DNA of 64,000 nucleotides from Salipaludibacillus neizhouensis. Lineage in GTDB: Bacteria; Bacillota; Bacilli; Bacillales; Salisediminibacteriaceae. The DNA is taken from assembly GCF_002886185.1 (NCBI RefSeq), contig NZ_KZ614146.1:2825924-2889923 (forward strand). Direction: 5' to 3'. The notes beneath the pieces were generated by a model. That model was not told the DNA's origin and made no database searches. It saw only the letters and a list, made by a program, of their open reading frames with translations. Positions 1-64,000 of this stretch are shown piece after piece (position 1 is the stretch's first letter; the number at the start of each line of letters is the position of its first letter). Both the position numbers and the translations under genes were made by a program.

Positions 1-215
1 GTCTTTCTTAGCCTACATCTAAGACACTCGGTTCACTTTCTTTGAACGTATTCAAAGGGTATAACCGGTGATTCTTTTCAGTCATTTCGTTATCCAGTTT
101 TCAAAGGACAAAGGCTTCTTTCAAAGAAAAGAAGCTTTGAGAGACTAACCTCTCAAAACTAAACAAAAAGTCCAAGACAAAGTTCGATTCAATAAGTTGA
201 GCTTAAATGCTCCTT
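1..215 (-). other. 16S-23S rRNA internal transcribed spacer (partial)
   Basis: Sequence downstream of the 16S gene on the minus strand, running off the window before any 23S sequence. I see no tRNA-Ile or tRNA-Ala in it, so this looks like a short, tRNA-less spacer. It contains the 16S processing-stem arm (151-182), a small hairpin at about 114-135 (GCTTCTTT/AAAGAAGC), and further downstream a CTTTGAAAACTGGATAACG-type segment as is usual just before 23S in Bacillaceae. Confidence 0.8.
151..182 (-). other. 16S processing stem, spacer arm
   Basis: This arm is nearly complementary to the leader arm at 1909-1939: a 16-base core (AAAACTAAACAAAAAG on one strand) pairs perfectly, and pairing continues with small interruptions on both sides. 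Such leader-spacer helices bracket 16S in the primary transcript and are cut by RNase III. The pairing is seen; the processing role is known for this operon type. Confidence 0.75.
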
Positions 216-1787
<1,572 letters not shown>

Positions 1788-1908
1788 TATGATGACTTAT
1801 CATCAAGCTTGATGTCCTAGACATCAAAACCAAACTTTCGTCTGGCGTTTGTCGAATGTTACCATTCAACGATTTGTTTCATTTGACGGGATATTTTAAA
1901 ATATCCCA

Positions 1909-1939
1909 CTTTGCTTGGCTTTTTGTTTAGTTTTCAAAG
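1909..1939 (-). other. 16S processing stem, leader arm
   Basis: Upstream partner of the arm at 151-182, about 120 nt before the mature 16S 5' end. Next to it, 1888-1907 is a perfect palindrome (GGGATATTTTAAAATATCCC) in the leader RNA. The CTTTGAAAACTAAACAAA segment also resembles the boxA-containing leader of Bacillus rRNA operons, so it may serve antitermination as well as processing. Confidence 0.7.
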
Positions 1940-2023
1940 GTCATTTCCTAAGAGTAAAAACTTAGGGTGACTCAATGTGTTACCTGAGTCTAGTTTCAAT
2001 GTCGTTTTTTTAGCGACTTAATC

Positions 2024-2054
2024 ATCATAACACTTATATCGTTATCATGTCAAC
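2024..2054 (-). promoter_or_regulatory. rRNA operon promoter P2 (sigma-A type)
   Basis: On the minus strand TTGACA (complement at 2049-2054) is followed after 18 nt by TATGAT (2024-2029), about 240 nt upstream of mature 16S. The match to the sigma-A consensus is good, and the position fits the downstream member of a tandem rrn promoter pair. Confidence 0.75.
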
Positions 2055-2122
2055 AACTATTTTCATTTGTACTAACAAGGAAATCAATTGTTTTTTCAAA
2101 TCAACTTATGGCGACAAGAAAT

Positions 2123-2152
2123 AATATACCACGTATCCATGTTGTAATGCAA
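2123..2152 (-). promoter_or_regulatory. rRNA operon promoter P1 (sigma-A type)
   Basis: On the minus strand TTGCAT (complement at 2147-2152), an 18-nt spacer, then TATATT (2123-2128). It sits about 100 bp upstream of the other promoter, as in the tandem P1-P2 arrangement of Bacillus rrn operons. Confidence 0.6.
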
Positions 2153-2159
2153 CACTTTA

Positions 2160-2549
2160 TTAAAAAATATTTATAGATATTCTTTTACAACATATAAATT
2201 ATATAGAGTATACGTTCATTAAATAAATGTTAATATATAAAGGTGTTTTTTTCGAATAGAATCTTGAAGTAACAAAAATAAAGAATAGCAACAAACAATC
2301 CTCTAGAAAAGAGTAACCGCAGGAGCAGGTATAGCCCCCACAGAATGATCACTATCTAAAAAGGAAGCAACGTTACCTCAAAAAACCGTTCACTTTCAGC
2401 GAATTCAGTACCTTCCTAATTCTAATTGAAAATAACAGCATTTTAGAAAACAGTCTTATATAGAAGAAAGGGACAATATCTATACTTAATCAAATAGAAA
2501 AGGAGACCTAGTCATGGCCACCTTTTCTGCCTGTTTTATTAGTTAATTG
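2160..2549. other. AT-rich intergenic region, no gene seen
   Basis: Between the rRNA promoters and the end of ygxA. I find no supportable ORF or RNA gene. The only notable item is GAGTAACCGCAGGA at 2311-2324 with its flank, which recurs at 61519-61532. No clear terminator for ygxA is visible here. Confidence 0.5.
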
Positions 2550-3434
2550 CTAATCATTTTTAGAAATGTGATTTACTACATACTGTCTATGAAAAATTGC
2601 CTTTCCTTTTGTCTCTGCTTTCGCAACATCTATATATCCCTTTTGCACTAAATACTCAAGCATTATACTAAGATCCAATGAATAATCTTTCACAGAAACT
2701 TGTTCCTTCAACTCTTCAATAGTCCACGGTGAATCCTTTTCATCCATGATAGATAGAAGATGCGCACTACCCAATTTAGTTTTAGTAACCAGTTCAAACT
2801 CATTAGCTATCAGCAGAAGCTCTAATTTCTTGTCGATTGGTTCTGATCCCATTACTAATTCAAAATATAGCTTATGGATTTCAGGTTCTATTTTTTTAAC
2901 TTGCTGCCACACCGTTACTTCCGGATAAAAACCATGTTCAATAACTGACAATCGCGCTAAGTGATGAAGCGCATGGACAATGTGATTATATGAGTCTAAG
3001 TAATGCCCTTCATGAAAAAGACCTTTACCATCCGTAAATCTTCGAATCAATTTTGAAAACTCTACTCCTATCTTTAATAACCTTTCTTCTATAGGAAACT
3101 CTTTCATTTGTTCTCTGAATTTCTTCATGTATTCATTTCTATCAAATATAACTTTTCCGGTCATTAGCCAATTTACCACTCGCCTATTAGAACTATTAAG
3201 GAGCCAATCTTGTAATTGTTCAGTATTCACCAAATGCATTGCGACCTTTTTTTCCTGATATTCATAATGTTTAGTTGTCCATTTTAATTTTGTATTATCT
3301 ACTATTACAAGTAAAACTTCATCGAAGTAATCTGTGTTTGCATCTTGTCCTTTTCTTTTTTCCATGGCTATTATACCTAAAGTGTGTTCATCACTTGTTC
3401 GATCTTGGTACAACTGTCTTAGCAAATCATCCAT
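2550..3434 (-). CDS. ygxA: YgxA-like nucleotidyltransferase-fold protein
   Basis: A 294-residue protein that I recognise as B. subtilis YgxA-like by length and position (next to the rRNA operon, followed by ygzB and perR). The N-terminal half has a nucleotidyltransferase-like look (DEVLLVIVDNT, then a long helical region). The C-terminal half (from about residue 210) looks like a winged-helix module (SIMDEKDSPWTIEELKEQ). The ATG has a strong GGGGAGG ribosome site 8 nt upstream. Its substrate is unknown. It is transcribed toward the rRNA operon. Confidence 0.8.
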   Translation of the reverse strand: MDDLLRQLYQDRTSDEHTLGIIAMEKRKGQDANTDYFDEVLLVIVDNTKLKWTTKHYEYQEKKVAMHLVNTEQLQDWLLNSSNRRVVNWLMTGKVIFDRNEYMKKFREQMKEFPIEERLLKIGVEFSKLIRRFTDGKGLFHEGHYLDSYNHIVHALHHLARLSVIEHGFYPEVTVWQQVKKIEPEIHKLYFELVMGSEPIDKKLELLLIANEFELVTKTKLGSAHLLSIMDEKDSPWTIEELKEQVSVKDYSLDLSIMLEYLVQKGYIDVAKAETKGKAIFHRQYVVNHISKND

Positions 3435-3637
3435 ATAACTTTCCTCCCCTAATATGAACTAAAGGTATTTACACTAAATATTGATTCTCTATGTATACTC
3501 TATTATATGATTTATTTTCGACACACCATAAAAAATCCCTTTTTTCTCGATAAATTATCTTTTACATGATATGAAATCGTTTATCTGTTATCACTGTGCA
3601 TTTATTATGATATAATTTCTTCTCAGGAGGCGTTGAT

Positions 3638-3997
3638 ATGGCTGTTAAATATTCAAATAAAATAAATAAAATAAGAACGTTCGCGTTATTACTAATTTTC
3701 GGTGGAATTATTGTGATGTATTTAGGTTTGTTCTTCCAAGCTAACCCACTCATTATGACTCTGTTGATGTTATTAGGATTTTTATCCATCATTGCTAGCA
3801 CTGGTATTTATTTTTGGATTGGCATGCTATCGTCTAAAACAGTCCAAGTGCTCTGCCCTAGTTGCAATAAATATACCAAGATGCTAGGTCGAGTGGATGC
3901 TTGTATGCATTGCAATGAGCCCTTAACACTCGACAAAGACTTAGAAGGTAAAGAGTTTGACGAAAAATATAATCGTAAAAAAAGGAAAGAGCAATAA
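3638..3997 (+). CDS. ygzB: YgzB family (UPF0295) membrane protein
   Basis: A 119-residue protein with two hydrophobic segments (about residues 15-35 and 41-65) followed by a cytosolic zinc-ribbon-like tail. Two CxxC pairs (CPSC and CMHC, about residues 75-78 and 93-96) could bind a metal. The C-terminus is very basic. The start follows a CAGGAGG ribosome site. The neighbourhood ygxA-ygzB-perR is the same as in B. subtilis. The biochemical role is unknown. A head-like repeat fragment and a C repeat follow the gene. Confidence 0.85.
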
Positions 3998-4009
3998 TAG
4001 CAGTTCTGC

Positions 4010-4258
4010 ATGTAAAAAACGCGTAACGTCTTAATCGTCTAATTTAAAGTAGAAGCAATTGCTTTCTTTAACCTGGATTTTTAAAAGCTCGAGTGGAGAC
4101 TGTGGGAAATGCAATAGGTGAAGACCCCCGCAGGGACGATCTTTCCCAAGGAAACTGAAGCATCGCGCGCGGAAAGAATCCGCCTAGAGCGGATTCGAGC
4201 CCTTCTGTTCGACGAAAACAACAATCTCTGTAATACTGATAATTTTATAAATCCTTGT
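4010..4258 (+). repeat. Degenerate repeat: A-type head fused to C module
   Basis: AAAAAACGCGTAACGTCTT (from about 4014) resembles the head hairpin of repeat A. After about 50 bp, a diverged C module runs from 4089 to 4215 (the TCCGCCTAGAGCGGATTCGAG end, 4178-4198, is well kept). The 3' flank (AATTTTATAAATCCTTGT, about 4239-4256) is the tail sequence shared with repeat A. So this copy has head, C module and tail but no B module. Confidence 0.65.
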
Positions 4259-4268
4259 AAAAAAAATG

Positions 4269-4310
4269 AGCCTGAAACCTTTATATAACAAGGGATTCAG
4301 GCTATTTTCA
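4269..4310 (+). terminator. Rho-independent terminator (ygzB side)
   Basis: Inverted repeat AGCCTGAA (4269-4276) / TTCAGGCT (4296-4303) followed by ATTTTC. The loop is about 19 nt and the T run is short, so strength is uncertain. Confidence 0.55.
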
Positions 4311-4411
4311 AGTAATTTAAAGTCTTTGTATTAATAGGATATCTAAAGGTCTGCTTTAAAAGGATAATCTAGATAGACACTTACCCGCTTTTTAAGATTC
4401 TATTCCAAAAA

Positions 4412-4443
4412 CAACAAAAAACTGGAGGATCATCCCTCCAGCC
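4412..4443 (-). terminator. perR terminator
   Basis: Directly after the perR stop on the minus strand: GC-rich stem CTGGAGG (4422-4428) / CCTCCAG (4435-4441) with a short loop, then TTTTTTGTTG. Confidence 0.85.
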
Positions 4444-4449
4444 TATAAT

Positions 4450-4887
4450 TTAATGCTTTTGATGGTTTTGACACTCTGGGCATTCCCCATAAATTTCCAT
4501 ACGGTGATCAGTTACTTTAAACCCTGTAACGTGTTCCGCCAATGTTTCCACCTCATCAAGTCCCGGGTAATGAAAATCAACAATTTTCCCGCAGTCCTGA
4601 CAAATCACATGATAATGATCAGTGGTGTTACTATCGAACCTACTAGATGAGTCACCATATGTTAATTCTCTCACTAAGCCTACTTCTTTAAAAACTCGGA
4701 GATTATTGTAGACAGTAGCAACACTCATATTAGGAAATTTTGTTTCCAAAGCTTTATAAATATCATCTGCAGTTGGATGACTACGAGCACTGAGCAAGTA
4801 TTCTAATATTGCATGCCTTTGAGGGGTCATTCGAACCTTCGTGCTTTTTAGTGAGAGCAGGGCATCTTCAAGTCGATGGTTTTCCAT
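4450..4887 (-). CDS. perR: Peroxide-responsive repressor PerR
   Basis: Fur-family metal-dependent repressor of peroxide-stress genes. Taking the ATG at 4887 gives 145 residues, and the residue numbers then match B. subtilis PerR exactly: regulatory metal ligands His37, Asp85, His91, His93 and Asp104, and structural zinc cysteines 96, 99, 136 and 139 are all present. His37/His91 are the residues oxidised by peroxide in the known protein. An upstream in-frame GTG lies inside the ribosome site (GAAGAGGTG) and is not the start. I could not convincingly locate a Per box in the upstream AT-rich region, although autoregulation is known in the family. Confidence 0.97.
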
Positions 4888-5055
4888 TGATATCACCTCT
4901 TCTAATTAAAACTAGACCGTACTATAATATATATTCTGTAATTAAAATATACCATAAACATTATCACTTTATAATCTTTACAATTAGTATACATAACTTA
5001 ATGAATTCTTGTCAATCGAAACAACCTAACAGCGCTTTATTCCAATTCTATTTAT

Positions 5056-5361
5056 TCAAGGGTTTTTTTCTTGTTGCATAAGAGGCAGTGCATCTTTTGC
5101 TTGAATTAAAAAAGATATATATCTGCTGGATGGTCCCTTGCTCTTCCCTTTCTTTTTTTCATATGCTAAGCAAATTTCTTTCATTCTCTCTTTCAAATTC
5201 TCAATATCCGTGTCCTTAATCCCAATTAAAAAAGTAGTATTGCCCCGTTTTAAAAAACCTCCGCTACTTGCTAATTCTGTCATACGATAACCATTTTCTT
5301 TTAAACCTTCCTCTAGCACAACCCGATAATAATTTTGGACAACACAAACCATTAGTTTCAT
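5056..5361 (-). CDS. YaaQ/DarA-like putative c-di-AMP receptor
   Basis: A 101-residue PII-like protein. The N-terminal two thirds match the DarA (YaaQ) pattern: MKLMVCVVQ start, then RMTELASSGGFLKRGNTTFL, close to the RVTKLATTGGFLKSGNTTF stretch of B. subtilis DarA that contributes to the cyclic-di-AMP site. The C-terminal part is shorter and differs from DarA, so ligand binding is not certain. The ribosome site is AAAGGGGG. It lies alone upstream of perR on the same strand, and the canonical darA sits elsewhere in Bacillus genomes, so this is probably a second paralog. No such gene is next to perR in B. subtilis. Confidence 0.75.
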   Translation of the reverse strand: MKLMVCVVQNYYRVVLEEGLKENGYRMTELASSGGFLKRGNTTFLIGIKDTDIENLKERMKEICLAYEKKKGKSKGPSSRYISFLIQAKDALPLMQQEKNP

Positions 5362-5496
5362 TCGTAAGACCCCCTTTTCAAATATTAATTCTCTTTTGAT
5401 TAATATACGTCTTATTTCAATTTACTTGCAGATTTTATTGATCATACTGTTGCTTACATAATATGTTATAGGTTTCTTTTTTGAGCAGAACTAATA

Positions 5497-6023
5497 CTAA
5501 AAATTAGCAGCAGTTAGCATAACAGGTAGCTCATTATATGTAATAATTTGGTCAAATGACTCCCTTTCTTTACCAATGCGAGTTAGTTCAGCTACATGCA
5601 TTCCAATTGCTTTCGGTAGTTTTTCTATCCCCGACCCATTGCTCCAGCACCAAGTATGTCCATTGTTTCCCATAGAGCTCGCTTACACGTGAACAGACTA
5701 TTCTTTTTGCTTTCGAATTAACCATCTCTCCATTTTGTCTAGACTCTTATAACATTGCGTTAATAGTATATTCAGCAATTGGGATAGCATGAAGCCTCTT
5801 TGTATTAGTAAAAATAATCTTTTGGAATGGAATTAGATCCAATTCTGCAGAGATTATCGCTATCCATTTCATGTTAGAAGCCACTTCAATGTAACGTTCT
5901 TCTAAATCTTCTCCATAGATGATTGAATCATCAGATGCTAGAATACCACCCGTATTTTTCTAATCTAACAACGATTATTGACGCTTCTTCTTTAATCTCA
6001 ATTGTTACCTTTAATATTAACAT
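5497..6023 (-). pseudogene. D-2-hydroxyacid dehydrogenase remnant
   Basis: Translated on the minus strand in pieces, this stretch shows the family's order: GGILASDDSIIYG, then EERYIEVASNMKWIAIISAE, TNTKRLHAIPIAEYTINAML, LYGK, LGAGAMG (the NAD-binding Rossmann loop) and KAIGMHVAELTRIGKE. Frameshifts and stops interrupt it: a TAA follows INAML and the frame changes around the LGAGAMG loop. The catalytic C-terminal half is absent, since a stop follows at 5497. It is therefore a decayed gene, most similar in wording to D-3-phosphoglycerate or glyoxylate reductase type enzymes. A possible original start is the ATG at 6023. Confidence 0.8.
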
Positions 6024-6194
6024 AGCTGATTAAACGGCAACAGCCTCCCTTTTGCAAGCTATTCAAAGTCACTTCTCTAAACTTCCTAATGCGATTACTT
6101 TTTCAACCTTACAGAAAAAGTAACGTTTAATCCATAAACGGGGTGGGAAATAGAAAAATATAGTTAAATTAATGTTATAAGGAGTGTTTTTTAA

Positions 6195-6395
6195 ATGAAA
6201 AAATATACAGTTAGACCAAATAAAGATGCTGACGCATGGTTTTTAAAAATTGAGGATGTAGCACCCGAAAAGGAATTTGATAAAATGACTGAAGCAATTG
6301 AAGCTGTTGAAAAGGTTGCACAAGACAATACACCAAGTCAGCTAATTATCTATAACCACAAAAATGAAATAGTTGATGAGAAAAATTTCAATTAA
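6195..6395 (+). CDS. DUF2188-like small protein
   Basis: A 66-residue soluble protein with the typical DUF2188 plan: an N-terminal strand (KKYTVRPNKDADAWFLK), a central helix (MTEAIEAVEKVAQDN) and a C-terminal strand (SQLIIYNHKNEIVDE). The function of this family is not established. The ribosome site is ATAAGGAG about 10 nt before the ATG. A strong terminator follows, so it is a single-gene unit. Confidence 0.7.
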   Translation: MKKYTVRPNKDADAWFLKIEDVAPEKEFDKMTEAIEAVEKVAQDNTPSQLIIYNHKNEIVDEKNFN

Positions 6396-6440
6396 GAAAC
6401 TCATGGCTTAGTTGGACATCTTTCGTATTAATCGTAAAAT

Positions 6441-6479
6441 AAGAAGCAAGACCGCTTTTAGTCGGTCTTGCTTCTTTTT
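6441..6479 (+). terminator. Terminator of the DUF2188 gene
   Basis: Long perfect stem AAGAAGCAAGACCG / CGGTCTTGCTTCTT with a small loop, followed by TTTTA. It is A-rich before and T-rich after the stem, so it could work in both directions. Confidence 0.85.
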
Positions 6480-6513
6480 AATTTAAAGAATTTAAAATGC
6501 TTAGTTTTAGAGA

Positions 6514-6542
6514 ATAAAAAACGGCTATGCCGTTTTTCTTAT
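6514..6542 (-). repeat. Repeat A head only, acting as bcp terminator
   Basis: On the minus strand the bcp stop codon (6543-6545) is directly followed by ATAAGAAAAACGGCATAGCC and a GTTTTTTAT tail. This is the head of repeat A (end ATAAGAA plus hairpin ACGGC-ATA-GCCGT) without the rest of the element. Stem plus T run make it a good rho-independent terminator. Confidence 0.8.
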
Positions 6543-7013
6543 TTATTTAGAGTCCTCTCTCAAGAACTCTAAAGCTTCCGCTACATGATCTTCCACCTTG
6601 ACTTGGCGCCATTCTTTAATAAGTTTCCCTTCTTTATCAATCACAAAGGTCGATCTGACAATGCCCATGGATTCTTTTCCAAAGTTCTTTTTAAGTTGCC
6701 ACACACCAAAATCTTCGGCTAATTCATGTTCTTCGTCGGCTAGTAATTCAAAGGGCAAATCATGTTTATCAATAAACTTTTCATGACGTGCTACTGGATC
6801 TGGACTTACCCCTAAAATAACCGCATCTAATTCTTTGAAACTTTCATGGTTATCCCTGAAGTCACAAGCTTCTGTCGTGCAGCCTGGTGTCATATCTTTA
6901 GGATAGAAATAAAGAACCACATATCTACCACGGTAATCTGAAAGAGTAACCTCTTTATTATTCGTTGCCTTTAAAGTTCGATCTGGAACTGTTTGTCCTA
7001 CTTCTAATGTCAT
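6543..7013 (-). CDS. bcp: Thiol peroxidase Bcp (YgaF-like peroxiredoxin)
   Basis: A 156-residue peroxiredoxin of the BCP/PrxQ group that reduces hydrogen peroxide and organic hydroperoxides with thioredoxin as the usual reductant. The active-site segment DMTPGCTTEACDFRD carries peroxidatic Cys45 and the typical resolving Cys50 five residues later. The GVSPD and FGVWQLKKNFGKESMGIVRSTF-type segments fit the family. The ATG follows GAGGAGG with good spacing. Being near perR fits an oxidative stress role, as ygaF in B. subtilis. The gene ends in a repeat A head used as terminator. Confidence 0.95.
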   Translation of the reverse strand: MTLEVGQTVPDRTLKATNNKEVTLSDYRGRYVVLYFYPKDMTPGCTTEACDFRDNHESFKELDAVILGVSPDPVARHEKFIDKHDLPFELLADEEHELAEDFGVWQLKKNFGKESMGIVRSTFVIDKEGKLIKEWRQVKVEDHVAEALEFLREDSK

Positions 7014-7070
7014 TCATTGTTCCTCCTCAAGTATAGTCTCTCTCTTCATCATACCCAATTCAGAGGTTCA

Positions 7071-7511
7071 CTACAAACGATCGGCACGTTTTTCTTTGGA
7101 CTTATCATAGTGAACGACAGTTGTGATGACAAAAGCCGCTGGTAACAAATAACCAATGAGTGCTTGAATAATCGCTATCCATCTCCCAATCCCTTGAGGA
7201 ATAATGTCGCCATAGCCGACAGTCAGCAATGTAACAGCACTGAAGTAAAGAACATCTTCTATTAAATGCAAATAGGATTCGGTTTGTATGTCCTTCCCTT
7301 CTCTCAAAAGAGGGACCCCTAGTAATTCAAGGCTCATGTAAAGAATTCCAAATCCTAACATAACCGTCGCATATACCGCTAATAGCATGATAAAGTGTTG
7401 AAACGAAATTCTTCTTCCTCCCTCAGGTTGGTGACGGATTAATAATACGACACTTCCAAAGATCCCCAGTAAGGCAGTAATAATTATGACACTAAAAAAA
7501 AGGATATCCAT
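7071..7511 (-). CDS. Two-pore-domain type K+ channel protein
   Basis: A 146-residue membrane protein with the potassium selectivity filter TVGYGD (about residue 97) inside a pore loop. Hydrophobic segments lie at about 2-24, 41-65, 86-96 (pore helix) and 108-132. The first helix is extra compared with the minimal two-helix KcsA plan. No RCK/TrkA_N regulatory domain is attached. The start follows GAGGTG. It shares the strand with bcp, about 57 bp upstream of it, and is probably transcribed separately from or together with it. Confidence 0.85.
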   Translation of the reverse strand: MDILFFSVIIITALLGIFGSVVLLIRHQPEGGRRISFQHFIMLLAVYATVMLGFGILYMSLELLGVPLLREGKDIQTESYLHLIEDVLYFSAVTLLTVGYGDIIPQGIGRWIAIIQALIGYLLPAAFVITTVVHYDKSKEKRADRL

Positions 7512-7646
7512 TTAATCACCTCAACACTATTTTATGAAAGTATGGGAGTAATTAGGACAGGTTTTGCTTTATAAAGATGAAGCTTTCTCATTGTTCATGG
7601 TACAATCATCTTTGTTAAAACGTTGGATATTAGGAGGTTCTCTTTC

Positions 7647-8942
7647 ATGGGATTCGAAAAGTCAGAACAATTTTATAAAGAAGCAAAGGATGTTATTTTA
7701 GGTGGGGTAAACAGCCCATCTCGTTCCTTTAAAGGTATAGGCGGAGGAACACCTGTTTTTATGAAAAAAGCAAAAGGACCTTATTTTTGGGACGAAGATG
7801 ATAATAAATATATTGATTACTTAGCAGCCTATGGGCCAATCATTACTGGGCACGCGCATTCTCATATTACGAAAGCGATACAAGCTGCCGCAGAAGACGG
7901 AGTTCTTTACGGTACACCGACAACTCACGAAAACAAATTTGCTACGATGCTTCGTGATGCTATTCCATCTTTAGAAAGGGTACGCTTTGTCAATTCTGGC
8001 ACGGAAGCAGTGATGACAACGATCCGAGTAGCTCGAGCCTACACTGGTAGAGATAAAATCATTAAATTCGCTGGATGCTATCACGGTCATTCTGACTTAG
8101 TACTTGTTGCTGCGGGGTCTGGACCCTCCACTTTAGGAAACCCTGATTCAGCTGGTGTTCCAAAAAGTATTGCTCAAGAGGTCATTACGGTTCCTTTTAA
8201 TGATGTGGAAGCTTTTCGAGAAGCGATCAATCATTGGGGAACGGAAGTTGCTGGAGTTTTAGTAGAACCAATTGTAGGTAACTTTGGGATTGTTGAACCT
8301 GAAGCAGGATTTTTAGAGGCTATAAATGAGATTACCCATAAAGCCGGTGCGCTTGTGATCTATGATGAAGTGATTACTGCGTTCAGATTCGGCTATGGTG
8401 GCGCCCAAAACTTATTGCAGGTTGAACCCGATTTAACCGCACTAGGTAAAATTATCGGCGGCGGACTTCCAATCGGAGCATACGGGGGCAAGCGTGATAT
8501 TATGGAGCAAATTTCACCCTTAGGTCCTGCTTATCAAGCGGGAACAATGGCGGGAAACCCTGCATCCATTCGCGCAGGGATTGCCTGCCTTGAATTATTA
8601 AAAGAACCAAATGTATATAAAACAATGGATCAGTTAGGGGAACAATTAGAGGCTGGCATCCATAAAGCAGCACAAGCTTACAACATTCCAATCACCATTA
8701 ATCGTCTCATGGGTGCACTCACTGTTTATTTTGATGTCGAACACGTTAGTAACTACGAACATGCTGAAAACAGCAACGGAGAAATGTTTGCATATTTTTT
8801 CAAGCAGATGCTAAAACGCGGTATTAACTTGGCTCCATCAAAGTATGAAGCGTGGTTTTTGACAACGGAACATTCAGAAGCAGACATAGAAAAGACCATC
8901 GAAACGGTAGAAGCTGTATTCTCCAACTGGGATTTTGCATAG
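7647..8942 (+). CDS. gsaB: Glutamate-1-semialdehyde 2,1-aminomutase
   Basis: A PLP enzyme that converts glutamate-1-semialdehyde to 5-aminolevulinate, the C5-route heme precursor. The ATG at 7647 has AGGAGG just upstream, which gives 431 residues (B. subtilis GsaB is about 429). An in-frame TTG at 7623 lies before the ribosome site and is not used. Seen motifs: [20 protein letters not shown] (PLP phosphate region), [15 protein letters not shown] (the Asp that contacts the pyridine ring) and [16 protein letters not shown] with the Schiff-base lysine. Bacillus usually has a second copy, hemL, in the hem operon; this position is that of gsaB. A repeat A copy starts 4 bp after the stop. Confidence 0.95.
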
Positions 8943-8946
8943 TGTT

Positions 8947-9077
8947 ATAAGAAAAACGGCATAGCCGTCTTTTGTTAAATACAGCGTCAGCTTCCGCCGC
9001 CATCATTTAAGTATCAAGGGTGGGTTTCCCTTGATACTTGCGGCGTGAAGGTAGCTGCTAATTTTATAAATTCTTAT
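8947..9077 (+). repeat. Repeat A, copy A1 (131 bp)
   Basis: Complete short form. Ends ATAAGAA / TTCTTAT; head hairpin ACGGC-ATA-GCCGT then CTTTT; long stem CAGC..CTTC.CGCCGC / GCGGCG.GAAG..GCTG; one inner hairpin TATCAAGGG / CCCTTGATA. It begins right after the gsaB stop in sense orientation. Confidence 0.9.
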
Positions 9078-9084
9078 CTTTTGA

Positions 9085-9120
9085 AATAAAGAAGTGGCTA
9101 TAGCCACTTCTTTATTTCTT
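9085..9120 (+). terminator. Perfect-palindrome terminator
   Basis: The 32-bp perfect palindrome at 9085-9116 has half site AATAAAGAAGTGGCTA. It is A-rich before and T-rich after the core, so it can act on both strands. It backs up the repeat A1 head hairpin after gsaB. Confidence 0.8.
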
Positions 9121-9206
9121 TATCCGATAAGGGATGCAGTCTTCTATTTTCAACAATTATTTTTGTTCGTAGTTGAGATTCCGATTGTATTAATAATTGA
9201 TATTAA

Positions 9207-9241
9207 TCAGAATTGATGGTAAAATTAACTGATAATTCTGA
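9207..9241. promoter_or_regulatory. Dyad upstream of the gltB-like gene
   Basis: TCAGAATT (9207-9214) and AATTCTGA (9234-9241) form a perfect 8-bp inverted repeat with a 19-bp spacer, about 80 bp before the ribosome site. It could be an operator or a weak hairpin. No regulator family is assigned. Confidence 0.35.
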
Positions 9242-9317
9242 CACCTTGTCCATTTACATTTCTATGCAGTTTTGTTGGCAGGTTTTTTAACGTAAAGGAT
9301 TGGCTTTGATCTTATTT

Positions 9318-9349
9318 AGGAGGTGATGGTCGACCTTCGACCAGACATT
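9318..9349 (+). promoter_or_regulatory. Ribosome site separated from ATG by a hairpin
   Basis: The strong AGGAGGTG site is at 9318-9325, but the best start ATG is at 9350. Between them GGTCG (9328-9332) pairs with CGACC (9338-9342) over a 5-nt loop. If folded, the effective spacing drops from 24 to about 9 nt. The ATG at 9326 touches the ribosome site and is too close. Confidence 0.55.
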
Positions 9350-12300
9350 ATGAATAACGTATCAAAAGAAATTCAACGATTCCGTGGAGCATTAAAGAAT
9401 GAACATGACAGTTGTGGTATTGTATCTTTTATTGAAAAAGAAAATATCCCCCTAAAGAAAAACATCGATGACACTATCCAAGCCCTTTTAAAGATGAATC
9501 ACCGAGCAGGCTTCACCAATGAAGAAGGCGATGGTGTTGGTATTCACATTGACATTCCTCGAGCTCTATGGAAGAAAAAACTCGATGCTGTTAACGTTCA
9601 TTCAACAGTGGTTGATTCTCCTTCATTTGTTGTTGGGCATTTATTTATTGAACGCACACCTGAAACTAGTAAATTTCAACAAGAAATGAAAGATTTTTTT
9701 TCTGCCAACGGACTCAAGCTGATATTTGAAAGTACAGCACAAACCAACCCACAAGCTTTAGGGCCTATTGCCAGGAGAGTCGAGCCTATTTTCTGGCAGG
9801 TCGCTTTTGAAATTGACAGTACATTAGAAATAAAAGACATTCGCTCCACTCTCTTTGATCTTACAATAACTTGTGAAAAAAACCTTGCTGTCCATGTAGC
9901 TTCTTTAAGTAATGAAAATGCTGTTTATAAAGTAATGGGCGCTGGGGATATTCTCCCGAAATATTACAATGATTTAGCTGATCCCTCTGTCGCTTCCACA
10001 ACAACGTTAGGCCATAATCGTTATTCTACGAATACCCTTTCTAACTTTTTTCGTGTGCAGCCATTTAGTGTTATTGGACATAATGGTGAAATAAACACAA
10101 TTGCAAAGCTTAGGGACGAAGCTAATATGGTTGGAGTTCCACTCGTGGAGAGCGGTAGTGATTCACAGGATTTGAATCGTATTATTGATACATTTGTATC
10201 CCGTAAAGGGGTATCATTATTTGAAGCGCTAGAAATAATGTTTCCGCCCATCGTGCATGAAATAAAACATTATCCTCCTCACCTGAAAGATCTGTACACA
10301 TATATAAGAGAAGCCTGGGGTCACTTCGCTCAAGGTCCAGCAGGTATTATATCACGACTTGGTGATGAAGCTGTTTTCAGCGTAGATTCTTTAGGGTTAC
10401 GACCAGTTTGGATGCTTGAAACAGAGACAAGTTTTATTTTTTCTTCCGAACAAGGTATTTTCACAACCGACGTTTACGTATCAGATCCGAAGCCATTGGC
10501 ACCCGGTGAAAAAGTTGGAATTAAGCGAAATAACTTCGGTACGATCGAAGTATTATCGCATAATGAACTTCAGGAAGAAGTATATCAACGCCTTTCTCCA
10601 AAGCTTTTCATTAAAGGGGCTGGTCAGCGTCTCACAACAAAATGGAAAAAACGAACAAGCAAAACACTTTTCCAACAAACCATTATTCCTTCTGTTTATG
10701 CTGCAAATGGATGGGACCGTGAACATATCCAACTCATTGAACAGATGGCTGATAAAGGAGCGGAACCAATTCGTTCACTTGGTCACGATGCTCCCCTGGC
10801 TGCCCTTCATCCTGGCCGAAAAAATGTCGCAGATTTTATTAAGGAAAGTGTTGCAGTAGTGACAAATCCAGCCATTGACCGAGACAGGGAAATGGAACAC
10901 TTCTCCACTCGGGTAATTATAGGAAAACGTCCCAGCCTTTTTAAATCAGAATCAGTGAAAAATATTATCGAGCTAGACTCTCCTTTAATTGCAGAAGGAA
11001 AAGCTGGGAAAGGATTAGAATCTGAATATCATCATCCTACCTTTGAAGGGTTAGTAGAATATTATCAAGAAAATAATGAACTAGCTGTTTTTCAACTTGT
11101 CCGTTTAGAAGACGAAGAAGTTGTAGACGCATTAAATCGTTTGAAGAACGAGGCTGAAACAGCTGTTAAATCTGGTAAGTCCTTTCTCGTCTTTGATGAT
11201 CACGGAACTCATACAGGTCAATCCTATTGGCTTGATCCTCATCTAGCAATATCAGCTGTGGATCAAGGCTTAACTAGTATGAAGCTAAGACGTGATTGTT
11301 CCATAGTTCTTCGCTCCGGTAGTATTCGCACACTGCATGACATAGCGGTTGTATTTGGTTTAGGTACAGATCTCATTCATCCTTATGTGATGTTTTCGAC
11401 AGTCTTGGAGGATAGTCCAGAACCTGCGACGAAATTGTATAGTGCGTTAAATAAAGGACTGGAAAAAATCATATCTACTATTGGTATTCATGAACTGAGG
11501 GGATATGGGCGTCTCTTTTCTGCTATAGGTTTAAATGAAGAAATTGCCGATTACCTTGATGTAGTAAACTATCTTGGCAGTAATGATTTAAGCTTTAATT
11601 TCAATAGTATGAAAGCTGATAGCATCCTCCGCAAAGAAGACTACCATAATGATAAAGTTCGTCCAGGAAAAACATTTCATATTTTCCCGCGAATTTGGAA
11701 GTCTCTTGGGGAATTAGCAGCTGGAAAAATTGAGTACAATGTTTTTAAAGAGAAAATATCTGAACAAGAAGAAAAAAATCCAATTACTATTCGACATTAT
11801 ACAAAATTAAAAGAGATACAATCCGATATTGAACCAACAGATGTGAATGTTGGTGTAGGCAAACATGATTTACCATTTATGATTAGTTCGATGTCATTTG
11901 GATCTCAGGGGGAAGTTGCATTCCGCGCCTATGCTGAAGCAGCAAACCGGTTAAACATGATTAGTTTTAACGGTGAAGGTGGAGAAATCAAGGATATGCT
12001 TGGAAAGTATCCGAATACACGCGGTCAACAAATTGCTTCTGGGCGATTTGGAGTGAACGTAGAACTGCTGAATTCCACAAATTTATTAGAAATAAAAATT
12101 GGTCAAGGAGCCAAACCTGGAGAAGGCGGTCATTTACCGGGATCAAAAGTCACGGATAAAGTTGCTGCTGCCCGGAATGCGACAACTGGATCCGATTTGA
12201 TTTCCCCATCCAATAATCATGATATTTATTCGATTGAAGATTTAGCGCAAATGATAACAGAAATTAAAACTGCAAACGACCAAGCAAAGGTGGCTGTAAA

Positions 12301-13849
12301 AGTACCTATCGTACCTAATATTGGAACCATTTCTGTCGGAATCGCAAAAGCCGGTGCTGATTTTATCACATTAAGCGGTTTTGATGGTGGCACAGGTGCC
12401 GCCCGGGTACATGCTCTTCAGCACGTTGGATTACCCGCAGAGATAGGAGTAAAAGCGGCTCACTTTGCCCTTCTAGAAGCTGGACTCAGACATAAAGTAG
12501 AGCTCTGGGCCGATGGTGGTGTTAAAAGCGTGGAAGATGCGGTGAAGCTTATGCTTCTCGGGGCAAATCGGATTGGCTTCGGGACATTATCGATGATCGC
12601 AGTTGGTTGTACAGCTTGTCGAGGCTGTCATTTGGATACTTGTCATGTGGGTATTGCTACCCAAATTGAAACAGAAACACAAGCAAAAGACCATGGTCTG
12701 CGACGTTTTGTTCCACGAGATTTTGAGAATGCAGTTCAAGGACTTACTAACCTGTTTCAAGCTTTCGGTAAAGAACTACAATCCGTTACTGCATCATTAG
12801 GCTTTAAAAATACGCAAGAAATGGTTGGCCGAGCTGATTTATTAGAACAAACTCGAGGAGAACTAAATCTCGATTTAACAGAGTTGCTTTCAACCCTTCC
12901 AGAGCAAGACTTAGCCCCCTTCGAACCAGTGAAGGTGTTGGAGGAAACATCAGAACGTCAACTTGCAGTTGCAGCTGGTGCAGAGTTTGATTATTTAGAC
13001 GGTAATTCCCAGGAGCTTACCACATCTCGTAATTTCGAAGCAGTAACCAGTGAACAGCGTGTGTTAGGTAGTCGCGTCTCTTGTCACAGAGTTAGAGATA
13101 AATTAGATGGTTCCTATCGTTCACTTCCTGAGATAGATTTGCGTTACTCGAAAGGTTCGATTCTTGGCAATGGTTTAGGCGCTTATAATAGCGAAGGCGT
13201 GAATATTCATATCACAGGGGGAGCACAGGACGGTGTCGGAAAAACATCTTTTGGCGGCTCTTTCAAAATATTTAAAACAAAAGGAGCACATGGAGAATTG
13301 CTAAATGGATCTGTAGGGAAGGGTATTGGATACGGCGCACAAAAAGGCTTGTTTATTGTTCAAGGAAATGCAGATTCACGAGCTGGGATTCGCTTATCAG
13401 GAGCAGATATGATTTTTGGAGGACGACTTAAAACACCTTTAAAAAAAGATCAACACTATAATATTGGAATAACTGCAAATATTAAAGGCTTTGCGTTTGA
13501 ATATATGACTAATGGCAGAGGACTTGTTATGGGTGATCCCGGACCGTGGATGGCAGCAGGAATGACAGGTGGTGTCGTTTACCTCAGACTAGATCCGGCT
13601 ATGGGCTTAGATGAAAGTACTCTTTTGTCACGTATTGCAAAAGGGGCAAAGGTGTCTATCGAGCCTCTATCTGACAAAGGCATCAAAGATGTTACTGAAC
13701 TTCTCAGTTTATACAGAGATGAATTGGCTCTGCTTAACCAAGACGAAGAAAAAGGTCTTGTCGTTAAACTGTTGGAAAATCCATCTGTTTACTTCAGGCA
13801 AGTTACTCCTGTTAAACTACAAGCAGATCCAGCAGTATCAACAGAATAA
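9350..13849 (+). CDS. Divergent glutamate synthase, large subunit type
   Basis: About 1499 residues with the full GltB plan. The N-terminal class II glutaminase domain has the catalytic Cys in EHDSCG (residue 22 from this start, so a short propeptide is implied) and the RYSTNT and HNGEINT motifs. After the central domain, the FMN-binding synthase domain contains SMSFGSQGE, GQGAKPGEGGHLPG and SGFDGGTGAA. The [3Fe-4S] motif C-x5-C-x4-C is seen in CTACRGCHLDTCHVG. A C-terminal GXGXG-type beta-helix follows. The sequence differs a lot from B. subtilis GltA, and no gltD small subunit is adjacent, so the electron donor is unclear. It could be a ferredoxin-like or specialised paralog. The start choice is discussed at 9318-9349. 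Confidence 0.85.
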   Translation: MNNVSKEIQRFRGALKNEHDSCGIVSFIEKENIPLKKNIDDTIQALLKMNHRAGFTNEEGDGVGIHIDIPRALWKKKLDAVNVHSTVVDSPSFVVGHLFIERTPETSKFQQEMKDFFSANGLKLIFESTAQTNPQALGPIARRVEPIFWQVAFEIDSTLEIKDIRSTLFDLTITCEKNLAVHVASLSNENAVYKVMGAGDILPKYYNDLADPSVASTTTLGHNRYSTNTLSNFFRVQPFSVIGHNGEINTIAKLRDEANMVGVPLVESGSDSQDLNRIIDTFVSRKGVSLFEALEIMFPPIVHEIKHYPPHLKDLYTYIREAWGHFAQGPAGIISRLGDEAVFSVDSLGLRPVWMLETETSFIFSSEQGIFTTDVYVSDPKPLAPGEKVGIKRNNFGTIEVLSHNELQEEVYQRLSPKLFIKGAGQRLTTKWKKRTSKTLFQQTIIPSVYAANGWDREHIQLIEQMADKGAEPIRSLGHDAPLAALHPGRKNVADFIKESVAVVTNPAIDRDREMEHFSTRVIIGKRPSLFKSESVKNIIELDSPLIAEGKAGKGLESEYHHPTFEGLVEYYQENNELAVFQLVRLEDEEVVDALNRLKNEAETAVKSGKSFLVFDDHGTHTGQSYWLDPHLAISAVDQGLTSMKLRRDCSIVLRSGSIRTLHDIAVVFGLGTDLIHPYVMFSTVLEDSPEPATKLYSALNKGLEKIISTIGIHELRGYGRLFSAIGLNEEIADYLDVVNYLGSNDLSFNFNSMKADSILRKEDYHNDKVRPGKTFHIFPRIWKSLGELAAGKIEYNVFKEKISEQEEKNPITIRHYTKLKEIQSDIEPTDVNVGVGKHDLPFMISSMSFGSQGEVAFRAYAEAANRLNMISFNGEGGEIKDMLGKYPNTRGQQIASGRFGVNVELLNSTNLLEIKIGQGAKPGEGGHLPGSKVTDKVAAARNATTGSDLISPSNNHDIYSIEDLAQMITEIKTANDQAKVAVKVPIVPNIGTISVGIAKAGADFITLSGFDGGTGAARVHALQHVGLPAEIGVKAAHFALLEAGLRHKVELWADGGVKSVEDAVKLMLLGANRIGFGTLSMIAVGCTACRGCHLDTCHVGIATQIETETQAKDHGLRRFVPRDFENAVQGLTNLFQAFGKELQSVTASLGFKNTQEMVGRADLLEQTRGELNLDLTELLSTLPEQDLAPFEPVKVLEETSERQLAVAAGAEFDYLDGNSQELTTSRNFEAVTSEQRVLGSRVSCHRVRDKLDGSYRSLPEIDLRYSKGSILGNGLGAYNSEGVNIHITGGAQDGVGKTSFGGSFKIFKTKGAHGELLNGSVGKGIGYGAQKGLFIVQGNADSRAGIRLSGADMIFGGRLKTPLKKDQHYNIGITANIKGFAFEYMTNGRGLVMGDPGPWMAAGMTGGVVYLRLDPAMGLDESTLLSRIAKGAKVSIEPLSDKGIKDVTELLSLYRDELALLNQDEEKGLVVKLLENPSVYFRQVTPVKLQADPAVSTE

Positions 13850-13876
13850 AATTCTATATAAACTCATATATATACT

Positions 13877-13919
13877 AACTCCAGAAAACAGGCTTTAATG
13901 TCTGTTTTCCGGAGTTTTC
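13877..13919 (+). terminator. Terminator of the gltB-like gene
   Basis: AACTCCaGAAAACAG / CTGTTTTCcGGAGTT stem with a 10-nt loop followed by TTCTGTTT. Confidence 0.85.
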
Positions 13920-14066
13920 TGTTTAGCAGAGCCTTCAAATAAACATTGAAAATCCAGTAATTATTATTCTAGCGACGAGAATTTTCACCGGTTGCAGTTT
14001 TACAGAAAGAGGTGTATAGTACAATTTTAAAGTCAACTTTTTAATTATTAGTCAAATACTTTCTTA

Positions 14067-14222
14067 CTAAGAAAAATGGCAGAGCCGTCTTTTATTAAAT
14101 ACAGCGTCAGCTTCCGCCGCCGAGTAGCCCCTACGAAGTGCGTGTAGGTGCTACTCGAAAGGGGGTGGGTTTTCCCTTGATACGTGCGGCGTGAAGGTAG
14201 CTGCTAATTTATAAATTCTTAT
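14067..14222 (+). repeat. Repeat A, copy A2 (156 bp)
   Basis: Long form with both inner hairpins: GAGTAGC.CCTAC / GTAGGTGCTACTC and AAGGG / CCCTT. The head hairpin (TGGC / GCCG) is slightly degraded. Ends are CTAAGAA / TTCTTAT. It lies between the gltB-like gene and ygaE, ending about 60 bp before the ygaE start. Confidence 0.85.
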
Positions 14223-14284
14223 CTTAGAACAAAATCTGCCGACCTTTATCATTAGCATTGTTTTCGAAAGGAACTGGAATAATT

Positions 14285-15367
14285 ATGAGGCTAGGAGCAC
14301 GTATTTTCAAAACCGGATTGGCCGTAACCCTTGCTTTATACGCCGCTATTTGGCTAGGCCACGAGGCGCCTGTATTTGGAGGGTTAGCTGCATTTTTTGC
14401 CGTACAACCATCCGTCCACAAAAGTTTGACACTTATTTGGGACCAAATTCAAGCAAATGTCGTAAGTGCTGTACTAGCAATAGTATTCGTTTTAGCTTTT
14501 GGGCACGAACCCTTTGTTGTAGGTGTTGTTGTATTACTAATTATTGCTATTCATATTAAATTTAAAAAAGAGGATATTATCCCTTTAGCGGTCGTTACTG
14601 CGATTATTATTATGGGGAATCCGACCGAAGATTTTATAAACTTTGCAGCAAACCGGTTTCTATTAGTAATGATTGGGGTATTTTCCGCATTTATTGTAAA
14701 TATGATTTTTTTGCCCCCAAAACACGAAAACCAGCTGTATCATCGGATTACAGATACAAATGATAAAATTATTCAATGGATTCGATTGATTTTACATCAT
14801 GAGGTAGAGTACCAGACATTAAACCAGGATATGAAAAAAATCCGTGGTTCTGTTGGAAAGCTAGAAACCCTTTATACGTTATATAAAGAAGAGAGAAATT
14901 ATTTCAAGAAAAATGAATACGCACGAATGCGAAAGGTTGTCCTATTTAGGCAAATGCTTGTTACTACAAAAAAAGCTAAAGAAATATTGAAAAGCTTGAG
15001 TAAACATGACAATGTTTTAACACAGTTGCCAGAGGAATTAGAACAACTCATGCAGCTTCAAGTTGATTACCTAACTAATTATCATGAACGGATTCTTTTA
15101 AAGTACATGGGTAAAGTGAAGAAACAATCTACCGAACAGTTTTACGATGAGATTCACTCCGGTAAGCACCAACTCATAAATGTATTTATGACCTACCATC
15201 GTGATGATCAAATAGATCTGGATGAGTGGATTCAATTTCTTCCTGTCATTGCACTTATCGTTGAATATAGTGAAGAATTAGAGCATTTAGACAAACTCGT
15301 TGACGGTTTCTTCACTTATCATACAGATGACAATGAAGTGAATATAAAAGAGAGAGATCAATACTAA
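14285..15367 (+). CDS. ygaE: YgaE-like aromatic acid exporter family protein
   Basis: A 360-residue membrane protein of the ArAE/FUSC group, which in other bacteria includes aromatic-acid efflux proteins. The N-terminal half holds about four to five close membrane segments (residues 8-150). The C-terminal half is soluble and helical with charged, coiled-coil-like stretches (about 155-345). The ATG at 14285 follows GAAAGGA; a TTG at 14258 would precede the ribosome site. Length and position between gsaB and the ABC transporter match B. subtilis YgaE. The substrate is unknown. Confidence 0.8.
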   Translation: MRLGARIFKTGLAVTLALYAAIWLGHEAPVFGGLAAFFAVQPSVHKSLTLIWDQIQANVVSAVLAIVFVLAFGHEPFVVGVVVLLIIAIHIKFKKEDIIPLAVVTAIIIMGNPTEDFINFAANRFLLVMIGVFSAFIVNMIFLPPKHENQLYHRITDTNDKIIQWIRLILHHEVEYQTLNQDMKKIRGSVGKLETLYTLYKEERNYFKKNEYARMRKVVLFRQMLVTTKKAKEILKSLSKHDNVLTQLPEELEQLMQLQVDYLTNYHERILLKYMGKVKKQSTEQFYDEIHSGKHQLINVFMTYHRDDQIDLDEWIQFLPVIALIVEYSEELEHLDKLVDGFFTYHTDDNEVNIKERDQY

Positions 15368-15369
15368 AT

Positions 15370-15424
15370 TAATAAAAGTGCATTGCGTCTTTTGTATCTA
15401 TTTTATTACATCGTTATCACGAAG
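15370..15424 (+). repeat. Head-like segment of composite B1-C1
   Basis: It begins 3 bp after the ygaE stop. AAAAGTGCATTGCGTCTTTTGTAT resembles the degenerate A head, and the flank TATTTTATTACATCGTTATC... is shared in form with the sequences before the other B copies (TTTTGTTGCTTTAT). Confidence 0.5.
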
Positions 15425-15551
15425 GTTGTTTGGAAGAATTCCGCTCGCTTTCCGTGGATGATCAAGCGAGCCTCCTCGAGCAAACTGACGCTCTGCGGGG
15501 TCTCGCTTGAATCATTCTTCCACAGGAGTCTCACGGATTCTTCCAAACAAC
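15425..15551. repeat. Repeat B, copy B1
   Basis: A module of about 127 bp with inverted ends GTTGTTTGGAAGAATTCCGC... / ...GGATTCTTCCAAACAAC. Inside, GTGGATGATCAAGCGAG pairs with CTCGCTTGAATCAT..TTCCAC, and GAGCAAAC..ACGCTC forms the tip, so the whole module can fold as one long imperfect hairpin. Other copies are at 35588 and 44653. Confidence 0.85.
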
Positions 15552-15618
15552 ATTTTTTTAAGGGAGTTTACGTAATAGTTATTATCGTTATTATTTCTGG
15601 ACTTAAAAAAATTTTTTT

Positions 15619-15768
15619 GAACAAATAATTCGAAGTAGCGAAGGCGGCGACTCCCTGCGGGAAAAGCAATAGCTAAAGACCTCGCAGGGACGAACTTTCC
15701 CGAGGAGACTGAAGCATTGCCCGCGTAAAGCGTCCGCCTAGAGCGGATTCGAGCAACTCTGCTCAAAG
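15619..15768 (+). repeat. Repeat C, copy C1
   Basis: A module of about 150 bp starting GAACAAATAATTCGAAG, with core GGCGGCGACTCCCTGCGGG, ACCTCGCAGGGACG, ending TCCGCCTAGAGCGGATTCGAG. The ends TTCGAA / TTCGAG and the arms GCGGG..GCAATAGC / GCATTGCCCGC can pair. It follows B1 with a spacer of about 70 bp. Confidence 0.85.
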
Positions 15769-15799
15769 TAAAATGACAACATCAAAAAATCCACATCAA

Positions 15800-15846
15800 A
15801 ATGGCACTGAAAAAGAATCATCTTTTTCAGTGCCATTATTTTTTTA
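15800..15846 (+). terminator. Terminator between ygaE and the ABC gene
   Basis: Perfect 17-bp stem AATGGCACTGAAAAAGA / TCTTTTTCAGTGCCATT with a 4-nt loop, then ATTTTTTT. Convergent genes flank it, so it may serve both. Confidence 0.9.
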
Positions 15847-15924
15847 TGTTATTTTGAGATTTCGCCGCGCTTTGATTCTCCAAACTTCTTATCCAAAACA
15901 AGAAAATTTAGTAACAATGGATTA

Positions 15925-17667
15925 TTAATTAAACTTTTGAATTTGAAACAAGTTATAATAGGCACCTTGTTTTTTCATAAGTTCATCATGACTTCCCATC
16001 TCTACCATTCTTCCATGATCAATTACAATAATTTTATCTGAATGTGTAATGGTGGAAAGACGATGAGCTACGATAAAAGTAGTTCGATTTTCCGCTAAAC
16101 GAAACAAGGATTGTTGAATTAAGCTTTCACTTTCTAAATCTAACGAACTCGTCGCTTCATCAAAAACAAGGATTTCCGGACTTTTTAAAAATACACGTGC
16201 AATAGCTAACCTTTGTTTTTGTCCTCCTGACAATTTCACACCACGTTCTCCAATATTGGTAGCATAACCTTCTGGGAGAGCACGAATGAATTCGTCAGCA
16301 TTAGCTGCTTCTGCTGCGCTGTATACTTCTTCATCTGTTGCTTCCGGTTTCCCCATTTTAATATTAAACATAACGGAATCACTAAATATGACATTATCCT
16401 GCAGAACCATTCCAACTCGATCTCGCAATGATCGCACTTGATAATCCCTGACATCTTTACCATCAATAACAATTCTACCCTCAGTTACATCATGAAAACG
16501 AGGAATTAAACTCATAATCGTACTTTTTCCGCCCCCGCTCATACCAACTATCGCAACTGTTTCTCCTCTTTCAACGCGAAAGCTGACATCCTTTAAGACA
16601 GGCTCATTCTCTATATAATGAAAGTTGACTCTGTCAAAGATGACTTCTCCCTGCGGATGAGAATATGGTACAGCATCTTCTTTGTCTTCAATATCATATT
16701 TCTCATCAATAAGTTCGAACACTCTATCCATGGAAGCAACTGCTTGCGTAAGAATTGTTGAAGAATTAACAAGCCTGCGTAAAGGACTGTATAATTGATC
16801 CATATATGCAACAAATGCAACCATTGTACCTACCGTTAAGCCGTTTTGTATAACCAATACCCCGGCAAAACCGATCACAAGAATTGGGGCTATATCCGTA
16901 ATTGTATTTACTACTGCAAACGTCTTTGCGTTCCATCTCGTATGATCAACTGCTTTAGAAAAGAAGTTTTCATTGCGCGTATCAAATTCCTTTTGCTCGT
17001 AATCCTCTAAGGCAAAACTTCGTATCACATTCATCCCTTGAAGTCGTTCATGCAAATGCCCTTGTACTTCAGCAAGTGCCTGAGAACGCCGACGTGTCAT
17101 ATCGCGCAGTTTACTAAAGAAATACTTAATTGCAAACCCATAAAATGGTAATAATGCAATGGCAACTAAGGTAAGTGAAACATCCATCGTTAACATAATT
17201 ATAATAGCAACAATAATCGTAAACAGGTCAATCCAAATATTCATCATACCTGTCATAACAAAGTTCTTTGTTTGCTCTACGTCATTAATGACTCGGGAAA
17301 TAACTTCTCCGGATTTACTATTTGAGTAAAACTTAAGACTTAGTTTTTGTAAATGATGAAATAAACCATCGCGAATATCATACAATACTTTATTTCCTAT
17401 CCATTGCGCTAAATATTGACGATAATATTCAACTGGAGGTCTGATGATCACAAATAAGACAAATACTATTCCCATTAACCAGTAAAGGTTACTCAATTGC
17501 TCATTACTAGACAGTCCCTCTGCTCCAATAATATCATCAATAACATATCTTATAACCAAAGGCATCATTAACGGTATCCCAAATTTCACCATACCGATAA
17601 GAACAGTTAGCACTATTTGTTTCCAATATGGTTTTACAAAACTCATGTATCTTTTCATACTATCCAA
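15925..17667 (-). CDS. ygaD: ABC exporter, fused membrane and ATPase domains (YgaD-like)
   Basis: A half-transporter of about 580 residues, expected to dimerise. The N-terminal six-helix exporter domain (about 1-310) precedes an ATP-binding domain with Walker A GMSGGGKST, signature LSGGQKQR, Walker B ILVFDEATSSLD and the VAHRLST switch His. The substrate is not predictable. For the start, the first ATG (17676) touches the GTAGGAG ribosome site. The TTG at 17667 has the right 9-nt spacing and gives MDSMKRYMSFVKPYWK, which fits how relatives begin, so I use it. Repeat A3 ends up just upstream of the ribosome site. Confidence 0.9.
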   Translation of the reverse strand: MDSMKRYMSFVKPYWKQIVLTVLIGMVKFGIPLMMPLVIRYVIDDIIGAEGLSSNEQLSNLYWLMGIVFVLFVIIRPPVEYYRQYLAQWIGNKVLYDIRDGLFHHLQKLSLKFYSNSKSGEVISRVINDVEQTKNFVMTGMMNIWIDLFTIIVAIIIMLTMDVSLTLVAIALLPFYGFAIKYFFSKLRDMTRRRSQALAEVQGHLHERLQGMNVIRSFALEDYEQKEFDTRNENFFSKAVDHTRWNAKTFAVVNTITDIAPILVIGFAGVLVIQNGLTVGTMVAFVAYMDQLYSPLRRLVNSSTILTQAVASMDRVFELIDEKYDIEDKEDAVPYSHPQGEVIFDRVNFHYIENEPVLKDVSFRVERGETVAIVGMSGGGKSTIMSLIPRFHDVTEGRIVIDGKDVRDYQVRSLRDRVGMVLQDNVIFSDSVMFNIKMGKPEATDEEVYSAAEAANADEFIRALPEGYATNIGERGVKLSGGQKQRLAIARVFLKSPEILVFDEATSSLDLESESLIQQSLFRLAENRTTFIVAHRLSTITHSDKIIVIDHGRMVEMGSHDELMKKQGAYYNLFQIQKFN

Positions 17668-17688
17668 GTCAAACATCTCCTACTTTAT

Positions 17689-17844
17689 ATAAGAAAAACG
17701 CGTAGCGTCTTTTATTATAAACAGCGTGATCTTTCGCCACCCCGAGTAGCACCTACGTAACTGAGTGTAGGTGCTACTCGAAATGAAGGGTGAGTTTCCC
17801 TTGATACTTGCGGCGAAAAGAGCTGTCATCTTATACTTTCTTAC
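17689..17844 (+). repeat. Repeat A, copy A3 (156 bp)
   Basis: Long form. The head hairpin is ACGC-GTA-GCGT instead of ACGGC/GCCGT, a paired change. The long stem reads ACAGC..ATCTTTCGCC / GGCGAAAAGAGCTGT. Inner hairpins are GAGTAGCACCTAC / GTAGGTGCTACTC and AAGGG / CCCTT. It lies between ntdP and the ABC gene, opposite in orientation to both, with its edge about 9 bp from the ABC ribosome site. Confidence 0.9.
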
Positions 17845-17856
17845 CTTGTAAAGCAA

Positions 17857-17897
17857 AGAAGAGACGGCTCATAATACATGAGCCGCTCTCTTTTATT
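17857..17897 (-). terminator. ntdP terminator
   Basis: Stem GAGAcGGCTCA / TGAGCCgCTCTC with a 7-nt loop. It is followed by TCTTCTTTGCTTT on the minus strand and TTTTATT on the plus strand. Confidence 0.8.
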
Positions 17898-17910
17898 AGC
17901 AACTTTCATT

Positions 17911-18438
17911 TTATCGGTGTTGTAAAAATCGTTCGTACCAATACTCAATAAACGCTGGCTCAAATGGTCCCTTTTGTTGACTTATCCATGATACCAGTTC
18001 GTCAACAGTCTTCCAAAGTATATGCTCTACTTCCTCAGGATACTTCATTTGATTCTTATGTAAAGCAAACTCATCTTCATCCAATAGTTTATAAGTCATA
18101 TCAGGAAAAACTTTGATATCTAAATCATAATCTATATATTTAAGTGCTTCATCATCATAAGTAAAAGGAGTTCCTAAATTACAGTAATAATAAATTCCGT
18201 CGTTTCTAATCATTCCAATGACGTTAAACCAATGTTTTGCTGTAAAGTAGCAAATAGCCGGCTCTCGGGTACGCCATTGACGACCATCGGATTCATGAAC
18301 AATTATTCGGTCATTTCCGCCAACAATTTCTTGAGATGTTCCTTTTAAAATAATCGTTTCTTCCCAAACACGATGTAGATGTCCATTGTGTTTATAGCTT
18401 TGTACTTCTATATTACTTCCAATTTGAGGGAATTTCAC
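17911..18438 (-). CDS. ntdP: Nucleoside tri- and diphosphatase NtdP (DUF402, YgaC-like)
   Basis: A 175-residue DUF402 protein close to B. subtilis YgaC/NtdP, a metal-dependent hydrolase of nucleoside tri- and diphosphates. Family wording is clear: [47 protein letters not shown] and [16 protein letters not shown] (acidic metal ligands). The GTG at 18438 has AAAGGAG 9 nt upstream and begins MKFPQIG, as relatives do. An ATG three bases upstream is followed at once by TGA. Reading the frame further upstream only translates repeat sequence. It is downstream of the DUF3939-like gene on the same strand. Confidence 0.92.
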
Positions 18439-18504
18439 ATGCGTACGCTCCTTTCTTAATAACTTTTCTAGAAATTGCTCCTTAATTAGAACAGAGTGGT
18501 GCTT

Positions 18505-18552
18505 GAATTCACTAATGGGACGATTTCCACAGGCAACATTCAGTCTCCTCGG
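18505..18552 (-). repeat. Truncated, degenerate repeat C remnant
   Basis: GAATTCACTAATGGG..., then TTTCCACAGGCAACATTCAG and TCTCCTCGGAG, follow the order of the inverted C module at 26705-26860. The remnant stops exactly where repeat A4 begins, suggesting that A4 joined into, or replaced, the rest of a C element. Confidence 0.6.
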
Positions 18553-18711
18553 AGAAGAAAAACGGCTTAGCCGTCTTTTATTAAATACAGCGTCAGCTTC
18601 CACCGCCCCGAGTAGCACCTACGTAATGGGTGAAGGTGCTACTCGAAAGGAGGGTGGGTTTCCCTTGATACGTGCGGTGTGAAGGTAGCTGCCCATTTTA
18701 TAAATTATTAT
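18553..18711 (+). repeat. Repeat A, copy A4 (159 bp)
   Basis: Long form. The stem has CACCGC / GCGGTG where A1 has CGCCGC / GCGGCG, a compensated base pair. Inner hairpins are GAGTAGCACCTAC / AGGTGCTACTC and AAGGG / CCCTT. Ends are AGAAGAA / TTATTAT. Confidence 0.88.
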
Positions 18712-18737
18712 CTCTCAAAAAACGTCCTGTGGGATCT

Positions 18738-19205
18738 TCAGTTACTTTTTTTCCGATGCGTTACCATCCGATCATTTGGATCTAAAAACAATTCAAATGG
18801 TGGGTTTTTCACTAAATAATTTTTCAATTTAAAATAACTGATCGTTCTTGTTTTATCTCCTTGAACAATTGGTTCTTCTCCAGTTTCCAGAAAATATTGA
18901 TCACAGGCGATCTGACAATGATCAATGTGTTTCGGATAATCTGGATCTTCAAAAACTTCGAAGGTCTCCTTTGACATATAAAAGGGTTTATTTGGTTTAC
19001 CGCCTAAATATGAATGTAAAAGTTCAAAATCTATTTCATGTGTATCTAATACGATACTGCGTAGGGAAATTCCATTGTCTAAATTAAGGGCAAATTCATT
19101 CACTGCAGTTCGAACTTCCTCTATTGTAGCTTCGATCTCCTTTACTACTTCTTCTTCTTCCTCTTCTTTCTTTTTATTCTCTTTGCGAGCTTTTCTAAAG
19201 AACAC
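18738..19205 (-). CDS. DUF3939-like conserved protein
   Basis: A 155-residue soluble protein. It starts with a basic then strongly acidic stretch (KKKEEEEEE, about residues 12-22), followed by an alpha-beta region with LDTHEIDFELLHSYLGGKPN, KPFYMSKETFEVFED and a C-terminal VTHRKK. The wording resembles the Bacillaceae DUF3939 family as I remember it; the function is unknown. The GTG at 19205 has AAGGAG 8 nt upstream. An upstream GTG (19232) has no ribosome site. It may share a transcript with ntdP, with repeats in between. Confidence 0.65.
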   Translation of the reverse strand: MFFRKARKENKKKEEEEEEVVKEIEATIEEVRTAVNEFALNLDNGISLRSIVLDTHEIDFELLHSYLGGKPNKPFYMSKETFEVFEDPDYPKHIDHCQIACDQYFLETGEEPIVQGDKTRTISYFKLKNYLVKNPPFELFLDPNDRMVTHRKKSN

Positions 19206-19329
19206 ATTTACCACTCCTTGAAATATGAGCACTAAATTACAATGGAAACTATCTGTGTCACATCAACATATTAAGCCTCAGCATACTCTCTCCCTCTCAT
19301 TATACTATTGTTTTGCTAATTTTAAAACG

Positions 19330-19370
19330 ATGGTAATAACTGGGGGGACTGTCCCCCCAGTTATTACCAT
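19330..19370. repeat. 41-nt near-perfect palindrome (GGGGGGAC core)
   Basis: A 20-bp stem with only one unpaired centre base: half site ATGGTAATAACTGGGGGGAC, then T, then the exact complement. It has no T run of its own on the plus strand. It looks like a REP-type or IS200-related palindrome rather than an ordinary terminator. Confidence 0.7.
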
Positions 19371-19404
19371 AAAAAAGCCCTTTCCTGTAATTAAGGAAAG
19401 GGCC
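19369..19404 (-). terminator. sspE terminator
   Basis: On the minus strand GCCCTTTCC / GGAAAGGGC stem, then TTTTTT, about 60 nt after the sspE stop. Confidence 0.85.
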
Positions 19405-19466
19405 GTGAGACATGACAACATTACATTCTTACTCTTTAAAATTTGAGAAAAGAGAGAATGTTATTA

Positions 19467-19667
19467 TTATTGTTGCTGTTGTCCTTTAGAAGAAGCTTGC
19501 TGCTTACGCTGGTTAGATTGCTGATTTTGACGTCTAACCTCTTGCGCGTCTGTTTCACTTGCAAACTCAGTTTTTTGTCCTTGGTTTTGTGCAGATTGTT
19601 GATTTTGGCGCTTCACTTCTTGCGGATTAGTTTTAGAAGCGTTTTGGTTCTGTTGATTGTTAGCCAT
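19467..19667 (-). CDS. sspE: Gamma-type small acid-soluble spore protein
   Basis: A 66-residue, Gln/Asn-rich protein with the two-repeat layout of SspE (KTNPQEVKRQNQQS and ETDAQEVRRQNQQS) and a TEFASET germination-protease cleavage site. It is an amino-acid store in the spore core, not a DNA binder. The ATG at 19667 follows GGAGGTG. An upstream in-frame GTG overlaps the ribosome site. Expression should be by sigma-G in the forespore, though I see no clear sigma-G promoter. fabL ends only about 60 bp upstream. Confidence 0.93.
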   Translation of the reverse strand: MANNQQNQNASKTNPQEVKRQNQQSAQNQGQKTEFASETDAQEVRRQNQQSNQRKQQASSKGQQQQ

Positions 19668-19729
19668 GTGTATCACCTCCACAAAAGTTAATATAACCAG
19701 AGGAGAAACATCTTATCCAAAAAAAATTA

Positions 19730-20539
<810 letters not shown>

Positions 20540-20623
20540 CTACTATCATAATCGCAAAAATTAATGTTGATATTTTGCTTGTTCCTAATATCGTATGATA
20601 CCACAAAAAGGAGAGGATCGCTT

Positions 20624-20848
20624 ATGTACGTTGGCAGAGATATGACTGAGCTTTCAACAATGTCTAAAACAAATTGGACAGAAAAAGAACTAGCTTATTT
20701 TCACCAGCTCTTTCAACAGATCACACCTTATGCTAATGCAGAGGGTGTCGTTATTCATCGCGAAATCATCGAAGAAATTGTTAACCGAGGCGGACTGCCT
20801 AAAATGGAGGGAGATTGGACAAGTGGCACTCGAATTCAAATTGATTAA
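20624..20848 (+). CDS. Small conserved Bacillaceae protein, unknown function
   Basis: A 74-residue soluble protein, MYVGRDMTELSTMSKTNW at the start, with a central helix (EKELAYFHQLFQQITPY) and a Gly-rich end. I recognise the type from Bacillus genomes but cannot assign a function. The ATG follows AAAAGGAGAGG. It converges on the chromate-transporter operon and has no obvious terminator in the 14-bp gap. Confidence 0.7.
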   Translation: MYVGRDMTELSTMSKTNWTEKELAYFHQLFQQITPYANAEGVVIHREIIEEIVNRGGLPKMEGDWTSGTRIQID

Positions 20849-20862
20849 TATCCACCAAACGA

Positions 20863-21393
20863 TCATCTCAGAAAAATCGCTCCATAAATGAGAGAACCTA
20901 AAATAACCAATGCAGGATGAACCTTTCGTTTTTCCATTAAAAAGTAACTAACAATTACAATAAATCCAGTTTGCAGCCAGCCGCTGTCCAAATAGGATGT
21001 TTCTACAAATCGCACTGTCATTGCCCCTAAAAGTACAGCAATTGTTGGTCTAACTATGGTCGATAATTGCTTAACTTTAGGTGATTTTTTAAAACTTTGT
21101 AAAACACTAAGAAGAATAATCATCAGAATTAAAGAGGGTGCTATCGTTGCAAATAATCCAATAGTGGCCCCTAAAATACCTGCTTGCTCAAAACCAATGT
21201 ACCCTGCCATTTTTGTAGCAATCGGACCCGGCAATGCATTACCTAATGCCAAAACCTCTCCGAACTCTTCAATACTCATCCAACCGTAGCGATGAACTAT
21301 CTCATATTCAATAAGTGGGATCGTTGCGGGTCCTCCCCCGTATCCAACAATTCCAGGAATAAAAAATGCCAAGAAAATCTCCCAGTAAATCAT
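20863..21393 (-). CDS. Chromate transporter family half-protein (second)
   Basis: A 176-residue CHR-family membrane protein, one half of a two-gene pair. It keeps the signature GYGGGPATIPLIE and the LGNALPGPIATKMAGYIG segment, with about five to six helices. Its start overlaps the stop of the preceding half by 4 bp (ATGA), so the two are translationally coupled and probably form a heterodimer, like YwrA/YwrB in B. subtilis. Whether the natural substrate is chromate or another anion is unknown. Confidence 0.88.
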   Translation of the reverse strand: MIYWEIFLAFFIPGIVGYGGGPATIPLIEYEIVHRYGWMSIEEFGEVLALGNALPGPIATKMAGYIGFEQAGILGATIGLFATIAPSLILMIILLSVLQSFKKSPKVKQLSTIVRPTIAVLLGAMTVRFVETSYLDSGWLQTGFIVIVSYFLMEKRKVHPALVILGSLIYGAIFLR

Positions 21394-21956
21394 TCTTTTT
21401 CACCAGCCTCTTTAGATAAGCTGCGTGAGAATGGATTTACTAAAACGATAATAATTAACAACCCGATAATAATTGCTGGATGAATCCCCGCTAACTCAAT
21501 CAACACAATAGAAATAATAATTAAAAAAATAGCTTTAAGCCAACCGAGATCATTCTTTGATTTTTCAATAAATCCCCATGTTAAAACACCTAGCATAACA
21601 GCTACTACAGGTAACACACCTTTTGTCATTCCCTGAACCCATTCGTACTCCCGAAAGGAAGCAAGTGAGGTTAACAAAATAATCATTAGAATGACTGTTG
21701 GAATAACCGAAGCAACAATTGCATTTATCATCCCTAATATTCCGCCGACACGATACCCTATATACCCGGCAAGTTTTGTTGCGATAGGACCTGGCAATGT
21801 ATTTCCGATTGCCAGGGTATCTGAGAATTCTTCTTCATCCATCCACTTATAGATATCAACTGCTTCTTTTTGAATAAGAGGAATAGATGCAGGTCCTCCT
21901 CCATATCCAAGAATTCCAACACGGAAGAATGCCATAAATATATTTGATTGATTCAT
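21390..21956 (-). CDS. Chromate transporter family half-protein (first)
   Basis: A 188-residue CHR-family protein, paralogous to the next gene: GYGGGPASIPLIQ and IGNTLPGPIATKLAGYIGY. The ATG at 21956 follows AAGGGG, 13 bp after the GGT stop. The long N-terminal frame upstream overlaps the GGT gene and is not used. The order GGT - CHR - CHR repeats the content of the B. subtilis ywrD/ywrA/ywrB region. Confidence 0.88.
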   Translation of the reverse strand: MNQSNIFMAFFRVGILGYGGGPASIPLIQKEAVDIYKWMDEEEFSDTLAIGNTLPGPIATKLAGYIGYRVGGILGMINAIVASVIPTVILMIILLTSLASFREYEWVQGMTKGVLPVVAVMLGVLTWGFIEKSKNDLGWLKAIFLIIISIVLIELAGIHPAIIIGLLIIIVLVNPFSRSLSKEAGEKE

Positions 21957-21969
21957 TTTTTCATTCCCC

Positions 21970-23583
21970 TTAGTAAACGGCAATGGCGCCATCTGTACGA
22001 GATTCTGTTCCACCAGCCAATACACCAGTAAAGGGATCTCTCCAAATGATTTGACCACGTCCAAAGCTACCCGACATATGTGTTAATTGAATATCATGCC
22101 CTTTAGCTGACAGGGCTTGAGCAATGAAGTTTGGAACACTATGCTCTAATAATACTTGTTTATCTTTCATCCACTGCCATCTAGGAGCATCTAATGCAGC
22201 TTGAGGATTCAGTCCAAAATCAATCGTATTCATGACTACTTGTAAATGTCCTTGGGGTTGCATAAACCCACCCATTACACCAAACGGTCCAATTGCTTCT
22301 TTCCCTTTCGTTAAAAACCCGGGAATAATCGTATGGTAGGTCCGCTTGCCAGGTTCAAGTGCATTATCATGCTCGGGATCAAGACTAAAATTATGTCCGC
22401 GATTTTGTAGAGAAATACCTGTTCCCGGAACAACTAATCCTGAACCAAAACCCATATAGTTGCTTTGTATGAATGAAACCATATTACCGTCTCCATCAGC
22501 AGTTGATAAGTAAACAGTACCACCAGCATCCGGTTCTCCTGCCTCAGGTGTTAGCGCTTCTTCTGCAATTAAATGACGACGTTTTTCTCCGTAGGCTTCA
22601 CTTAACATATTTTCTACGCTTTGACTCATACTGCCTTTTTCGGTAATGTATTTTTCCCCGTCAGCAAATGCCAGCTTTATTGCTTCAATTTGTTTATGGT
22701 ATGTATTAACATCTTCGCGAGCATTAAACTCATCGTTCTTTAGCATATTTAATGCCATGAGTGCGACTATTCCTTGACCATTCGGCGGTATTTCCCAAAC
22801 GTCATAACCTTTGTAATTCACGGAAATAGGATCGACCCATTCCGGTCGGAAGGCTCCTAGGTCCTCTTTTCGAATAAAGCCACCAAACTTTTTGGAAAAC
22901 TCATCTATTTTATCTGCTAGCTCACCGCGATAAAAAACTTCCCCTTTTGTTTCACCTATTAGTTCCAAAGTTCGGGCATGCCCCTCTGACTTCCACAACT
23001 CTCCAGCTTTAGGTATCCTGCCATCTGGTGCAAACGTGTCAAACCAGCCTTGAAACTCCTCACCTTTCAAAACTTTCCGGAAATTTTCCACACCTTTTTC
23101 CCAATTATAAGCAAGTGTTGGACTTAACGGGAATCCATTACGGGCATAGTTTATTGCCGGTTCCAATACTTCTATTATAGGAAGTTTCCCAAGCTTTTCA
23201 GAAAGCTCGACCCAAGCTGAAGGAGCACCCGGTACCGTCACAGGTGTTAAACCAAACTTGGGAATTTCATTGATTCCTGCTTTTTTTAACTTTTCAATAG
23301 AAATACCTTGGGGGGCCGGACCACTCGCGTTCAATCCATGAAGCTTATTTTTTGTCCAAACTAACGCAAAGGCATCTCCTCCTATACCGTTAGAAGTTGG
23401 TTCAACAACAGTAAGACAAGCTGCTGTTGCAATTGCAGCGTCAATAGCATTGCCACCCTTTTTTATCATATCTAATCCCGCTTGGCTTGCTAAAGGTTGA
23501 GAAGTTGCAACCATGCCATTATGTCCGTATGTAACCGTACGCCTAGATGAATAAGGGTATTGATTCGCACTTGAATTTTTCAT
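21970..23583 (-). CDS. ywrD: Gamma-glutamyltransferase-like protein (YwrD type)
   Basis: A 537-residue Ntn-hydrolase of the gamma-glutamyltransferase family. No signal peptide is seen, so it is probably cytoplasmic, unlike secreted Ggt. The self-cleavage and nucleophile Thr is expected in DAGGTVYLSTADGDGN (about residue 352). Other family points are GGNAIDAAIA, NGIGGDAF, PPNGQG and the C-terminal GGTESRTDGAIAVY. It leads an operon with two chromate-type transporter halves. Its linkage to them suggests a shared role in a glutathione- or thiol-like conjugate or anion, but that is a guess. Confidence 0.88.
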   Translation of the reverse strand: MKNSSANQYPYSSRRTVTYGHNGMVATSQPLASQAGLDMIKKGGNAIDAAIATAACLTVVEPTSNGIGGDAFALVWTKNKLHGLNASGPAPQGISIEKLKKAGINEIPKFGLTPVTVPGAPSAWVELSEKLGKLPIIEVLEPAINYARNGFPLSPTLAYNWEKGVENFRKVLKGEEFQGWFDTFAPDGRIPKAGELWKSEGHARTLELIGETKGEVFYRGELADKIDEFSKKFGGFIRKEDLGAFRPEWVDPISVNYKGYDVWEIPPNGQGIVALMALNMLKNDEFNAREDVNTYHKQIEAIKLAFADGEKYITEKGSMSQSVENMLSEAYGEKRRHLIAEEALTPEAGEPDAGGTVYLSTADGDGNMVSFIQSNYMGFGSGLVVPGTGISLQNRGHNFSLDPEHDNALEPGKRTYHTIIPGFLTKGKEAIGPFGVMGGFMQPQGHLQVVMNTIDFGLNPQAALDAPRWQWMKDKQVLLEHSVPNFIAQALSAKGHDIQLTHMSGSFGRGQIIWRDPFTGVLAGGTESRTDGAIAVY

Positions 23584-23709
23584 AGTAGATCCCCCTTGAA
23601 ATAGTAATCATTATCTTAGCATATTTCCAGTTAGGCATAGTTGTACCTTGAGAGGTTTCGTTACATTATCTCTGGTTTAGGCGTTGGATATTACCTTCAT
23701 TGTTTGTCA

Positions 23710-24468
23710 TCAGAAATTAGACTTTGATTGACCACCATCAACGTTAAGTGTGGCTCCAACAACCCAACGAGCTTGTTCAGAGGCAAGAAACACAACGACA
23801 TTAGCAATTTCCTCTACTGTTCCAAAACGTCCGGCAGGGATATTCTCTTCTACGAACCTTTCCATTTTTTCTGGATCCTCTTCGATTCGTTTTTGCCAAT
23901 TACCGGTAGGATGTAAAATTGACCCTGGCGCTACTCCATTTACCCGTATACCGTCTTTTACTAGTTCATCAGCCAATGATTTTGTGAAACTTATCATTGC
24001 TGCTTTTGCTCCGTTATACGTTGGTTTGCCACCAGATTCACGACCAAATATCGATGAAATATTAATAATCGATCCATTTGTTTTTTCCTTCATAAACGGA
24101 ATAGCCAACTTACTGAAGTGCACAGCCGAAAAGTAATTAAGTTGCATCGCATTCTCGAATAAGTCCATAGATGTCTCCGTCGTTGAAGAGCCGCTAGAAC
24201 CCCCAACATTGTTTACTAAAATATCTATCCGCCCAAAAGCTTGAATGAATGCTTGAAAAACACCATCCCTTTCTGCTTCATTTGATAGATCTCCCTGAAA
24301 AATTTCTACGTCGGGTAAGTCTTTTTTGACTTGTTCTAAGCCCTCTTCCCCTCTAGCAACAATGCCTACTTTCGCACCCTCACCTAAAAAAGCTTCTGCA
24401 ATTCCTTTGCCAATTCCTTTTGATCCACCTGTTACTAGTACAATTTTTCCTTCAAGCTGTAAATCCAT
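23710..24468 (-). CDS. Short-chain dehydrogenase/reductase
   Basis: A 252-residue classical SDR: TGGSKGIG cofactor loop, NNVGG, catalytic Ser (NISSIFG) and YNGAKAA (Y-x3-K), and VDGGQSKSNF at the end. The ATG at 24468 has AGGAGAGG upstream, inside the end of mutY. The mutY TAA and this ATG are separated by a single base, so translation is probably coupled. The substrate is unknown. Confidence 0.88.
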   Translation of the reverse strand: MDLQLEGKIVLVTGGSKGIGKGIAEAFLGEGAKVGIVARGEEGLEQVKKDLPDVEIFQGDLSNEAERDGVFQAFIQAFGRIDILVNNVGGSSGSSTTETSMDLFENAMQLNYFSAVHFSKLAIPFMKEKTNGSIINISSIFGRESGGKPTYNGAKAAMISFTKSLADELVKDGIRVNGVAPGSILHPTGNWQKRIEEDPEKMERFVEENIPAGRFGTVEEIANVVVFLASEQARWVVGATLNVDGGQSKSNF

Positions 24469-24469
24469 C

Positions 24470-25564
24470 TTATACCTCTCCTTTCGCAATTGTTCCTTCA
24501 ATTATCTTTTGATGAGAAACCGGGAATGGAAACCAATTTAATTCATCCACTGTAATAAATCTTTGACTATTTCGGGTATCAGTTTCATAAAGTTTTTCAT
24601 TATGTACTTTACTCACTCTTGCTTCATAAACATCAATTTCCCAAACGATATGAGAAAAAACATGTTTTACTTTTTGAGTAACATGTACTTCTGACCCTTC
24701 AAGTTCAATACCTATTTTTTCAATGTGAGAAAATATATCCGTATGATCCCTTGTTGCTGCTTCAATATTAGGGAACTGCCAAAGTTTTGCTAAAAGTCCT
24801 GTATCCGGTCTTCTTTCAATAAGTACTCTGCCTTCCTTATCCTTTAGCACAAGGGCTTTCATATTAAGTTTTTTTGGAGCTTTTTTCTTTGCTTTAACCG
24901 GAAGGAGGTCCTGAACACCTTCTTCCTTTGCAGAGCAATGATTTTGAACTGGACAAATTAAACAAGCAGGATTACGAGGTGTACAGATCATCGCTCCAAG
25001 CTCCATCAATGCCTGATTAAAATCAGATGCTCTATCCGTGGAAATAATCTCCCGCACGATGGCTTCAAATTTTTTCCTCGTCGTTGATTTTGCAATATCA
25101 TCGTAGATCGTATTAATTCGTGCCAGTACTCTCATCACATTTCCGTCCACAGCCGGAGCAGGTATGTTATACGCGATAGACAATATTGCTCCTGCTGTGT
25201 ATGGACCTACGCCTTTTAACGTACTAATATCTTCTTCTGAATTCGGAACAATACCACCGTAACTCTCTTTCACTTCTTTCACTGCCTGATGAAGGTTTCG
25301 CGCACGAGAATAGTATCCTAATCCTTCCCAAGCCTTTAGTACTGTTTCTTCCTCTGCACCTGCTAACTTTTCAACACTTGGAAATAAGCTCATGAAACGT
25401 TCATAATATGGAATAACTGTATCCACTTTTGTCTGTTGTAACATTATCTCCGAAACCCAGATTTTATAAGGGTCACGTTCACGTCGCCATGGCAGATCAC
25501 GTTTATTAATATCATACCATTCTAATAAATCTCCTTGAAATACCGTTTTATTTATATCAACCAT
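24470..25564 (-). CDS. mutY: A/G-specific adenine glycosylase
   Basis: A 364-residue base-excision repair enzyme that removes adenine opposite 8-oxoguanine. Seen: the EIMLQQTKVDTVIPYY region with the catalytic Glu, the helix-hairpin-helix LKGVGPYTAGAILSIAY, catalytic Asp in PAVDGNV, and the iron-sulfur motif C-x6-C-x2-C-x5-C (CTPRNPACLICPVQNHC). A NUDIX-like C-terminal domain (about 225-360) recognises 8-oxoG. The ATG at 25564 follows AAAAGGAG. The adjacent yfhP is divergent, as in B. subtilis (yfhQ/yfhP). Confidence 0.95.
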   Translation of the reverse strand: MVDINKTVFQGDLLEWYDINKRDLPWRRERDPYKIWVSEIMLQQTKVDTVIPYYERFMSLFPSVEKLAGAEEETVLKAWEGLGYYSRARNLHQAVKEVKESYGGIVPNSEEDISTLKGVGPYTAGAILSIAYNIPAPAVDGNVMRVLARINTIYDDIAKSTTRKKFEAIVREIISTDRASDFNQALMELGAMICTPRNPACLICPVQNHCSAKEEGVQDLLPVKAKKKAPKKLNMKALVLKDKEGRVLIERRPDTGLLAKLWQFPNIEAATRDHTDIFSHIEKIGIELEGSEVHVTQKVKHVFSHIVWEIDVYEARVSKVHNEKLYETDTRNSQRFITVDELNWFPFPVSHQKIIEGTIAKGEV

Positions 25565-25695
25565 TATATTCTCCTTTTCAAAACTCATTAAAATGGGTAT
25601 AAATATGAAGACGGCCTTAATTTGATTAAGTCCTAACCCACATGATAAAATTGTGTACCTTATTCATTATACATTATTGCCTAGGAGGGAAGCAC

Positions 25696-26676
25696 ATGGA
25701 CACAGGAACCCACGTTGTTATGGGAATTGCCATCGGTGGTTTGGCAACACTTGATCCTGTCGTTGCCGGAAATCCCGAAATGACACAAGCCGTGATGATT
25801 GGTGCCTTAATTGGATCTCAAGCTCCGGATTTTGATACCGTTCTGAAGCTTAGAAATAATGCTACTTATATTCGAAACCATAGAGGCGTCACACATTCTA
25901 TCCCTGCATGGTTTATCTGGCCTACTTTAATAACTTTATTCTTATATTTACTCATGCCTAATTTAAATCTGTATCATTTATGGACCTGGACTTTTTTTGC
26001 AGTCTTTATCCACGTATTTGTTGATATTTTTAATGCTTATGGAACAAAAGCATTTTCTCCATTTTATCCTAAGTGGCTTGCACTCGGAGTAATAAATATT
26101 TTTGATCCTTTTATTTTCATTGCTCATATCGTAGCTATTACTTTATGGCGAATAGGACTAAATCCAGGTTGGACTTTTTTGACGATGTTTATCGTCATTG
26201 CCGCTTATTATTTCTGGAGAATTCACGAGCAGAGAAAAGTATATAAAACCTTGAAATCTATTCATCCCGAAGCAACGCATATTTTTACCTCGCCAACGTT
26301 TAGATGGAATTTATGGCACTGCGTTGTTCGGACAAAAGTTAAAATGTACGTAGCTGAATCTAGAAATGGAAAAATTAATTATTTCGAAACCTATCCATTC
26401 GAACCAATTCCAGAAGACATTGTAATTGATGCCGCAAAGAAAGATGCTAATTTATCAGCATTCCTATCTTTTTCGCCGGCTTACAGATGGGCTATTTCCA
26501 TCGAAGAACATGGCTATTCAGTGAAGTTTATCGATCTTCGTTATCGAAGCAAAGGTTATTACCCTTTTGTGGCAATTGTTCGTTTGGATGAAAACTTACA
26601 GGTCCTCAGCTCGTACACTGGATGGATCTACAACACCGACACGTTAAAAAGAAAATTAAGACCTTTGGAAACTTAA
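25696..26676 (+). CDS. yfhP: YfhP-like membrane metal-dependent hydrolase
   Basis: A 326-residue protein of the DUF457/YdjM membrane-bound hydrolase group. N-terminal MDTGTHVVMGIAIGG, then PDFDTVLK, HRGVTHSIPAW and HVFVDIFNAYG supply the His/Asp residues thought to bind metal. About four membrane helices lie within residues 1-175, followed by a soluble C-terminal domain (about 180-326). The ATG at 25696 has CTAGGAGGG upstream. In B. subtilis it neighbours mutY too. Confidence 0.88.
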   Translation: MDTGTHVVMGIAIGGLATLDPVVAGNPEMTQAVMIGALIGSQAPDFDTVLKLRNNATYIRNHRGVTHSIPAWFIWPTLITLFLYLLMPNLNLYHLWTWTFFAVFIHVFVDIFNAYGTKAFSPFYPKWLALGVINIFDPFIFIAHIVAITLWRIGLNPGWTFLTMFIVIAAYYFWRIHEQRKVYKTLKSIHPEATHIFTSPTFRWNLWHCVVRTKVKMYVAESRNGKINYFETYPFEPIPEDIVIDAAKKDANLSAFLSFSPAYRWAISIEEHGYSVKFIDLRYRSKGYYPFVAIVRLDENLQVLSSYTGWIYNTDTLKRKLRPLET

Positions 26677-26704
26677 TGGAGATTGTTAGCGTTTTTAGAA
26701 GATA

Positions 26705-26860
26705 GTAAAATAAGAGAACTTGAATTCGCTACAGGTGAACGCTTTCCGCGGGCAACGCTTCAGCCTCCTCGGGAAACCCGCCCTGCGGGGTCTTCAGCTG
26801 TTGCTTTTCCCGCCGGAGTCGCCACCTTTCTCTTCTACAAGCTTCTTCTTCATCAAAAAA
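26705..26860 (-). repeat. Repeat C, copy C4 (inverted, solitary)
   Basis: Minus-strand C module: the plus strand reads GAATTCGCT...CGCTTTCCGCGGGCAACGCTTCAGCCTCCTCGG, then CCCTGCGGGGTCTTCAG and GCCGGAGTCGCCACC. No B module is next to it. It follows yfhP. Confidence 0.85.
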
Positions 26861-26879
26861 ATTAAATGATTACCATTTT

Positions 26880-26921
26880 AAAAAAGTGATGCCCCCGACA
26901 ATTGGAGGTCATCACTTTTTT
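26880..26921. terminator. Bidirectional terminator yfhP / yfhJ
   Basis: AAAAAAGTGATG / CATCACTTTTTT stem with a GC-rich loop between convergent genes. It has a T run on either strand. Confidence 0.85.
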
Positions 26922-26929
26922 GGTTAACT

Positions 26930-27196
26930 TTAATGTAAAAACTTCTTTCGTTCAAACAACTCTTTGTATTTTGGTTTTTCTAAAAGAACCTCGTGAAGTC
27001 TTGAGCCATGATTATCAATCCATTGAATTAATAATCCTTCTGTCACTTCTTTCCCTTTATATTCTCTTCCTGATTTAGCATACGTTGTTTCAAAGTCTTC
27101 CCATAACAGTTCCACCCACGTTCTCGCATCGGAGTGTGAAAGGTGGTCATTTTGCTCTAGAAGTCGATTAGTAAGTCGGTCAAAATAATCTTGCAC
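26930..27196 (-). CDS. yfhJ: YfhJ-like WVELL protein
   Basis: An 88-residue soluble, helical protein carrying the WVELLWEDFE motif (about residues 27-36) that names the WVELL family. The start is a GTG (27196) behind AAAGGAGG; an ATG just upstream is out of frame. Function unknown. It belongs to the same small-gene cluster as in B. subtilis. Confidence 0.88.
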   Translation of the reverse strand: MQDYFDRLTNRLLEQNDHLSHSDARTWVELLWEDFETTYAKSGREYKGKEVTEGLLIQWIDNHGSRLHEVLLEKPKYKELFERKKFLH

Positions 27197-27369
27197 ATGA
27201 AAACCTCCTTTTAATTGATAAAACTAGACACTGACAGTAAAATCAATCCGGGAACACCAGATATGAAGCTTACAATTAGGCTTAAAATCATTTCAATAAA
27301 TTCTCAGGATGAAACCGCTTGTATTACGTAAATAATATCAATACCCCATCAACAAAGGAGTGTTTAACA

Positions 27370-27531
27370 ATGCGAAATAACAGCAGGCAGTTACCCAGTC
27401 GAATATCTCTTGATACCGAAAGACACGAAGCCGATGCTTTTGTCTCAAAACGGCCAGATGGATCTATTAAGGACCATCCTCAGGAGAGAATGGCAGCAGC
27501 TCCGGAAAAAGACGAACGAAACCATCGCTGA
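27370..27531 (+). CDS. sspK: SspK-like small acid-soluble spore protein
   Basis: A 53-residue hydrophilic protein. Its second half, ADAFVSKRPDGSIKDHPQERM, closely follows the SspK pattern (ASKRADGTINTHPQERM). The ATG at 27370 follows AAAGGAG. Minor SASPs of this class are forespore-specific. The N-terminus differs from B. subtilis SspK, so the symbol is a good but not certain match. Confidence 0.72.
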   Translation: MRNNSRQLPSRISLDTERHEADAFVSKRPDGSIKDHPQERMAAAPEKDERNHR

Positions 27532-27565
27532 ACTGAAATCTGAATGAAAACTGGAGGTTATTTTT

Positions 27566-27721
27566 ATGGGGAAACAAAATAACGGCAGTAAACCAGCTTA
27601 TCAGGATCCATTCCAGTCGCCTCGGGCAAATCCGAAGCGTTCTTTTCACCAAGTTAATGGTGAGACGAAACAGAGTCTTCACAATCAGATATTAGAAGTT
27701 CAAACGGGAAAACGGTGCTAA
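27566..27721 (+). CDS. YpzG-like small protein
   Basis: A 51-residue protein read from the ATG at 27566 with CTGGAGG upstream. The middle, QSPRANPKRSFHQVNGETKQ, resembles the YpzG family (PKHA.xQVNGxT). It sits 34 bp after the SspK-like gene, and a terminator follows, so the two probably form a small sporulation unit. The function is unknown. Confidence 0.65.
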   Translation: MGKQNNGSKPAYQDPFQSPRANPKRSFHQVNGETKQSLHNQILEVQTGKRC

Positions 27722-27734
27722 CACTCCTTTTAGA

Positions 27735-27767
27735 GAGGATGACTTTAAAGTCATCTTCTTTTTTTTA
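27735..27767 (+). terminator. Terminator of the SspK/YpzG unit
   Basis: GATGACTTtaAAGTCATC stem directly followed by TTCTTTTTTTT. Confidence 0.85.
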
Positions 27768-27770
27768 CAG

Positions 27771-27928
27771 ATAAGAATGTATAAGTTGACAGCTATCTTT
27801 ACGCCACGCGTGCCAAGGGAAACCCACATCCCTTAAGCGTAGCACCTACACGCAATACGTAGGTGCTACGCGGGGGTGGCTAAAAGATCACGCTGTATTT
27901 AATAAAAGACGCTACGCGTTTTTCTTTT
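27771..27928 (-). repeat. Repeat A, copy A5 (158 bp, minus strand)
   Basis: Long form in the minus direction, starting 1 bp after the yfhH stop (head first). Head hairpin ACGC-GTA-GCGT; one inner hairpin is GCGTAGCACCTAC / GTAGGTGCTACGC, where other copies have GAGTAGC / GCTACTC (paired change); AAGGG / CCCTT is kept. Ends ATAAGAA on the plus-strand left edge. Confidence 0.9.
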
Positions 27929-27929
27929 G

Positions 27930-28247
27930 TCACCTTTTTTTATTTCCAAGAACAGAAATCGGTACTGCTTCTTTTGTTTTAGATTGATTTCGAAATCCCC
28001 AAGCAAAAACACCATTCATATAATCGACGTGAAAGGTTTCATTTTCTCCGTCTTTTATTTCATATACCATTCCAGGAATAAAATTAGCAGGGTCCATTAA
28101 GTATGCCTGGGCCATGATCATTTTCCGTTCATGAACAGCATATTCGTTTATCATCCCCATTTGTTCCGCTTTTTGCGCTTTTATCTTTAATTCAGCAATT
28201 TCTATTTGAAGTTCAGCCGGCTTCATGCGACTATATTTCTGCTCCAT
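27930..28247 (-). CDS. yfhH: YfhH-like protein (DUF1811)
   Basis: A 105-residue protein: an N-terminal helical hairpin (MKPAELQIEIAELKIKAQKAEQMGMINEYAVHERK, about 8-42) and a C-terminal small beta barrel-like part (FIPGMVYEI...FHVDYMNGVFAWGFR). The length and sequence pattern fit B. subtilis YfhH. Function unknown. The ribosome site is AAGGAG. It is followed at once by a repeat A head that should stop transcription. Confidence 0.88.
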   Translation of the reverse strand: MEQKYSRMKPAELQIEIAELKIKAQKAEQMGMINEYAVHERKMIMAQAYLMDPANFIPGMVYEIKDGENETFHVDYMNGVFAWGFRNQSKTKEAVPISVLGNKKR

Positions 28248-28351
28248 GGATTATTAATCTCCTTCAACGACTTCAGTCATATGTTATTCCCATTATAATA
28301 GAGAAGAGATATGTAATACAAAACATGCGCCCTATTGCCTGGTTAGCATTG

Positions 28352-29170
28352 TCATTCTTCTTCATTTAAATTTTCAAACCATTTCTCAATAAGCTCCATA
28401 GAATATCCTCTACTGTATAAATATTGCTTTGTACGTTGTTTTCTTTCCCAAAGATCCTTTTGGCTATGTTTTCTCCACGCTTTTTCGGCCTGTTTAGCTA
28501 GTTCCTCTGCTTCAGCTTCATGGTCTGTTTCGATTTCGGCATACCTAATCGCTTCGTAAGCAGTAGTTTGATCAAATCCCCGTTGTATTAAAAACTGGAC
28601 TAATTTTTGCTCTTTCTTTTTCTCACCCTCTTTTTTATAAGAAGACTGCTTTTTCTCCACCATTTTGATTGCTGTATCCAATTGAAGCTCTTTAGAGTAT
28701 TCTTCCATAGCCGCTTCAATAATCTTTTTATCTACACCTTTTTGCAAGAGCTCCTGTTTAATAACAAGTGGTCCTTTTTTATGTGCATCACGTTTTGTTC
28801 TGACAAACGCTTCTGCAAACCGTTGATCATCTAAAAAATCCAGTTTTTTTAACTTATCTATCATTTGAGATATTTCTTCCTCTGCAATATCTACCTCAAG
28901 ATCCCGCAAATAACGCTGGATTTCCACCTCTGACCTCATTCGATAGGAGAGAAAATTTAATGTCTTTTGCATTGCTTTATCTATTTCATCTTTATTTCTT
29001 AATTCAATCACTCGGTCTTCGGTTAATTCCGTGTCTTTCCAGAGCTTTTGTTGAATAAGGATATCTTCAGAGACAGACAACGCATATTCATCTCCATTAC
29101 CACGATCAATATAAACATGATACCTGTCTTTCCTTTTCTTTGCGGGGGTTATTTTCGTTATTTTAGGCAT
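28352..29170 (-). CDS. recX: Recombination regulator RecX
   Basis: A 272-residue helical protein that modulates RecA filaments. It has several three-helix RecX repeats: SYRMRSEVEIQRYLRDL (about 95-111), LDDQRFAEAFVRTKRDAHKKGPLVIKQEL (about 131-160) and GFDQTTAYEAI further on. The long form is typical of Bacillaceae. The ATG follows GTGAGGATAAT-type sequence, with a weaker ribosome site (AAAGTGAGG). Its 5' end lies close to the divergent yfhF. Confidence 0.92.
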   Translation of the reverse strand: MPKITKITPAKKRKDRYHVYIDRGNGDEYALSVSEDILIQQKLWKDTELTEDRVIELRNKDEIDKAMQKTLNFLSYRMRSEVEIQRYLRDLEVDIAEEEISQMIDKLKKLDFLDDQRFAEAFVRTKRDAHKKGPLVIKQELLQKGVDKKIIEAAMEEYSKELQLDTAIKMVEKKQSSYKKEGEKKKEQKLVQFLIQRGFDQTTAYEAIRYAEIETDHEAEAEELAKQAEKAWRKHSQKDLWERKQRTKQYLYSRGYSMELIEKWFENLNEEE

Positions 29171-29269
29171 ATTATCCTCACTTTCCTTATGGAAGAAGTT
29201 TCAGTTAAACAAATTAAAGGGAATGATACATACAGATCTTATAACCATGATAAAACAGGAGGCGACACA

Positions 29270-30181
29270 ATGAAAGTAGCAATCACTGGTGGTACAGGCT
29301 TTATTGGACAAGTAGTAACAAATGAACTTATCGCAAACGGTCACCAAGTATTTATCTTAACTAGAAATAAAGCGAATAAACAGGAAAAAGAACAACTTTA
29401 TTTTGTCGAGTGGCTCAAAGAGGGTTCGTTTCCTGAAAAAGAGCTAGATGGCATCGATGCGATCATTAACTTAGCAGGTGAAAACTTAAATAGCGGCCGT
29501 TGGACTCCTGATAAAAGAGAAAAAATTATGGACAGTAGAATAACAGCAACGAGAGAAACAATTAGGATTATTAATGCGATGGAAAATAAACCGGAAGTAT
29601 TAATCAATGGATCTGCTGTCGGATTCTATGGTACATCATTCACAAAAACATTTACCGAATCAGACGATGATCCAGGTGAAGACTTTTTAGCAGATGTCGT
29701 TGTTCGTTGGGAACAAGAAGCTATGAAAGCACCTTCAAAAACGAGAGTTGTTTGTACACGGTTTGGTGTTGTTCTGGATACAGATGAAGGAGCTCTCCAG
29801 AAAATGCTCCTGCCTTTCAAGCTTTTTGTCGGCGGGAAACTGGGTACGGGAGAACAGTGGATGTCATGGGTGCATATTGAAGATGTAGCAAAAGCATTAA
29901 GCTATTGTATTGAAAACAAAGCTATTCATGGCCCGGTAAATATAACAGCACCAAACCCACAAAAAATGAAAGATTTCGGAAAAACGCTAGCTCATGTTCT
30001 TCATAGACCCTTCTGGGCACCTGTTCCGAGCACATTACTTCATATCGGATTAGGTGAAATGAGTGTTCTCGTATTAGATGGACAGCACGTATACCCACAA
30101 AAACTAATCGATAATAACTATTCATTTAACCATCCGGATCTTCAAGAAGCTTTCGAAGATCTATTCAAAACAGAGTCGTAA
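29270..30181 (+). CDS. yfhF: TIGR01777 family NAD-dependent epimerase (YfhF-like)
   Basis: A 303-residue extended-SDR protein. ITGGTGFIG is the dinucleotide loop, INLAGENL and INGSAVGFYG are typical of this subfamily, and a C-terminal DUF1731-like part (about 255-300) ends NHPDLQEAFEDLF. The active-site Tyr of the YxxxK type is not evident, as is common in this group. The ATG at 29270 has CAGGAGG upstream. The natural substrate is unknown; plant and cyanobacterial relatives act in cell division. Confidence 0.88.
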   Translation: MKVAITGGTGFIGQVVTNELIANGHQVFILTRNKANKQEKEQLYFVEWLKEGSFPEKELDGIDAIINLAGENLNSGRWTPDKREKIMDSRITATRETIRIINAMENKPEVLINGSAVGFYGTSFTKTFTESDDDPGEDFLADVVVRWEQEAMKAPSKTRVVCTRFGVVLDTDEGALQKMLLPFKLFVGGKLGTGEQWMSWVHIEDVAKALSYCIENKAIHGPVNITAPNPQKMKDFGKTLAHVLHRPFWAPVPSTLLHIGLGEMSVLVLDGQHVYPQKLIDNNYSFNHPDLQEAFEDLFKTES

Positions 30182-30263
30182 GCATCCTAATTATAATTAT
30201 CTGAATACATCCCCTCCTTTTAGCTAATACTAATTAAAACAGGCCAAAAGGAGTTGGATAATT

Positions 30264-30389
30264 ATGACAAGGAAAACCTCGAAAACGAAAGAAGACCGTC
30301 GCACACTTTCTAGTGCACAAGAAGTATCATATCAGTCATCCTTTAAAAAAGCCGATAAAGAATTTTTCAAATCAAAATCCAACCTTTAA
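30264..30389 (+). CDS. yfhE: YfhE-like small protein
   Basis: A 41-residue basic protein read from the ATG at 30264 (AAAAGGAG upstream). RRTLSSAQEVSYQSSFKKAD is the YfhE pattern. Function unknown; it is part of the yfhD-yfhE-yfhF block known in B. subtilis. Confidence 0.75.
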   Translation: MTRKTSKTKEDRRTLSSAQEVSYQSSFKKADKEFFKSKSNL

Positions 30390-30464
30390 GTAATCTTTGT
30401 TCTTTAGCTTTTACAAGTGGGAGCTTTTCCGAATTATTACTTTTTTAAAAAGGAAGTGTGCTTC

Positions 30465-30617
30465 ATGAAAAAAAGTGACGAAGATATAAAAAAGAAAAAT
30501 AACGCAAAAGAAAACCTAGATATTGAATACAGTGATGAAATGGCGGATATTGAGTATCGCGATTCTATTGCGCGAGCAAAAGCTGCTAATCAACGGTTTG
30601 ATGTAGATAATATTTAA
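30465..30617 (+). CDS. yfhD: YfhD-like small protein
   Basis: A 50-residue, highly charged protein. LDIEYSDEMADIEYRDSIA and RAKAANQRFD follow the YfhD layout (VEFSxELADxxDxEAxxRAxAAD). The ATG at 30465 follows AAAAAGGAAG. Function unknown; YfhD-type proteins are often linked with sporulation regions. Confidence 0.72.
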   Translation: MKKSDEDIKKKNNAKENLDIEYSDEMADIEYRDSIARAKAANQRFDVDNI

Positions 30618-30684
30618 GAAAGTATACTTTCACTTTCTTCAGTTGAAGAGGTTGACATCCGCTACCAAGTTACTTTTCCACAAT

Positions 30685-30727
30685 AAAACCCCCTATCAAA
30701 TCAATTGAAAATGATAGGGGGTTTCTA
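30685..30727 (+). terminator. Terminator after yfhD
   Basis: AAACCCCCTATCA / TGATAGGGGGTTT stem with an AT-rich loop, followed by CTAAAA. Strong stem, short T run. Confidence 0.8.
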
Positions 30728-30734
30728 AAACTAC

Positions 30735-30860
30735 ATAAGAAAAAAGGCATAGCCGTCTTTTATTAAATACAGCGTTATCTTTCGCCACCCCGAGTAGCAC
30801 CTTTGTATTACATGTAGGTGCTAGTGTCGCGTAAAGGCAGCTGTCATCTATACTTCCTGT
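30735..30860 (+). repeat. Repeat A, copy A6 (126 bp, internal deletion)
   Basis: Head, long stem and the GAGTAGCACC / GGTGCTA hairpin are present, but the AAGGG/CCCTT hairpin is missing. The outer stem ACAGC..ATCTTTCGCC / GGCAGCTGT is still recognisable. Confidence 0.8.
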
Positions 30861-31057
30861 TAAAAAAGTACTCTTTTTTTTCTAATCATTTAAGCAGATC
30901 TACTTCGCTTATTCAAAGAAAAAAATTCAAGGCTCTAGTAACTTAAATGTTATTTTTCACTGCTCAGAAAAAAAATTTCCTTCTAACCCTACACAAATCA
31001 TGGAAAAATAGGTATGATGGAAAGAGAATTGTAATAAAGGAGAGCAATTTTACAGTG

Positions 31058-31261
31058 ATGGAGTTTACTAACATCTTTATTTTAATATTTTTATTCGGCT
31101 TCGGCATTTTTCTTATAAATATTTTTACTAGTGTCTGGGCTTATAAAGACTCCGTCAGGAAAGGAAATAGTAAAGAGTTTAGTCTTATTATATTAATAGG
31201 AACTTTATTTTTCCCGATTATTGGACTTATTATCTATCTTATAATTCGTAATGACTCTTAA
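31058..31261 (+). CDS. Small membrane protein with PLDc_N-like helices
   Basis: A 67-residue protein with two hydrophobic helices (about 4-27 and 43-63) joined by WAYKDSVRKGNSKE. The second helix, ILIGTLFFPIIGLIIYLIIR, resembles the membrane anchor called PLDc_N in cardiolipin synthases and YxlE-like proteins. AAAGGAG lies upstream of a GTG-ATG pair; I use the ATG at 31058, and the GTG at 31055 has the more usual spacing and is equally possible. No neighbouring gene suggests a function. Confidence 0.6.
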   Translation: MEFTNIFILIFLFGFGIFLINIFTSVWAYKDSVRKGNSKEFSLIILIGTLFFPIIGLIIYLIIRNDS

Positions 31262-31345
31262 CTTCTTCTCGTAATGTATGAGATCCTTCATCAATCTTTC
31301 CACAAATGACCGAAACAAATATTATGAAAGGAACGGTGAAGTGAT

Positions 31346-32215
31346 ATGCCAGTTTTACCACCAAGTTTTATCGGAAAAAAAGTTTATGTAGATGGAGGTC
31401 AAAGGTATTTCATCTTAAAATACCAAGAGCCAAGTGGTACACGGAAATTCCACGCTCTTTTATTTGATCATGAAACACCAGTTATATTTGCGGTTTTAGA
31501 TTATCAAGGTAAGTTCCTAGACTCCTTTTACTTATCCAATAAAACAACCGTTGAATCCGATGAAGCATCGGAGAAATACAAACAGATTAGCGACAGAAAA
31601 AAACAACTTAAAATGACGCAGGATGATCTTAAGGATGCCTTAAAATCGAATGAAAATGCTAAAAAGAAAAACATTAAAATTAAGAAACAACTTGTAGACG
31701 AACATCTTGAAGACATTAAAAATGGATGGTCATCAAGACTGATCGCATTGCAAATAGCAGAAGGAATTTCTGACCAATCACTCATAATGGTTACATTAGA
31801 CAGCGCAATAGATAAAGCAAACGGAATGAAAGCTTTTCATCATTTATTAAATCACAGGATTGATCAACTTATTCCGAATCTAGCTAAGCATGTTAAAGAT
31901 AGCCCTGAATTAATAGAAGAAGTTCCTGCTTATTACTTAAGTTATGATCAAGCAAAAATTGTTGAGCAATTCCTCAATGACTCCACTAAATACGTAGATA
32001 TTGAGAATTACAAGGCCATTGAGAGTATTCTTCAACAAGCTCAAAAGATCGACCATGTTCACTATTCAACCGTACTTCGATCTGTACTTGTAAAACTATT
32101 TAAACGCGTCAAGGCCGAAACAGAAGACACGAAGAAAGATTGGTTAAACAAAACTGTTCATGACCAATCACTACGTACGATGATCGTACAACTCCTAAAA
32201 AAACAAACAAGCTAA
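31346..32215 (+). CDS. Unknown protein with central coiled coil
   Basis: 289 residues; I do not recognise the family. The first 70 residues look like a beta-rich domain (VYVDGGQRYFILKYQEPSG). Residues of about 75-125 are a charged coiled coil (KQISDRKKQLKMTQDDLKDA), and the rest is helical with HEAT/armadillo-like spacing. No signal peptide or membrane segment is seen. The ATG at 31346 follows a GAAAGGAACGG site. A strong terminator follows, so it is a single-gene unit. Confidence 0.7.
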   Translation: MPVLPPSFIGKKVYVDGGQRYFILKYQEPSGTRKFHALLFDHETPVIFAVLDYQGKFLDSFYLSNKTTVESDEASEKYKQISDRKKQLKMTQDDLKDALKSNENAKKKNIKIKKQLVDEHLEDIKNGWSSRLIALQIAEGISDQSLIMVTLDSAIDKANGMKAFHHLLNHRIDQLIPNLAKHVKDSPELIEEVPAYYLSYDQAKIVEQFLNDSTKYVDIENYKAIESILQQAQKIDHVHYSTVLRSVLVKLFKRVKAETEDTKKDWLNKTVHDQSLRTMIVQLLKKQTS

Positions 32216-32218
32216 ATA

Positions 32219-32265
32219 GAAAAGCGCAAGTCGAGAGTGAGTCTCTCGATTTGCGCTTTTTCTTA
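32219..32265 (+). terminator. Terminator of the coiled-coil gene
   Basis: Long stem AAAAGCGCAAgTCGAGAG / CTCTCGAtTTGCGCTTTT, then TCTTAA. Confidence 0.9.
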
Positions 32266-32274
32266 ACCCAAAGA

Positions 32275-32322
32275 AAAAACACCTCTATGCCATTTAAAAC
32301 AGCCTAGAGGTGTTTTTTTTAT
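32275..32322 (-). terminator. Terminator of the YtkA-like gene
   Basis: AACACCTCTA / TAGAGGTGTT stem with an 18-nt loop and T runs on both strands. It directly follows the minus-strand lipoprotein gene. Confidence 0.8.
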
Positions 32323-33165
32323 CTATTCTATTTCAATCAAAAACTGTTTATGTTCATGGAGTTCATCATCTTCTAGATGCACTGTTACATGAAACTCTCC
32401 TGTTTCCTCAAAAACGTGCTCTGTTTCATAAACACCTGAATCCGTTTCTTCAGCACTGATCCATTCATGGCGTTCATCTCCATGTTTCCACACTTCGAAC
32501 TGAACCTTTCCACCTGTCCATGGACCGTCCTTCCAATCAACTTCCACTGAAAGAGAAACATTTTCTGAAACTGACGCCTGCTCGCTTGTTTGCCATCTTA
32601 TGTCAATATTTTCATTCATATGATGGTGGTCACTATGATCTTCTTGATCCTCTTGATTGCTATCCTCATGTTCATGTACATGATTCTCTTCTTCGTTTGT
32701 GTCCTGTTGTTCCGCTTCGTCATTCTCCACTTCTAGATCGAGATCCGGTTCGCCTATGACGATTTCTTTTACTGGCATGGCATGACTGCCACGAGCCGTT
32801 ACATGTGACTGAACATGGTAAAGCTTTTCTTCCGAAAAAGTATGTGACAATTCATATAGTCCTTCTTCTCCTGGCATTTCTGCTTCAATCATTTCACTTT
32901 CTGACTTCTCTCCATCGGCCCAAACTTCGAACGTTACTTCACTTGCATCATCCACCAATTCCTCCCCTTGTGTTACCAAGACTTGGAATACTAGATCTTC
33001 ATCCACATCCGCTTTATCGGGTATGGTAAGCTTTGCTTCTACTGGATCTAAGTTTATATCATCTACACTTTGCATGCCTGAGTCATTATTATCTTCCTCT
33101 TGTCCACAGGCAGCCAACGTTAGAATCAACAATGTTGAGAAAATTAGCTTAAGTATTTTATTCAC
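32323..33165 (-). CDS. Lipoprotein with two YtkA-like domains and His-rich linker
   Basis: A 280-residue secreted lipoprotein. The signal peptide ends in a lipobox LTLAAC (Cys20). Two similar FixH/YtkA-type beta domains (about 42-137 and 190-280) each contain an EVW segment and a Y-H/V-type strand pattern. Between them a linker of about 50 residues is rich in Glu, Asp and His (HVHEHEDSNQEDQEDHSDHH). The linker and His-rich strands suggest binding of a divalent metal such as copper or zinc on the outside of the cell, which is inference. YtkA-type proteins are often one-domain, so the duplication is notable. Confidence 0.85.
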   Translation of the reverse strand: MNKILKLIFSTLLILTLAACGQEEDNNDSGMQSVDDINLDPVEAKLTIPDKADVDEDLVFQVLVTQGEELVDDASEVTFEVWADGEKSESEMIEAEMPGEEGLYELSHTFSEEKLYHVQSHVTARGSHAMPVKEIVIGEPDLDLEVENDEAEQQDTNEEENHVHEHEDSNQEDQEDHSDHHHMNENIDIRWQTSEQASVSENVSLSVEVDWKDGPWTGGKVQFEVWKHGDERHEWISAEETDSGVYETEHVFEETGEFHVTVHLEDDELHEHKQFLIEIE

Positions 33166-33235
33166 TGTGTACCTCCCTTACAAAATTAAAAATATTCTCT
33201 AGATGATAGTACCACATTTAGAAAACTATTACTAT

Positions 33236-33367
33236 CTAAGAAAAACGGCATAGCCGTCTTTTATTAAATAAAGCGTCAGCTTCCACCGCCATCTTTTAAG
33301 TATCAAGGGTGTGTTTTCCCTTGATACGTGCGGTGTGAAGGTAACTGCCAATTTTATAAGTTCTTAT
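33236..33367 (+). repeat. Repeat A, copy A7 (132 bp)
   Basis: Short form like A1. Long stem CTTCCACCGC / GCGGTGTGAAG, compensated relative to A1; inner hairpin TATCAAGGG / CCCTTGATA. Ends CTAAGAA / TTCTTAT. It lies between the lipoprotein gene and the chemoreceptor gene. Confidence 0.9.
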
Positions 33368-33420
33368 CTTTGAACAAGAAACACGTCACACATTTGTCAC
33401 ATATCCCACAATACAAAAGA

Positions 33421-33470
33421 AGAAAAGATTCACACTCTTTTAATAACACCAGAGTTTGAATCTTTTCTAT
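33421..33470 (-). terminator. Chemoreceptor gene terminator
   Basis: AGAAAAGATTCA / TTGAATCTTTTCT stem with a loop of about 24 nt. On the minus strand it is read after the chemoreceptor stop, with a TTCTTTTGT tail. The large loop lowers certainty. Confidence 0.65.
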
Positions 33471-33529
33471 TAGGATATTAGATTTCATCACTAAGAAGTT
33501 TCTAGTTACCTGTTCAAACAATACTGTTT

Positions 33530-35221
33530 CTACACTTTAAAAATGCTTATCTGTTCTCTTAAGTCTTCTGCCATATTAGCCAGATTTGAGGCAGCCCCTG
33601 TCACTTCTTCCATTGTTGCTAATTGTTCCTCTGAAGAAGATGCAATGTCTGCTGTATTATCTCTAGATGTTTTTGCTATACTAGATACCTTCTCTACAGA
33701 AGAATTAACCAGTTCCATACTTGCAGACATTTGCTCAGATACTGCTGATAATTCCTCAATCTCGCCACTCACATTCTCAATAGAAGCTAATATTTGATGA
33801 AATGAGTTGCCAGTCTCTTCTACTAAAGCCATTCCTTCATTTACTTCTATTGTTTCATTGTTCACCATTTCTACAACTTTTAAAACGTCATTTTGAATCA
33901 CCTGCACCAAATGAGAAATTTGACTTGCTGATCCTCTAGATTGTTCCGCCAATTTTCTAACCTCATCAGCAACTACCGCAAAACCTTTTCCGTGTTCACC
34001 TGCTCTTGCAGCTTCAATAGCAGCATTAAGTGCTAATAGATTAGTCTGGTCTGCTATGCCAGTAATAACATCGATAATTTTTCCGATTTCATTTGAATTA
34101 CCGTCTAATCCTTTAATAACATTGTTCGTCTCTTTCGTAGAATCATTAATTGAAGTCATTTGTCTTACAACATTTTGTAATAACTCGTTCCCCGCTATTG
34201 CCTGCGCGGAGGTGTCCGAAGCTGATTCTGCTACGTTCGATGACGTATCCGCTATACGATTAATCCCAATTGATAACTCTGAGATTGCGTTGGCACTTTC
34301 TTGAGTCGCTTTACCTTGTATCTCAGAACCACTTGCAACCTCCTGAATAGCAACTGTTACTTGATTAGTCGCTAAACTGGTCTGCTCTGCACTAGCCATC
34401 AATTCCTCTGCCGAAGATGCTACTTGAACAGAAGTACTGCTCACATTCATAATTAATTCCCTCAAATTTTTTGTCATTAAGTTAAAAGATTTTGCTAATT
34501 CTCCTATTTCATCTTTATTCTTAACTTTCAAATCATCAATCGTCAAGTTTCCTTGTGCGATTAATTCTGCAGACTTAGAGATTTGTTGTACAGGCTTAGA
34601 GATTATTTTACTAATGTACAAAGCTATGACTATCCCAAGAACTAATGCAAATAAACTTATGCCAATAATTAAACTTTTACTAACGTTCGCTTTACTTGAA
34701 AGAGCTGAACTGGTTTCTTGAAGATTTGTTTCTTGATAAGAACGTGCTAATTCACCAACTTCTATAATTCTGGAAGTTAATCTACTGCCCTGTTCTTCCA
34801 TTAACCAAGCTATCTCAGAAGTATCATTTGCGTCTTTAAATTCAAATAAATCCGCTGCTAATTCATTATATTTATCCTCTACTACGATTAGTTCATCCAT
34901 TATTTTCATAGCTTCATCAGAAGTATTTAAACTTAAAAACTCTTCTGCTTTTGCTGTAAATTCCTCTGCTGATTCATTGAACAAAGTTAAGTTACTCGAA
35001 TTACTAGTTACCAAATACCCCCGAACAGCAATTTGTTCCTTGAGTGCTGCACTTTCCATTTGGTTAACAATACTCATTTGGGTAAATCTATCATCTATCG
35101 AGTCTGAATAATCATTATCGATGGTTGTAAACTCACTGTATGTAATTACAGAAACAACTGCCATCAATATCAATACTGAAAAGAATCCTAACAATAATTT
35201 TTTTCTTATAGTTATCCTCAT
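33530..35221 (-). CDS. Methyl-accepting chemotaxis protein
   Basis: A 563-residue chemoreceptor. Membrane helix 1 at about 8-30; an extracellular four-helix-bundle sensor at about 31-185; membrane helix 2 at about 186-206; a HAMP linker ([20 protein letters not shown]) at about 207-260; then a long signalling coiled coil with the conserved tip [20 protein letters not shown] and [20 protein letters not shown]. It feeds the CheA/CheW pathway. The ligand is unknown. The ribosome site is AAGGAGAG. Confidence 0.95.
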
Positions 35222-35536
35222 TTTGATTTCTCTCCTTTGATTGAATTAGATACTGAATCTTTCTGTTTAAATTACATCGTGAGACCGTCTCTTAATAATG
35301 GACATAGCCGGTTAAATATAATGTTTTTATAACTCGCCCATAAGTTAACGCTTTCATTAGTTCATCTATATTAAATATATAGTATGTATTGACTACATTC
35401 AATTGATTTTTTTGTGATTTATGTTCATTTTTTATAACTTTACACCTATTAATTTCATTTAATTCAATATAATGAATTTATATAATTGTATGTCTTAGCA
35501 CTTTAGCCATACAATTAATCATACATTTCTATCATT
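35222..35536. other. Intergenic AT-rich stretch, no gene seen
   Basis: Upstream of the chemoreceptor gene, so it should hold its promoter; I could not fit a convincing sigma-D site. GGACATAGCCGGTTAAATATAATG (around 35310) distantly recalls a decayed repeat A head. Confidence 0.35.
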
Positions 35537-35587
35537 ATAAGAAAAACTTAGTCTCTTTTTTTCATTTTGTTGCTTTATAATCAGAAG
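35537..35587 (+). repeat. Head of composite B2-C2
   Basis: ATAAGAAAAACTTAGTCTCT has the repeat A end and head position but with the hairpin lost (ACTTAGT remains). It is followed by TTTTGTTGCTTTATAATC, shared with the third composite (TTTTGTTGCTTTATTGTC at 44629). Confidence 0.6.
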
Positions 35588-35714
35588 GGTGTTTGGAAGA
35601 ATTACCGCTCCCTTTCCGTGGACGATCCGCGAGCCTCCTCGAGCAAACAAACGCTCTGCGGGGTCTCGCTTGGATCATTTTTCCACAGGAGTCTCACGGA
35701 TCCTTCCAAACACC
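35588..35714. repeat. Repeat B, copy B2
   Basis: Same layout as B1, with ends GGTGTTTGGAAG / CTTCCAAACACC. Compared with B1 (GTTG... / ...CAAC) the second pair changes from T-A to G-C on both arms. Confidence 0.88.
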
Positions 35715-35814
35715 AATTTTTATAAAGGAAGTTTGGTAACGTTATTGTTTTTTGGCTTGTAAAAGCGAATAAACACCAATCATTTAGAAAGACTGTCTAC
35801 ATTGACTTTTTTTT

Positions 35815-35960
35815 GAACAAATAACTCGAAGAAGCGAAGGCGGCGACTCCTGCGGGAATAGCAATAGCTGAAGACCCCGGAGGACGGTCTTTGTCCGAGG
35901 AGGCTGAAGCATTGCCCGCGGAAAGCGTCCGCCTAGAGCGGATTCGAGTCCCTGTTTGAA
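35815..35960 (+). repeat. Repeat C, copy C2
   Basis: GAACAAATAACTCGAAG ... GCGGCGACTCCTGCGGG ... GAGGAGGCTGAAGCATTGCC ... TCCGCCTAGAGCGGATTCGA. It follows B2 by 100 bp. A possible degenerate tail (AATTATAAAGATTTATTT) lies at about 36007. Confidence 0.88.
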
Positions 35961-36048
35961 AGCATACAACAAGCCATAACATGAGATGCTCGGTAGTTCA
36001 CCTTCAAAATTATAAAGATTTATTTCATTTGATTCATTCGTTGCTTTT

Positions 36049-37299
36049 TCATTTCGTATTACGCTCTGTATAGTGGTACTTTTCCTTTATAAATATCACT
36101 CCAATTAAACCAAACATGGAGAAGATTACGGGAGTAAGGAAGCCGTAGTAGTATCCATGACTTATAATACCTGGCGACGACTGGAAATGATCTAACAAAT
36201 ATCCAAAAATACTTGGCAGCAATACTGCACTTAGAAATCCACCTGTGTTCGCAAACCCAGTGACAATGCCAGATTCTGAAATAGGGAAAGATTGGCGAAC
36301 GACTGCAAATGTTAAGGAATTTGATCCAAATCCAAAGCCAATGACGAAGAAAAGAATAACTAGTAAGTAAATTGGTGGATGCTCTTTAAACAAAAGAAAG
36401 ACAGACCAGCACAATAAAACTGTGACATGAAAAACGATGTAAGGCCGTTTAATAGTTTCCAAATAGCTTGAAATCCAACCAATTAAAGGTGCGCCAATAA
36501 GTGCGCCAATAAGACTTACCATAATGATCTGGCTGGCATCTAAGCGCGTCATCCCGTAAACATCCATCATATATGGTACTGCCCACGAACCGATAAATCC
36601 TATATACCCTCCGACAATCCCAAAGTGACAAAAAAACAATGCCCATGCCTGCCGACTCGAAAGTATTCTACGGAGTAAAGCCGTAGTTTTTTCATGTTTT
36701 CTTTTATTTTTTAAAAATACTGATTGTTTTGTTTTTTTCACAAGTACAATGTAAAGAAAAATACTGCATAAACATAAAAGTACTCCGGCTGATAAAAATG
36801 CTCCTCTCCAATCAAGCAAGACAATCAATACAGAGAACGGAACCGTCGCTAAAAGAAAACCAAGACTTCCTGTCATTCCTGCAAAACCAATTAATCGAGT
36901 AAATTCCTTTTCATTAAACCATAGGCTTAAAATTAACACCATATTTACCCAGATTGTCGCATCCCCTATTCCAGTGAGTATTCTAGCAAAAAATAGAACA
37001 AATTCATCTGTACCAAGACTATAAATAATTGTACCTACACCTGTAAGCATGGCACCGATAATCAAGAAAAAATTAGGCCCATAACGATCAGCTAAAATCC
37101 CCAACGGAATTTGCAAACCGGTATATACAAAAAATTGGATACTTGTCACTAATCCAATGGTTGATGCTGTTACACTAAAATCAATCATTAATTGATCTGT
37201 AATTAAACCCGGAGCGGTTCGTTGACTCGACATTAGTAAATAAGTAAACAATACGGAAACAAATATAACCCATCTTAATTTACTATTTTGTTTGTCCAA
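36049..37299 (-). CDS. MFS transporter
   Basis: A 416-residue, 12-helix major facilitator. The loop between helices 2 and 3 carries the family motif GILADRYGPN (about 68-77). Helix 4 and 5 regions include RILTGIGDATIW and GFAGMTGSLG. The central loop is basic (about 190-215). The closest flavour is the organic anion/NarK-like group, but the substrate cannot be read. It starts MDKQNSK after an AGGAGAG site. It lies downstream of composite B2-C2. Confidence 0.85.
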   Translation of the reverse strand: MDKQNSKLRWVIFVSVLFTYLLMSSQRTAPGLITDQLMIDFSVTASTIGLVTSIQFFVYTGLQIPLGILADRYGPNFFLIIGAMLTGVGTIIYSLGTDEFVLFFARILTGIGDATIWVNMVLILSLWFNEKEFTRLIGFAGMTGSLGFLLATVPFSVLIVLLDWRGAFLSAGVLLCLCSIFLYIVLVKKTKQSVFLKNKRKHEKTTALLRRILSSRQAWALFFCHFGIVGGYIGFIGSWAVPYMMDVYGMTRLDASQIIMVSLIGALIGAPLIGWISSYLETIKRPYIVFHVTVLLCWSVFLLFKEHPPIYLLVILFFVIGFGFGSNSLTFAVVRQSFPISESGIVTGFANTGGFLSAVLLPSIFGYLLDHFQSSPGIISHGYYYGFLTPVIFSMFGLIGVIFIKEKYHYTERNTK

Positions 37300-37456
37300 T
37301 AATATCTCTCCTGTAAGCTTTTACCCTATATATATGGGTTTCCTGCTACAGTAGAAACAGTATCTGATTTGAATAGTTTATCTGGCCTTTAATTTGAGTA
37401 GTAAGTGGTTAACCTCCCTCGTTTATGCATGAGCAATTCTTTATCTTCACATACAA

Positions 37457-37485
37457 ATAGCACCGCAAATGCGATGCTTTTAGGT
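37457..37485 (-). terminator. Possible rlmCD terminator
   Basis: On the minus strand AGCAtCGC-ATTT-GCGgTGCT, then ATTTGTATG. The stem is fair and the T run poor. About 80 nt after the rlmCD stop. Confidence 0.4.
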
Positions 37486-37561
37486 ATCCATTTTTACTAC
37501 ATATATTTATACGAACTTTATTCTTCGACTGTGGCTAGAATGCGGTTAGAGTTAATTACAC

Positions 37562-38965
37562 TCATCTTTCCAACAACGCAACTGCTTCAACTTGTGCAGT
37601 CTGTGGGAACATATCCACCGGCTGTAAGCTTTTTAGCTTGTAACCACCCTGAGATAGCTCCTGTACATTCTTAGCTAGTGTTGAAGGGTTACAGGATACA
37701 TAGACAATTCGTTGCGGCTTTGTACGTAGCAAAGTCTTAATTAACGAGTCATCTAATCCACTCCGAGGAGGATCGACAATGACGACGTCAGCTTTCCAAC
37801 CTTCTTTTTCCCATTTAGGAAACCATTCTTCCGCTTTTCCGACTTCATATTTGGCATGGGTGATTCCGTGTGCTTCAGCATTTTTCTCAGCATCCGCAAT
37901 AGACTCGGCGATAACGTCCATGCCGCGAAGCTCTTTCGCTTCTTTCGCTACCCAAAGTCCTATCGTGCCAACACCACAATAGGCATCCACAACATTTTCT
38001 GTTCCTGTTAACTTTGCTGCTTTTTTTGCTGCATTGTAAAGTTTTACCGTCTGAACTGGATTCAGCTGAAAGAAAGCTCGTCCTGATAAATGAAACGTAA
38101 ATTCCTTGATTTTTTCTTCTATCTTTTCTTTCCCCGCTAAAACAATGGTTTCATCACCAAAGACTAGCGATGTTTTTTGACTGTTTATATTTTGCACAAC
38201 AGACGTAATATCTGGTAATCGCCGCTTCAATTCTTCTAAAAACAATTCTTTTCGAGGAAAATCTTTTGTCGATGTGATGAGAACTAATTGATATTCTCCT
38301 GTTTCAAAGCCAACTCTTGTAACAATCGTACGTAAAAACCCGGTTCGTTTCTTTTCTTCGTACACAGAGATATTGAGGTCTTGAACAATTTGCTTTACCA
38401 CTTGGGTGACCGTGTCCGTTTGCTCATGCTGCACAATACATTTATCAATATTAATAAGCTCGTGGCTATTGGAACTATACAATCCAGCCACGACTTTCCC
38501 TTTTCTCACTCCTGCTTGCATTTGACTCTTGTTTCGGTAATTCCAAGGATCCTCCATACCAATCGTATTCTTAAAAGAGATACGATCGAGGTTGATTTTT
38601 GTATACCGTTCAAATGCTTGCCGGACAACATCTTTTTTCTCACGAAGCTGTCCTTCGTAAGAAAGATGTTGGAGCTGACAGCCACCGCAAGCGTCATAAA
38701 TCGGACATGGTGGTTTTATTCTATCTTCGGATTCTTTTCGCCATTTTATAATTTTCCCAGTAGCGAATTTGTGAGATACTTTCACCGCTTCGCAGACCAC
38801 TTCTTCTCCAGGTAATGCCCCGGGTACAAAAACGACTTGCCTCTTAAAAAATCCAACACCTTCCCCATCAATACCTAAACGTTTGATCGTTAATGGGAAT
38901 TGTTGACCTTTTTTTATTTTTAATTCCGTTTCCGGTTTTTTATTGAATTTTCTTGTCTCTTTCAT
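37562..38965 (-). CDS. rlmCD: 23S rRNA (uracil-C5)-methyltransferase
   Basis: A 467-residue RumA-type enzyme; in B. subtilis the single YefA/RlmCD methylates two 23S uridines. An N-terminal TRAM domain (about 13-70) is followed by the iron-sulfur cysteines [10 protein letters not shown], and a Rossmann methyltransferase part with [21 protein letters not shown] and [12 protein letters not shown] (catalytic nucleophile Cys). The ATG at 38965 follows AGAGGTG. An earlier frame start (38998) lacks a ribosome site. Confidence 0.94.
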
Positions 38966-39167
38966 TATTTGCACCTCTATTATATTAAACATTAGCACTT
39001 GGTTAAAATTGCATGATCTTTTTCAATAAGACCATAACCACACTCTCAAGGCTTTCTCTTTACACATAATAACATATTTCACAGATTTCCTTAACTTGGC
39101 ATCCCCCATCAGGCACTGCTTCTGTTAAAATAATTTTTGCATAACGTTATAGATAGGAGAGATAATT

Positions 39168-39533
39168 GTGTCCATAGCTACAGATATTGTTTCGCTAAAA
39201 ATCATGTCAGAGGTTTACAAAAAACGAGGTCTTGAAGACTTGTTGAAAATGACTTGCGAATACTTAGAAGACGAAGTTCCTTATATTGATTGGGTCGGTG
39301 TCTACTTTTTCGAGAGAAATGACGAATTGAAATTAATGGCTGCCTCTAATTTAGAAAACGACTTAACTTGGACTTCTAACGGAGAACTAAAATTCCCTTT
39401 AAAAAACTCTAACAATGAAGCAAAAGGCATTATGATCGTCAGAAGTAAAGAAGCCATTGCATTTGATGTCACTGACGTATCAACATTAGAAGCTATCGCC
39501 CAATCACTAGGCGAATTAAGCATGGCTAACTAA
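39168..39533 (+). CDS. Small GAF-domain protein
   Basis: A 121-residue protein that is a single GAF-like domain: YIDWVGVYFFERNDELKLMA in the first half and GIMIVRSKEAIAFDVTDVS, then IAQSLGEL, near the end. The pattern recalls the free methionine-R-sulfoxide reductase group, but I do not see that enzyme's set of cysteines (one Cys only), so it is probably not that enzyme. The GTG start follows ATAGGAGAG. The stop codon TAA is itself part of the end of repeat A8. Confidence 0.78.
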   Translation: MSIATDIVSLKIMSEVYKKRGLEDLLKMTCEYLEDEVPYIDWVGVYFFERNDELKLMAASNLENDLTWTSNGELKFPLKNSNNEAKGIMIVRSKEAIAFDVTDVSTLEAIAQSLGELSMAN

Positions 39534-39660
39534 GAAAAACGGCAGAGCCGTCTTTTCTTAATACAGCGTGATCTTTAAAGCCACCATCATTTAAGCATCA
39601 AGGGCGAACTTCCCTTGATGCTTGTGGCGTAAAGATAGCTGTCAACTTATAAATTCTTAT
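39530..39660 (+). repeat. Repeat A, copy A8 (131 bp)
   Basis: Short form overlapping the GAF gene stop codon. Stem ATCTTTA..GCCAC / GTGGCGTAAAGAT; inner hairpin GCATCAAGGG / CCCTTGATGC where A10 has GTATC / GATAC, a compensated pair. Ends CTAAGAA / TTCTTAT. Confidence 0.92.
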
Positions 39661-39663
39661 TTT

Positions 39664-39712
39664 GTAAGAAAAACGGCATAGCCGTCTTTTATTAAAAGTA
39701 CAGCGCGATCTA
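39664..39712 (+). repeat. Repeat A, copy A9 (head and first stem arm only)
   Basis: It starts 3 bp after A8: GTAAGAAAAACGGCATAGCC, GTCTTTTATT, then AGTACAGCGCGATCT, ending at the pdaA stop codon. On the minus strand the same hairpin reads ACGGC-TAT-GCCGT then TTTTTCTTAC, so it can terminate pdaA. Confidence 0.85.
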
Positions 39713-40534
39713 GTTTCCTTTATCCTTGTCTTTATTAAAAGGTACCTGATCTCTAAAACTCACTTCATTCAAGCTTTTGAACGTATATCCTTCTTCTTTT
39801 AAATCATCGATTACCCGCGAAAGTGCCCCAGCGTTATCACTTGAGACTGAATGTAGAAGTAATACGGACCCCGGATGAATTCTGCTCATGATTTTATCAT
39901 AGGCGTAGTCCGCACCTTTCTGATTCCCTGTTTCCCAATCCACATAAGCGAATGACCAAAATACATTTGTATATCCCATCTCCTGAGTTTTAGCTAGCGT
40001 CCATTCACTAAATGTCCCTCTAGGCGGTCTTAAATAGATCATATCTTCCTGGCCAGTAATCTCCTTGTAAAAATCTTTAATATAATTAAGTTCTCTTTCC
40101 AACCGTTCCTCCGAAATACTCGGTAAACTAGGGTGGTGGTTCGAATGATTACCAACAATATGCCCCTCATCAACCATGCGATTAATTAACTCTGGCTCTT
40201 CGTTCATATAATGTCCTGTAACAAAAAATGCAGCTGGAACCTCTTTTTCTTTTAAAATATCCAAAATATCAGATGTATAGCCATTCTCATATCCATTATC
40301 AAAGGTGATAAATAGTTCCTTTTGTGTGGTATCACCTAGGTAAAATCCGCCATATTTTTCTAGCAGTTCCTGAAAATAAGGTTCTGTAGAGGCAGGTTCG
40401 TTATTTTTACTAGGATTGAAATTCCAATGGTACTCTTTTTTGCTAAGTTCCTCAGCAAAAACCTCGATGTTATTCATCGGCTGTAATGCAAATAAAACTC
40501 CAACAATTAAAATAAACAGTATTTTTTTCCCCAT
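39710..40534 (-). CDS. pdaA: Polysaccharide deacetylase, PdaA type
   Basis: A 274-residue exported enzyme related to the spore-cortex muramic-acid deacetylase PdaA. A signal peptide (about 1-28, ending near VFAEE) is followed by a NodB domain: ITFDNGYENGYTSDILDIL (first catalytic Asp pair), FFVTGHY, GNHSNHHPS (metal His pair), LRPPRGTFSEWT and LLLHSVS. The ATG at 40534 has a weak AAAGTGGG site; a TTG at 40540 is too close to it. PdaA in B. subtilis makes muramic delta-lactam needed for germination. Confidence 0.9.
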   Translation of the reverse strand: MGKKILFILIVGVLFALQPMNNIEVFAEELSKKEYHWNFNPSKNNEPASTEPYFQELLEKYGGFYLGDTTQKELFITFDNGYENGYTSDILDILKEKEVPAAFFVTGHYMNEEPELINRMVDEGHIVGNHSNHHPSLPSISEERLERELNYIKDFYKEITGQEDMIYLRPPRGTFSEWTLAKTQEMGYTNVFWSFAYVDWETGNQKGADYAYDKIMSRIHPGSVLLLHSVSSDNAGALSRVIDDLKEEGYTFKSLNEVSFRDQVPFNKDKDKGN

Positions 40535-40616
40535 AAACAATACCCACTTTCACCAGCTTTTTCTTTATGTTTCTCTATTTTTAAATTTTCATGCATGGCA
40601 AAAGAGGAGTTTATTT

Positions 40617-40673
40617 ATGATTCGCTCATTACTTCTTTTTCTTTCTTATATAATTACGGAAATGCGCATTTAA
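40617..40673 (+). CDS. Possible 18-residue hydrophobic peptide
   Basis: The ATG at 40617 lies 8 nt after a good AGAGGAG site and encodes MIRSLLLFLSYIITEMRI: one short hydrophobic helix with charged ends. It sits alone, divergent from pdaA. It could be a small membrane peptide or chance; only comparison with relatives can tell. Confidence 0.35.
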   Translation: MIRSLLLFLSYIITEMRI

Positions 40674-40723
40674 GACTGTAAGCAACAACTTCGAGGAAGA
40701 CTTATCAAGGAGCTAAACCTCTC

Positions 40724-41368
40724 TCAATAAGCTACCGGAGTTTCTGGTGTTACACCTTCTTCATACTCCAGATGATCTGTACGGTTTGTAAAGTGAATCT
40801 TAGCATGGCCTGTCGGTTCCATTGTAATTTTAGTAATCCCAGTATTTCCTATAATGAAAGGTATCTCGAGTTCATGCCATTTACGACCTGCAATGAGAAA
40901 CATTAGCATAATACTGATAAAACCTCCGTGAGAAACAATAGCTACTGTTTTTCCGGCATGATTGTCGAGTAATTTTTCAACTACCTTTTCACATCTGTTT
41001 GAAATTTCATCGAGAGTTTCTGTTCCTTTAATGCCAGAAGTTAAAAGCATATTAGGTTGTAAATTTGGAAACTCTTCATACATTTGATCTCTTGTTTTTC
41101 CTTGTAACGGACCTAAGCCAATTTCTCTGACCATTTGTGAACTTTCCACTTTCTTTGAATGATGTTTAGCAATTGCCTCGCATGTTTTAACTGCTCTACC
41201 CAAATCACTAGTGATAAAATGATCTATGTTTACATTGGATAACGCTTTGCCTGCTAATTTAATTTGTTTTTCACCTAAGCTCGAAAGTGGAAATTCCGCG
41301 TGTCCTTGAATAATACCTTTTAAGTTTGCTTCAGACTGTCCGTGCCTTATAAAGTAAACGGTTATCAT
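40724..41368 (-). CDS. Histidine phosphatase family protein
   Basis: A 214-residue phosphoglycerate-mutase-fold phosphatase. FIRHGQSEANLKGIIQG carries the catalytic His and Arg; TSDLGRAVKTCEAI, EIGLGPLQGK and VSHGGFI hold the second Arg, the Glu and the second His. The substrate is not clear (phosphosugar or nucleotide type). The ATG follows GGAAGGA with a slightly long spacing. Confidence 0.88.
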   Translation of the reverse strand: MITVYFIRHGQSEANLKGIIQGHAEFPLSSLGEKQIKLAGKALSNVNIDHFITSDLGRAVKTCEAIAKHHSKKVESSQMVREIGLGPLQGKTRDQMYEEFPNLQPNMLLTSGIKGTETLDEISNRCEKVVEKLLDNHAGKTVAIVSHGGFISIMLMFLIAGRKWHELEIPFIIGNTGITKITMEPTGHAKIHFTNRTDHLEYEEGVTPETPVAY

Positions 41369-41482
41369 ATGTAAGACGTCCTTCCTAGGTTTCTAATATA
41401 CTAATCTGTTTTTCTATTATCTAGGTTAGTGTAATATTCTACAAGCTATCCAACGTAATTAAATATACCGTTTGACATACAA

Positions 41483-41513
41483 ATAGGTTGCCTTGCAGAA
41501 CAAGGCAACCTAT
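41483..41513 (-). terminator. Terminator of the SE1561-like gene
   Basis: GGTTGCCTTG / CAAGGCAACC with a 5-nt loop; TATTTG follows on the minus strand. It may also work on the plus strand. Confidence 0.8.
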
Positions 41514-41521
41514 TCATTCGA

Positions 41522-41701
41522 TTATTCAAACTCACGACGATGCTTTTGGCATTCCTCTTCTAATTCATCCAGCTTAGTAATAATCCGATCTATATCTTCT
41601 ACACCTGTTTTTTCAGGATCTAATTCATCTAAGGAATTCACTAAATTCTCCATTCTTTCATGTAAAGCACTTAATCTCTCTGTTTTTCCTGAATTCTCCA
41701 T
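41522..41701 (-). CDS. SE1561-like small protein
   Basis: A 59-residue acidic helical protein: MENSGKTERLSALHERMENL, then LDPEKTGVEDIDRIITKLDE and EECQKHRREFE. The pattern matches the small Firmicutes family named after Staphylococcus SE1561. The ATG has AGAAAGGAG upstream. Function unknown. It is divergent from yfkAB. Confidence 0.72.
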   Translation of the reverse strand: MENSGKTERLSALHERMENLVNSLDELDPEKTGVEDIDRIITKLDELEEECQKHRREFE

Positions 41702-41869
41702 TATAATCTCCTTTCTTGTTACATTCTTTGTTTATCATCATATTTTAACAGAATGCCCAAAAAGCGCACAATAAAATCCATTATTTTCTTTGTAAGCATT
41801 CTATTATGGTGATTATTCCTGTAATATGAAGAACGGTTGTTTTGTTTTGTGAAAGGAGTGGAAACAAAA

Positions 41870-43000
41870 ATGAAGTCAGTAATGCAAGAAATAAATCCTT
41901 CTTATGATCCATGGGAGGCTTACCTTGACATAAAAGAATACGGGAAAGCACAGCTTACAAATATTGAATTTACTACTACGAATTTATGTAATATGCGCTG
42001 TGAGCACTGTGCGGTTGGATATTCGCTACAGACAAAGGATCCTGATACTCTCCCATTAGAACTTTTCATAAAAAAATTAGAGGAAATTCCTCATTTAAGA
42101 GCGTTAAGTATTACTGGTGGAGAGCCCATGCTTTCAATAAAATCCGTTAAAAATTACGTCGTTCCACTGTTAAAATACGCACATGAACGAGGCGCACGAA
42201 CGCAAATTAACTCCAATTTAACGATGCCTATTGAAAGATACGATTTAATCGTGCCCTATTTAGATGTTTTGCACATTTCTCATAATTATGGAAGTGTTGA
42301 TGACTTTACCGATATAGGGTTTGCTGTCATGGAGCGGAAGCCCTCTATAGAACAAAGACAAATGTACTTTGATCGAATGGTTGAAAACGGAAAAAACCTC
42401 TCGAAACGTGGAGTTCTAATCTCTGCTGAAACAATGTTAAACAAACGAACATTACCTCATTTGGAGAGAATACACGACCAAGTTATTGAAATGGGTTGTA
42501 AAAGGCATGAGATACACCCTATGTACCCAACAAGCTTTGCGAGTAACCTGTCTATCGCTACTCTAAAAGAAATCAGGGAAGGGATTCATAGATTATTGGA
42601 CCATCGGAACAAAGATACATGGATGCTGTTTGGAACACTTCCTTTTTACCCTTGCAACGATGATAAAGAGGACCAATCTTTGATTTCCCGGTTATTTACC
42701 GAAAAAAATGTTACCGTCAGAAATGATCCGGATGGCCGTTCTCGTCTCAATGTCAATATATTTGATGGTGGCATTCACGTAACTGACTTTACCGTCGCAG
42801 GTTCTTTAGGCAATATCCAGGAGCAAACATTACAACAGGCATTTGATAATTGGCGCTCTACAGAGATTGCTCAATCGATTGATTGTCATTGCCCGGCTGC
42901 TGAATGTCTAGGTCCGAATCTACTCGTAAGAGACGCGTATTATAAAGATATCGATTTTATGAGCCGATCTGCGAATGTAACTAAGACTCCATTAGAGTAA
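41870..43000 (+). CDS. yfkAB: Radical SAM / CxCxxxxC protein YfkAB
   Basis: A 376-residue radical SAM enzyme. The CxxxCxxC cluster site is CNMRCEHC (about 42-49) and the SAM-binding ITGGEPM is at about 87. The C-terminal IDCHCPAAECLG holds the CxCxxxxC motif that names this family and probably binds a second metal centre. The reaction is unknown. The ATG at 41870 has GAAAGGAG upstream. In B. subtilis the gene lies near yfkD, as it does here with the xyl locus between. Confidence 0.92.
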   Translation: MKSVMQEINPSYDPWEAYLDIKEYGKAQLTNIEFTTTNLCNMRCEHCAVGYSLQTKDPDTLPLELFIKKLEEIPHLRALSITGGEPMLSIKSVKNYVVPLLKYAHERGARTQINSNLTMPIERYDLIVPYLDVLHISHNYGSVDDFTDIGFAVMERKPSIEQRQMYFDRMVENGKNLSKRGVLISAETMLNKRTLPHLERIHDQVIEMGCKRHEIHPMYPTSFASNLSIATLKEIREGIHRLLDHRNKDTWMLFGTLPFYPCNDDKEDQSLISRLFTEKNVTVRNDPDGRSRLNVNIFDGGIHVTDFTVAGSLGNIQEQTLQQAFDNWRSTEIAQSIDCHCPAAECLGPNLLVRDAYYKDIDFMSRSANVTKTPLE

Positions 43001-43048
43001 AAAAACTGCTTTTATAATAACTGGTTATGTTACCCTAAACAAAATTTT

Positions 43049-43090
43049 TAAAACCTGTCTCACAATGAATACTGTAAGACAGGTTTTTTA
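43049..43090. terminator. Bidirectional terminator yfkAB / xylB
   Basis: AAACCTGTCT / AGACAGGTTT stem with a 16-nt loop between convergent genes, with T runs on both strands. Confidence 0.85.
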
Positions 43091-43091
43091 G

Positions 43092-44585
43092 TTACCTAAA
43101 CGGCACCAATTCCTTATTTATTTGTTTCGTTTGTGGATAAACATCCTTATAGATATTGAATAATTTTTTATACGTCTCCACGTTCTCAGAAGAAGGAGTA
43201 TACGTATCACTTGTTTCTACAAACTGTTGAGCACAATCTTTTAATGATGGAAACCAGCCTAGTCCATAAGCAGCAAGCATCGCTGCTCCCATACCAGGTC
43301 CTTGCTCGTTTTTGAGTTTCACGACTTCCGCATTAAAAACATCAGCCTGCATTTGAAGCCATAACTCACTCTTGGCTCCACCACCTATGGAAATCACTTT
43401 ATCGACGGTTTTTCCATGCTCACGAAAAACTTCCACTGTTTCATTTAAAGACAAAGTAATTCCCTCGATCACTGCTCTCGCGAAATCTCCTAAAGTATGT
43501 GTTGCTTGCATCCCAATAAAGCTACCTCTTATATCTGCATCAGCATGAGGTGTTCTTTCTCCAACAATATATGGCGTAAAGATCAAGCCTTTAGCACCTG
43601 CGGGAGATTCACTTGCAGAAGCAAGGATTTGTTCAAATGACTGATCGGCCGCAAATGTGTCTTTAAACCAGCTTAAACTATAACCCGCAGCCAATGTAAC
43701 ACCCATAGTATAAAAAGCTGACTCTTCACCATGATTAAAATAATGAACTTTTCCGCCAAAATCTTTTGTACCTTCTTCTTCATAAGATAATACGACTCCT
43801 GAAGTTCCTGTACTGCAAAGAGTTACCCCGTCTTCAAGAATGCCAGAACCTATAGCACCACATGCGTTATCTGCTCCACCGGCAAATACACTAACACTTG
43901 CTGCCAGACCACATTGATCTGCTATTTCTTCGCTTACGTTCCCTACATTTGCATGCGAAGCAACAAGAGGTGGACACAATTCAAAGGAAATTCCTACTTT
44001 TTCACAAATTTGCTTGCTCCACTTTTTCTCCGCTACGTCCAACAATAACGTTCCAGCTGCATCTGAATACTCCATCTGTATTTCACCGGTTAAACGATAT
44101 CTCAAATAATCCTTCGGAAGCACAAAGGATGCTGCTTTTGCAAAAACTTTTGGTTCATTTTTTTTCACCCACAACAATTTTGGTAGCGTGAAGCCTTCCA
44201 AAGCTGGGTTCTTTGTAATGCTATGTAGCGTTTCGATCCCGACTTTTTCTTCAATTTCTCTACATTCCTCGGTAGTACGTGTATCATTCCACAACATAGC
44301 GTGACGAAGTGGTTTATTGTTTTCATCGAGTAAAACAAGCCCGTGCATTTGTCCCGAAAAACTCATGCCTTCAATTCTATCCGCATCTTTCATCGTATGA
44401 GTAAGATCTTTTATTGCAGCAATTGTTTGCTTGACCCATTTTTCCGGATCCTGTTCGCTGTAACCTGATTTTTCTTGTATGAGCGGGTATTCCTTTGATG
44501 TTTCTTTAACAACTGTTCCTTCTTTATTAACAAGAAGTGCTTTTACGGCACTCGTTCCTAAATCGATTCCAATTACATAGCTCAT
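43092..44585 (-). CDS. xylB: Xylulokinase
   Basis: A 497-residue FGGY-family kinase that phosphorylates D-xylulose. Seen: GIDLGTSAVKALLV (phosphate loop), SFSGQMHGLV, MLWNDTRT, VFAGGADNACGAIGSG and the family signature near VISIGGGAKSELWLQMQAD. A GGGAGG site precedes the ATG. In B. subtilis xylA and xylB are adjacent; here a gap of about 610 bp holding composite B3-C3 separates them, which may affect cotranscription. Confidence 0.95.
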   Translation of the reverse strand: MSYVIGIDLGTSAVKALLVNKEGTVVKETSKEYPLIQEKSGYSEQDPEKWVKQTIAAIKDLTHTMKDADRIEGMSFSGQMHGLVLLDENNKPLRHAMLWNDTRTTEECREIEEKVGIETLHSITKNPALEGFTLPKLLWVKKNEPKVFAKAASFVLPKDYLRYRLTGEIQMEYSDAAGTLLLDVAEKKWSKQICEKVGISFELCPPLVASHANVGNVSEEIADQCGLAASVSVFAGGADNACGAIGSGILEDGVTLCSTGTSGVVLSYEEEGTKDFGGKVHYFNHGEESAFYTMGVTLAAGYSLSWFKDTFAADQSFEQILASASESPAGAKGLIFTPYIVGERTPHADADIRGSFIGMQATHTLGDFARAVIEGITLSLNETVEVFREHGKTVDKVISIGGGAKSELWLQMQADVFNAEVVKLKNEQGPGMGAAMLAAYGLGWFPSLKDCAQQFVETSDTYTPSSENVETYKKLFNIYKDVYPQTKQINKELVPFR

Positions 44586-44599
44586 CTATTTTTTCCTCC

Positions 44600-44652
44600 C
44601 TAAAAAAATTTAGTGCCTTTTTTTCTATTTTGTTGCTTTATTGTCTCGGAAA
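44600..44652 (+). repeat. Head of composite B3-C3
   Basis: CTAAAAAAATTTAGTGCCTT is a decayed head (no clear hairpin), followed by TCTATTTTGTTGCTTTATTG, shared with composite B2-C2. It starts just upstream of the xylB ribosome site. Confidence 0.5.
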
Positions 44653-44779
44653 GTTGTTTGGAAGAATTACCGCTCCCTTTCCGTGGATGATCTGCGAGCC
44701 TCCTCGAGCAAACGAACGCTCTGCGGGGTCTCGCTTGGATCATTCTTCCACAGGAGTCTCGCGGATTCTTCCAAACAAG
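44653..44779. repeat. Repeat B, copy B3
   Basis: GTTGTTTGGAAGAATTACCG ... GCGGATTCTTCCAAACAA ends; internal pairs GTGGATGATC / GATCATTCTTCCAC, GCGAG / CTCGC and GAGC / GCTC tip. Confidence 0.88.
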
Positions 44780-44819
44780 AATCTTTTAGAAAATCTGTCT
44801 AACCAGGCTTTCTATTTTT

Positions 44820-45013
44820 GAACAAATAACTCGAAATAGCGAAGGCGGCGACTCCTGCGGGAAAAGCAATAGCTGAAGACCCCGCAGGGACGAATTTTCC
44901 CGAGGAGGCTGAAGCATTGCCCGCGGAAAGCGTCCGCCTAGAGCGGATTCGAACACCTCTGTTCAAAATAAAACAACAATATCTCTAAAACTAAGAATTT
45001 TATAAATTATTTA
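44820..45013 (+). repeat. Repeat C, copy C3, with tail
   Basis: C module 44820-44968, spaced 40 bp from B3. The flank continues to AATTTTATAAATTATT (about 44998-45013), the same tail that closes repeat A copies (AATTTTATAAATTCTTAT). Confidence 0.85.
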
Positions 45014-45054
45014 CTCTTAATAAAAACTCATTGCATTATCTTACCGCTATGTAA

Positions 45055-45088
45055 AATCAGACAGCTATGTAAACTGTCTGATCTTTTT
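45055..45088. terminator. Terminator-like hairpin after xylA
   Basis: ATCAGACAG / CTGTCTGAT with a 9-nt loop. CTTTTTA follows on the plus strand, and TTTTAC on the minus strand (xylA direction). Confidence 0.6.
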
Positions 45089-45198
45089 ACTTTTCATTAT
45101 TAGCTATTCCATAACTTTATGATATTCCTCAAATTCGCTAAAGTCTGATACTTTCGCTAGTTGACAGAACTCAAAAAACAACTAATTTAACGAAAATT

Positions 45199-46521
45199 TT
45201 ATTCGGCAGCATATGTGATCAAATAACGGTTAATGGTAGCTTTGATCTTTTCTAAACGACCGGATTCTTGTTTAATTTCATTTAAACCAAGCGCATGATC
45301 TTCAAGCTTACGGAAGTCTGTTTTACCTGAAACAATGTCCAAGCCAATACCTTCCGAATAACTCTTGTAACGATTCTCAACAATATCTTCAAGTACTTTA
45401 TCATCAATTAATTTTTGCGCTACTTTTAAACCAATCGCGTAGGTATCCATTCCCGCAATATGTGCATGGAATAAATCTTCTGGTTCAAAAGATCCTCTTC
45501 TGACTTTTGCATCGAAGTTTAATCCACCACGGCCTAAGCCACCATTTTTAATGATTTCATACATAGCTAATGTAGCTGTGTACAGATCAGCCGGGAATTC
45601 GTCTGTATCCCATCCAAGCAATGGATCACCTTGGTTAGCGTCAACCGAACCTAACATATTGATGTCACGAGCATAGCGAAGTTCATGTTCAAATGTATGT
45701 CCCGCAAGAGTAGCATGGTTGGCTTCAATGTTGAATTTGAAATGATTTTGCAAACCATAATTTTGCAAGAATGCAAAGCTAGTTGCCACATCAAAATCAT
45801 ATTGATGAGTAGTTGGTTCCTTCGGTTTAGGCTCGATAAGGAATTGGCCGTCATAGCCAATTTCTTTCGCATAATCGATAGCCATGTGATAGAAACGACC
45901 AAGGTTGTCCATCTCTAACTTCATATCTGTATTTAAAAGAGTTTCGTACCCTTCACGCCCCCCCCAGAAAACATAGTTGTCAGAGCCTAATTCTTTTCCT
46001 ATTTCCAAGCCTTTTTTCACTTTGGCAGCAGAATAAGCAAACACATCTGCGCTGTTAGAAGATGCCGCCCCATGAACAAATCTTGGGTTTGTAAAATTGT
46101 TGGCAGTATTCCAAAGTAACTTAGTTTTACTGTCTTTCATATAGTCCTTCATCATGCTTACAATTGTATCTAAGTTTTGGTTTGTTTCTTTTAAGTTACT
46201 TCCCTCGGGAGCAATATCTACATCGTGGAAGCAGAAAAAAGGAACATTCAGCTTCTCAAATAATTCGAACGCTGCCTCCAAGCGAGCCTTCGCTAAATCC
46301 ATCTCTGAGAATTTATCCCAAGATCGAACCATCGTGCCCGCTCCAAAAGGATCAGAACCATCCATTGCAAAAGTATGCCAGTACGCTACACCAAAACGTA
46401 GATATTCCTCCATCGTTTGGTTCCCTATTTTTTGTTCTGGATTGTAGAATTTAAACGCATAAGGATTCGTTGATTTAGGACCTTCATAATTAATTTTACC
46501 AATGTTATTAAAATAGGACAT
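45199..46521 (-). CDS. xylA: Xylose isomerase
   Basis: A 440-residue class II xylose isomerase converting D-xylose to D-xylulose. Active-site segments: [13 protein letters not shown] (catalytic His and Asp), [14 protein letters not shown] (metal Glu and catalytic Lys), [16 protein letters not shown] and [17 protein letters not shown] (further metal ligands). Length is typical. The ATG follows TTGGAGGAGA. It is divergent from xylR, with the operator in between. Confidence 0.97.
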
Positions 46522-46591
46522 GCTATCTCCTCCAATTAAAATAGTTGTTGTTTGATTATTATCTTACCAACAATAACTTTGTTTGTCTACC

Positions 46592-46610
46592 GAATAAACT
46601 AAGTTTATTC
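46592..46610. promoter_or_regulatory. Probable XylR operator between xylA and xylR
   Basis: GAATAAACTAAGTTTATTC is a perfect 9+1+9 dyad in the 142-bp divergent gap. On the minus strand it overlaps TTAGTTTATTCGGTAGAC, then AAACAAA, which resembles the Bacillus XylR site (TTAGTTTGTTT...CAACAAACTAA). Which exact window is bound is uncertain. Confidence 0.7.
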
Positions 46611-46663
46611 TAAGTGATTTTTATGGTATAAATATACTATTAGGTTTAAAAGGAGACTCGAAA

Positions 46664-47839
46664 ATGTCAGGCTATCAACAATCCATCAAGATAAACAATA
46701 AATTTATTATTCTACAAACTATCCGTAATCATGAACCGATTTCACGTGCAACCATTTCTCAGCAATTAAAGCTTACTAAGGCAACTGTTTCAAGCCTTGT
46801 TGAAGAACTAATCTCTGAGGATTTTTGCTATCAAGTAGGTCCTGGTAAATCAAGTGGTGGCAGAAGGCCGGTTATGCTTCAATTCAATGAAAAAGCTGGT
46901 TTTTCTATCGGAATTGATATTGGGGTAAATTATATACTAGGTATTCTCGTTGATTTAAAGGGGAACATTGTTTTGGAAAAAACCGACAAATTTAATACAA
47001 ATGATTATATAAAAACAATGGAGAAAATTGAAGTCTTAATAGATTCTTTTATTTCTTATAGTAATCAAAGTCGGTATGGTGTAACCGGTATAGGTATTGG
47101 TGTCCCTGCCCTTGTCAATTTGGAGGGAGATATTTTATATACTCCAAACCTCACGTGGGAAAATACAGATTTAAAATCTTATGTTGAAAATAAATACGAC
47201 ATCCCAGTCATTATAGAAAATGAAGCAAACGCCGGTGCATATGGAGAGAAATGTTTTGGTTCTCAAAAACAATCCGAAAATCTTGTTTATCTTAGCATGG
47301 GAATTGGGATTGGAGTTGGACTCATCCTTGATAATAAGCTGTTCCGTGGAAGGAATGGGTTAACTGGAGAAATGGGTCATATGATAATTGAACCAAACGG
47401 AGAAAAGTGCTCCTGTGGAAGTGCCGGTTGCTGGGAACTATACGCTTCTGAAAAGGCATTACTAAAACGAGCCGCAAAAATATATCCATCCAAAGTAGAA
47501 GACTTTACTGTTGAAGAATTGGTTCACGATGCCGGTGAGGAACTCCAACCAGCTTTTGATGAGATAGGATATTATTTGGGATTAGGGCTAAACAATATTA
47601 TTAATACGTTTAACCCCGAGCAAATTATAATTGGAAACCGAATGACCATTGCTGAAAACTATTTGATCGATTCTATGATGAAGGTCATTCGAGAAAAAAC
47701 GTTGCCTCATCACCAAGAGGATTTGAATATATCTTTTTCCAAACTAAACCAATATTCAACTGCACTTGGCGCCGCATCCTTTTCGATTGAAAATTTCCTA
47801 AAAATTAATTTCAGCAACGATATTTCCTTCGTGTATTGA
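46664..47839 (+). CDS. xylR: Xylose repressor XylR (ROK family)
   Basis: A 391-residue ROK repressor. The N-terminal winged helix (about 10-70; SRATISQQLKLTKATVSSLV) is followed by a ROK/ASKHA sugar-binding domain with IGIDIGVNYILG, and the zinc motif CSCGSAGCWE. It represses xylA/xylB in the absence of xylose. The ATG follows AAAAGGAGAC. Confidence 0.93.
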   Translation: MSGYQQSIKINNKFIILQTIRNHEPISRATISQQLKLTKATVSSLVEELISEDFCYQVGPGKSSGGRRPVMLQFNEKAGFSIGIDIGVNYILGILVDLKGNIVLEKTDKFNTNDYIKTMEKIEVLIDSFISYSNQSRYGVTGIGIGVPALVNLEGDILYTPNLTWENTDLKSYVENKYDIPVIIENEANAGAYGEKCFGSQKQSENLVYLSMGIGIGVGLILDNKLFRGRNGLTGEMGHMIIEPNGEKCSCGSAGCWELYASEKALLKRAAKIYPSKVEDFTVEELVHDAGEELQPAFDEIGYYLGLGLNNIINTFNPEQIIIGNRMTIAENYLIDSMMKVIREKTLPHHQEDLNISFSKLNQYSTALGAASFSIENFLKINFSNDISFVY

Positions 47840-47866
47840 TAAAATTATATACTAAGGAAAGTTTTA

Positions 47867-48070
47867 TATGGAGGGTGTCTCAGTGCCAAACCTTATATTA
47901 CCACTGGTCGATTAGAGAATTCAGATAACAATATTAGACTTGATCTAACATTAACTAAAAACGAGGTAACAGTTATCGAAATGTATCCCATCCAAGATGA
48001 AACTGAATCTTATGAAGGATTAGACGATAAATTATTAACTTCTTATTACAACTTGTACTTGAAATTGTAG
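47867..48070 (+). pseudogene. C-terminal remnant resembling a GH39 beta-xylosidase
   Basis: One frame reads without a stop for about 65 codons to the TAG at 48068: AKPYITTGRLENSDNNIRLD, LTKNEVTVIEMYPIQDETES, YEGLDDKLLTSYYNL. The VIE.P..DET.SY.GLDD pattern recalls the C-terminus of xylan beta-xylosidases (GH39) from memory. There is no start in this frame; a GTG with a GGAGG site at 47883 is in another frame and stops after ten codons. Placement beside the xyl genes supports a lost xylan/xylooligosaccharide gene. Confidence 0.5.
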
Positions 48071-48111
48071 TAATACGTTATTCTATGACCTCACTGTTTT
48101 ATGCAGTGGGG

Positions 48112-48921
48112 TTACCTTGGTTCTTTCGTCGTTTCCATCTTGAAATTAACGTAATCTTGCACAGGGATGGTGGCTCCTATCCTTTGCCGTGTCACATTTT
48201 TCACCTCTAACCACGAGTCATCACCTTTCAAACGTAAGTATACTTCTCCGTATGTTACGACACCTTTTTCATTCACTGCCGATGCGTAAGCAGATAAATA
48301 ACCAAGGGTTTTAGCTGATACTTGAAATTGACGATCCGCTTGCGTACCAAATCCAATAGTAGTCGAATAACTTAAAGGAAGTTTTGTGTTTTCCGCTGCT
48401 TTTATTAAGAGCATGTTTTTTACCATGTCAATATCGGGAACTTCTGAAGTTAATCCTCCTGTAATTCTTTTTTGCTGCTCTTGACTGTACTGAATGTTTT
48501 TCTGCTGTTCCCCACCGCGATTATCTACCATGTTCGTATTTATTTTTTCATAATTCCAATTAAGGTTCGTTTCTTCTGATTTATAAGATAACGGCCAGTG
48601 ACCTAAATAAATAGATACATTCATTCCAATAGCTAACTTGGAACCTTTCACCGTTGACTCATTCATCATTTTAATTAGCTCAGGATTATCAATGTCTACT
48701 TCGGATGATTCGAGCAGATTTTTTGCTAATGTACTCGGTTGAAGATTTGGTAAGTCTACGGCAGAGTTAGGGTAAGTATTTTCTTTTGAGATTTCCAAGG
48801 CAGATTCAGGTATTTTGTTAGGATTGTCTTCATTCTCCGCTTCCTCTGCTAATACGAGGGCTGGGAAAGCTATGGCTAAACAGTAAAATACTAAAAGTAG
48901 CTGACAGATCCACTTCTTCAT
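48112..48921 (-). CDS. yfkD: YfkD-like exported protein
   Basis: A 269-residue protein with a cleavable signal peptide (about 1-25, ending ALVLAEE). After an acidic linker comes the family-specific body: SKLAIGMNVSIYLGHWPLSYKS and TIGFGTQADRQFQVSAKTLG. The function is unknown. Family and local company (yfkAB nearby) agree with B. subtilis. The ATG follows GAGGAAT. Confidence 0.85.
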   Translation of the reverse strand: MKKWICQLLLVFYCLAIAFPALVLAEEAENEDNPNKIPESALEISKENTYPNSAVDLPNLQPSTLAKNLLESSEVDIDNPELIKMMNESTVKGSKLAIGMNVSIYLGHWPLSYKSEETNLNWNYEKINTNMVDNRGGEQQKNIQYSQEQQKRITGGLTSEVPDIDMVKNMLLIKAAENTKLPLSYSTTIGFGTQADRQFQVSAKTLGYLSAYASAVNEKGVVTYGEVYLRLKGDDSWLEVKNVTRQRIGATIPVQDYVNFKMETTKEPR

Positions 48922-49028
48922 ACGTTATTCCTCCTATTCATTTTCACGTCCAGATTGCACTTTAAAATCGTTACTAACGTCGATGTTCAGGTAGTTTCTC
49001 TTTTCTCCTAGTTTTGCTAAAAAAGTTA

Positions 49029-49062
49029 AAAAATATCCCCGCAAAAGTCTGCGGGGATATAA
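49029..49062 (-). terminator. Terminator of the TPR-GTPase gene
   Basis: On the minus strand ATATCCCCGCA / TGCGGGGATAT with a small loop, then TTTTTTAAC. Confidence 0.92.
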
Positions 49063-49083
49063 ATAGTTCTATTTAATTACTTT

Positions 49084-51750
49084 TTATTCACTCATCATTT
49101 CATATTGAAGCAATCTTACTTCGAATATCCGTAACGGGTCGTGAAAATATTCCGGACTTTTACGCATTTCTTCAAGTTTCTCATTCGCTTTGTTTATCTC
49201 GAAGTCAGCTTCTTCCTTATGATCAATGACCTTATCAACAGATTCTTGAAACGACATTTTCAGGTCCGATTTCAAAGCCTTTTCGAACAGATCAAATTCA
49301 AGAAAAATTTTATTAATAATAGTTCCAGTTACATCTTCAAAATTACCATTTTCAATAAACTTTTGATATTGTTTGAACAACAATTGATTATTGGTTTGCA
49401 GGTTACCAAAAAGCTTTCCAGCACTTTTCAAAAGGAACTGAGTAGGTTTTAATTGGTTCATAAACTTGACCTCGTCTATTTCCATACGGTTTGTCATCCT
49501 GTTAATATCCCGTTTCCAGTCTTTAAATATTACGAAGTCACAAGCTAGATTAACTTTCTTTTCTTTATACTTGTCATTAAACCATTCATTCTTACTTATA
49601 AGAAAATCCTCTGTTTCTTTCATTTCCTCATGAGTATCCTCCATCCACTTCTGCAGTGAAGCCTGGAACTGGGGGATAACATTTATTTCAATGTAATCTT
49701 GAATTTTATTATTCATAAATACATCGATATCATCATGTAATGTTGTGTAATCACTATCTTCAGAGATTTCCGAAGCACTTTCACTTAGTAAAACTGGTAT
49801 TTCTCTCCAAATTTTGCTCTTTAATTCTTCCTTTTCAAGTCTGTAAGTAGATGTAATGATGTTACTCTTTTCTTCTCGCATCTCTACAAGCTCACGTTCA
49901 AGTTCGAGAAAGCTTTCTTTCATCTCTTCCTGAAACGCAATATTTGATTCTAATGCTTTCACTCTGGAAACGCGTTGGTCCAATAAATGCGTCAGTGATT
50001 CCCTGATAAAATATAAAAGCTTAGCTCTTGATATTTGTTTAGTTGTATTAGATTTGAACGTAAAGTGAACGTTAATAAAATCAACCAGGCTATCTGAACT
50101 GCGATGAGAAGAGTAGGAATAAAACTGTGCGTCTGGAAAAGACCCTTTTAAAACCTGCTTTAATTCTTCTTCATCAACACTTTCCACGTTATTCAGTACA
50201 AAATGAACAGGTACGTGTTTCACTTTGCTGGCAATTGTTTCTGCTTCGAGGATTGCTTTGTCCATCATCGGGCGTTCACCATCAATGATATATAAAATAC
50301 CATCGACAACATTTGAATATTCAAATCTGTCGTTTTCTTGCGTCACATACTGTGAAAAGTCTGGTGAGCTAACAAGCGAGCAGCCTAGCTCCTTTAAATG
50401 ACGAGATGGCCACTTTAGATCAACTAGTGTGTTTTCAGTTAATGTTGTAATATCATCGACCACTTGTGAACCTTCTTCTGTGATTTCAATCATTTCAGCT
50501 TGATCGTCATTACTTGAATGAACAAATAAAGTAAATGCTTCTTCGCCAAACAACGTTTCATCTAAGATCGCATTCATCACTGATGATTTTCCTCTTCTAC
50601 TAGCTCCAGTAATGAAAAGATGCTTCTTGTCTCGCTCAGTCATTTGGGAAATAAGCCACTCTTTTTTAAATCCGATATTAATTTGATTTGTCTCCGCCCA
50701 ATTAAGAAGAGATTGCAGTAACTCATGAACATCGTCCAATGACACATCTGTTTTCAAACGTTGAACAATATCTTCTGCTTTCTGTAGCAATGATTGTTCG
50801 ATCGTTGACGGAAATATATCATTCCAAGCTAACATTGCCGTAGCAGGAAACAACTTCGCATTTTCAGGAGATATGTTCAACCAATTTACAAGCAACCCTG
50901 AAAGAACTGGACGCAGCTCTTTCACTAGGTAATTCCCCTTCATAAGTTCTAAATAACTCTCATGATGAAGGTCGAGAACGATTCGTTTATCAGTCATCTG
51001 AATAGTCTCAAGACTTGCAAAAATTCGATTAATCAATTCCATCCACGATAAATAAGCAAGACTTTCTTGATATTGATGCCACAATGATTTTGTTAACTGA
51101 GAAAACATGGATTCATCTAATTCATAAAGTTTTACAAGCACATGCTCAAAATAAGTTGGTGCAAACAAAGAAGTGTGTCCTTTATTCACATAGCCAATTA
51201 GTGTTTCAAACCAATGTAAGTTTTCTGTTCTCATTGCCTCTACTGCTGCGAGATCTACTGCATTTTCCCAGTCTTGTCTCCCCTCATATATCGTTCGGGC
51301 AATCGTTGTAACGTTTGGATAGTCGGGATCTGTGGACATTGCCGTTCTAATAAACTTATATACACGGTCTTTGTTGTTTAATTCTTCGTTTAACGATACG
51401 AGCTGCAACGCCACTTCTACAGTAAGCACCGGATCACTAGATTTAATCGATGTGTACATCGTTTCTGCTTCGCCGAGCCATCCCAACTCATAATAAGCAT
51501 CACCTATATTTTTTTTAGCCCAATGCTCAAGTTCATTATTAACATTTTGCCATTTTTGTATCGCAGCCTCTAAATCCTTATGATAATAATAGACTTCTCC
51601 CTGTGCAAAACGAAGAGAGGCCAAATTACCGCCTTTTTCTGATTGTTCTTTAAAAAAAGCGTGTCCTAATGATCTAACAGGATGCGACAAGCTTTCATCA
51701 TCTAATATTGTTCGGTAGTATGTTTTGTTAATCATGTATTCTTCTGCCAT
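49084..51750 (-). CDS. Large TPR protein with dynamin-like GTPase domain
   Basis: 888 residues. The N-terminal half (about 1-360) is helical; residues of about 45-150 look like tetratricopeptide repeats (AIQKWQNVNNELEHWAKKNI, ELGWLGEAETMYTSI). A P-loop ITGASRRGKSSVMNAIL (about 382) begins a GTPase-like domain with VDGILYIIDGE (switch/D-x-G region) and VHFVLNNVES, near where NKxD would be. After it come long charged coiled coils (about 600-700 and 850-888). The plan fits the dynamin/YfjP-type large GTPases. The NKxD is replaced by NNVE, so nucleotide choice is uncertain. It starts MAEEYM after TGGAGG. No partner gene is adjacent. Confidence 0.75.
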   Translation of the reverse strand: MAEEYMINKTYYRTILDDESLSHPVRSLGHAFFKEQSEKGGNLASLRFAQGEVYYYHKDLEAAIQKWQNVNNELEHWAKKNIGDAYYELGWLGEAETMYTSIKSSDPVLTVEVALQLVSLNEELNNKDRVYKFIRTAMSTDPDYPNVTTIARTIYEGRQDWENAVDLAAVEAMRTENLHWFETLIGYVNKGHTSLFAPTYFEHVLVKLYELDESMFSQLTKSLWHQYQESLAYLSWMELINRIFASLETIQMTDKRIVLDLHHESYLELMKGNYLVKELRPVLSGLLVNWLNISPENAKLFPATAMLAWNDIFPSTIEQSLLQKAEDIVQRLKTDVSLDDVHELLQSLLNWAETNQINIGFKKEWLISQMTERDKKHLFITGASRRGKSSVMNAILDETLFGEEAFTLFVHSSNDDQAEMIEITEEGSQVVDDITTLTENTLVDLKWPSRHLKELGCSLVSSPDFSQYVTQENDRFEYSNVVDGILYIIDGERPMMDKAILEAETIASKVKHVPVHFVLNNVESVDEEELKQVLKGSFPDAQFYSYSSHRSSDSLVDFINVHFTFKSNTTKQISRAKLLYFIRESLTHLLDQRVSRVKALESNIAFQEEMKESFLELERELVEMREEKSNIITSTYRLEKEELKSKIWREIPVLLSESASEISEDSDYTTLHDDIDVFMNNKIQDYIEINVIPQFQASLQKWMEDTHEEMKETEDFLISKNEWFNDKYKEKKVNLACDFVIFKDWKRDINRMTNRMEIDEVKFMNQLKPTQFLLKSAGKLFGNLQTNNQLLFKQYQKFIENGNFEDVTGTIINKIFLEFDLFEKALKSDLKMSFQESVDKVIDHKEEADFEINKANEKLEEMRKSPEYFHDPLRIFEVRLLQYEMMSE

Positions 51751-51946
51751 TTTATATACCTCCAGGTGATTCAACGTACCCCATTAAGAACTATTCGTCA
51801 CTAATAGCTCTTTTTCGACCTTCTTCCACATTTATATCAAAATTTGATGGGTACTTTACTTATCGATATTTATTCATATTAAACAAGAGACCATAATAAT
51901 AACAGATAAACTGCTCGACTAGCTTTGTTTTTTTATTTTTCATTTT

Positions 51947-53302
51947 TCATTTTTTATTCTCAGCCTCTATTACTTTAATTTCTCTCCACCGCCCCCATCG
52001 ATAGTATCCTAATGCTAATAGGCTACTAACTACAAGACTAGAGGCCATTCCGATACCAATACCTCTTTCCCCATACCATTGAGAGAAAAAGTACGTTAAT
52101 GGATAGCGCAATACCCAAAAAGAAAGTACATTTAAAACAAAGACTTGAAACATTGCGCCTGCAGCTCTCACTACGCCATTTAGAACAAAATTAATACCTA
52201 AGAAAGGATAAAAGAAAGCTACTGTTTTTACATATGTCGTGCCAAATTCTACCGTCTCCGGATCCTTTACAAACAATGATACCGCATATTCTGCTGAAAA
52301 AAACACAAGTGCGCTAATAATTACAGAAACAGATGCGATTAAGATAAGACCACTTTTGGCAATTTTCCCTACACGGTCCCACTTTTCTGCTCCTATATTT
52401 TGTCCCGCCATACTATTAATCGCCGATCCTAAAGTTAACGCAGGCAACATAATTAAACTATCCAATCGTTGTGCAGCGCCAAATCCTGCAACTACTTCTT
52501 CACCAAAACTTGTTACCACTGTCATAATTGCCAGTACTCCACCTGAGATAACCATCATGGAAAGACCAGAAGGAAGGCCTAGCTTAAATATATGTTTTAG
52601 TTCTTTTAATCGGGGTAGAAAAGGTATACTAAACGGGACACTTGCTTTATAAATGGAATAGAGTAGTCCATACAAAAATGCGGTACCTTGAGAAAATACT
52701 GTGGCATAGGCAGCTCCGGCAATGCCCATATCCAGAACACTGATGAAGATAGGATCTAGAATCGTATTTAGTATGACAGCCAGTAAAACAAACCTTACCG
52801 GCGTTTTACTGTCACCTAATGCTCTCAGTACTGTCGCAATAAAATTATAACCAAACAAAAAAAGAATTCCTATAAAGTTAATTTTTAAATATAACGTGGC
52901 TAGAGGAAGAATACTATCCGGAGTTCCCATCCATTGCAAAATATGGCCGGAAACAAAGTATCCTATGATACCAACTATAAACGTCAGTGATCCAAGTGTC
53001 ACCACAAATGCGTTTAGAGAATTCTTCAACCCTTTATTATCATTTGCTCCTCTAAATTGCGACAACACGGTCAATGCGGCGGTATTGATTCCTATAATAA
53101 AAGATAAGATAGTAAATATTACCGTGCCCGATATCGAAATTGCACCTAAGGCATTAGCTCCTAATAAGTTCCCCACCCATAAAGTATCAATCACTTGATA
53201 AGATGTTTGAAGAATATTCGTTAAGAAAATTGGTGAAGAAAAAACAATCATTTTCTTCATAATATTTCCTTCAGTAAAATCATGCTGCGTGTTACTTTTC
53301 AT
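51947..53302 (-). CDS. MATE family efflux transporter
   Basis: A 451-residue, 12-helix MATE transporter: ILQTSYQVIDTLWVGNLLGA in helix 1, LRALGDSKTP between helices 4 and 5, and a second half starting about residue 240 with AAQRLDSLIMLPALTLGSAI. These proteins export drugs or metabolites using Na+ or H+. The substrate is unknown. The start is MKSNTQHDF. Confidence 0.92.
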   Translation of the reverse strand: MKSNTQHDFTEGNIMKKMIVFSSPIFLTNILQTSYQVIDTLWVGNLLGANALGAISISGTVIFTILSFIIGINTAALTVLSQFRGANDNKGLKNSLNAFVVTLGSLTFIVGIIGYFVSGHILQWMGTPDSILPLATLYLKINFIGILFLFGYNFIATVLRALGDSKTPVRFVLLAVILNTILDPIFISVLDMGIAGAAYATVFSQGTAFLYGLLYSIYKASVPFSIPFLPRLKELKHIFKLGLPSGLSMMVISGGVLAIMTVVTSFGEEVVAGFGAAQRLDSLIMLPALTLGSAINSMAGQNIGAEKWDRVGKIAKSGLILIASVSVIISALVFFSAEYAVSLFVKDPETVEFGTTYVKTVAFFYPFLGINFVLNGVVRAAGAMFQVFVLNVLSFWVLRYPLTYFFSQWYGERGIGIGMASSLVVSSLLALGYYRWGRWREIKVIEAENKK

Positions 53303-53356
53303 CGTCTCCCCCCTAGGTATTGCTCCTTAGAAAAAGAAGGGAGTTAAACAACCTTC

Positions 53357-53743
53357 CTAATTCTTTCTAATTTCAAACGTTTCTTCAATATTGACACAAT
53401 CGATAACTGTCTGAGCCATCGGACAGTTTTTACTAGCCAATTCAACAGCTTTCGCCACTTTACTCTCCACTAACTGTTCCCCTTCAATGATATAATGAAG
53501 CCTGATTTCAGTTAATCGATTTGCTCTTTCCGGATCTCTCGTCACTTCTGCTTCAATCTGTAAACCTGAAACTTCCATTCGTTGTTTTACTAAAACTTTT
53601 CTTAAGACCGATCCCCCACAAACTGCGATGGAACTTACCATAAGTTGAAATGGTCTAAATCCCTTTTCTTCATCCCCTGAAATCGTCAGTTTTCCAAATT
53701 CAAATTCTGTCTCAAAAGCCTCATCGGCATAATTAAATTTCAT
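53357..53743 (-). CDS. OsmC-family peroxide reductase-like protein
   Basis: A 128-residue OsmC/Ohr-fold protein. Two conserved cysteines are at about 42 (VSSIAVCGGSVL) and 106 (SKNCPMAQTV), the pair that reduces organic hydroperoxides in the family. The ATG at 53743 has AAGGGAG upstream; longer frames lack a ribosome site. It is small like the YhfA branch, which lacks the extra helix of Ohr. Confidence 0.88.
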   Translation of the reverse strand: MKFNYADEAFETEFEFGKLTISGDEEKGFRPFQLMVSSIAVCGGSVLRKVLVKQRMEVSGLQIEAEVTRDPERANRLTEIRLHYIIEGEQLVESKVAKAVELASKNCPMAQTVIDCVNIEETFEIRKN

Positions 53744-53871
53744 TGTTATACTCCCTTTCTTATTTCTATTCTCTAATTCTAAGTTTACTTTCATTCTAAC
53801 AGTTCGTCACCTAAAAAGTATTCGGCGTTCTTAGACTTTCGTTAAAAGACAATCTAATACTTTCGCACTTA

Positions 53872-54001
53872 ATAAGTAAAACGCAAAGCGTCTTTTATTA
53901 TATACAGCGTGATCTCTAAAGCCACCATCATTTAAGTATCAAGGGCGAACTTCCCTTGATACTTGTGGCGTAAAGATAGCTGTCATTTTATACTTTCTTA
54001 T
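53872..54001 (+). repeat. Repeat A, copy A10 (130 bp)
   Basis: Short form. Head hairpin ACGC-AAA-GCGT. Stem ATCTCTA..GCCAC / GTGGCGTAAAGAT; inner hairpin AAGTATCAAGGG / CCCTTGATACTT, 12 bp. Ends ATAAGTA / TTCTTAT. It lies between divergent osmC and MFS genes; nothing else is seen in this 340-bp gap. Confidence 0.92.
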
Positions 54002-54083
54002 CTAACAAAAAGAGACTAAAATGTAATTTGGGTAACAAGTAACTTTTTCAAATATTAACTATGTAACAAAGGGGGACAACATC

Positions 54084-55301
54084 ATGACAAACCAACTCTC
54101 AGAAGAACAACCAGCTAATAACCCCACGTACCGGTATTGGGTACTGATAGGAATGGTCCTTATTGCAGGATTTTCACAAGGCATGCTTTTACCTGTTTTA
54201 GCAGTAATGCTGGAAGGTTCCGGAGTTTCCTCCTCAGCAAATGGTTTCAATGCTGCGGCCTTATATATAGGAATTATTCTTATATCTCCTTTTATTGAAA
54301 AACCAGTTCGTAAGCATGGCTATAAACCCGTGATTATTACAGGATTAATTATCGTTGCAATCTCATTAATGCTCTTTCCAATATGGCAAGCATTTTGGGT
54401 TTGGTTTGCTCTAAGAATGGTCGTTGGAATTTCCGATAACCTAATTCATTTCTCCACACAAATTTGGATTAGCACTACAAGCTCTCCTGAAAAACGTGGT
54501 AAACAATTATCTCTCTATGGATTAGCTTTTGGCATGGGATTTGGTTTAGGTCCAATGATGACCAAACTTCTGGAAATAAACGACTATTTGCCTTTTGTTA
54601 TCGCATCAGTTGCTAGCCTTATAGCGTGGATCTTTATGCTTTTCTTGAAAAATGAATGGCCTTCAAGCGACTTCGAAACTGCATCTCAACTAAATACATT
54701 CGCGAGATATAAACAAGTCTTAAAGCTAGCTTGGTTTGCTTTGTTACCAGGGTTTTGCTACGGATTTTTAGAAGCATCTTTACATGGAAACTACCCAGTT
54801 TACGCTCTACGTATGGGGATTGATATTCAATTTGTCACGTTATTATTACTGCCAAGCTTTGTTTTCGGAAGCTTGATAACCCAACTGCCTTTAGGTATCT
54901 TAAGTGACAAAATAGGACGAAGTAAAATACTACTATTTCTACCCGCATTTGGATTCATTGCATTCTTTAGTATGTCATTTGCAGAACAAAATCCTGCTTT
55001 TCTTTTAGGCCTATTCATTATTTCCGGCATGTTATTAGGGTCCATGTTCTCTTTAGGAATCGCTTATTTAGCAGATTTAGTTCCTGCAAATCTACTCCCA
55101 ACAGGAAATGTAATGACCGCTGTTTTATTTGCGCTGGGAAGTATGACAGGTCCATTGGTTGGAGGATTCTTGATTGAAATCATCGGCGAAGGTGCCATCT
55201 ATTATTCAATCAGTGCCATGCTCGCTTTCATGTTTATCGCTGGCATAATCTTTCAAGTCCAATTGAAAAAACAAGGGTCTTCAACTTCAAATTTCGCTTA
55301 A
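54084..55301 (+). CDS. MFS transporter
   Basis: A 405-residue, 12-helix major facilitator: GMVLIAGFSQGMLLPVLAVM in helix 1, LRMVVGISDNLIHF (helix 4), GFGLGPM (helix 5), and LGILSDKIGRSK as the second copy of the D-x-x-GR motif between helices 8 and 9. It resembles sugar/drug exporter-type MFS. The ATG follows AAGGGGGAC. Substrate unknown. Confidence 0.88.
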   Translation: MTNQLSEEQPANNPTYRYWVLIGMVLIAGFSQGMLLPVLAVMLEGSGVSSSANGFNAAALYIGIILISPFIEKPVRKHGYKPVIITGLIIVAISLMLFPIWQAFWVWFALRMVVGISDNLIHFSTQIWISTTSSPEKRGKQLSLYGLAFGMGFGLGPMMTKLLEINDYLPFVIASVASLIAWIFMLFLKNEWPSSDFETASQLNTFARYKQVLKLAWFALLPGFCYGFLEASLHGNYPVYALRMGIDIQFVTLLLLPSFVFGSLITQLPLGILSDKIGRSKILLFLPAFGFIAFFSMSFAEQNPAFLLGLFIISGMLLGSMFSLGIAYLADLVPANLLPTGNVMTAVLFALGSMTGPLVGGFLIEIIGEGAIYYSISAMLAFMFIAGIIFQVQLKKQGSSTSNFA

Positions 55302-55366
55302 AATCTTTCTTTTTGAAACATTTTTTTGTTACATCCGTATTCATTTAATAAGGGAGATGAAAACAG

Positions 55367-57106
55367 ATGAAAATTTGGACCTTTGTACTAACAATCATTC
55401 TTATGATACTGGTTGTCCCTATGACTATTTCAGCAGAAGATTATACGATTCCTGAGCTCGAAATTAATGCTCACCTCCAAGAAAACGGAAATGTCTTTGT
55501 AGAAGAATCTCATACCTACCGTTTTGAAGGAGAATTCAACGGAATTATTAGAGAACTGATTCCAAAAAGAGGTACAGATATTCTAAACGTCGAGGCGTTT
55601 GATTCAGATCAACCTCTTGAGATTGAGCAAGACGAAAACGAGTTACGCATTCATCGTGCAGGTGAGGATGAGACGATAACCATTAACCTCACCTATGAAA
55701 TTATCGATGGGGTGGAACGGTATTCTGATCTCGGTCAATTTTACTGGCCTTTCTTCGATGATAGTAACGAGTCTGACTATGGCGATTTAACTATTAATGT
55801 TTTTCCACCCGCCGAGACTTTGCCAGCTGAGGTCATTGCATTTGGTGACGATGAAGCTTTTGAAACGGAAAACATACATGATGACGGTTCTGTAACTTTT
55901 TCATTCGGTGAGGTGCCTAGTGGATCTAAAGGCGATATTCGAGTTGCCTTTGACTCTGAACTTTTTCCGGCCACTTCACTCAAGGAAGACACTCCATTGA
56001 GGGAAATTATTTTACAAGATCAACAGACTCTTAAAGATAAGGCCATAGCCTTTGATGAAAGGCGGGATAACTTAGCCTCATTATCAGCAATTTTACTACC
56101 GGTTTTCGCGATTATTCTAGGTTTCATAGTCCTCCTAACCTTTTTTCAGAGACAACGGAAAATGAATCATATTAAAAAAGATATGCCAACGGGGGGTGTA
56201 CCTTCGCTTATTATGAGCTTACCTGCAACGATTCTGTTTACTAAGTATCAACATCAGCAACCCCCATCTGAGGTACTAACTGCTGCCTTGCTTGATTTAG
56301 TCCGAAAAGGGAATGTCACGCTTTTACCCGACGAAAAGTTTAAAATCATTGACCGAACAAATTTACTTAGTCATGAAAAAGTCCTTATCGTTTGGTTATT
56401 TGATGAAATTGGTCAGGAAAACATATTTGACTTTGAAATGTTAAAAACATATGCAGATAAAAAGAGCAATTTCTCGAAATACAAAGCTCACCATTCTAAA
56501 TGGGTAAAAGAGCTGAGAAATGAACTTAAAGAGCACTACTTATATAAAAAAAGAACTAGATTAAGATGGTCAATAGGTATAGCGAGTCTCGTGCTTGCTC
56601 CATTTCTACTATTATTCCCATTTCATGATCTGGTTTTAAGTTTCTTATTGACCTTGTTTTTATTCGTTTCTACAGTGCTTTTTTCAATACTTTACAACCC
56701 AAAGACTTACAAAGGTGCAAAGATATCTCTGGAATGGAGCCAATTAAATTCTTACTTTGACAAAGTAGATGAAGTGAGGAAACATACCTGGACCAAAGAT
56801 GACCAAATGAAAGTTTTTCTCTATGGTTTAGGTACAAACAACGAAGTTATGACTAAGAAAAATAAAGAGTTAATTCTAGCATTTTCGAACGCTAACATGT
56901 CAACTTCTAATCAGACTGATAACAGCTTTGCAAATTTAGACGTATCATCAATCATTCTTATTAGTGCTCTAGCTTCTTCCAGTTTTCGAAAAACAGACAG
57001 AACAACAGGTGTTGTCTCTGCTGATTCCTCTTCCTCATCAGGAGGGTTTAGTGCAGGAGGCGGTGGCGGAGTTGGCGGCGGCGGTGGTGGATCAGGAGCA
57101 TTTTAA
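55367..57106 (+). CDS. DUF2207 membrane protein with Gly-rich tail
   Basis: 579 residues. Signal peptide at about 1-23 (SAEDY after the cleavage site), an extracellular beta-rich DUF2207 domain (about 24-210; RFEGEFNGIIRELIPKRG), a membrane helix at about 243-264, a cytoplasmic domain, and two more helices at about 405-450. The tail (about 555-579) is a Ser/Gly run, GGFSAGGGGGVGGGGGGSGA. The family function is unknown. A GGGAGATG-type ribosome site precedes the ATG. A repeat A head begins 1-2 bp after the stop. Confidence 0.88.
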   Translation: MKIWTFVLTIILMILVVPMTISAEDYTIPELEINAHLQENGNVFVEESHTYRFEGEFNGIIRELIPKRGTDILNVEAFDSDQPLEIEQDENELRIHRAGEDETITINLTYEIIDGVERYSDLGQFYWPFFDDSNESDYGDLTINVFPPAETLPAEVIAFGDDEAFETENIHDDGSVTFSFGEVPSGSKGDIRVAFDSELFPATSLKEDTPLREIILQDQQTLKDKAIAFDERRDNLASLSAILLPVFAIILGFIVLLTFFQRQRKMNHIKKDMPTGGVPSLIMSLPATILFTKYQHQQPPSEVLTAALLDLVRKGNVTLLPDEKFKIIDRTNLLSHEKVLIVWLFDEIGQENIFDFEMLKTYADKKSNFSKYKAHHSKWVKELRNELKEHYLYKKRTRLRWSIGIASLVLAPFLLLFPFHDLVLSFLLTLFLFVSTVLFSILYNPKTYKGAKISLEWSQLNSYFDKVDEVRKHTWTKDDQMKVFLYGLGTNNEVMTKKNKELILAFSNANMSTSNQTDNSFANLDVSSIILISALASSSFRKTDRTTGVVSADSSSSSGGFSAGGGGGVGGGGGGSGAF

Positions 57107-57107
57107 T

Positions 57108-57269
57108 TGAAGAAAAACGGCAGAGCCGTCTTTTATTAAAATACAGCCTGTTCTTTCGCAACCCCCGAGTAGCACCTCTCAATAGCGTGTAGGTGCTACT
57201 CGAAGGAAGCCTGGCTTCCCTTTACGCTTGTGGCGGCTAAAGTTAGCTGTCAACTTATAAATCCTTGTA
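57108..57269 (+). repeat. Repeat A, copy A11 (162 bp)
   Basis: Long form directly after the DUF2207 stop. Head ACGGC-AGA-GCCGT; inner hairpins GAGTAGCACCT / AGGTGCTACTC and GGAAGCCT / GGCTTCC, the latter replacing AAGGG/CCCTT by a different but still pairing sequence. The tail is diverged (TCCTTGT). Confidence 0.85.
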
Positions 57270-57280
57270 AAAAAACAAGC

Positions 57281-58075
57281 TTATTTAAAAACTTCATTCA
57301 GTACTTTTGAAGACTGTGAATTGTTCAAGTTTTTATTGACAGTTCCGGAAGGTTTTGTGCGCAAGTTCGTTGCAAAGGAACGTATCATTTCCGTTTCGCC
57401 GACCAAATATAGTCCACTCCAATTTTTCTCCTTTTTAAGCTGCTCTACATTTCCTGCCATTTTTTTATAAAATCGGCTAAGATTCTCTCTATACCGCTGA
57501 TTAAAGTCATCAACATGTGTAGCACCAGAAGCTGTCCGGTCACTAGAAGCTAAACCTTCCTTGACCCTCCACTCTTCTTTACCAGAATCAAATTCATATA
57601 TTTTCTCATCATGAACTTCCCCTAGAGAAGTTTCGATGACTTTAACTTCATCCAAATTAGGTAGAATAACCCCAGCAAGAGGATATTCTTGCTGCAAGCC
57701 ATCTAATTGACTAAGTTCTGGTTGCGACTCCCAATGGAAGCTTGTTTCAACAGGTACCTGCAAGTAATGAACTGACCATAAATCATCTTGGTCTGAAGCA
57801 AAGATTACAACACTTTTTTGCAAATCCATGCGATTTCCTAAAATCTCATCATTAACCTTTTTCTTTAACTTTTTATAGCTTTTATGTTCTTCTTTATCTC
57901 CTGAAGCTTCAAGATATTCATCTAAACGCTTTAATCCATTTTTCAAACGAATTTTCCATTCCCCTTTTTGCTGATCGGGATGCGCAGGATCGGTATTTAA
58001 ATAAACACTCAAAACACATTTGCCTTTTTCACATTGAAAGTCTTTTAAAGATTGAAGTTCACTTGTTAATGCCAT
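57281..58075 (-). CDS. VLRF1/eRF1-like putative ribosome-associated factor
   Basis: A 264-residue protein of the bacterial eRF1-like VLRF1 type. The N-terminal part begins with the VLSVYLNTDPAHPDQQKG segment; the middle holds LAGVILPNLDEVKVIETSLGE; then GLASSDRTASGATHVDDF and a C-terminal NWSGLYLVGETEMIRSFA segment typical of eRF1 domain 2-3. A GGQ-like catalytic motif is replaced here by a Gly/Ser/Thr-rich loop, so peptidyl-tRNA hydrolysis is uncertain. The likely field is ribosome rescue or quality control, by family inference. Ribosome site AAGGAGG. Confidence 0.72.
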   Translation of the reverse strand: MALTSELQSLKDFQCEKGKCVLSVYLNTDPAHPDQQKGEWKIRLKNGLKRLDEYLEASGDKEEHKSYKKLKKKVNDEILGNRMDLQKSVVIFASDQDDLWSVHYLQVPVETSFHWESQPELSQLDGLQQEYPLAGVILPNLDEVKVIETSLGEVHDEKIYEFDSGKEEWRVKEGLASSDRTASGATHVDDFNQRYRENLSRFYKKMAGNVEQLKKEKNWSGLYLVGETEMIRSFATNLRTKPSGTVNKNLNNSQSSKVLNEVFK

Positions 58076-58188
58076 AATTGAACATTCCTCCTTATTGAAT
58101 CTCTTAGTGTCCTTTTTCCAAATATAATTTCTTTAAAACTTCAATTTATAAAAAATTTCGCTTTCGTTCAGTGTTAATTCGAAAAAAT

Positions 58189-58255
58189 CTTAGTTTCGAG
58201 TCGTCTCGACGAAAGCCTAGTGCGGATTTGATCACCTAACTCCGTTCGAAGAAAA
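58189..58255 (+). repeat. Decayed 3' end of a C repeat
   Basis: CGAAAGCCTAGTGCGGATTTGATC, then ACCTAACTCCGTTCGAAG, matches the last third of the C module (GCGTCCGCCTAGAGCGGATTCGAGCACC, TCTGTTC) with several changes. The 5' part is not seen. Confidence 0.45.
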
Positions 58256-58273
58256 CCACTCTTATCTTTTTTT

Positions 58274-58314
58274 AAAAAAAGGAGAGCATGTCATAGTTAA
58301 GACATGCTCTCCTC
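58274..58314 (-). terminator. Terminator of the YtxH-like gene
   Basis: GGAGAGCATGTC / GACATGCTCTCC stem with an 8-nt loop, then TTTTTTT on the minus strand. Confidence 0.92.
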
Positions 58315-58325
58315 TATTTTCTAAA

Positions 58326-58730
58326 TTACTGATGCAATTTATAAACATTTCCTTCAGCCTCTGGTAGACTTTCAACTGTTTGGAGTTTCTCTTTTAACTC
58401 TATTAATTCATCTTTAGAGTCTATAATTGCGTTTAATAAATCATATGCATGTGATTTCAAATTTTGTGAACTATCCACAATGGTCTGAATATCTTCTGAT
58501 GCCGCCTCTACTACTTTCGATACTTTTTCACTAGAGGCACGAAGCTGATCTACTACTGTGTCACGGTTTTCATTGATTACAGTAATCCAATGCTTCGTTT
58601 GAAGTGTTGTTGAGCTAACGAAACTAGTAACACCATTTCTAGTCTTATCATTGGAAGCGATAATAATAGCTCCACTTAGGACTCCAATTATTGATCCCCC
58701 AATTACCCACTTTTTTGATTGTTCACTCAT
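58326..58730 (-). CDS. YtxH-like membrane-anchored helical protein
   Basis: A 134-residue protein: an N-terminal glycine-rich membrane helix (about 8-26, VIGGSIIGVLSGAIIIA) and a long amphipathic helical tail with coiled-coil-like spacing (about 60-125). This is the layout of YtxH/gas-vesicle-like stress proteins. The family link is by layout only. The ATG follows GGGAGG. Confidence 0.65.
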   Translation of the reverse strand: MSEQSKKWVIGGSIIGVLSGAIIIASNDKTRNGVTSFVSSTTLQTKHWITVINENRDTVVDQLRASSEKVSKVVEAASEDIQTIVDSSQNLKSHAYDLLNAIIDSKDELIELKEKLQTVESLPEAEGNVYKLHQ

Positions 58731-58855
58731 AGTTCCGTTCCTCCCTTTTCAATAATTGATTCTGTGTCTCTATATCTATTTTACCAATAAAATGAAAAGT
58801 GAAACAATTAAATTATAAAAAAGTCGAAAATAAGAGTATTTATTCGCTTTTACAC

Positions 58856-59827
58856 TTACTTAACTTGATATAGAATTTTTCCGTCAACCTTCTCCCAACC
58901 AACTTCACTTTTCTCCTCCAGCAAATCTAAATGACCTAATGTCTCAGAAAAAGTTAGGGAAGTTTGTTTTTGATAAAGTTGTGGATAAACTTCTTTACAT
59001 AAATCAAAGACTTGTATAGGACCTTTTCCCATTTTCCTCTTAAAAGAAAATGCTTTCCCTAGTTGATCATCTAACCTCTTTTGGATAAGTTCTTTTGGGT
59101 TTTCAATGGTTTTCCCATGCCCTGAATAAATATAGTTACTAGTCAAACACCTTTTTAAAGAATCCCTATATTGCAACAATGTTTTTGGGCGTTCCTCACC
59201 ATGTTGATAAGGTGCTTCAATAATGGCATTCGAAGAAATATGTTCAATGACATGATCTCCTGCAATCATCGTGCCATCTTTTTCTCTAAAAAGGGAAATA
59301 TGCGATTGTGCATGTCCAGGTGTTTCCATAACGGTCCAACCGCTTAGTCCTTCAATCTGGCTTCCTTCTGTTAATTCTGTTGATAATTCCGCTTTTTCAG
59401 TAAAAGTCATAAATTGCTCATTCTTCTGCCGCATCTTTTTTATCCATTTCTCCGGAACTCCATGACTGAAATACATTTCAGTATAAAACTCCATCGTTCT
59501 TTCAAGAAAATCCTTATCCTTTTTAAGCCATGGTTTAAGCTTTGGATGTCCTGCTATCTTTGCATAAGGCATAAATTTGTGAACAAGACCAATATGATCA
59601 GGATGATGATGAGTTAATATCACCAGTTCTATGTCTTTCATAGAAAAACCTAGTACTCCTAACTCATACTCTAGTTTAGTCTCTGTTTCCTTCGTAAATG
59701 GTCCGGTATCAACCAAAGTAAGAGCTTCCCCTTTTATTAAATATGTATTTACAGGACCGACTAGGAACGGTGTAGGCAAACTTATTGGATATATTTCCTG
59801 CGCACTCTTCTTTACTGATGTTTTCAT
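58856..59827 (-). CDS. MBL-fold metallo-hydrolase
   Basis: A 323-residue metallo-beta-lactamase-fold protein. LTHHHPDHIGL is the HxHxDH metal site, with GHAQSH (third His) and AGDHVIE (bridging Asp) after it and YSGHGKTI near the end. A winged-helix-like C-terminal domain (about 230-320) resembles LACTB2-type hydrolases. The ATG at 59827 follows GAGGGAGG; the upstream frame start lacks a site. Substrate unknown. Confidence 0.88.
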   Translation of the reverse strand: MKTSVKKSAQEIYPISLPTPFLVGPVNTYLIKGEALTLVDTGPFTKETETKLEYELGVLGFSMKDIELVILTHHHPDHIGLVHKFMPYAKIAGHPKLKPWLKKDKDFLERTMEFYTEMYFSHGVPEKWIKKMRQKNEQFMTFTEKAELSTELTEGSQIEGLSGWTVMETPGHAQSHISLFREKDGTMIAGDHVIEHISSNAIIEAPYQHGEERPKTLLQYRDSLKRCLTSNYIYSGHGKTIENPKELIQKRLDDQLGKAFSFKRKMGKGPIQVFDLCKEVYPQLYQKQTSLTFSETLGHLDLLEEKSEVGWEKVDGKILYQVK

Positions 59828-60033
59828 CGAAAGGCCTCCCTCAATTTTTCCTCCATACGAGTACATTTTTTCCTATTATTTACACTTCCACAGAGAAAAT
59901 TTCTATTTCCCTACAATTTTCGACACTTTTCACGAAAAGTTCACCAAATTGTAACAGGTTGCACATATAATATTAAAAATAGGGTATTATAATTAAGAAT
60001 ATATAGAATATTTAGATATTAGGAGGAACCATT

Positions 60034-60186
60034 ATGAGAAAGCGTTTTAAAAATTTTGAAGAACTAGTAAAAGAAAATAAAAAAATAATTATCGAAGATC
60101 AAAAAGCTCTGAGTCAGATTGAAGAAAAAATGGATAAGAAACACGACTTAAATTATCAAAAGGAAGAAATGAATCAATCAGTCTAG
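60034..60186 (+). CDS. FbpB-like small basic protein
   Basis: A 50-residue helical protein, MRKRFKNFEELVKENKKIII, then LSQIEEKMDKKH. The pattern (FxELVxxNKxxxxxDxxxLxxIExxxxxKH) is that of the Fur-regulated basic proteins FbpB, which work with the small RNA FsrA in iron sparing. AGGAGG lies upstream. I do not see a clear Fur box, so regulation by iron is only inferred from the family. Confidence 0.65.
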   Translation: MRKRFKNFEELVKENKKIIIEDQKALSQIEEKMDKKHDLNYQKEEMNQSV

Positions 60187-60206
60187 AAATTAGATATGAA
60201 AATCAT

Positions 60207-60248
60207 AAAGCTGATTTCCCCTGAAAGAAATGGTAAATCAGCTTTTAA
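60207..60248. terminator. Bidirectional terminator
   Basis: AAAGCTGATTT / AAATCAGCTTT stem with a 17-nt loop between convergent genes, A- and T-flanked. Confidence 0.8.
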
Positions 60249-60261
60249 CATTTTATTATTA

Positions 60262-60591
60262 TTATTGGTATTTTTTAAGTAATGCCTGTAACTTCAATGC
60301 ATGACCTAAATCTCCATGCACTTTTAACTTACCACTCATATAAGCAATCGTAGGATTTAAATCATCGTTAGCGAGCTTAACGAAATTAATATCCGTCATT
60401 TCCAAAGTCAGTCTCGGCTCCCACTCTTCTCCCTCATGATAGAAAGCTTGATTATTATCTATCTTTAATTGATATATTCCTTCTTCTTCACCAGTTAAAT
60501 TAAATTGATACACATACTTGAGACCTTCTATGTGACTAGGGTCCTCACTCATTTTTACAGTTAGTCCTTCAAATGTCTCTCTAACATTCAT
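60262..60591 (-). CDS. SCP2-domain (sterol carrier-like) protein
   Basis: A 109-residue single SCP2-type lipid-binding domain: YVYQFNLTGEEEGIYQLKID, then EPRLTLEMTDINFVKLANDD and YMSGKLKVHGDLGHALKLQ, the typical family endings. The ATG at 60591 has GGGGAG upstream. A lipid or fatty-acid ligand is likely; neighbouring plsC fits lipid metabolism. Confidence 0.88.
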   Translation of the reverse strand: MNVRETFEGLTVKMSEDPSHIEGLKYVYQFNLTGEEEGIYQLKIDNNQAFYHEGEEWEPRLTLEMTDINFVKLANDDLNPTIAYMSGKLKVHGDLGHALKLQALLKKYQ

Positions 60592-60695
60592 TTTTAACAC
60601 TCCCCTTTAATGATTGAACACTCATTCATATTTACTATTATACATAATTAGTGATTGCGTTACTAATATATTTTGCAAGGAAAGAAAGTATTTTA

Positions 60696-61442
60696 TTATT
60701 GTTTTTTAGACTGAACGTCTTGATTTTTCACAATAACTCCTCTTGTTATGTCCGCTAGTTCTTGACCATCGATCGTAGGATTATTCTGGTGAATACGGAC
60801 AGGTTCATGAATAGTCACCTTAACAGTTGCTGGGGTTATTATTTTTCCGTTAGCTTCCATCATATTATAAGATCCATCAATCGTAACTGGTAAAATTGCA
60901 GCATTAGACTTCTGAGCAAGCTTAAAGCTTCCTTTTTTAAACTCCGCCACAGGGCCTCCCTTGCTTCTAGTGCCCTCTGGGAAAATCACAAGATTTTGTC
61001 CATTTTTTATTGATTCAGCCCCAGTAATAATCATTTTAACTGCATTCCTAGGATTTTCCCTATCTATAAATATGCATCCTAAATACTCCATCCATGTACT
61101 AATCAGTGGAATTTTCTTGACTTCAATTTTCGATATAAATCCTATTTTCATATCAAGCCATCCTAATAAAATGGGAATATCAAAATTACCTTGATGATTG
61201 CTAACTATCAATACAGGTTCATTTTCAGGAATATTTCCTTTACCTTCTACTATAATATTGCCTCCAGCAAGTTTCACCAGACGTCTTGCCCAGTTCCTAG
61301 CTGTTATATGAACAAATTCGTCTAATTCTTCATCCTTCCCCTGCTTTTTCAATCTCTTAGCTTTTAACAACCCAGGGGATATAGCAAGTAAGTGCACGAA
61401 AAAATAAATAAACCAAATAATCGTTCTTATCATCAAAATCAT
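60696..61442 (-). CDS. plsC: 1-acyl-sn-glycerol-3-phosphate acyltransferase
   Basis: A 248-residue membrane-associated PlsC-type acyltransferase making phosphatidic acid. N-terminal membrane helix at about 5-24. Motif I NHQGNFD (the NHx4D catalytic site), motif II GCIFIDRENPR, motif III FPEGTRSKGG, and motif IV LPVTIDGS. The start MILM has a CGGAGAAG site. Bacillus genomes carry a main plsC plus paralogs, so this may not be the only one. Confidence 0.92.
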   Translation of the reverse strand: MILMIRTIIWFIYFFVHLLAISPGLLKAKRLKKQGKDEELDEFVHITARNWARRLVKLAGGNIIVEGKGNIPENEPVLIVSNHQGNFDIPILLGWLDMKIGFISKIEVKKIPLISTWMEYLGCIFIDRENPRNAVKMIITGAESIKNGQNLVIFPEGTRSKGGPVAEFKKGSFKLAQKSNAAILPVTIDGSYNMMEANGKIITPATVKVTIHEPVRIHQNNPTIDGQELADITRGVIVKNQDVQSKKQ

Positions 61443-61735
61443 CCATTCTTCTCCGACTTAAACCGTTATGATTATACCAAAGAATAGAGATCCTTGTCCT
61501 ATTTAAATAAATTCCGATGAGTAACCGCAGGATCAGCTGAATACCCACATATCGCTTTTGGGTAAGGGGTTGTTGTAATTCATTCACGGAAGTAAATTTT
61601 TTAAAAGCAGCAGAGTTTTCTTTTTGTTAAACCCAGACTGATTCTTGCTAAGCCTAAGTAGTTAAAACCAACGTGTAAAATCGTACTACAAGGGAATAAG
61701 TAAATAAATGAGAATTTTGTTAGGAGGAATTTATC

Positions 61736-62008
61736 ATGGAAAGATATCATGTACAAGTTAAAGGTACCGTTCAAGGAGTTGGCTTTCGATACACAGCACA
61801 AATGAAAGCTACGGAACGTCACTTAACAGGCTGGGTTAAGAACAAATTGGATGGAACAGTTGAATTAGAAGTTCAAGGAGAAAGCAGTAAAATTCATTCA
61901 TTCATTGAAAGCCTCTCTGAATTCAAATTCCCTGCTAAAGTTGAGAACATCGAAAAAGTATCCATTCCAACTTTGTCTAAAGAAGATACTTTCTCTATTA
62001 CACATTAG
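61736..62008 (+). CDS. acyP: Acylphosphatase
   Basis: A 90-residue enzyme hydrolysing acyl phosphates. QGVGFRYTAQ carries the catalytic Arg and GWVKNKLDGTVELEVQG the catalytic Asn. Length and ends are typical (YflL in B. subtilis). AGGAGG lies 8 nt before the ATG. Confidence 0.95.
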   Translation: MERYHVQVKGTVQGVGFRYTAQMKATERHLTGWVKNKLDGTVELEVQGESSKIHSFIESLSEFKFPAKVENIEKVSIPTLSKEDTFSITH

Positions 62009-62162
62009 ATTAAGTTTTCTGGAAACCGTTATTGATTCTATTGTTTTGATACTTCTTATATGAGTCTTTCAGAGAATATTTTCTCCCTTTTTTAAAAGGG
62101 ATTTTTCTATTTGAAGTTGAATTTATACTTAAGCAGCAAAGAGAGTACTAAAGGAGGTAGCC

Positions 62163-63380
62163 ATGTTAATTAGAAGATTAAAAGCGTCTGAGACACAAAC
62201 TAGTCTCCAAATGTCAGAGTTTGCTTTTCAATTTGAATTGAACGAAAAAGAACGGTTGCAGCAATTAGAGGATGATCAACCGGAACAAACCTGGGTTATA
62301 GAAATGGAAAATGAAATTGTCTCTAAAGCTACAGTCCTTCCGCTTCACGTCTACTTCAACGGAAAAGTTGTCCCTATGGGTGGAGTTTCTGGTGTTGTCA
62401 CATGGCCAGAGCATCGGCGAGGCGGGTATGTAAAGAAGTTATTAAGCCACTCCTTAAATGAAATGAGAGAACAAGGTCAAGTACTTTCATTTCTCTATCC
62501 ATTTTCCATTCCCTTTTATAGAAAGTTTGGTTGGGAGCTTTTTGCTGATACAGAAATATTAACTTTAGAAAAGCACCAACTTCCTAAACGGGAGACATAT
62601 GAAGGAACGATCCGAAGACTGACAAAAGATGATCCATTAATCGTTGATGAGGTTTATCAAGCTTGGGCAAAGAAATATGCAGGAACGATAGTCCGTGACA
62701 GTGAGTGGTGGAAAAAATCTGTTTTTAAAAGAAAGAAGGGAACAATTAGTGCTTACTTTAACGCTCAAAATGAAAAAACTGGTTATCTAATTTACGAAGT
62801 GAAAAATAGAACGATGACCGTTCATGAAATTATCTGGTTAACCCCTGATGCTCGTCGTGCTTTATTACATTTTATCTCAAATCACGACTCCATGATTGAC
62901 AAGGCAGTGATTAAAACAGTCGCCCACGATCGTCTTCCTTTTCTTTTAACTGATCCGCAGGTTAAACGGGAAGTTTCGTCTTACTTTATGGCAAGAATCG
63001 TAGACGTAAAGGCTTTTTTATCACTCTATCCGTTCGAATTTAATCGTGACGATAAACCTTTGATATTACATATAACCGATGAATTTTGTTCTTGGAACAG
63101 TGGCATTTATATTTTGTCGAAATCCACCGATGATAACATTGATAATGAGGTAAAATTCTTTGGTGATGATACATCGAATTCAGGTTCAGGTGCGACATGT
63201 TCACATTCTCCTAAGAAAGGAATTCATTTAACTGTACAACATTTAACAGCTATTCTATTCTGTACACAAACTCCGCAAACCTTAGTAGAAGAAGAATTCA
63301 TTCAAGGAGATCAACAATCTATTAAAGTTTTGGAGTCGGCACTCCCCACTTTAAAACCTTTTATCTATGATTTTTTCTAA
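62163..63380 (+). CDS. Eis-like GNAT N-acetyltransferase
   Basis: A 405-residue protein with the three-part Eis layout: an N-terminal GNAT domain (acetyl-CoA loop EHRRGGYVKKLLSHSL, about 83-98), a second GNAT-like domain (about 150-280), and an SCP2-like C-terminal domain (about 290-405) ending in aromatic residues (YDFF), where the chain end takes part in catalysis in Eis. Substrates in known members are aminoglycosides or lysines; here unknown. AAAGGAGG precedes the ATG. The stop overlaps a repeat A head. Confidence 0.88.
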   Translation: MLIRRLKASETQTSLQMSEFAFQFELNEKERLQQLEDDQPEQTWVIEMENEIVSKATVLPLHVYFNGKVVPMGGVSGVVTWPEHRRGGYVKKLLSHSLNEMREQGQVLSFLYPFSIPFYRKFGWELFADTEILTLEKHQLPKRETYEGTIRRLTKDDPLIVDEVYQAWAKKYAGTIVRDSEWWKKSVFKRKKGTISAYFNAQNEKTGYLIYEVKNRTMTVHEIIWLTPDARRALLHFISNHDSMIDKAVIKTVAHDRLPFLLTDPQVKREVSSYFMARIVDVKAFLSLYPFEFNRDDKPLILHITDEFCSWNSGIYILSKSTDDNIDNEVKFFGDDTSNSGSGATCSHSPKKGIHLTVQHLTAILFCTQTPQTLVEEEFIQGDQQSIKVLESALPTLKPFIYDFF

Positions 63381-63441
63381 GAAAAACAGCATAGCCTTCT
63401 TTTATCAAATACATTGTGATTCGAGCACCTCTGTTTGAAGT
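63377..63441 (+). repeat. Chimeric repeat: A head joined to end of C
   Basis: CTAAGAAAAACAGCATAGCC, then TTCTTTTATCAAATACATTG, is an A head and stem start. It runs straight into GATTCGAGCACCTCTGTTTGAAG, the last bases of a C module. It overlaps the stop codon of the Eis-like gene. Confidence 0.7.
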
Positions 63442-63445
63442 AAAC

Positions 63446-63484
63446 AAACAAAAGGTGTGCCACGTCGGCACACCTTTTGTTTTA
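63446..63484. terminator. Bidirectional terminator Eis-like / ALDH
   Basis: AAACAAAAGGTGTGCC / GGCACACCTTTTGTTT, a perfect 16-bp stem with a 5-nt loop between convergent genes. Confidence 0.92.
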
Positions 63485-64000
63485 CTCCCACATTTTTCTT
63501 AATGTACTCAGAGAGGTTTTCGTTTGACTATAACGAATTGGTAAATCAAAGCTAGTAGTTTGTTTTAAGATGCTCTTTTCATGTGTAAAGGTATCGAAAC
63601 TGTTTTTCCCGTGATAACTGCCCATGCCACTAGCTCCGACACCGCCAAAGGGTAAATAGGGCGTTGACAAGTGCATAACAGTATCATTCACACAGCCTCC
63701 TCCGAATGAGAGGTTACTAAGGATGAACTGCTCATGATCTTTGCTCTCTGTAAATAGATACAAAGCTAAAGGATTTGGACGTTTTCTTACGATATCAACG
63801 ATTTCAAAGGGATGTTCAAAAGTTACTATTGGAAGGATCGGGCCAAAGATTTCCTCTGCCATAACTGGATCATCCATTGTCACATCCATCATAATTGTTG
63901 GTTCGATGAATCGTTGTTCTTGTGCAAATCCTCCACCGTAGAAAACTTTTTCTTCATCAATTAAATTAATTAGACGTTCAACGTGTTTTTCATTAATGAT
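63482..64000 (-). CDS. Aldehyde dehydrogenase (C-terminal part, cut by window)
   Basis: The last 172 codons of an NAD(P)-dependent aldehyde dehydrogenase. The open frame runs off the right edge. EEIFGPILPIVTF is the conserved ALDH segment, FGGGCVNDTVMHLSTPYLPF and GASGMGSYHGKNSFDTFTHEKS are typical of the short fatty-aldehyde group (YwdH-like). The catalytic Cys and Glu lie beyond the window. The first Met inside the window (63892) is internal. Confidence 0.92.
   Translation of the reverse strand: MINEKHVERLINLIDEEKVFYGGGFAQEQRFIEPTIMMDVTMDDPVMAEEIFGPILPIVTFEHPFEIVDIVRKRPNPLALYLFTESKDHEQFILSNLSFGGGCVNDTVMHLSTPYLPFGGVGASGMGSYHGKNSFDTFTHEKSILKQTTSFDLPIRYSQTKTSLSTLRKMWE

Follow-up and report, generated by a model that had tools for sequence, protein, structure and literature searches.

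The window analysed here is the whole stretch of 64,000 nucleotides from Salipaludibacillus neizhouensis, whose genome (G000) comprises 5.5 Mb in 11 contigs. A short-class copy of a dispersed repeat, termed repeat A or element A, is found at positions 8948..9083 on the minus strand. Its natural 5′ end is near 9083 (AGATAAGAATTTATAA) and its 3′ end is at 8948 (TTTTTCTTA). On the natural strand, the element starts with AGATAAGAATTTATAA; a long stem follows, interrupted by an asymmetric bulge and enclosing an inner hairpin, and the element finishes with a terminator-like hairpin followed by TTTTTCTTA. The long stem of this copy, with the inner hairpin AAGTATCAAGGG/CCCTTGATACTT, covers 8982..9057, and the 3′ hairpin with its TTTTTCTTA tail covers 8948..8969, both on the minus strand. 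A palindromic terminator-like sequence at 9084..9117 is directly upstream of the copy in natural orientation, and this palindrome also stands behind a plus-strand open reading frame (7623-8942).

The strand on which the original prediction described the element is the reverse of the natural orientation, and it runs against the prevailing gene direction as judged by genes and GC skew; this holds in both arms of contig C1 and in the sampled parts of contig C2. What was described as a head hairpin is indeed a hairpin, but it is not a head: it forms the 3′ end and resembles an intrinsic terminator.

Copies and length classes

A seed profile gives 13 matches in the window, at the 13 places where the repeat had been claimed, and these represent 10 near-complete copies and three 3′-end pieces. 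Long-class copies are at 14068..14224, 17690..17846, 18554..18713, 30736..30863 (with an internal loss) and 57110..57266 on the minus strand; the last is a profile match that is absent among the matches of covariance model R1 at E 1e-10. A further long-class copy, at 27769..27929 on the plus strand, has an exceptional orientation and lies behind a strong hairpin and T-tract. Besides the copy at 8948..9083, short-class copies are at 33237..33369, 39531..39662 and 53873..54003, all on the minus strand. The 3′-end piece at 39665..39711 (minus strand) abuts the stop codon of an open reading frame at 39710-40540, and the copy at 39531..39662 is directly behind the hairpin and T-tract of this piece. 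Another 3′-end piece is at 63378..63429 (minus strand), and the 3′ hairpin alone is found at 6512..6541 (plus strand). A 22-base core of the repeat has eight matches at three or fewer mismatches and none in 100 shuffles.

A covariance-model search had been proposed with the original prediction. R1 gives at least 150 matches in G000 and finds relatives in other genomes as well. Together with 25 further long-class copies on C1, the G000 total is at least 175 copies. The copies are unevenly spread; the region C1:1-100000 (L031-L035) has no profile match, compared with ten near-complete copies in the 64-kb window.

The two length classes proposed earlier are real. Long-class copies carry an extra hairpin whose arms, GTAGCACCTAC/GTAGGTGCTAC, are those of a separate GTAG-type REP; the short class lacks this REP-armed hairpin. 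In 904 kb, 24 such hairpins are inside element A and 13 outside. The separate REP has the same arms in the other order; it accounts for 10 hairpins in the 904 kb, all outside element A, and five of these 10 form a 91-bp tandem array next to a RAYT gene near C2:737 kb. Three hairpins in the element's own arm order also stand outside element A. RAYT-linked REPs of the GTAG superfamily are intergenic palindromes that share these arms with the long-class hairpin, but they are single hairpins of 20-40 bp, unlike repeat A (PMC3733652, available text).

Locus L170 (3755-4200, corresponding to G000 C2:736.7-737.2 kb) has a tandem array of five units, each of 91 bp and with a GTAG-tagged REP hairpin, next to a RAYT-like gene of about 202 aa. 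Locus L066 (5714-6043 and flanks) has a RAYT-like gene of 267 aa, with GGGGGGGCTGCCCCCCC and GGGGTCTGACCCC palindromes near it.

Fold and pairing

The copy at 8948..9083 folds more stably than expected either way: the RNA fold on the strand first described has z = -6.7, and the single-stranded DNA fold on the other strand has z = -7.2. In most single-stranded DNA folds the 5′ end goes unpaired into the long stem, and the 3′ end has a near-terminal palindrome.

An alignment of 68 copies (A3) shows 19 of 36 pairs doubly changed and 91.8% of cells paired, values reached in none of 500 shuffles; this alignment was fitted to the structure and hence leans towards it. The compensated pairing that had been predicted is real, but it represents few events on the tree of the G000 copies. 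Against a tree-aware null of 20 simulated alignments, none of the 36 pairs reaches E < 0.05 when set against all 8911 column pairs. Were the comparison restricted to the 36 proposed pairs, simple arithmetic indicates that four would pass (54-201, 50-205, 59-196 and 79-191). The scripts for the tree null, terminators and open reading frames were our own and are simple. RNAalifold finds five pairs in the mixed-class alignment, and this low number is due to misalignment of the two length classes.

The helices differ in how well they are kept. The 3′ hairpin is the best paired, with 98.6% of cells in the 68 copies. The short inverted ends ATAAGAA/TTCTTAT, also part of the original prediction, are present over 6-7 bp but are the weakest of the five helices, with 82% of cells paired. 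Departures from pairing sum to 56 A.C and 53 G.U, and because the two are about equal, neither strand is marked as a folded RNA. Such equality fits free decay of single copies together with compensation in source copies.

Target sites and orientation

Full copies of repeat A are commonly found behind T-tracts. Six or more T residues occur in the eight nucleotides upstream of 43 of 59 full copies, compared with 527 of 5000 random positions. In 23 of these 43 cases the T-tract itself follows a hairpin with a folding energy below -8 kcal/mol, a feature of 6.6% of 1500 random T-tracts (p = 4e-10). A strictly defined terminator is present within 25 nt upstream in 23 of 66 copies, at the other end in 0 of 66 and at random positions in 14 of 2000. 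By eye, six of eight copies in G023, a genome of the same family, are directly behind a terminator. Tandem copies occur too, e.g. at 39531-39711 of the window and at C1:849218-849484, as is expected because the element itself ends in a terminator-like hairpin.

At C1:2922312, element A splits the 3′ arm of a terminator. Joined, the flanks form a stem of 20 pairs interrupted by a single bulge, at -25.2 kcal/mol; apart they give -6.5 and 0.0 kcal/mol; the left border here was set by us at AGAGAT. The 5′ border of the element is generally more variable than the 3′ border. No direct repeat at any fixed offset is present in the flanks of 53 copies, and for flank repeats in general, permutations were as high as the observed value in 39 of 200 cases (inverted) and 97 of 200 cases (direct).

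Broken copies mostly keep the 3′ end. Half-model matches in a sampled 0.86 Mb show 30 lone 3′ ends, and lone 5′ ends number 2 of 52. Seven of the 30 in fact extend as far 5′ as full copies do, and among the remaining 23, which include a copy (L058 10507) that was counted as 5′-broken yet has its 5′ end by eye, six have a T-tract at the border. Since the corresponding figure for full copies is 43 of 59, most pieces seem to have been broken after insertion, yet some stand right behind terminators, so that the pieces speak clearly for neither side. The far more frequent retention of the 3′ end needs another cause, e.g. selection. L058 10507 and L069 14520 consist of little beyond the two ends of the element.

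Two small 3′-end pieces (L053 6814 and L055 2422) are by eye directly behind terminator hairpins and are candidate short or truncated insertions. A different and longer repeat (..CGGAAAGCGAGCGG..AACAAAATA) occurs at L036 3555, L038 13049, L070 1034 and L063 10558, each time with the small 3′ hairpin of element A directly after it.

Orientation follows replication. With a boundary at 1.9 Mb, 105 of 119 copies on C1 are in the leading orientation, i.e. the natural strand of element A is the lagging-strand template, versus 296 of 405 sampled open reading frames (p = 7e-5); the other 14 copies have the other orientation. In G018, a second genome of the family, 50 of 52 listed copies (of at least 84 matched) are consistent with two fitted boundaries; GC skew agrees with these in all of 13 stretches sampled, and gene direction in 12 of the 13. 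The upstream open reading frame is co-directed with the copy in 47 of 59 cases. Among the 12 copies where it is not, the replichore is known for 11, and 10 of these 11 keep the leading orientation. Copies without a T-tract are also in the leading orientation (16 of 16, the C2 and C3 boundaries being provisional). An explanation of the strand bias by gene orientation alone was considered and rejected on these counts; because 10 of 11 copies with opposed open reading frames still follow replication, the bias is not borrowed from genes.

Relatives, mechanism and alternatives

Repeat A has no R1 match in seven other genomes of the genus when the best 96 candidates per genome are scored; in the one protein compared, genus mates are 60-69% identical. 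With the same scoring, six of 35 genomes of the family have matches, G000 included. There are at least 84 matches in G018 (of 96 candidates scored), eight in G023, two in G020 and one each in G029 and G008, the G008 match being weak (E 2e-4). A scan of 397 genomes, among which G018 did not show up, with the best eight candidates scored in each, gives one match of 54 bits in another family, in G084; since only the best candidates per genome were scored, absence from distant genomes is weak evidence. Single copies from G018, G023 (two) and G084 have the same fold plan with largely different stems. At the least, G018 and G023 in the family and G084 outside it have diverged elements of this kind. 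The 3′ hairpin of one G023 copy is a 22-bp stem. A G020 copy has a clear 3′ hairpin, with the main stem in the centroid fold only. G018 has at least three shortened copies (L183, L185 and L187) without the 3′ hairpin, where the main stem goes straight into TTTTTCTTA.

Plasmid and phage records contain no match at E 1e-5, nor does a pattern scan of viral contigs give one. Element A stays below the gathering score of every Rfam family; among the weaker matches, a few hairpin models overlap with the 3′ hairpin of the G029 and G023 elements, the best at 40.5 bits where 51.5 would be needed. The literature searched, which included few subscription journals, holds no report of repeat A or of IS200 directly behind terminators.

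IS200-type elements with a similar choice of site are found within the genus. Genus mate G006 has four identical copies (L190-L193) that share 741 bp and a common orientation, end in hairpin-TTTTGATT, and by eye are all directly behind terminators. Among 16 Y1 loci inspected by eye, a terminator stands directly upstream of five (L108-L111 and L113, L108 being a G006 copy); none was seen at the remaining eleven, some of which are followed by a tnpB-like frame. An IS200 remnant in G000 likewise lies behind a terminator by eye. The IS200-type elements of the family, those of G006 and others, resemble repeat A in their position directly behind terminators, in having the same orientation, and in a 3′ hairpin with a short tail. 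They differ in coding for TnpA, in a hairpin close to the 5′ end and in their end sequences. Matching up lone 5′ ends with lone 3′ ends across the sampled 0.86 Mb, and inspecting the surroundings of Y1 genes, revealed no autonomous element with repeat A ends; the Y1 genes examined in G000, G018 and G023 have no flanking repeat A, and Y1 genes are present in genomes without repeat A too.

EFAR repeats of enterococci lie near gene ends. They are listed among bacterial MITEs (PMC3733652, available text) and by description can be set beside repeat A. Also by description, bcr1 of the Bacillus cereus group belongs to the same class of 100-400 bp, high-copy repeats thought to be mobile, but it is reported with TTTAT repetitions (PMC6542083, available text) and repeat A has no such duplication. 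A closer parallel is provided by the palindrome-associated transposable elements (PATEs) of Haloquadratum. According to the available text of PMC3119063, these are also too short for a transposase, show no duplications, have a near-terminal palindrome and shortened ends-only forms, and are struck by other repeats. Repeat A differs from them in its short inverted ends, its terminator preference, one fold over the whole element, and the lack of a related autonomous element around the Y1 genes examined. IS608 and ISDra2 enter the lagging-strand template (available parts of PMC5371812 and PMC6006769). The nearest literature report on site choice is the over-representation of IS200 between convergent genes (PMC9208149, available text). 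In Halanaerobium, 10 of 22 tnpA genes are on the leading strand, i.e. there is no strand bias (PMC7290912, available text).

The best reading is that repeat A works like an IS200/PATE element, and we lean towards regarding it as a non-autonomous, non-coding element that is mobilized in single-stranded form and inserts in the lagging-strand template. Insertion would take place at the replication fork, directly 3′ of a T-tract that is often part of an intrinsic terminator; the orientation would be fixed and no target sequence would be duplicated. The element may represent an IS200-type (HUH Y1) element reduced to its ends, which is what a PATE is. The enzyme would be a Y1 transposase acting in trans; the 5′-end AAGAA and the TAATAAAAG before the 3′ hairpin might be guides that pair with the T-tract and with TTTTTCTTA, respectively. 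Its own terminator-like 3′ hairpin and TTTTTCTTA would let a copy act as the next target. Compensatory changes perhaps arose in source copies with most copies decaying neutrally, and lone 3′ ends may be kept for service as host terminators.

Several observed features support this: insertion into a terminator at one locus, no duplication of fixed length, the preference for T-tracts and hairpins, an orientation that follows replication in two species, the fold shared with diverged relatives, and the IS200-type choice of site in the genus. Two features sit badly with IS200 kinship: the ends form short inverted repeats, and no hairpin lies near the 5′ end. An RNA or a single-stranded DNA intermediate had originally been suggested. 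That pair of options stands, and single-stranded DNA is favoured because orientation is tied to replication, there is no sign of duplication, and A.C and G.U departures are about equal.

It is rather unlikely that repeat A is a retroposon, i.e. a short RNA mobilized by the reverse transcriptase of a group IIC-type intron. This rival is retained because class C introns have the same site and strand, inserting just behind rho-independent terminators and in the lagging-strand template (PMC8919778, available text). G000 contains group II introns and nine RVT_1 matches, and the sharp 3′ end and variable 5′ end, the excess of 5′-broken copies and the six of 23 such pieces behind T-tracts would all suit it. 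However, G018 has no RVT_1 match along with its at least 84 repeat matches, and T-tracts at the border are far less common in 5′-broken than in full copies. Group IIC introns are ribozymes with a reverse transcriptase, and element A has no match to a catalytic intron domain; no intron or domain V match is present in the window or in 12 element loci, although the G000 introns do match.

Other single-strand machinery is improbable, either a RAYT acting on the hairpins, for which the REP arms of the long class and the array beside a RAYT gene speak, or a recombinase that uses folded sites in the manner of integrons, for which growth behind a hairpin, reminiscent of attC cassettes, can be cited; the short class, without the REP-armed hairpin, argues against the RAYT. 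Equally doubtful, or slightly more so, is a domesticated RNA or back-up terminator under selection for host gene expression. The co-directed upstream open reading frames and the well-paired, often solitary 3′ hairpin are compatible with a terminator role, but none of the seven genus mates has a match, and orientation tracks replication where the gene does not. For an RNA, the equal G.U and A.C departures are unfavourable, and little RNA should reach an element that is often behind a terminator. A MITE of the DDE type with short terminal inverted repeats would account for the inverted ends, non-coding nature and high copy number; it is very improbable given the lack of a target duplication in the flanks of the 53 copies and at C1:2922312, the strong orientation bias, and ends that are paired in 82% of cells only.

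Should the IS200/PATE-like reading be right, terminators would be a common docking site for two unrelated mobile DNAs, class C introns and IS200-like elements, which would reach them through DNA that is single-stranded at the fork. With an element this short (about 130 bases) and this abundant (well over a hundred copies), direct tests of single-strand transposition, guide pairing and fork coupling would come within reach. The reading would also account for one kind of folded intergenic repeat that can be mistaken for regulatory RNA. More tentatively, the Bacillales may harbour a superfamily, so far undescribed, of single-strand DNA elements that are steered by replication and seek out terminators. 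Their fold would be conserved without the sequence, a Y1-type enzyme would act in trans, and the terminator that they carry would provide the targeting, as each insertion builds the next target.

Two G000 loci, L139 and L159, contain group II introns with reverse-transcriptase frames of 474 aa, and L159 also has repeated intron pieces.
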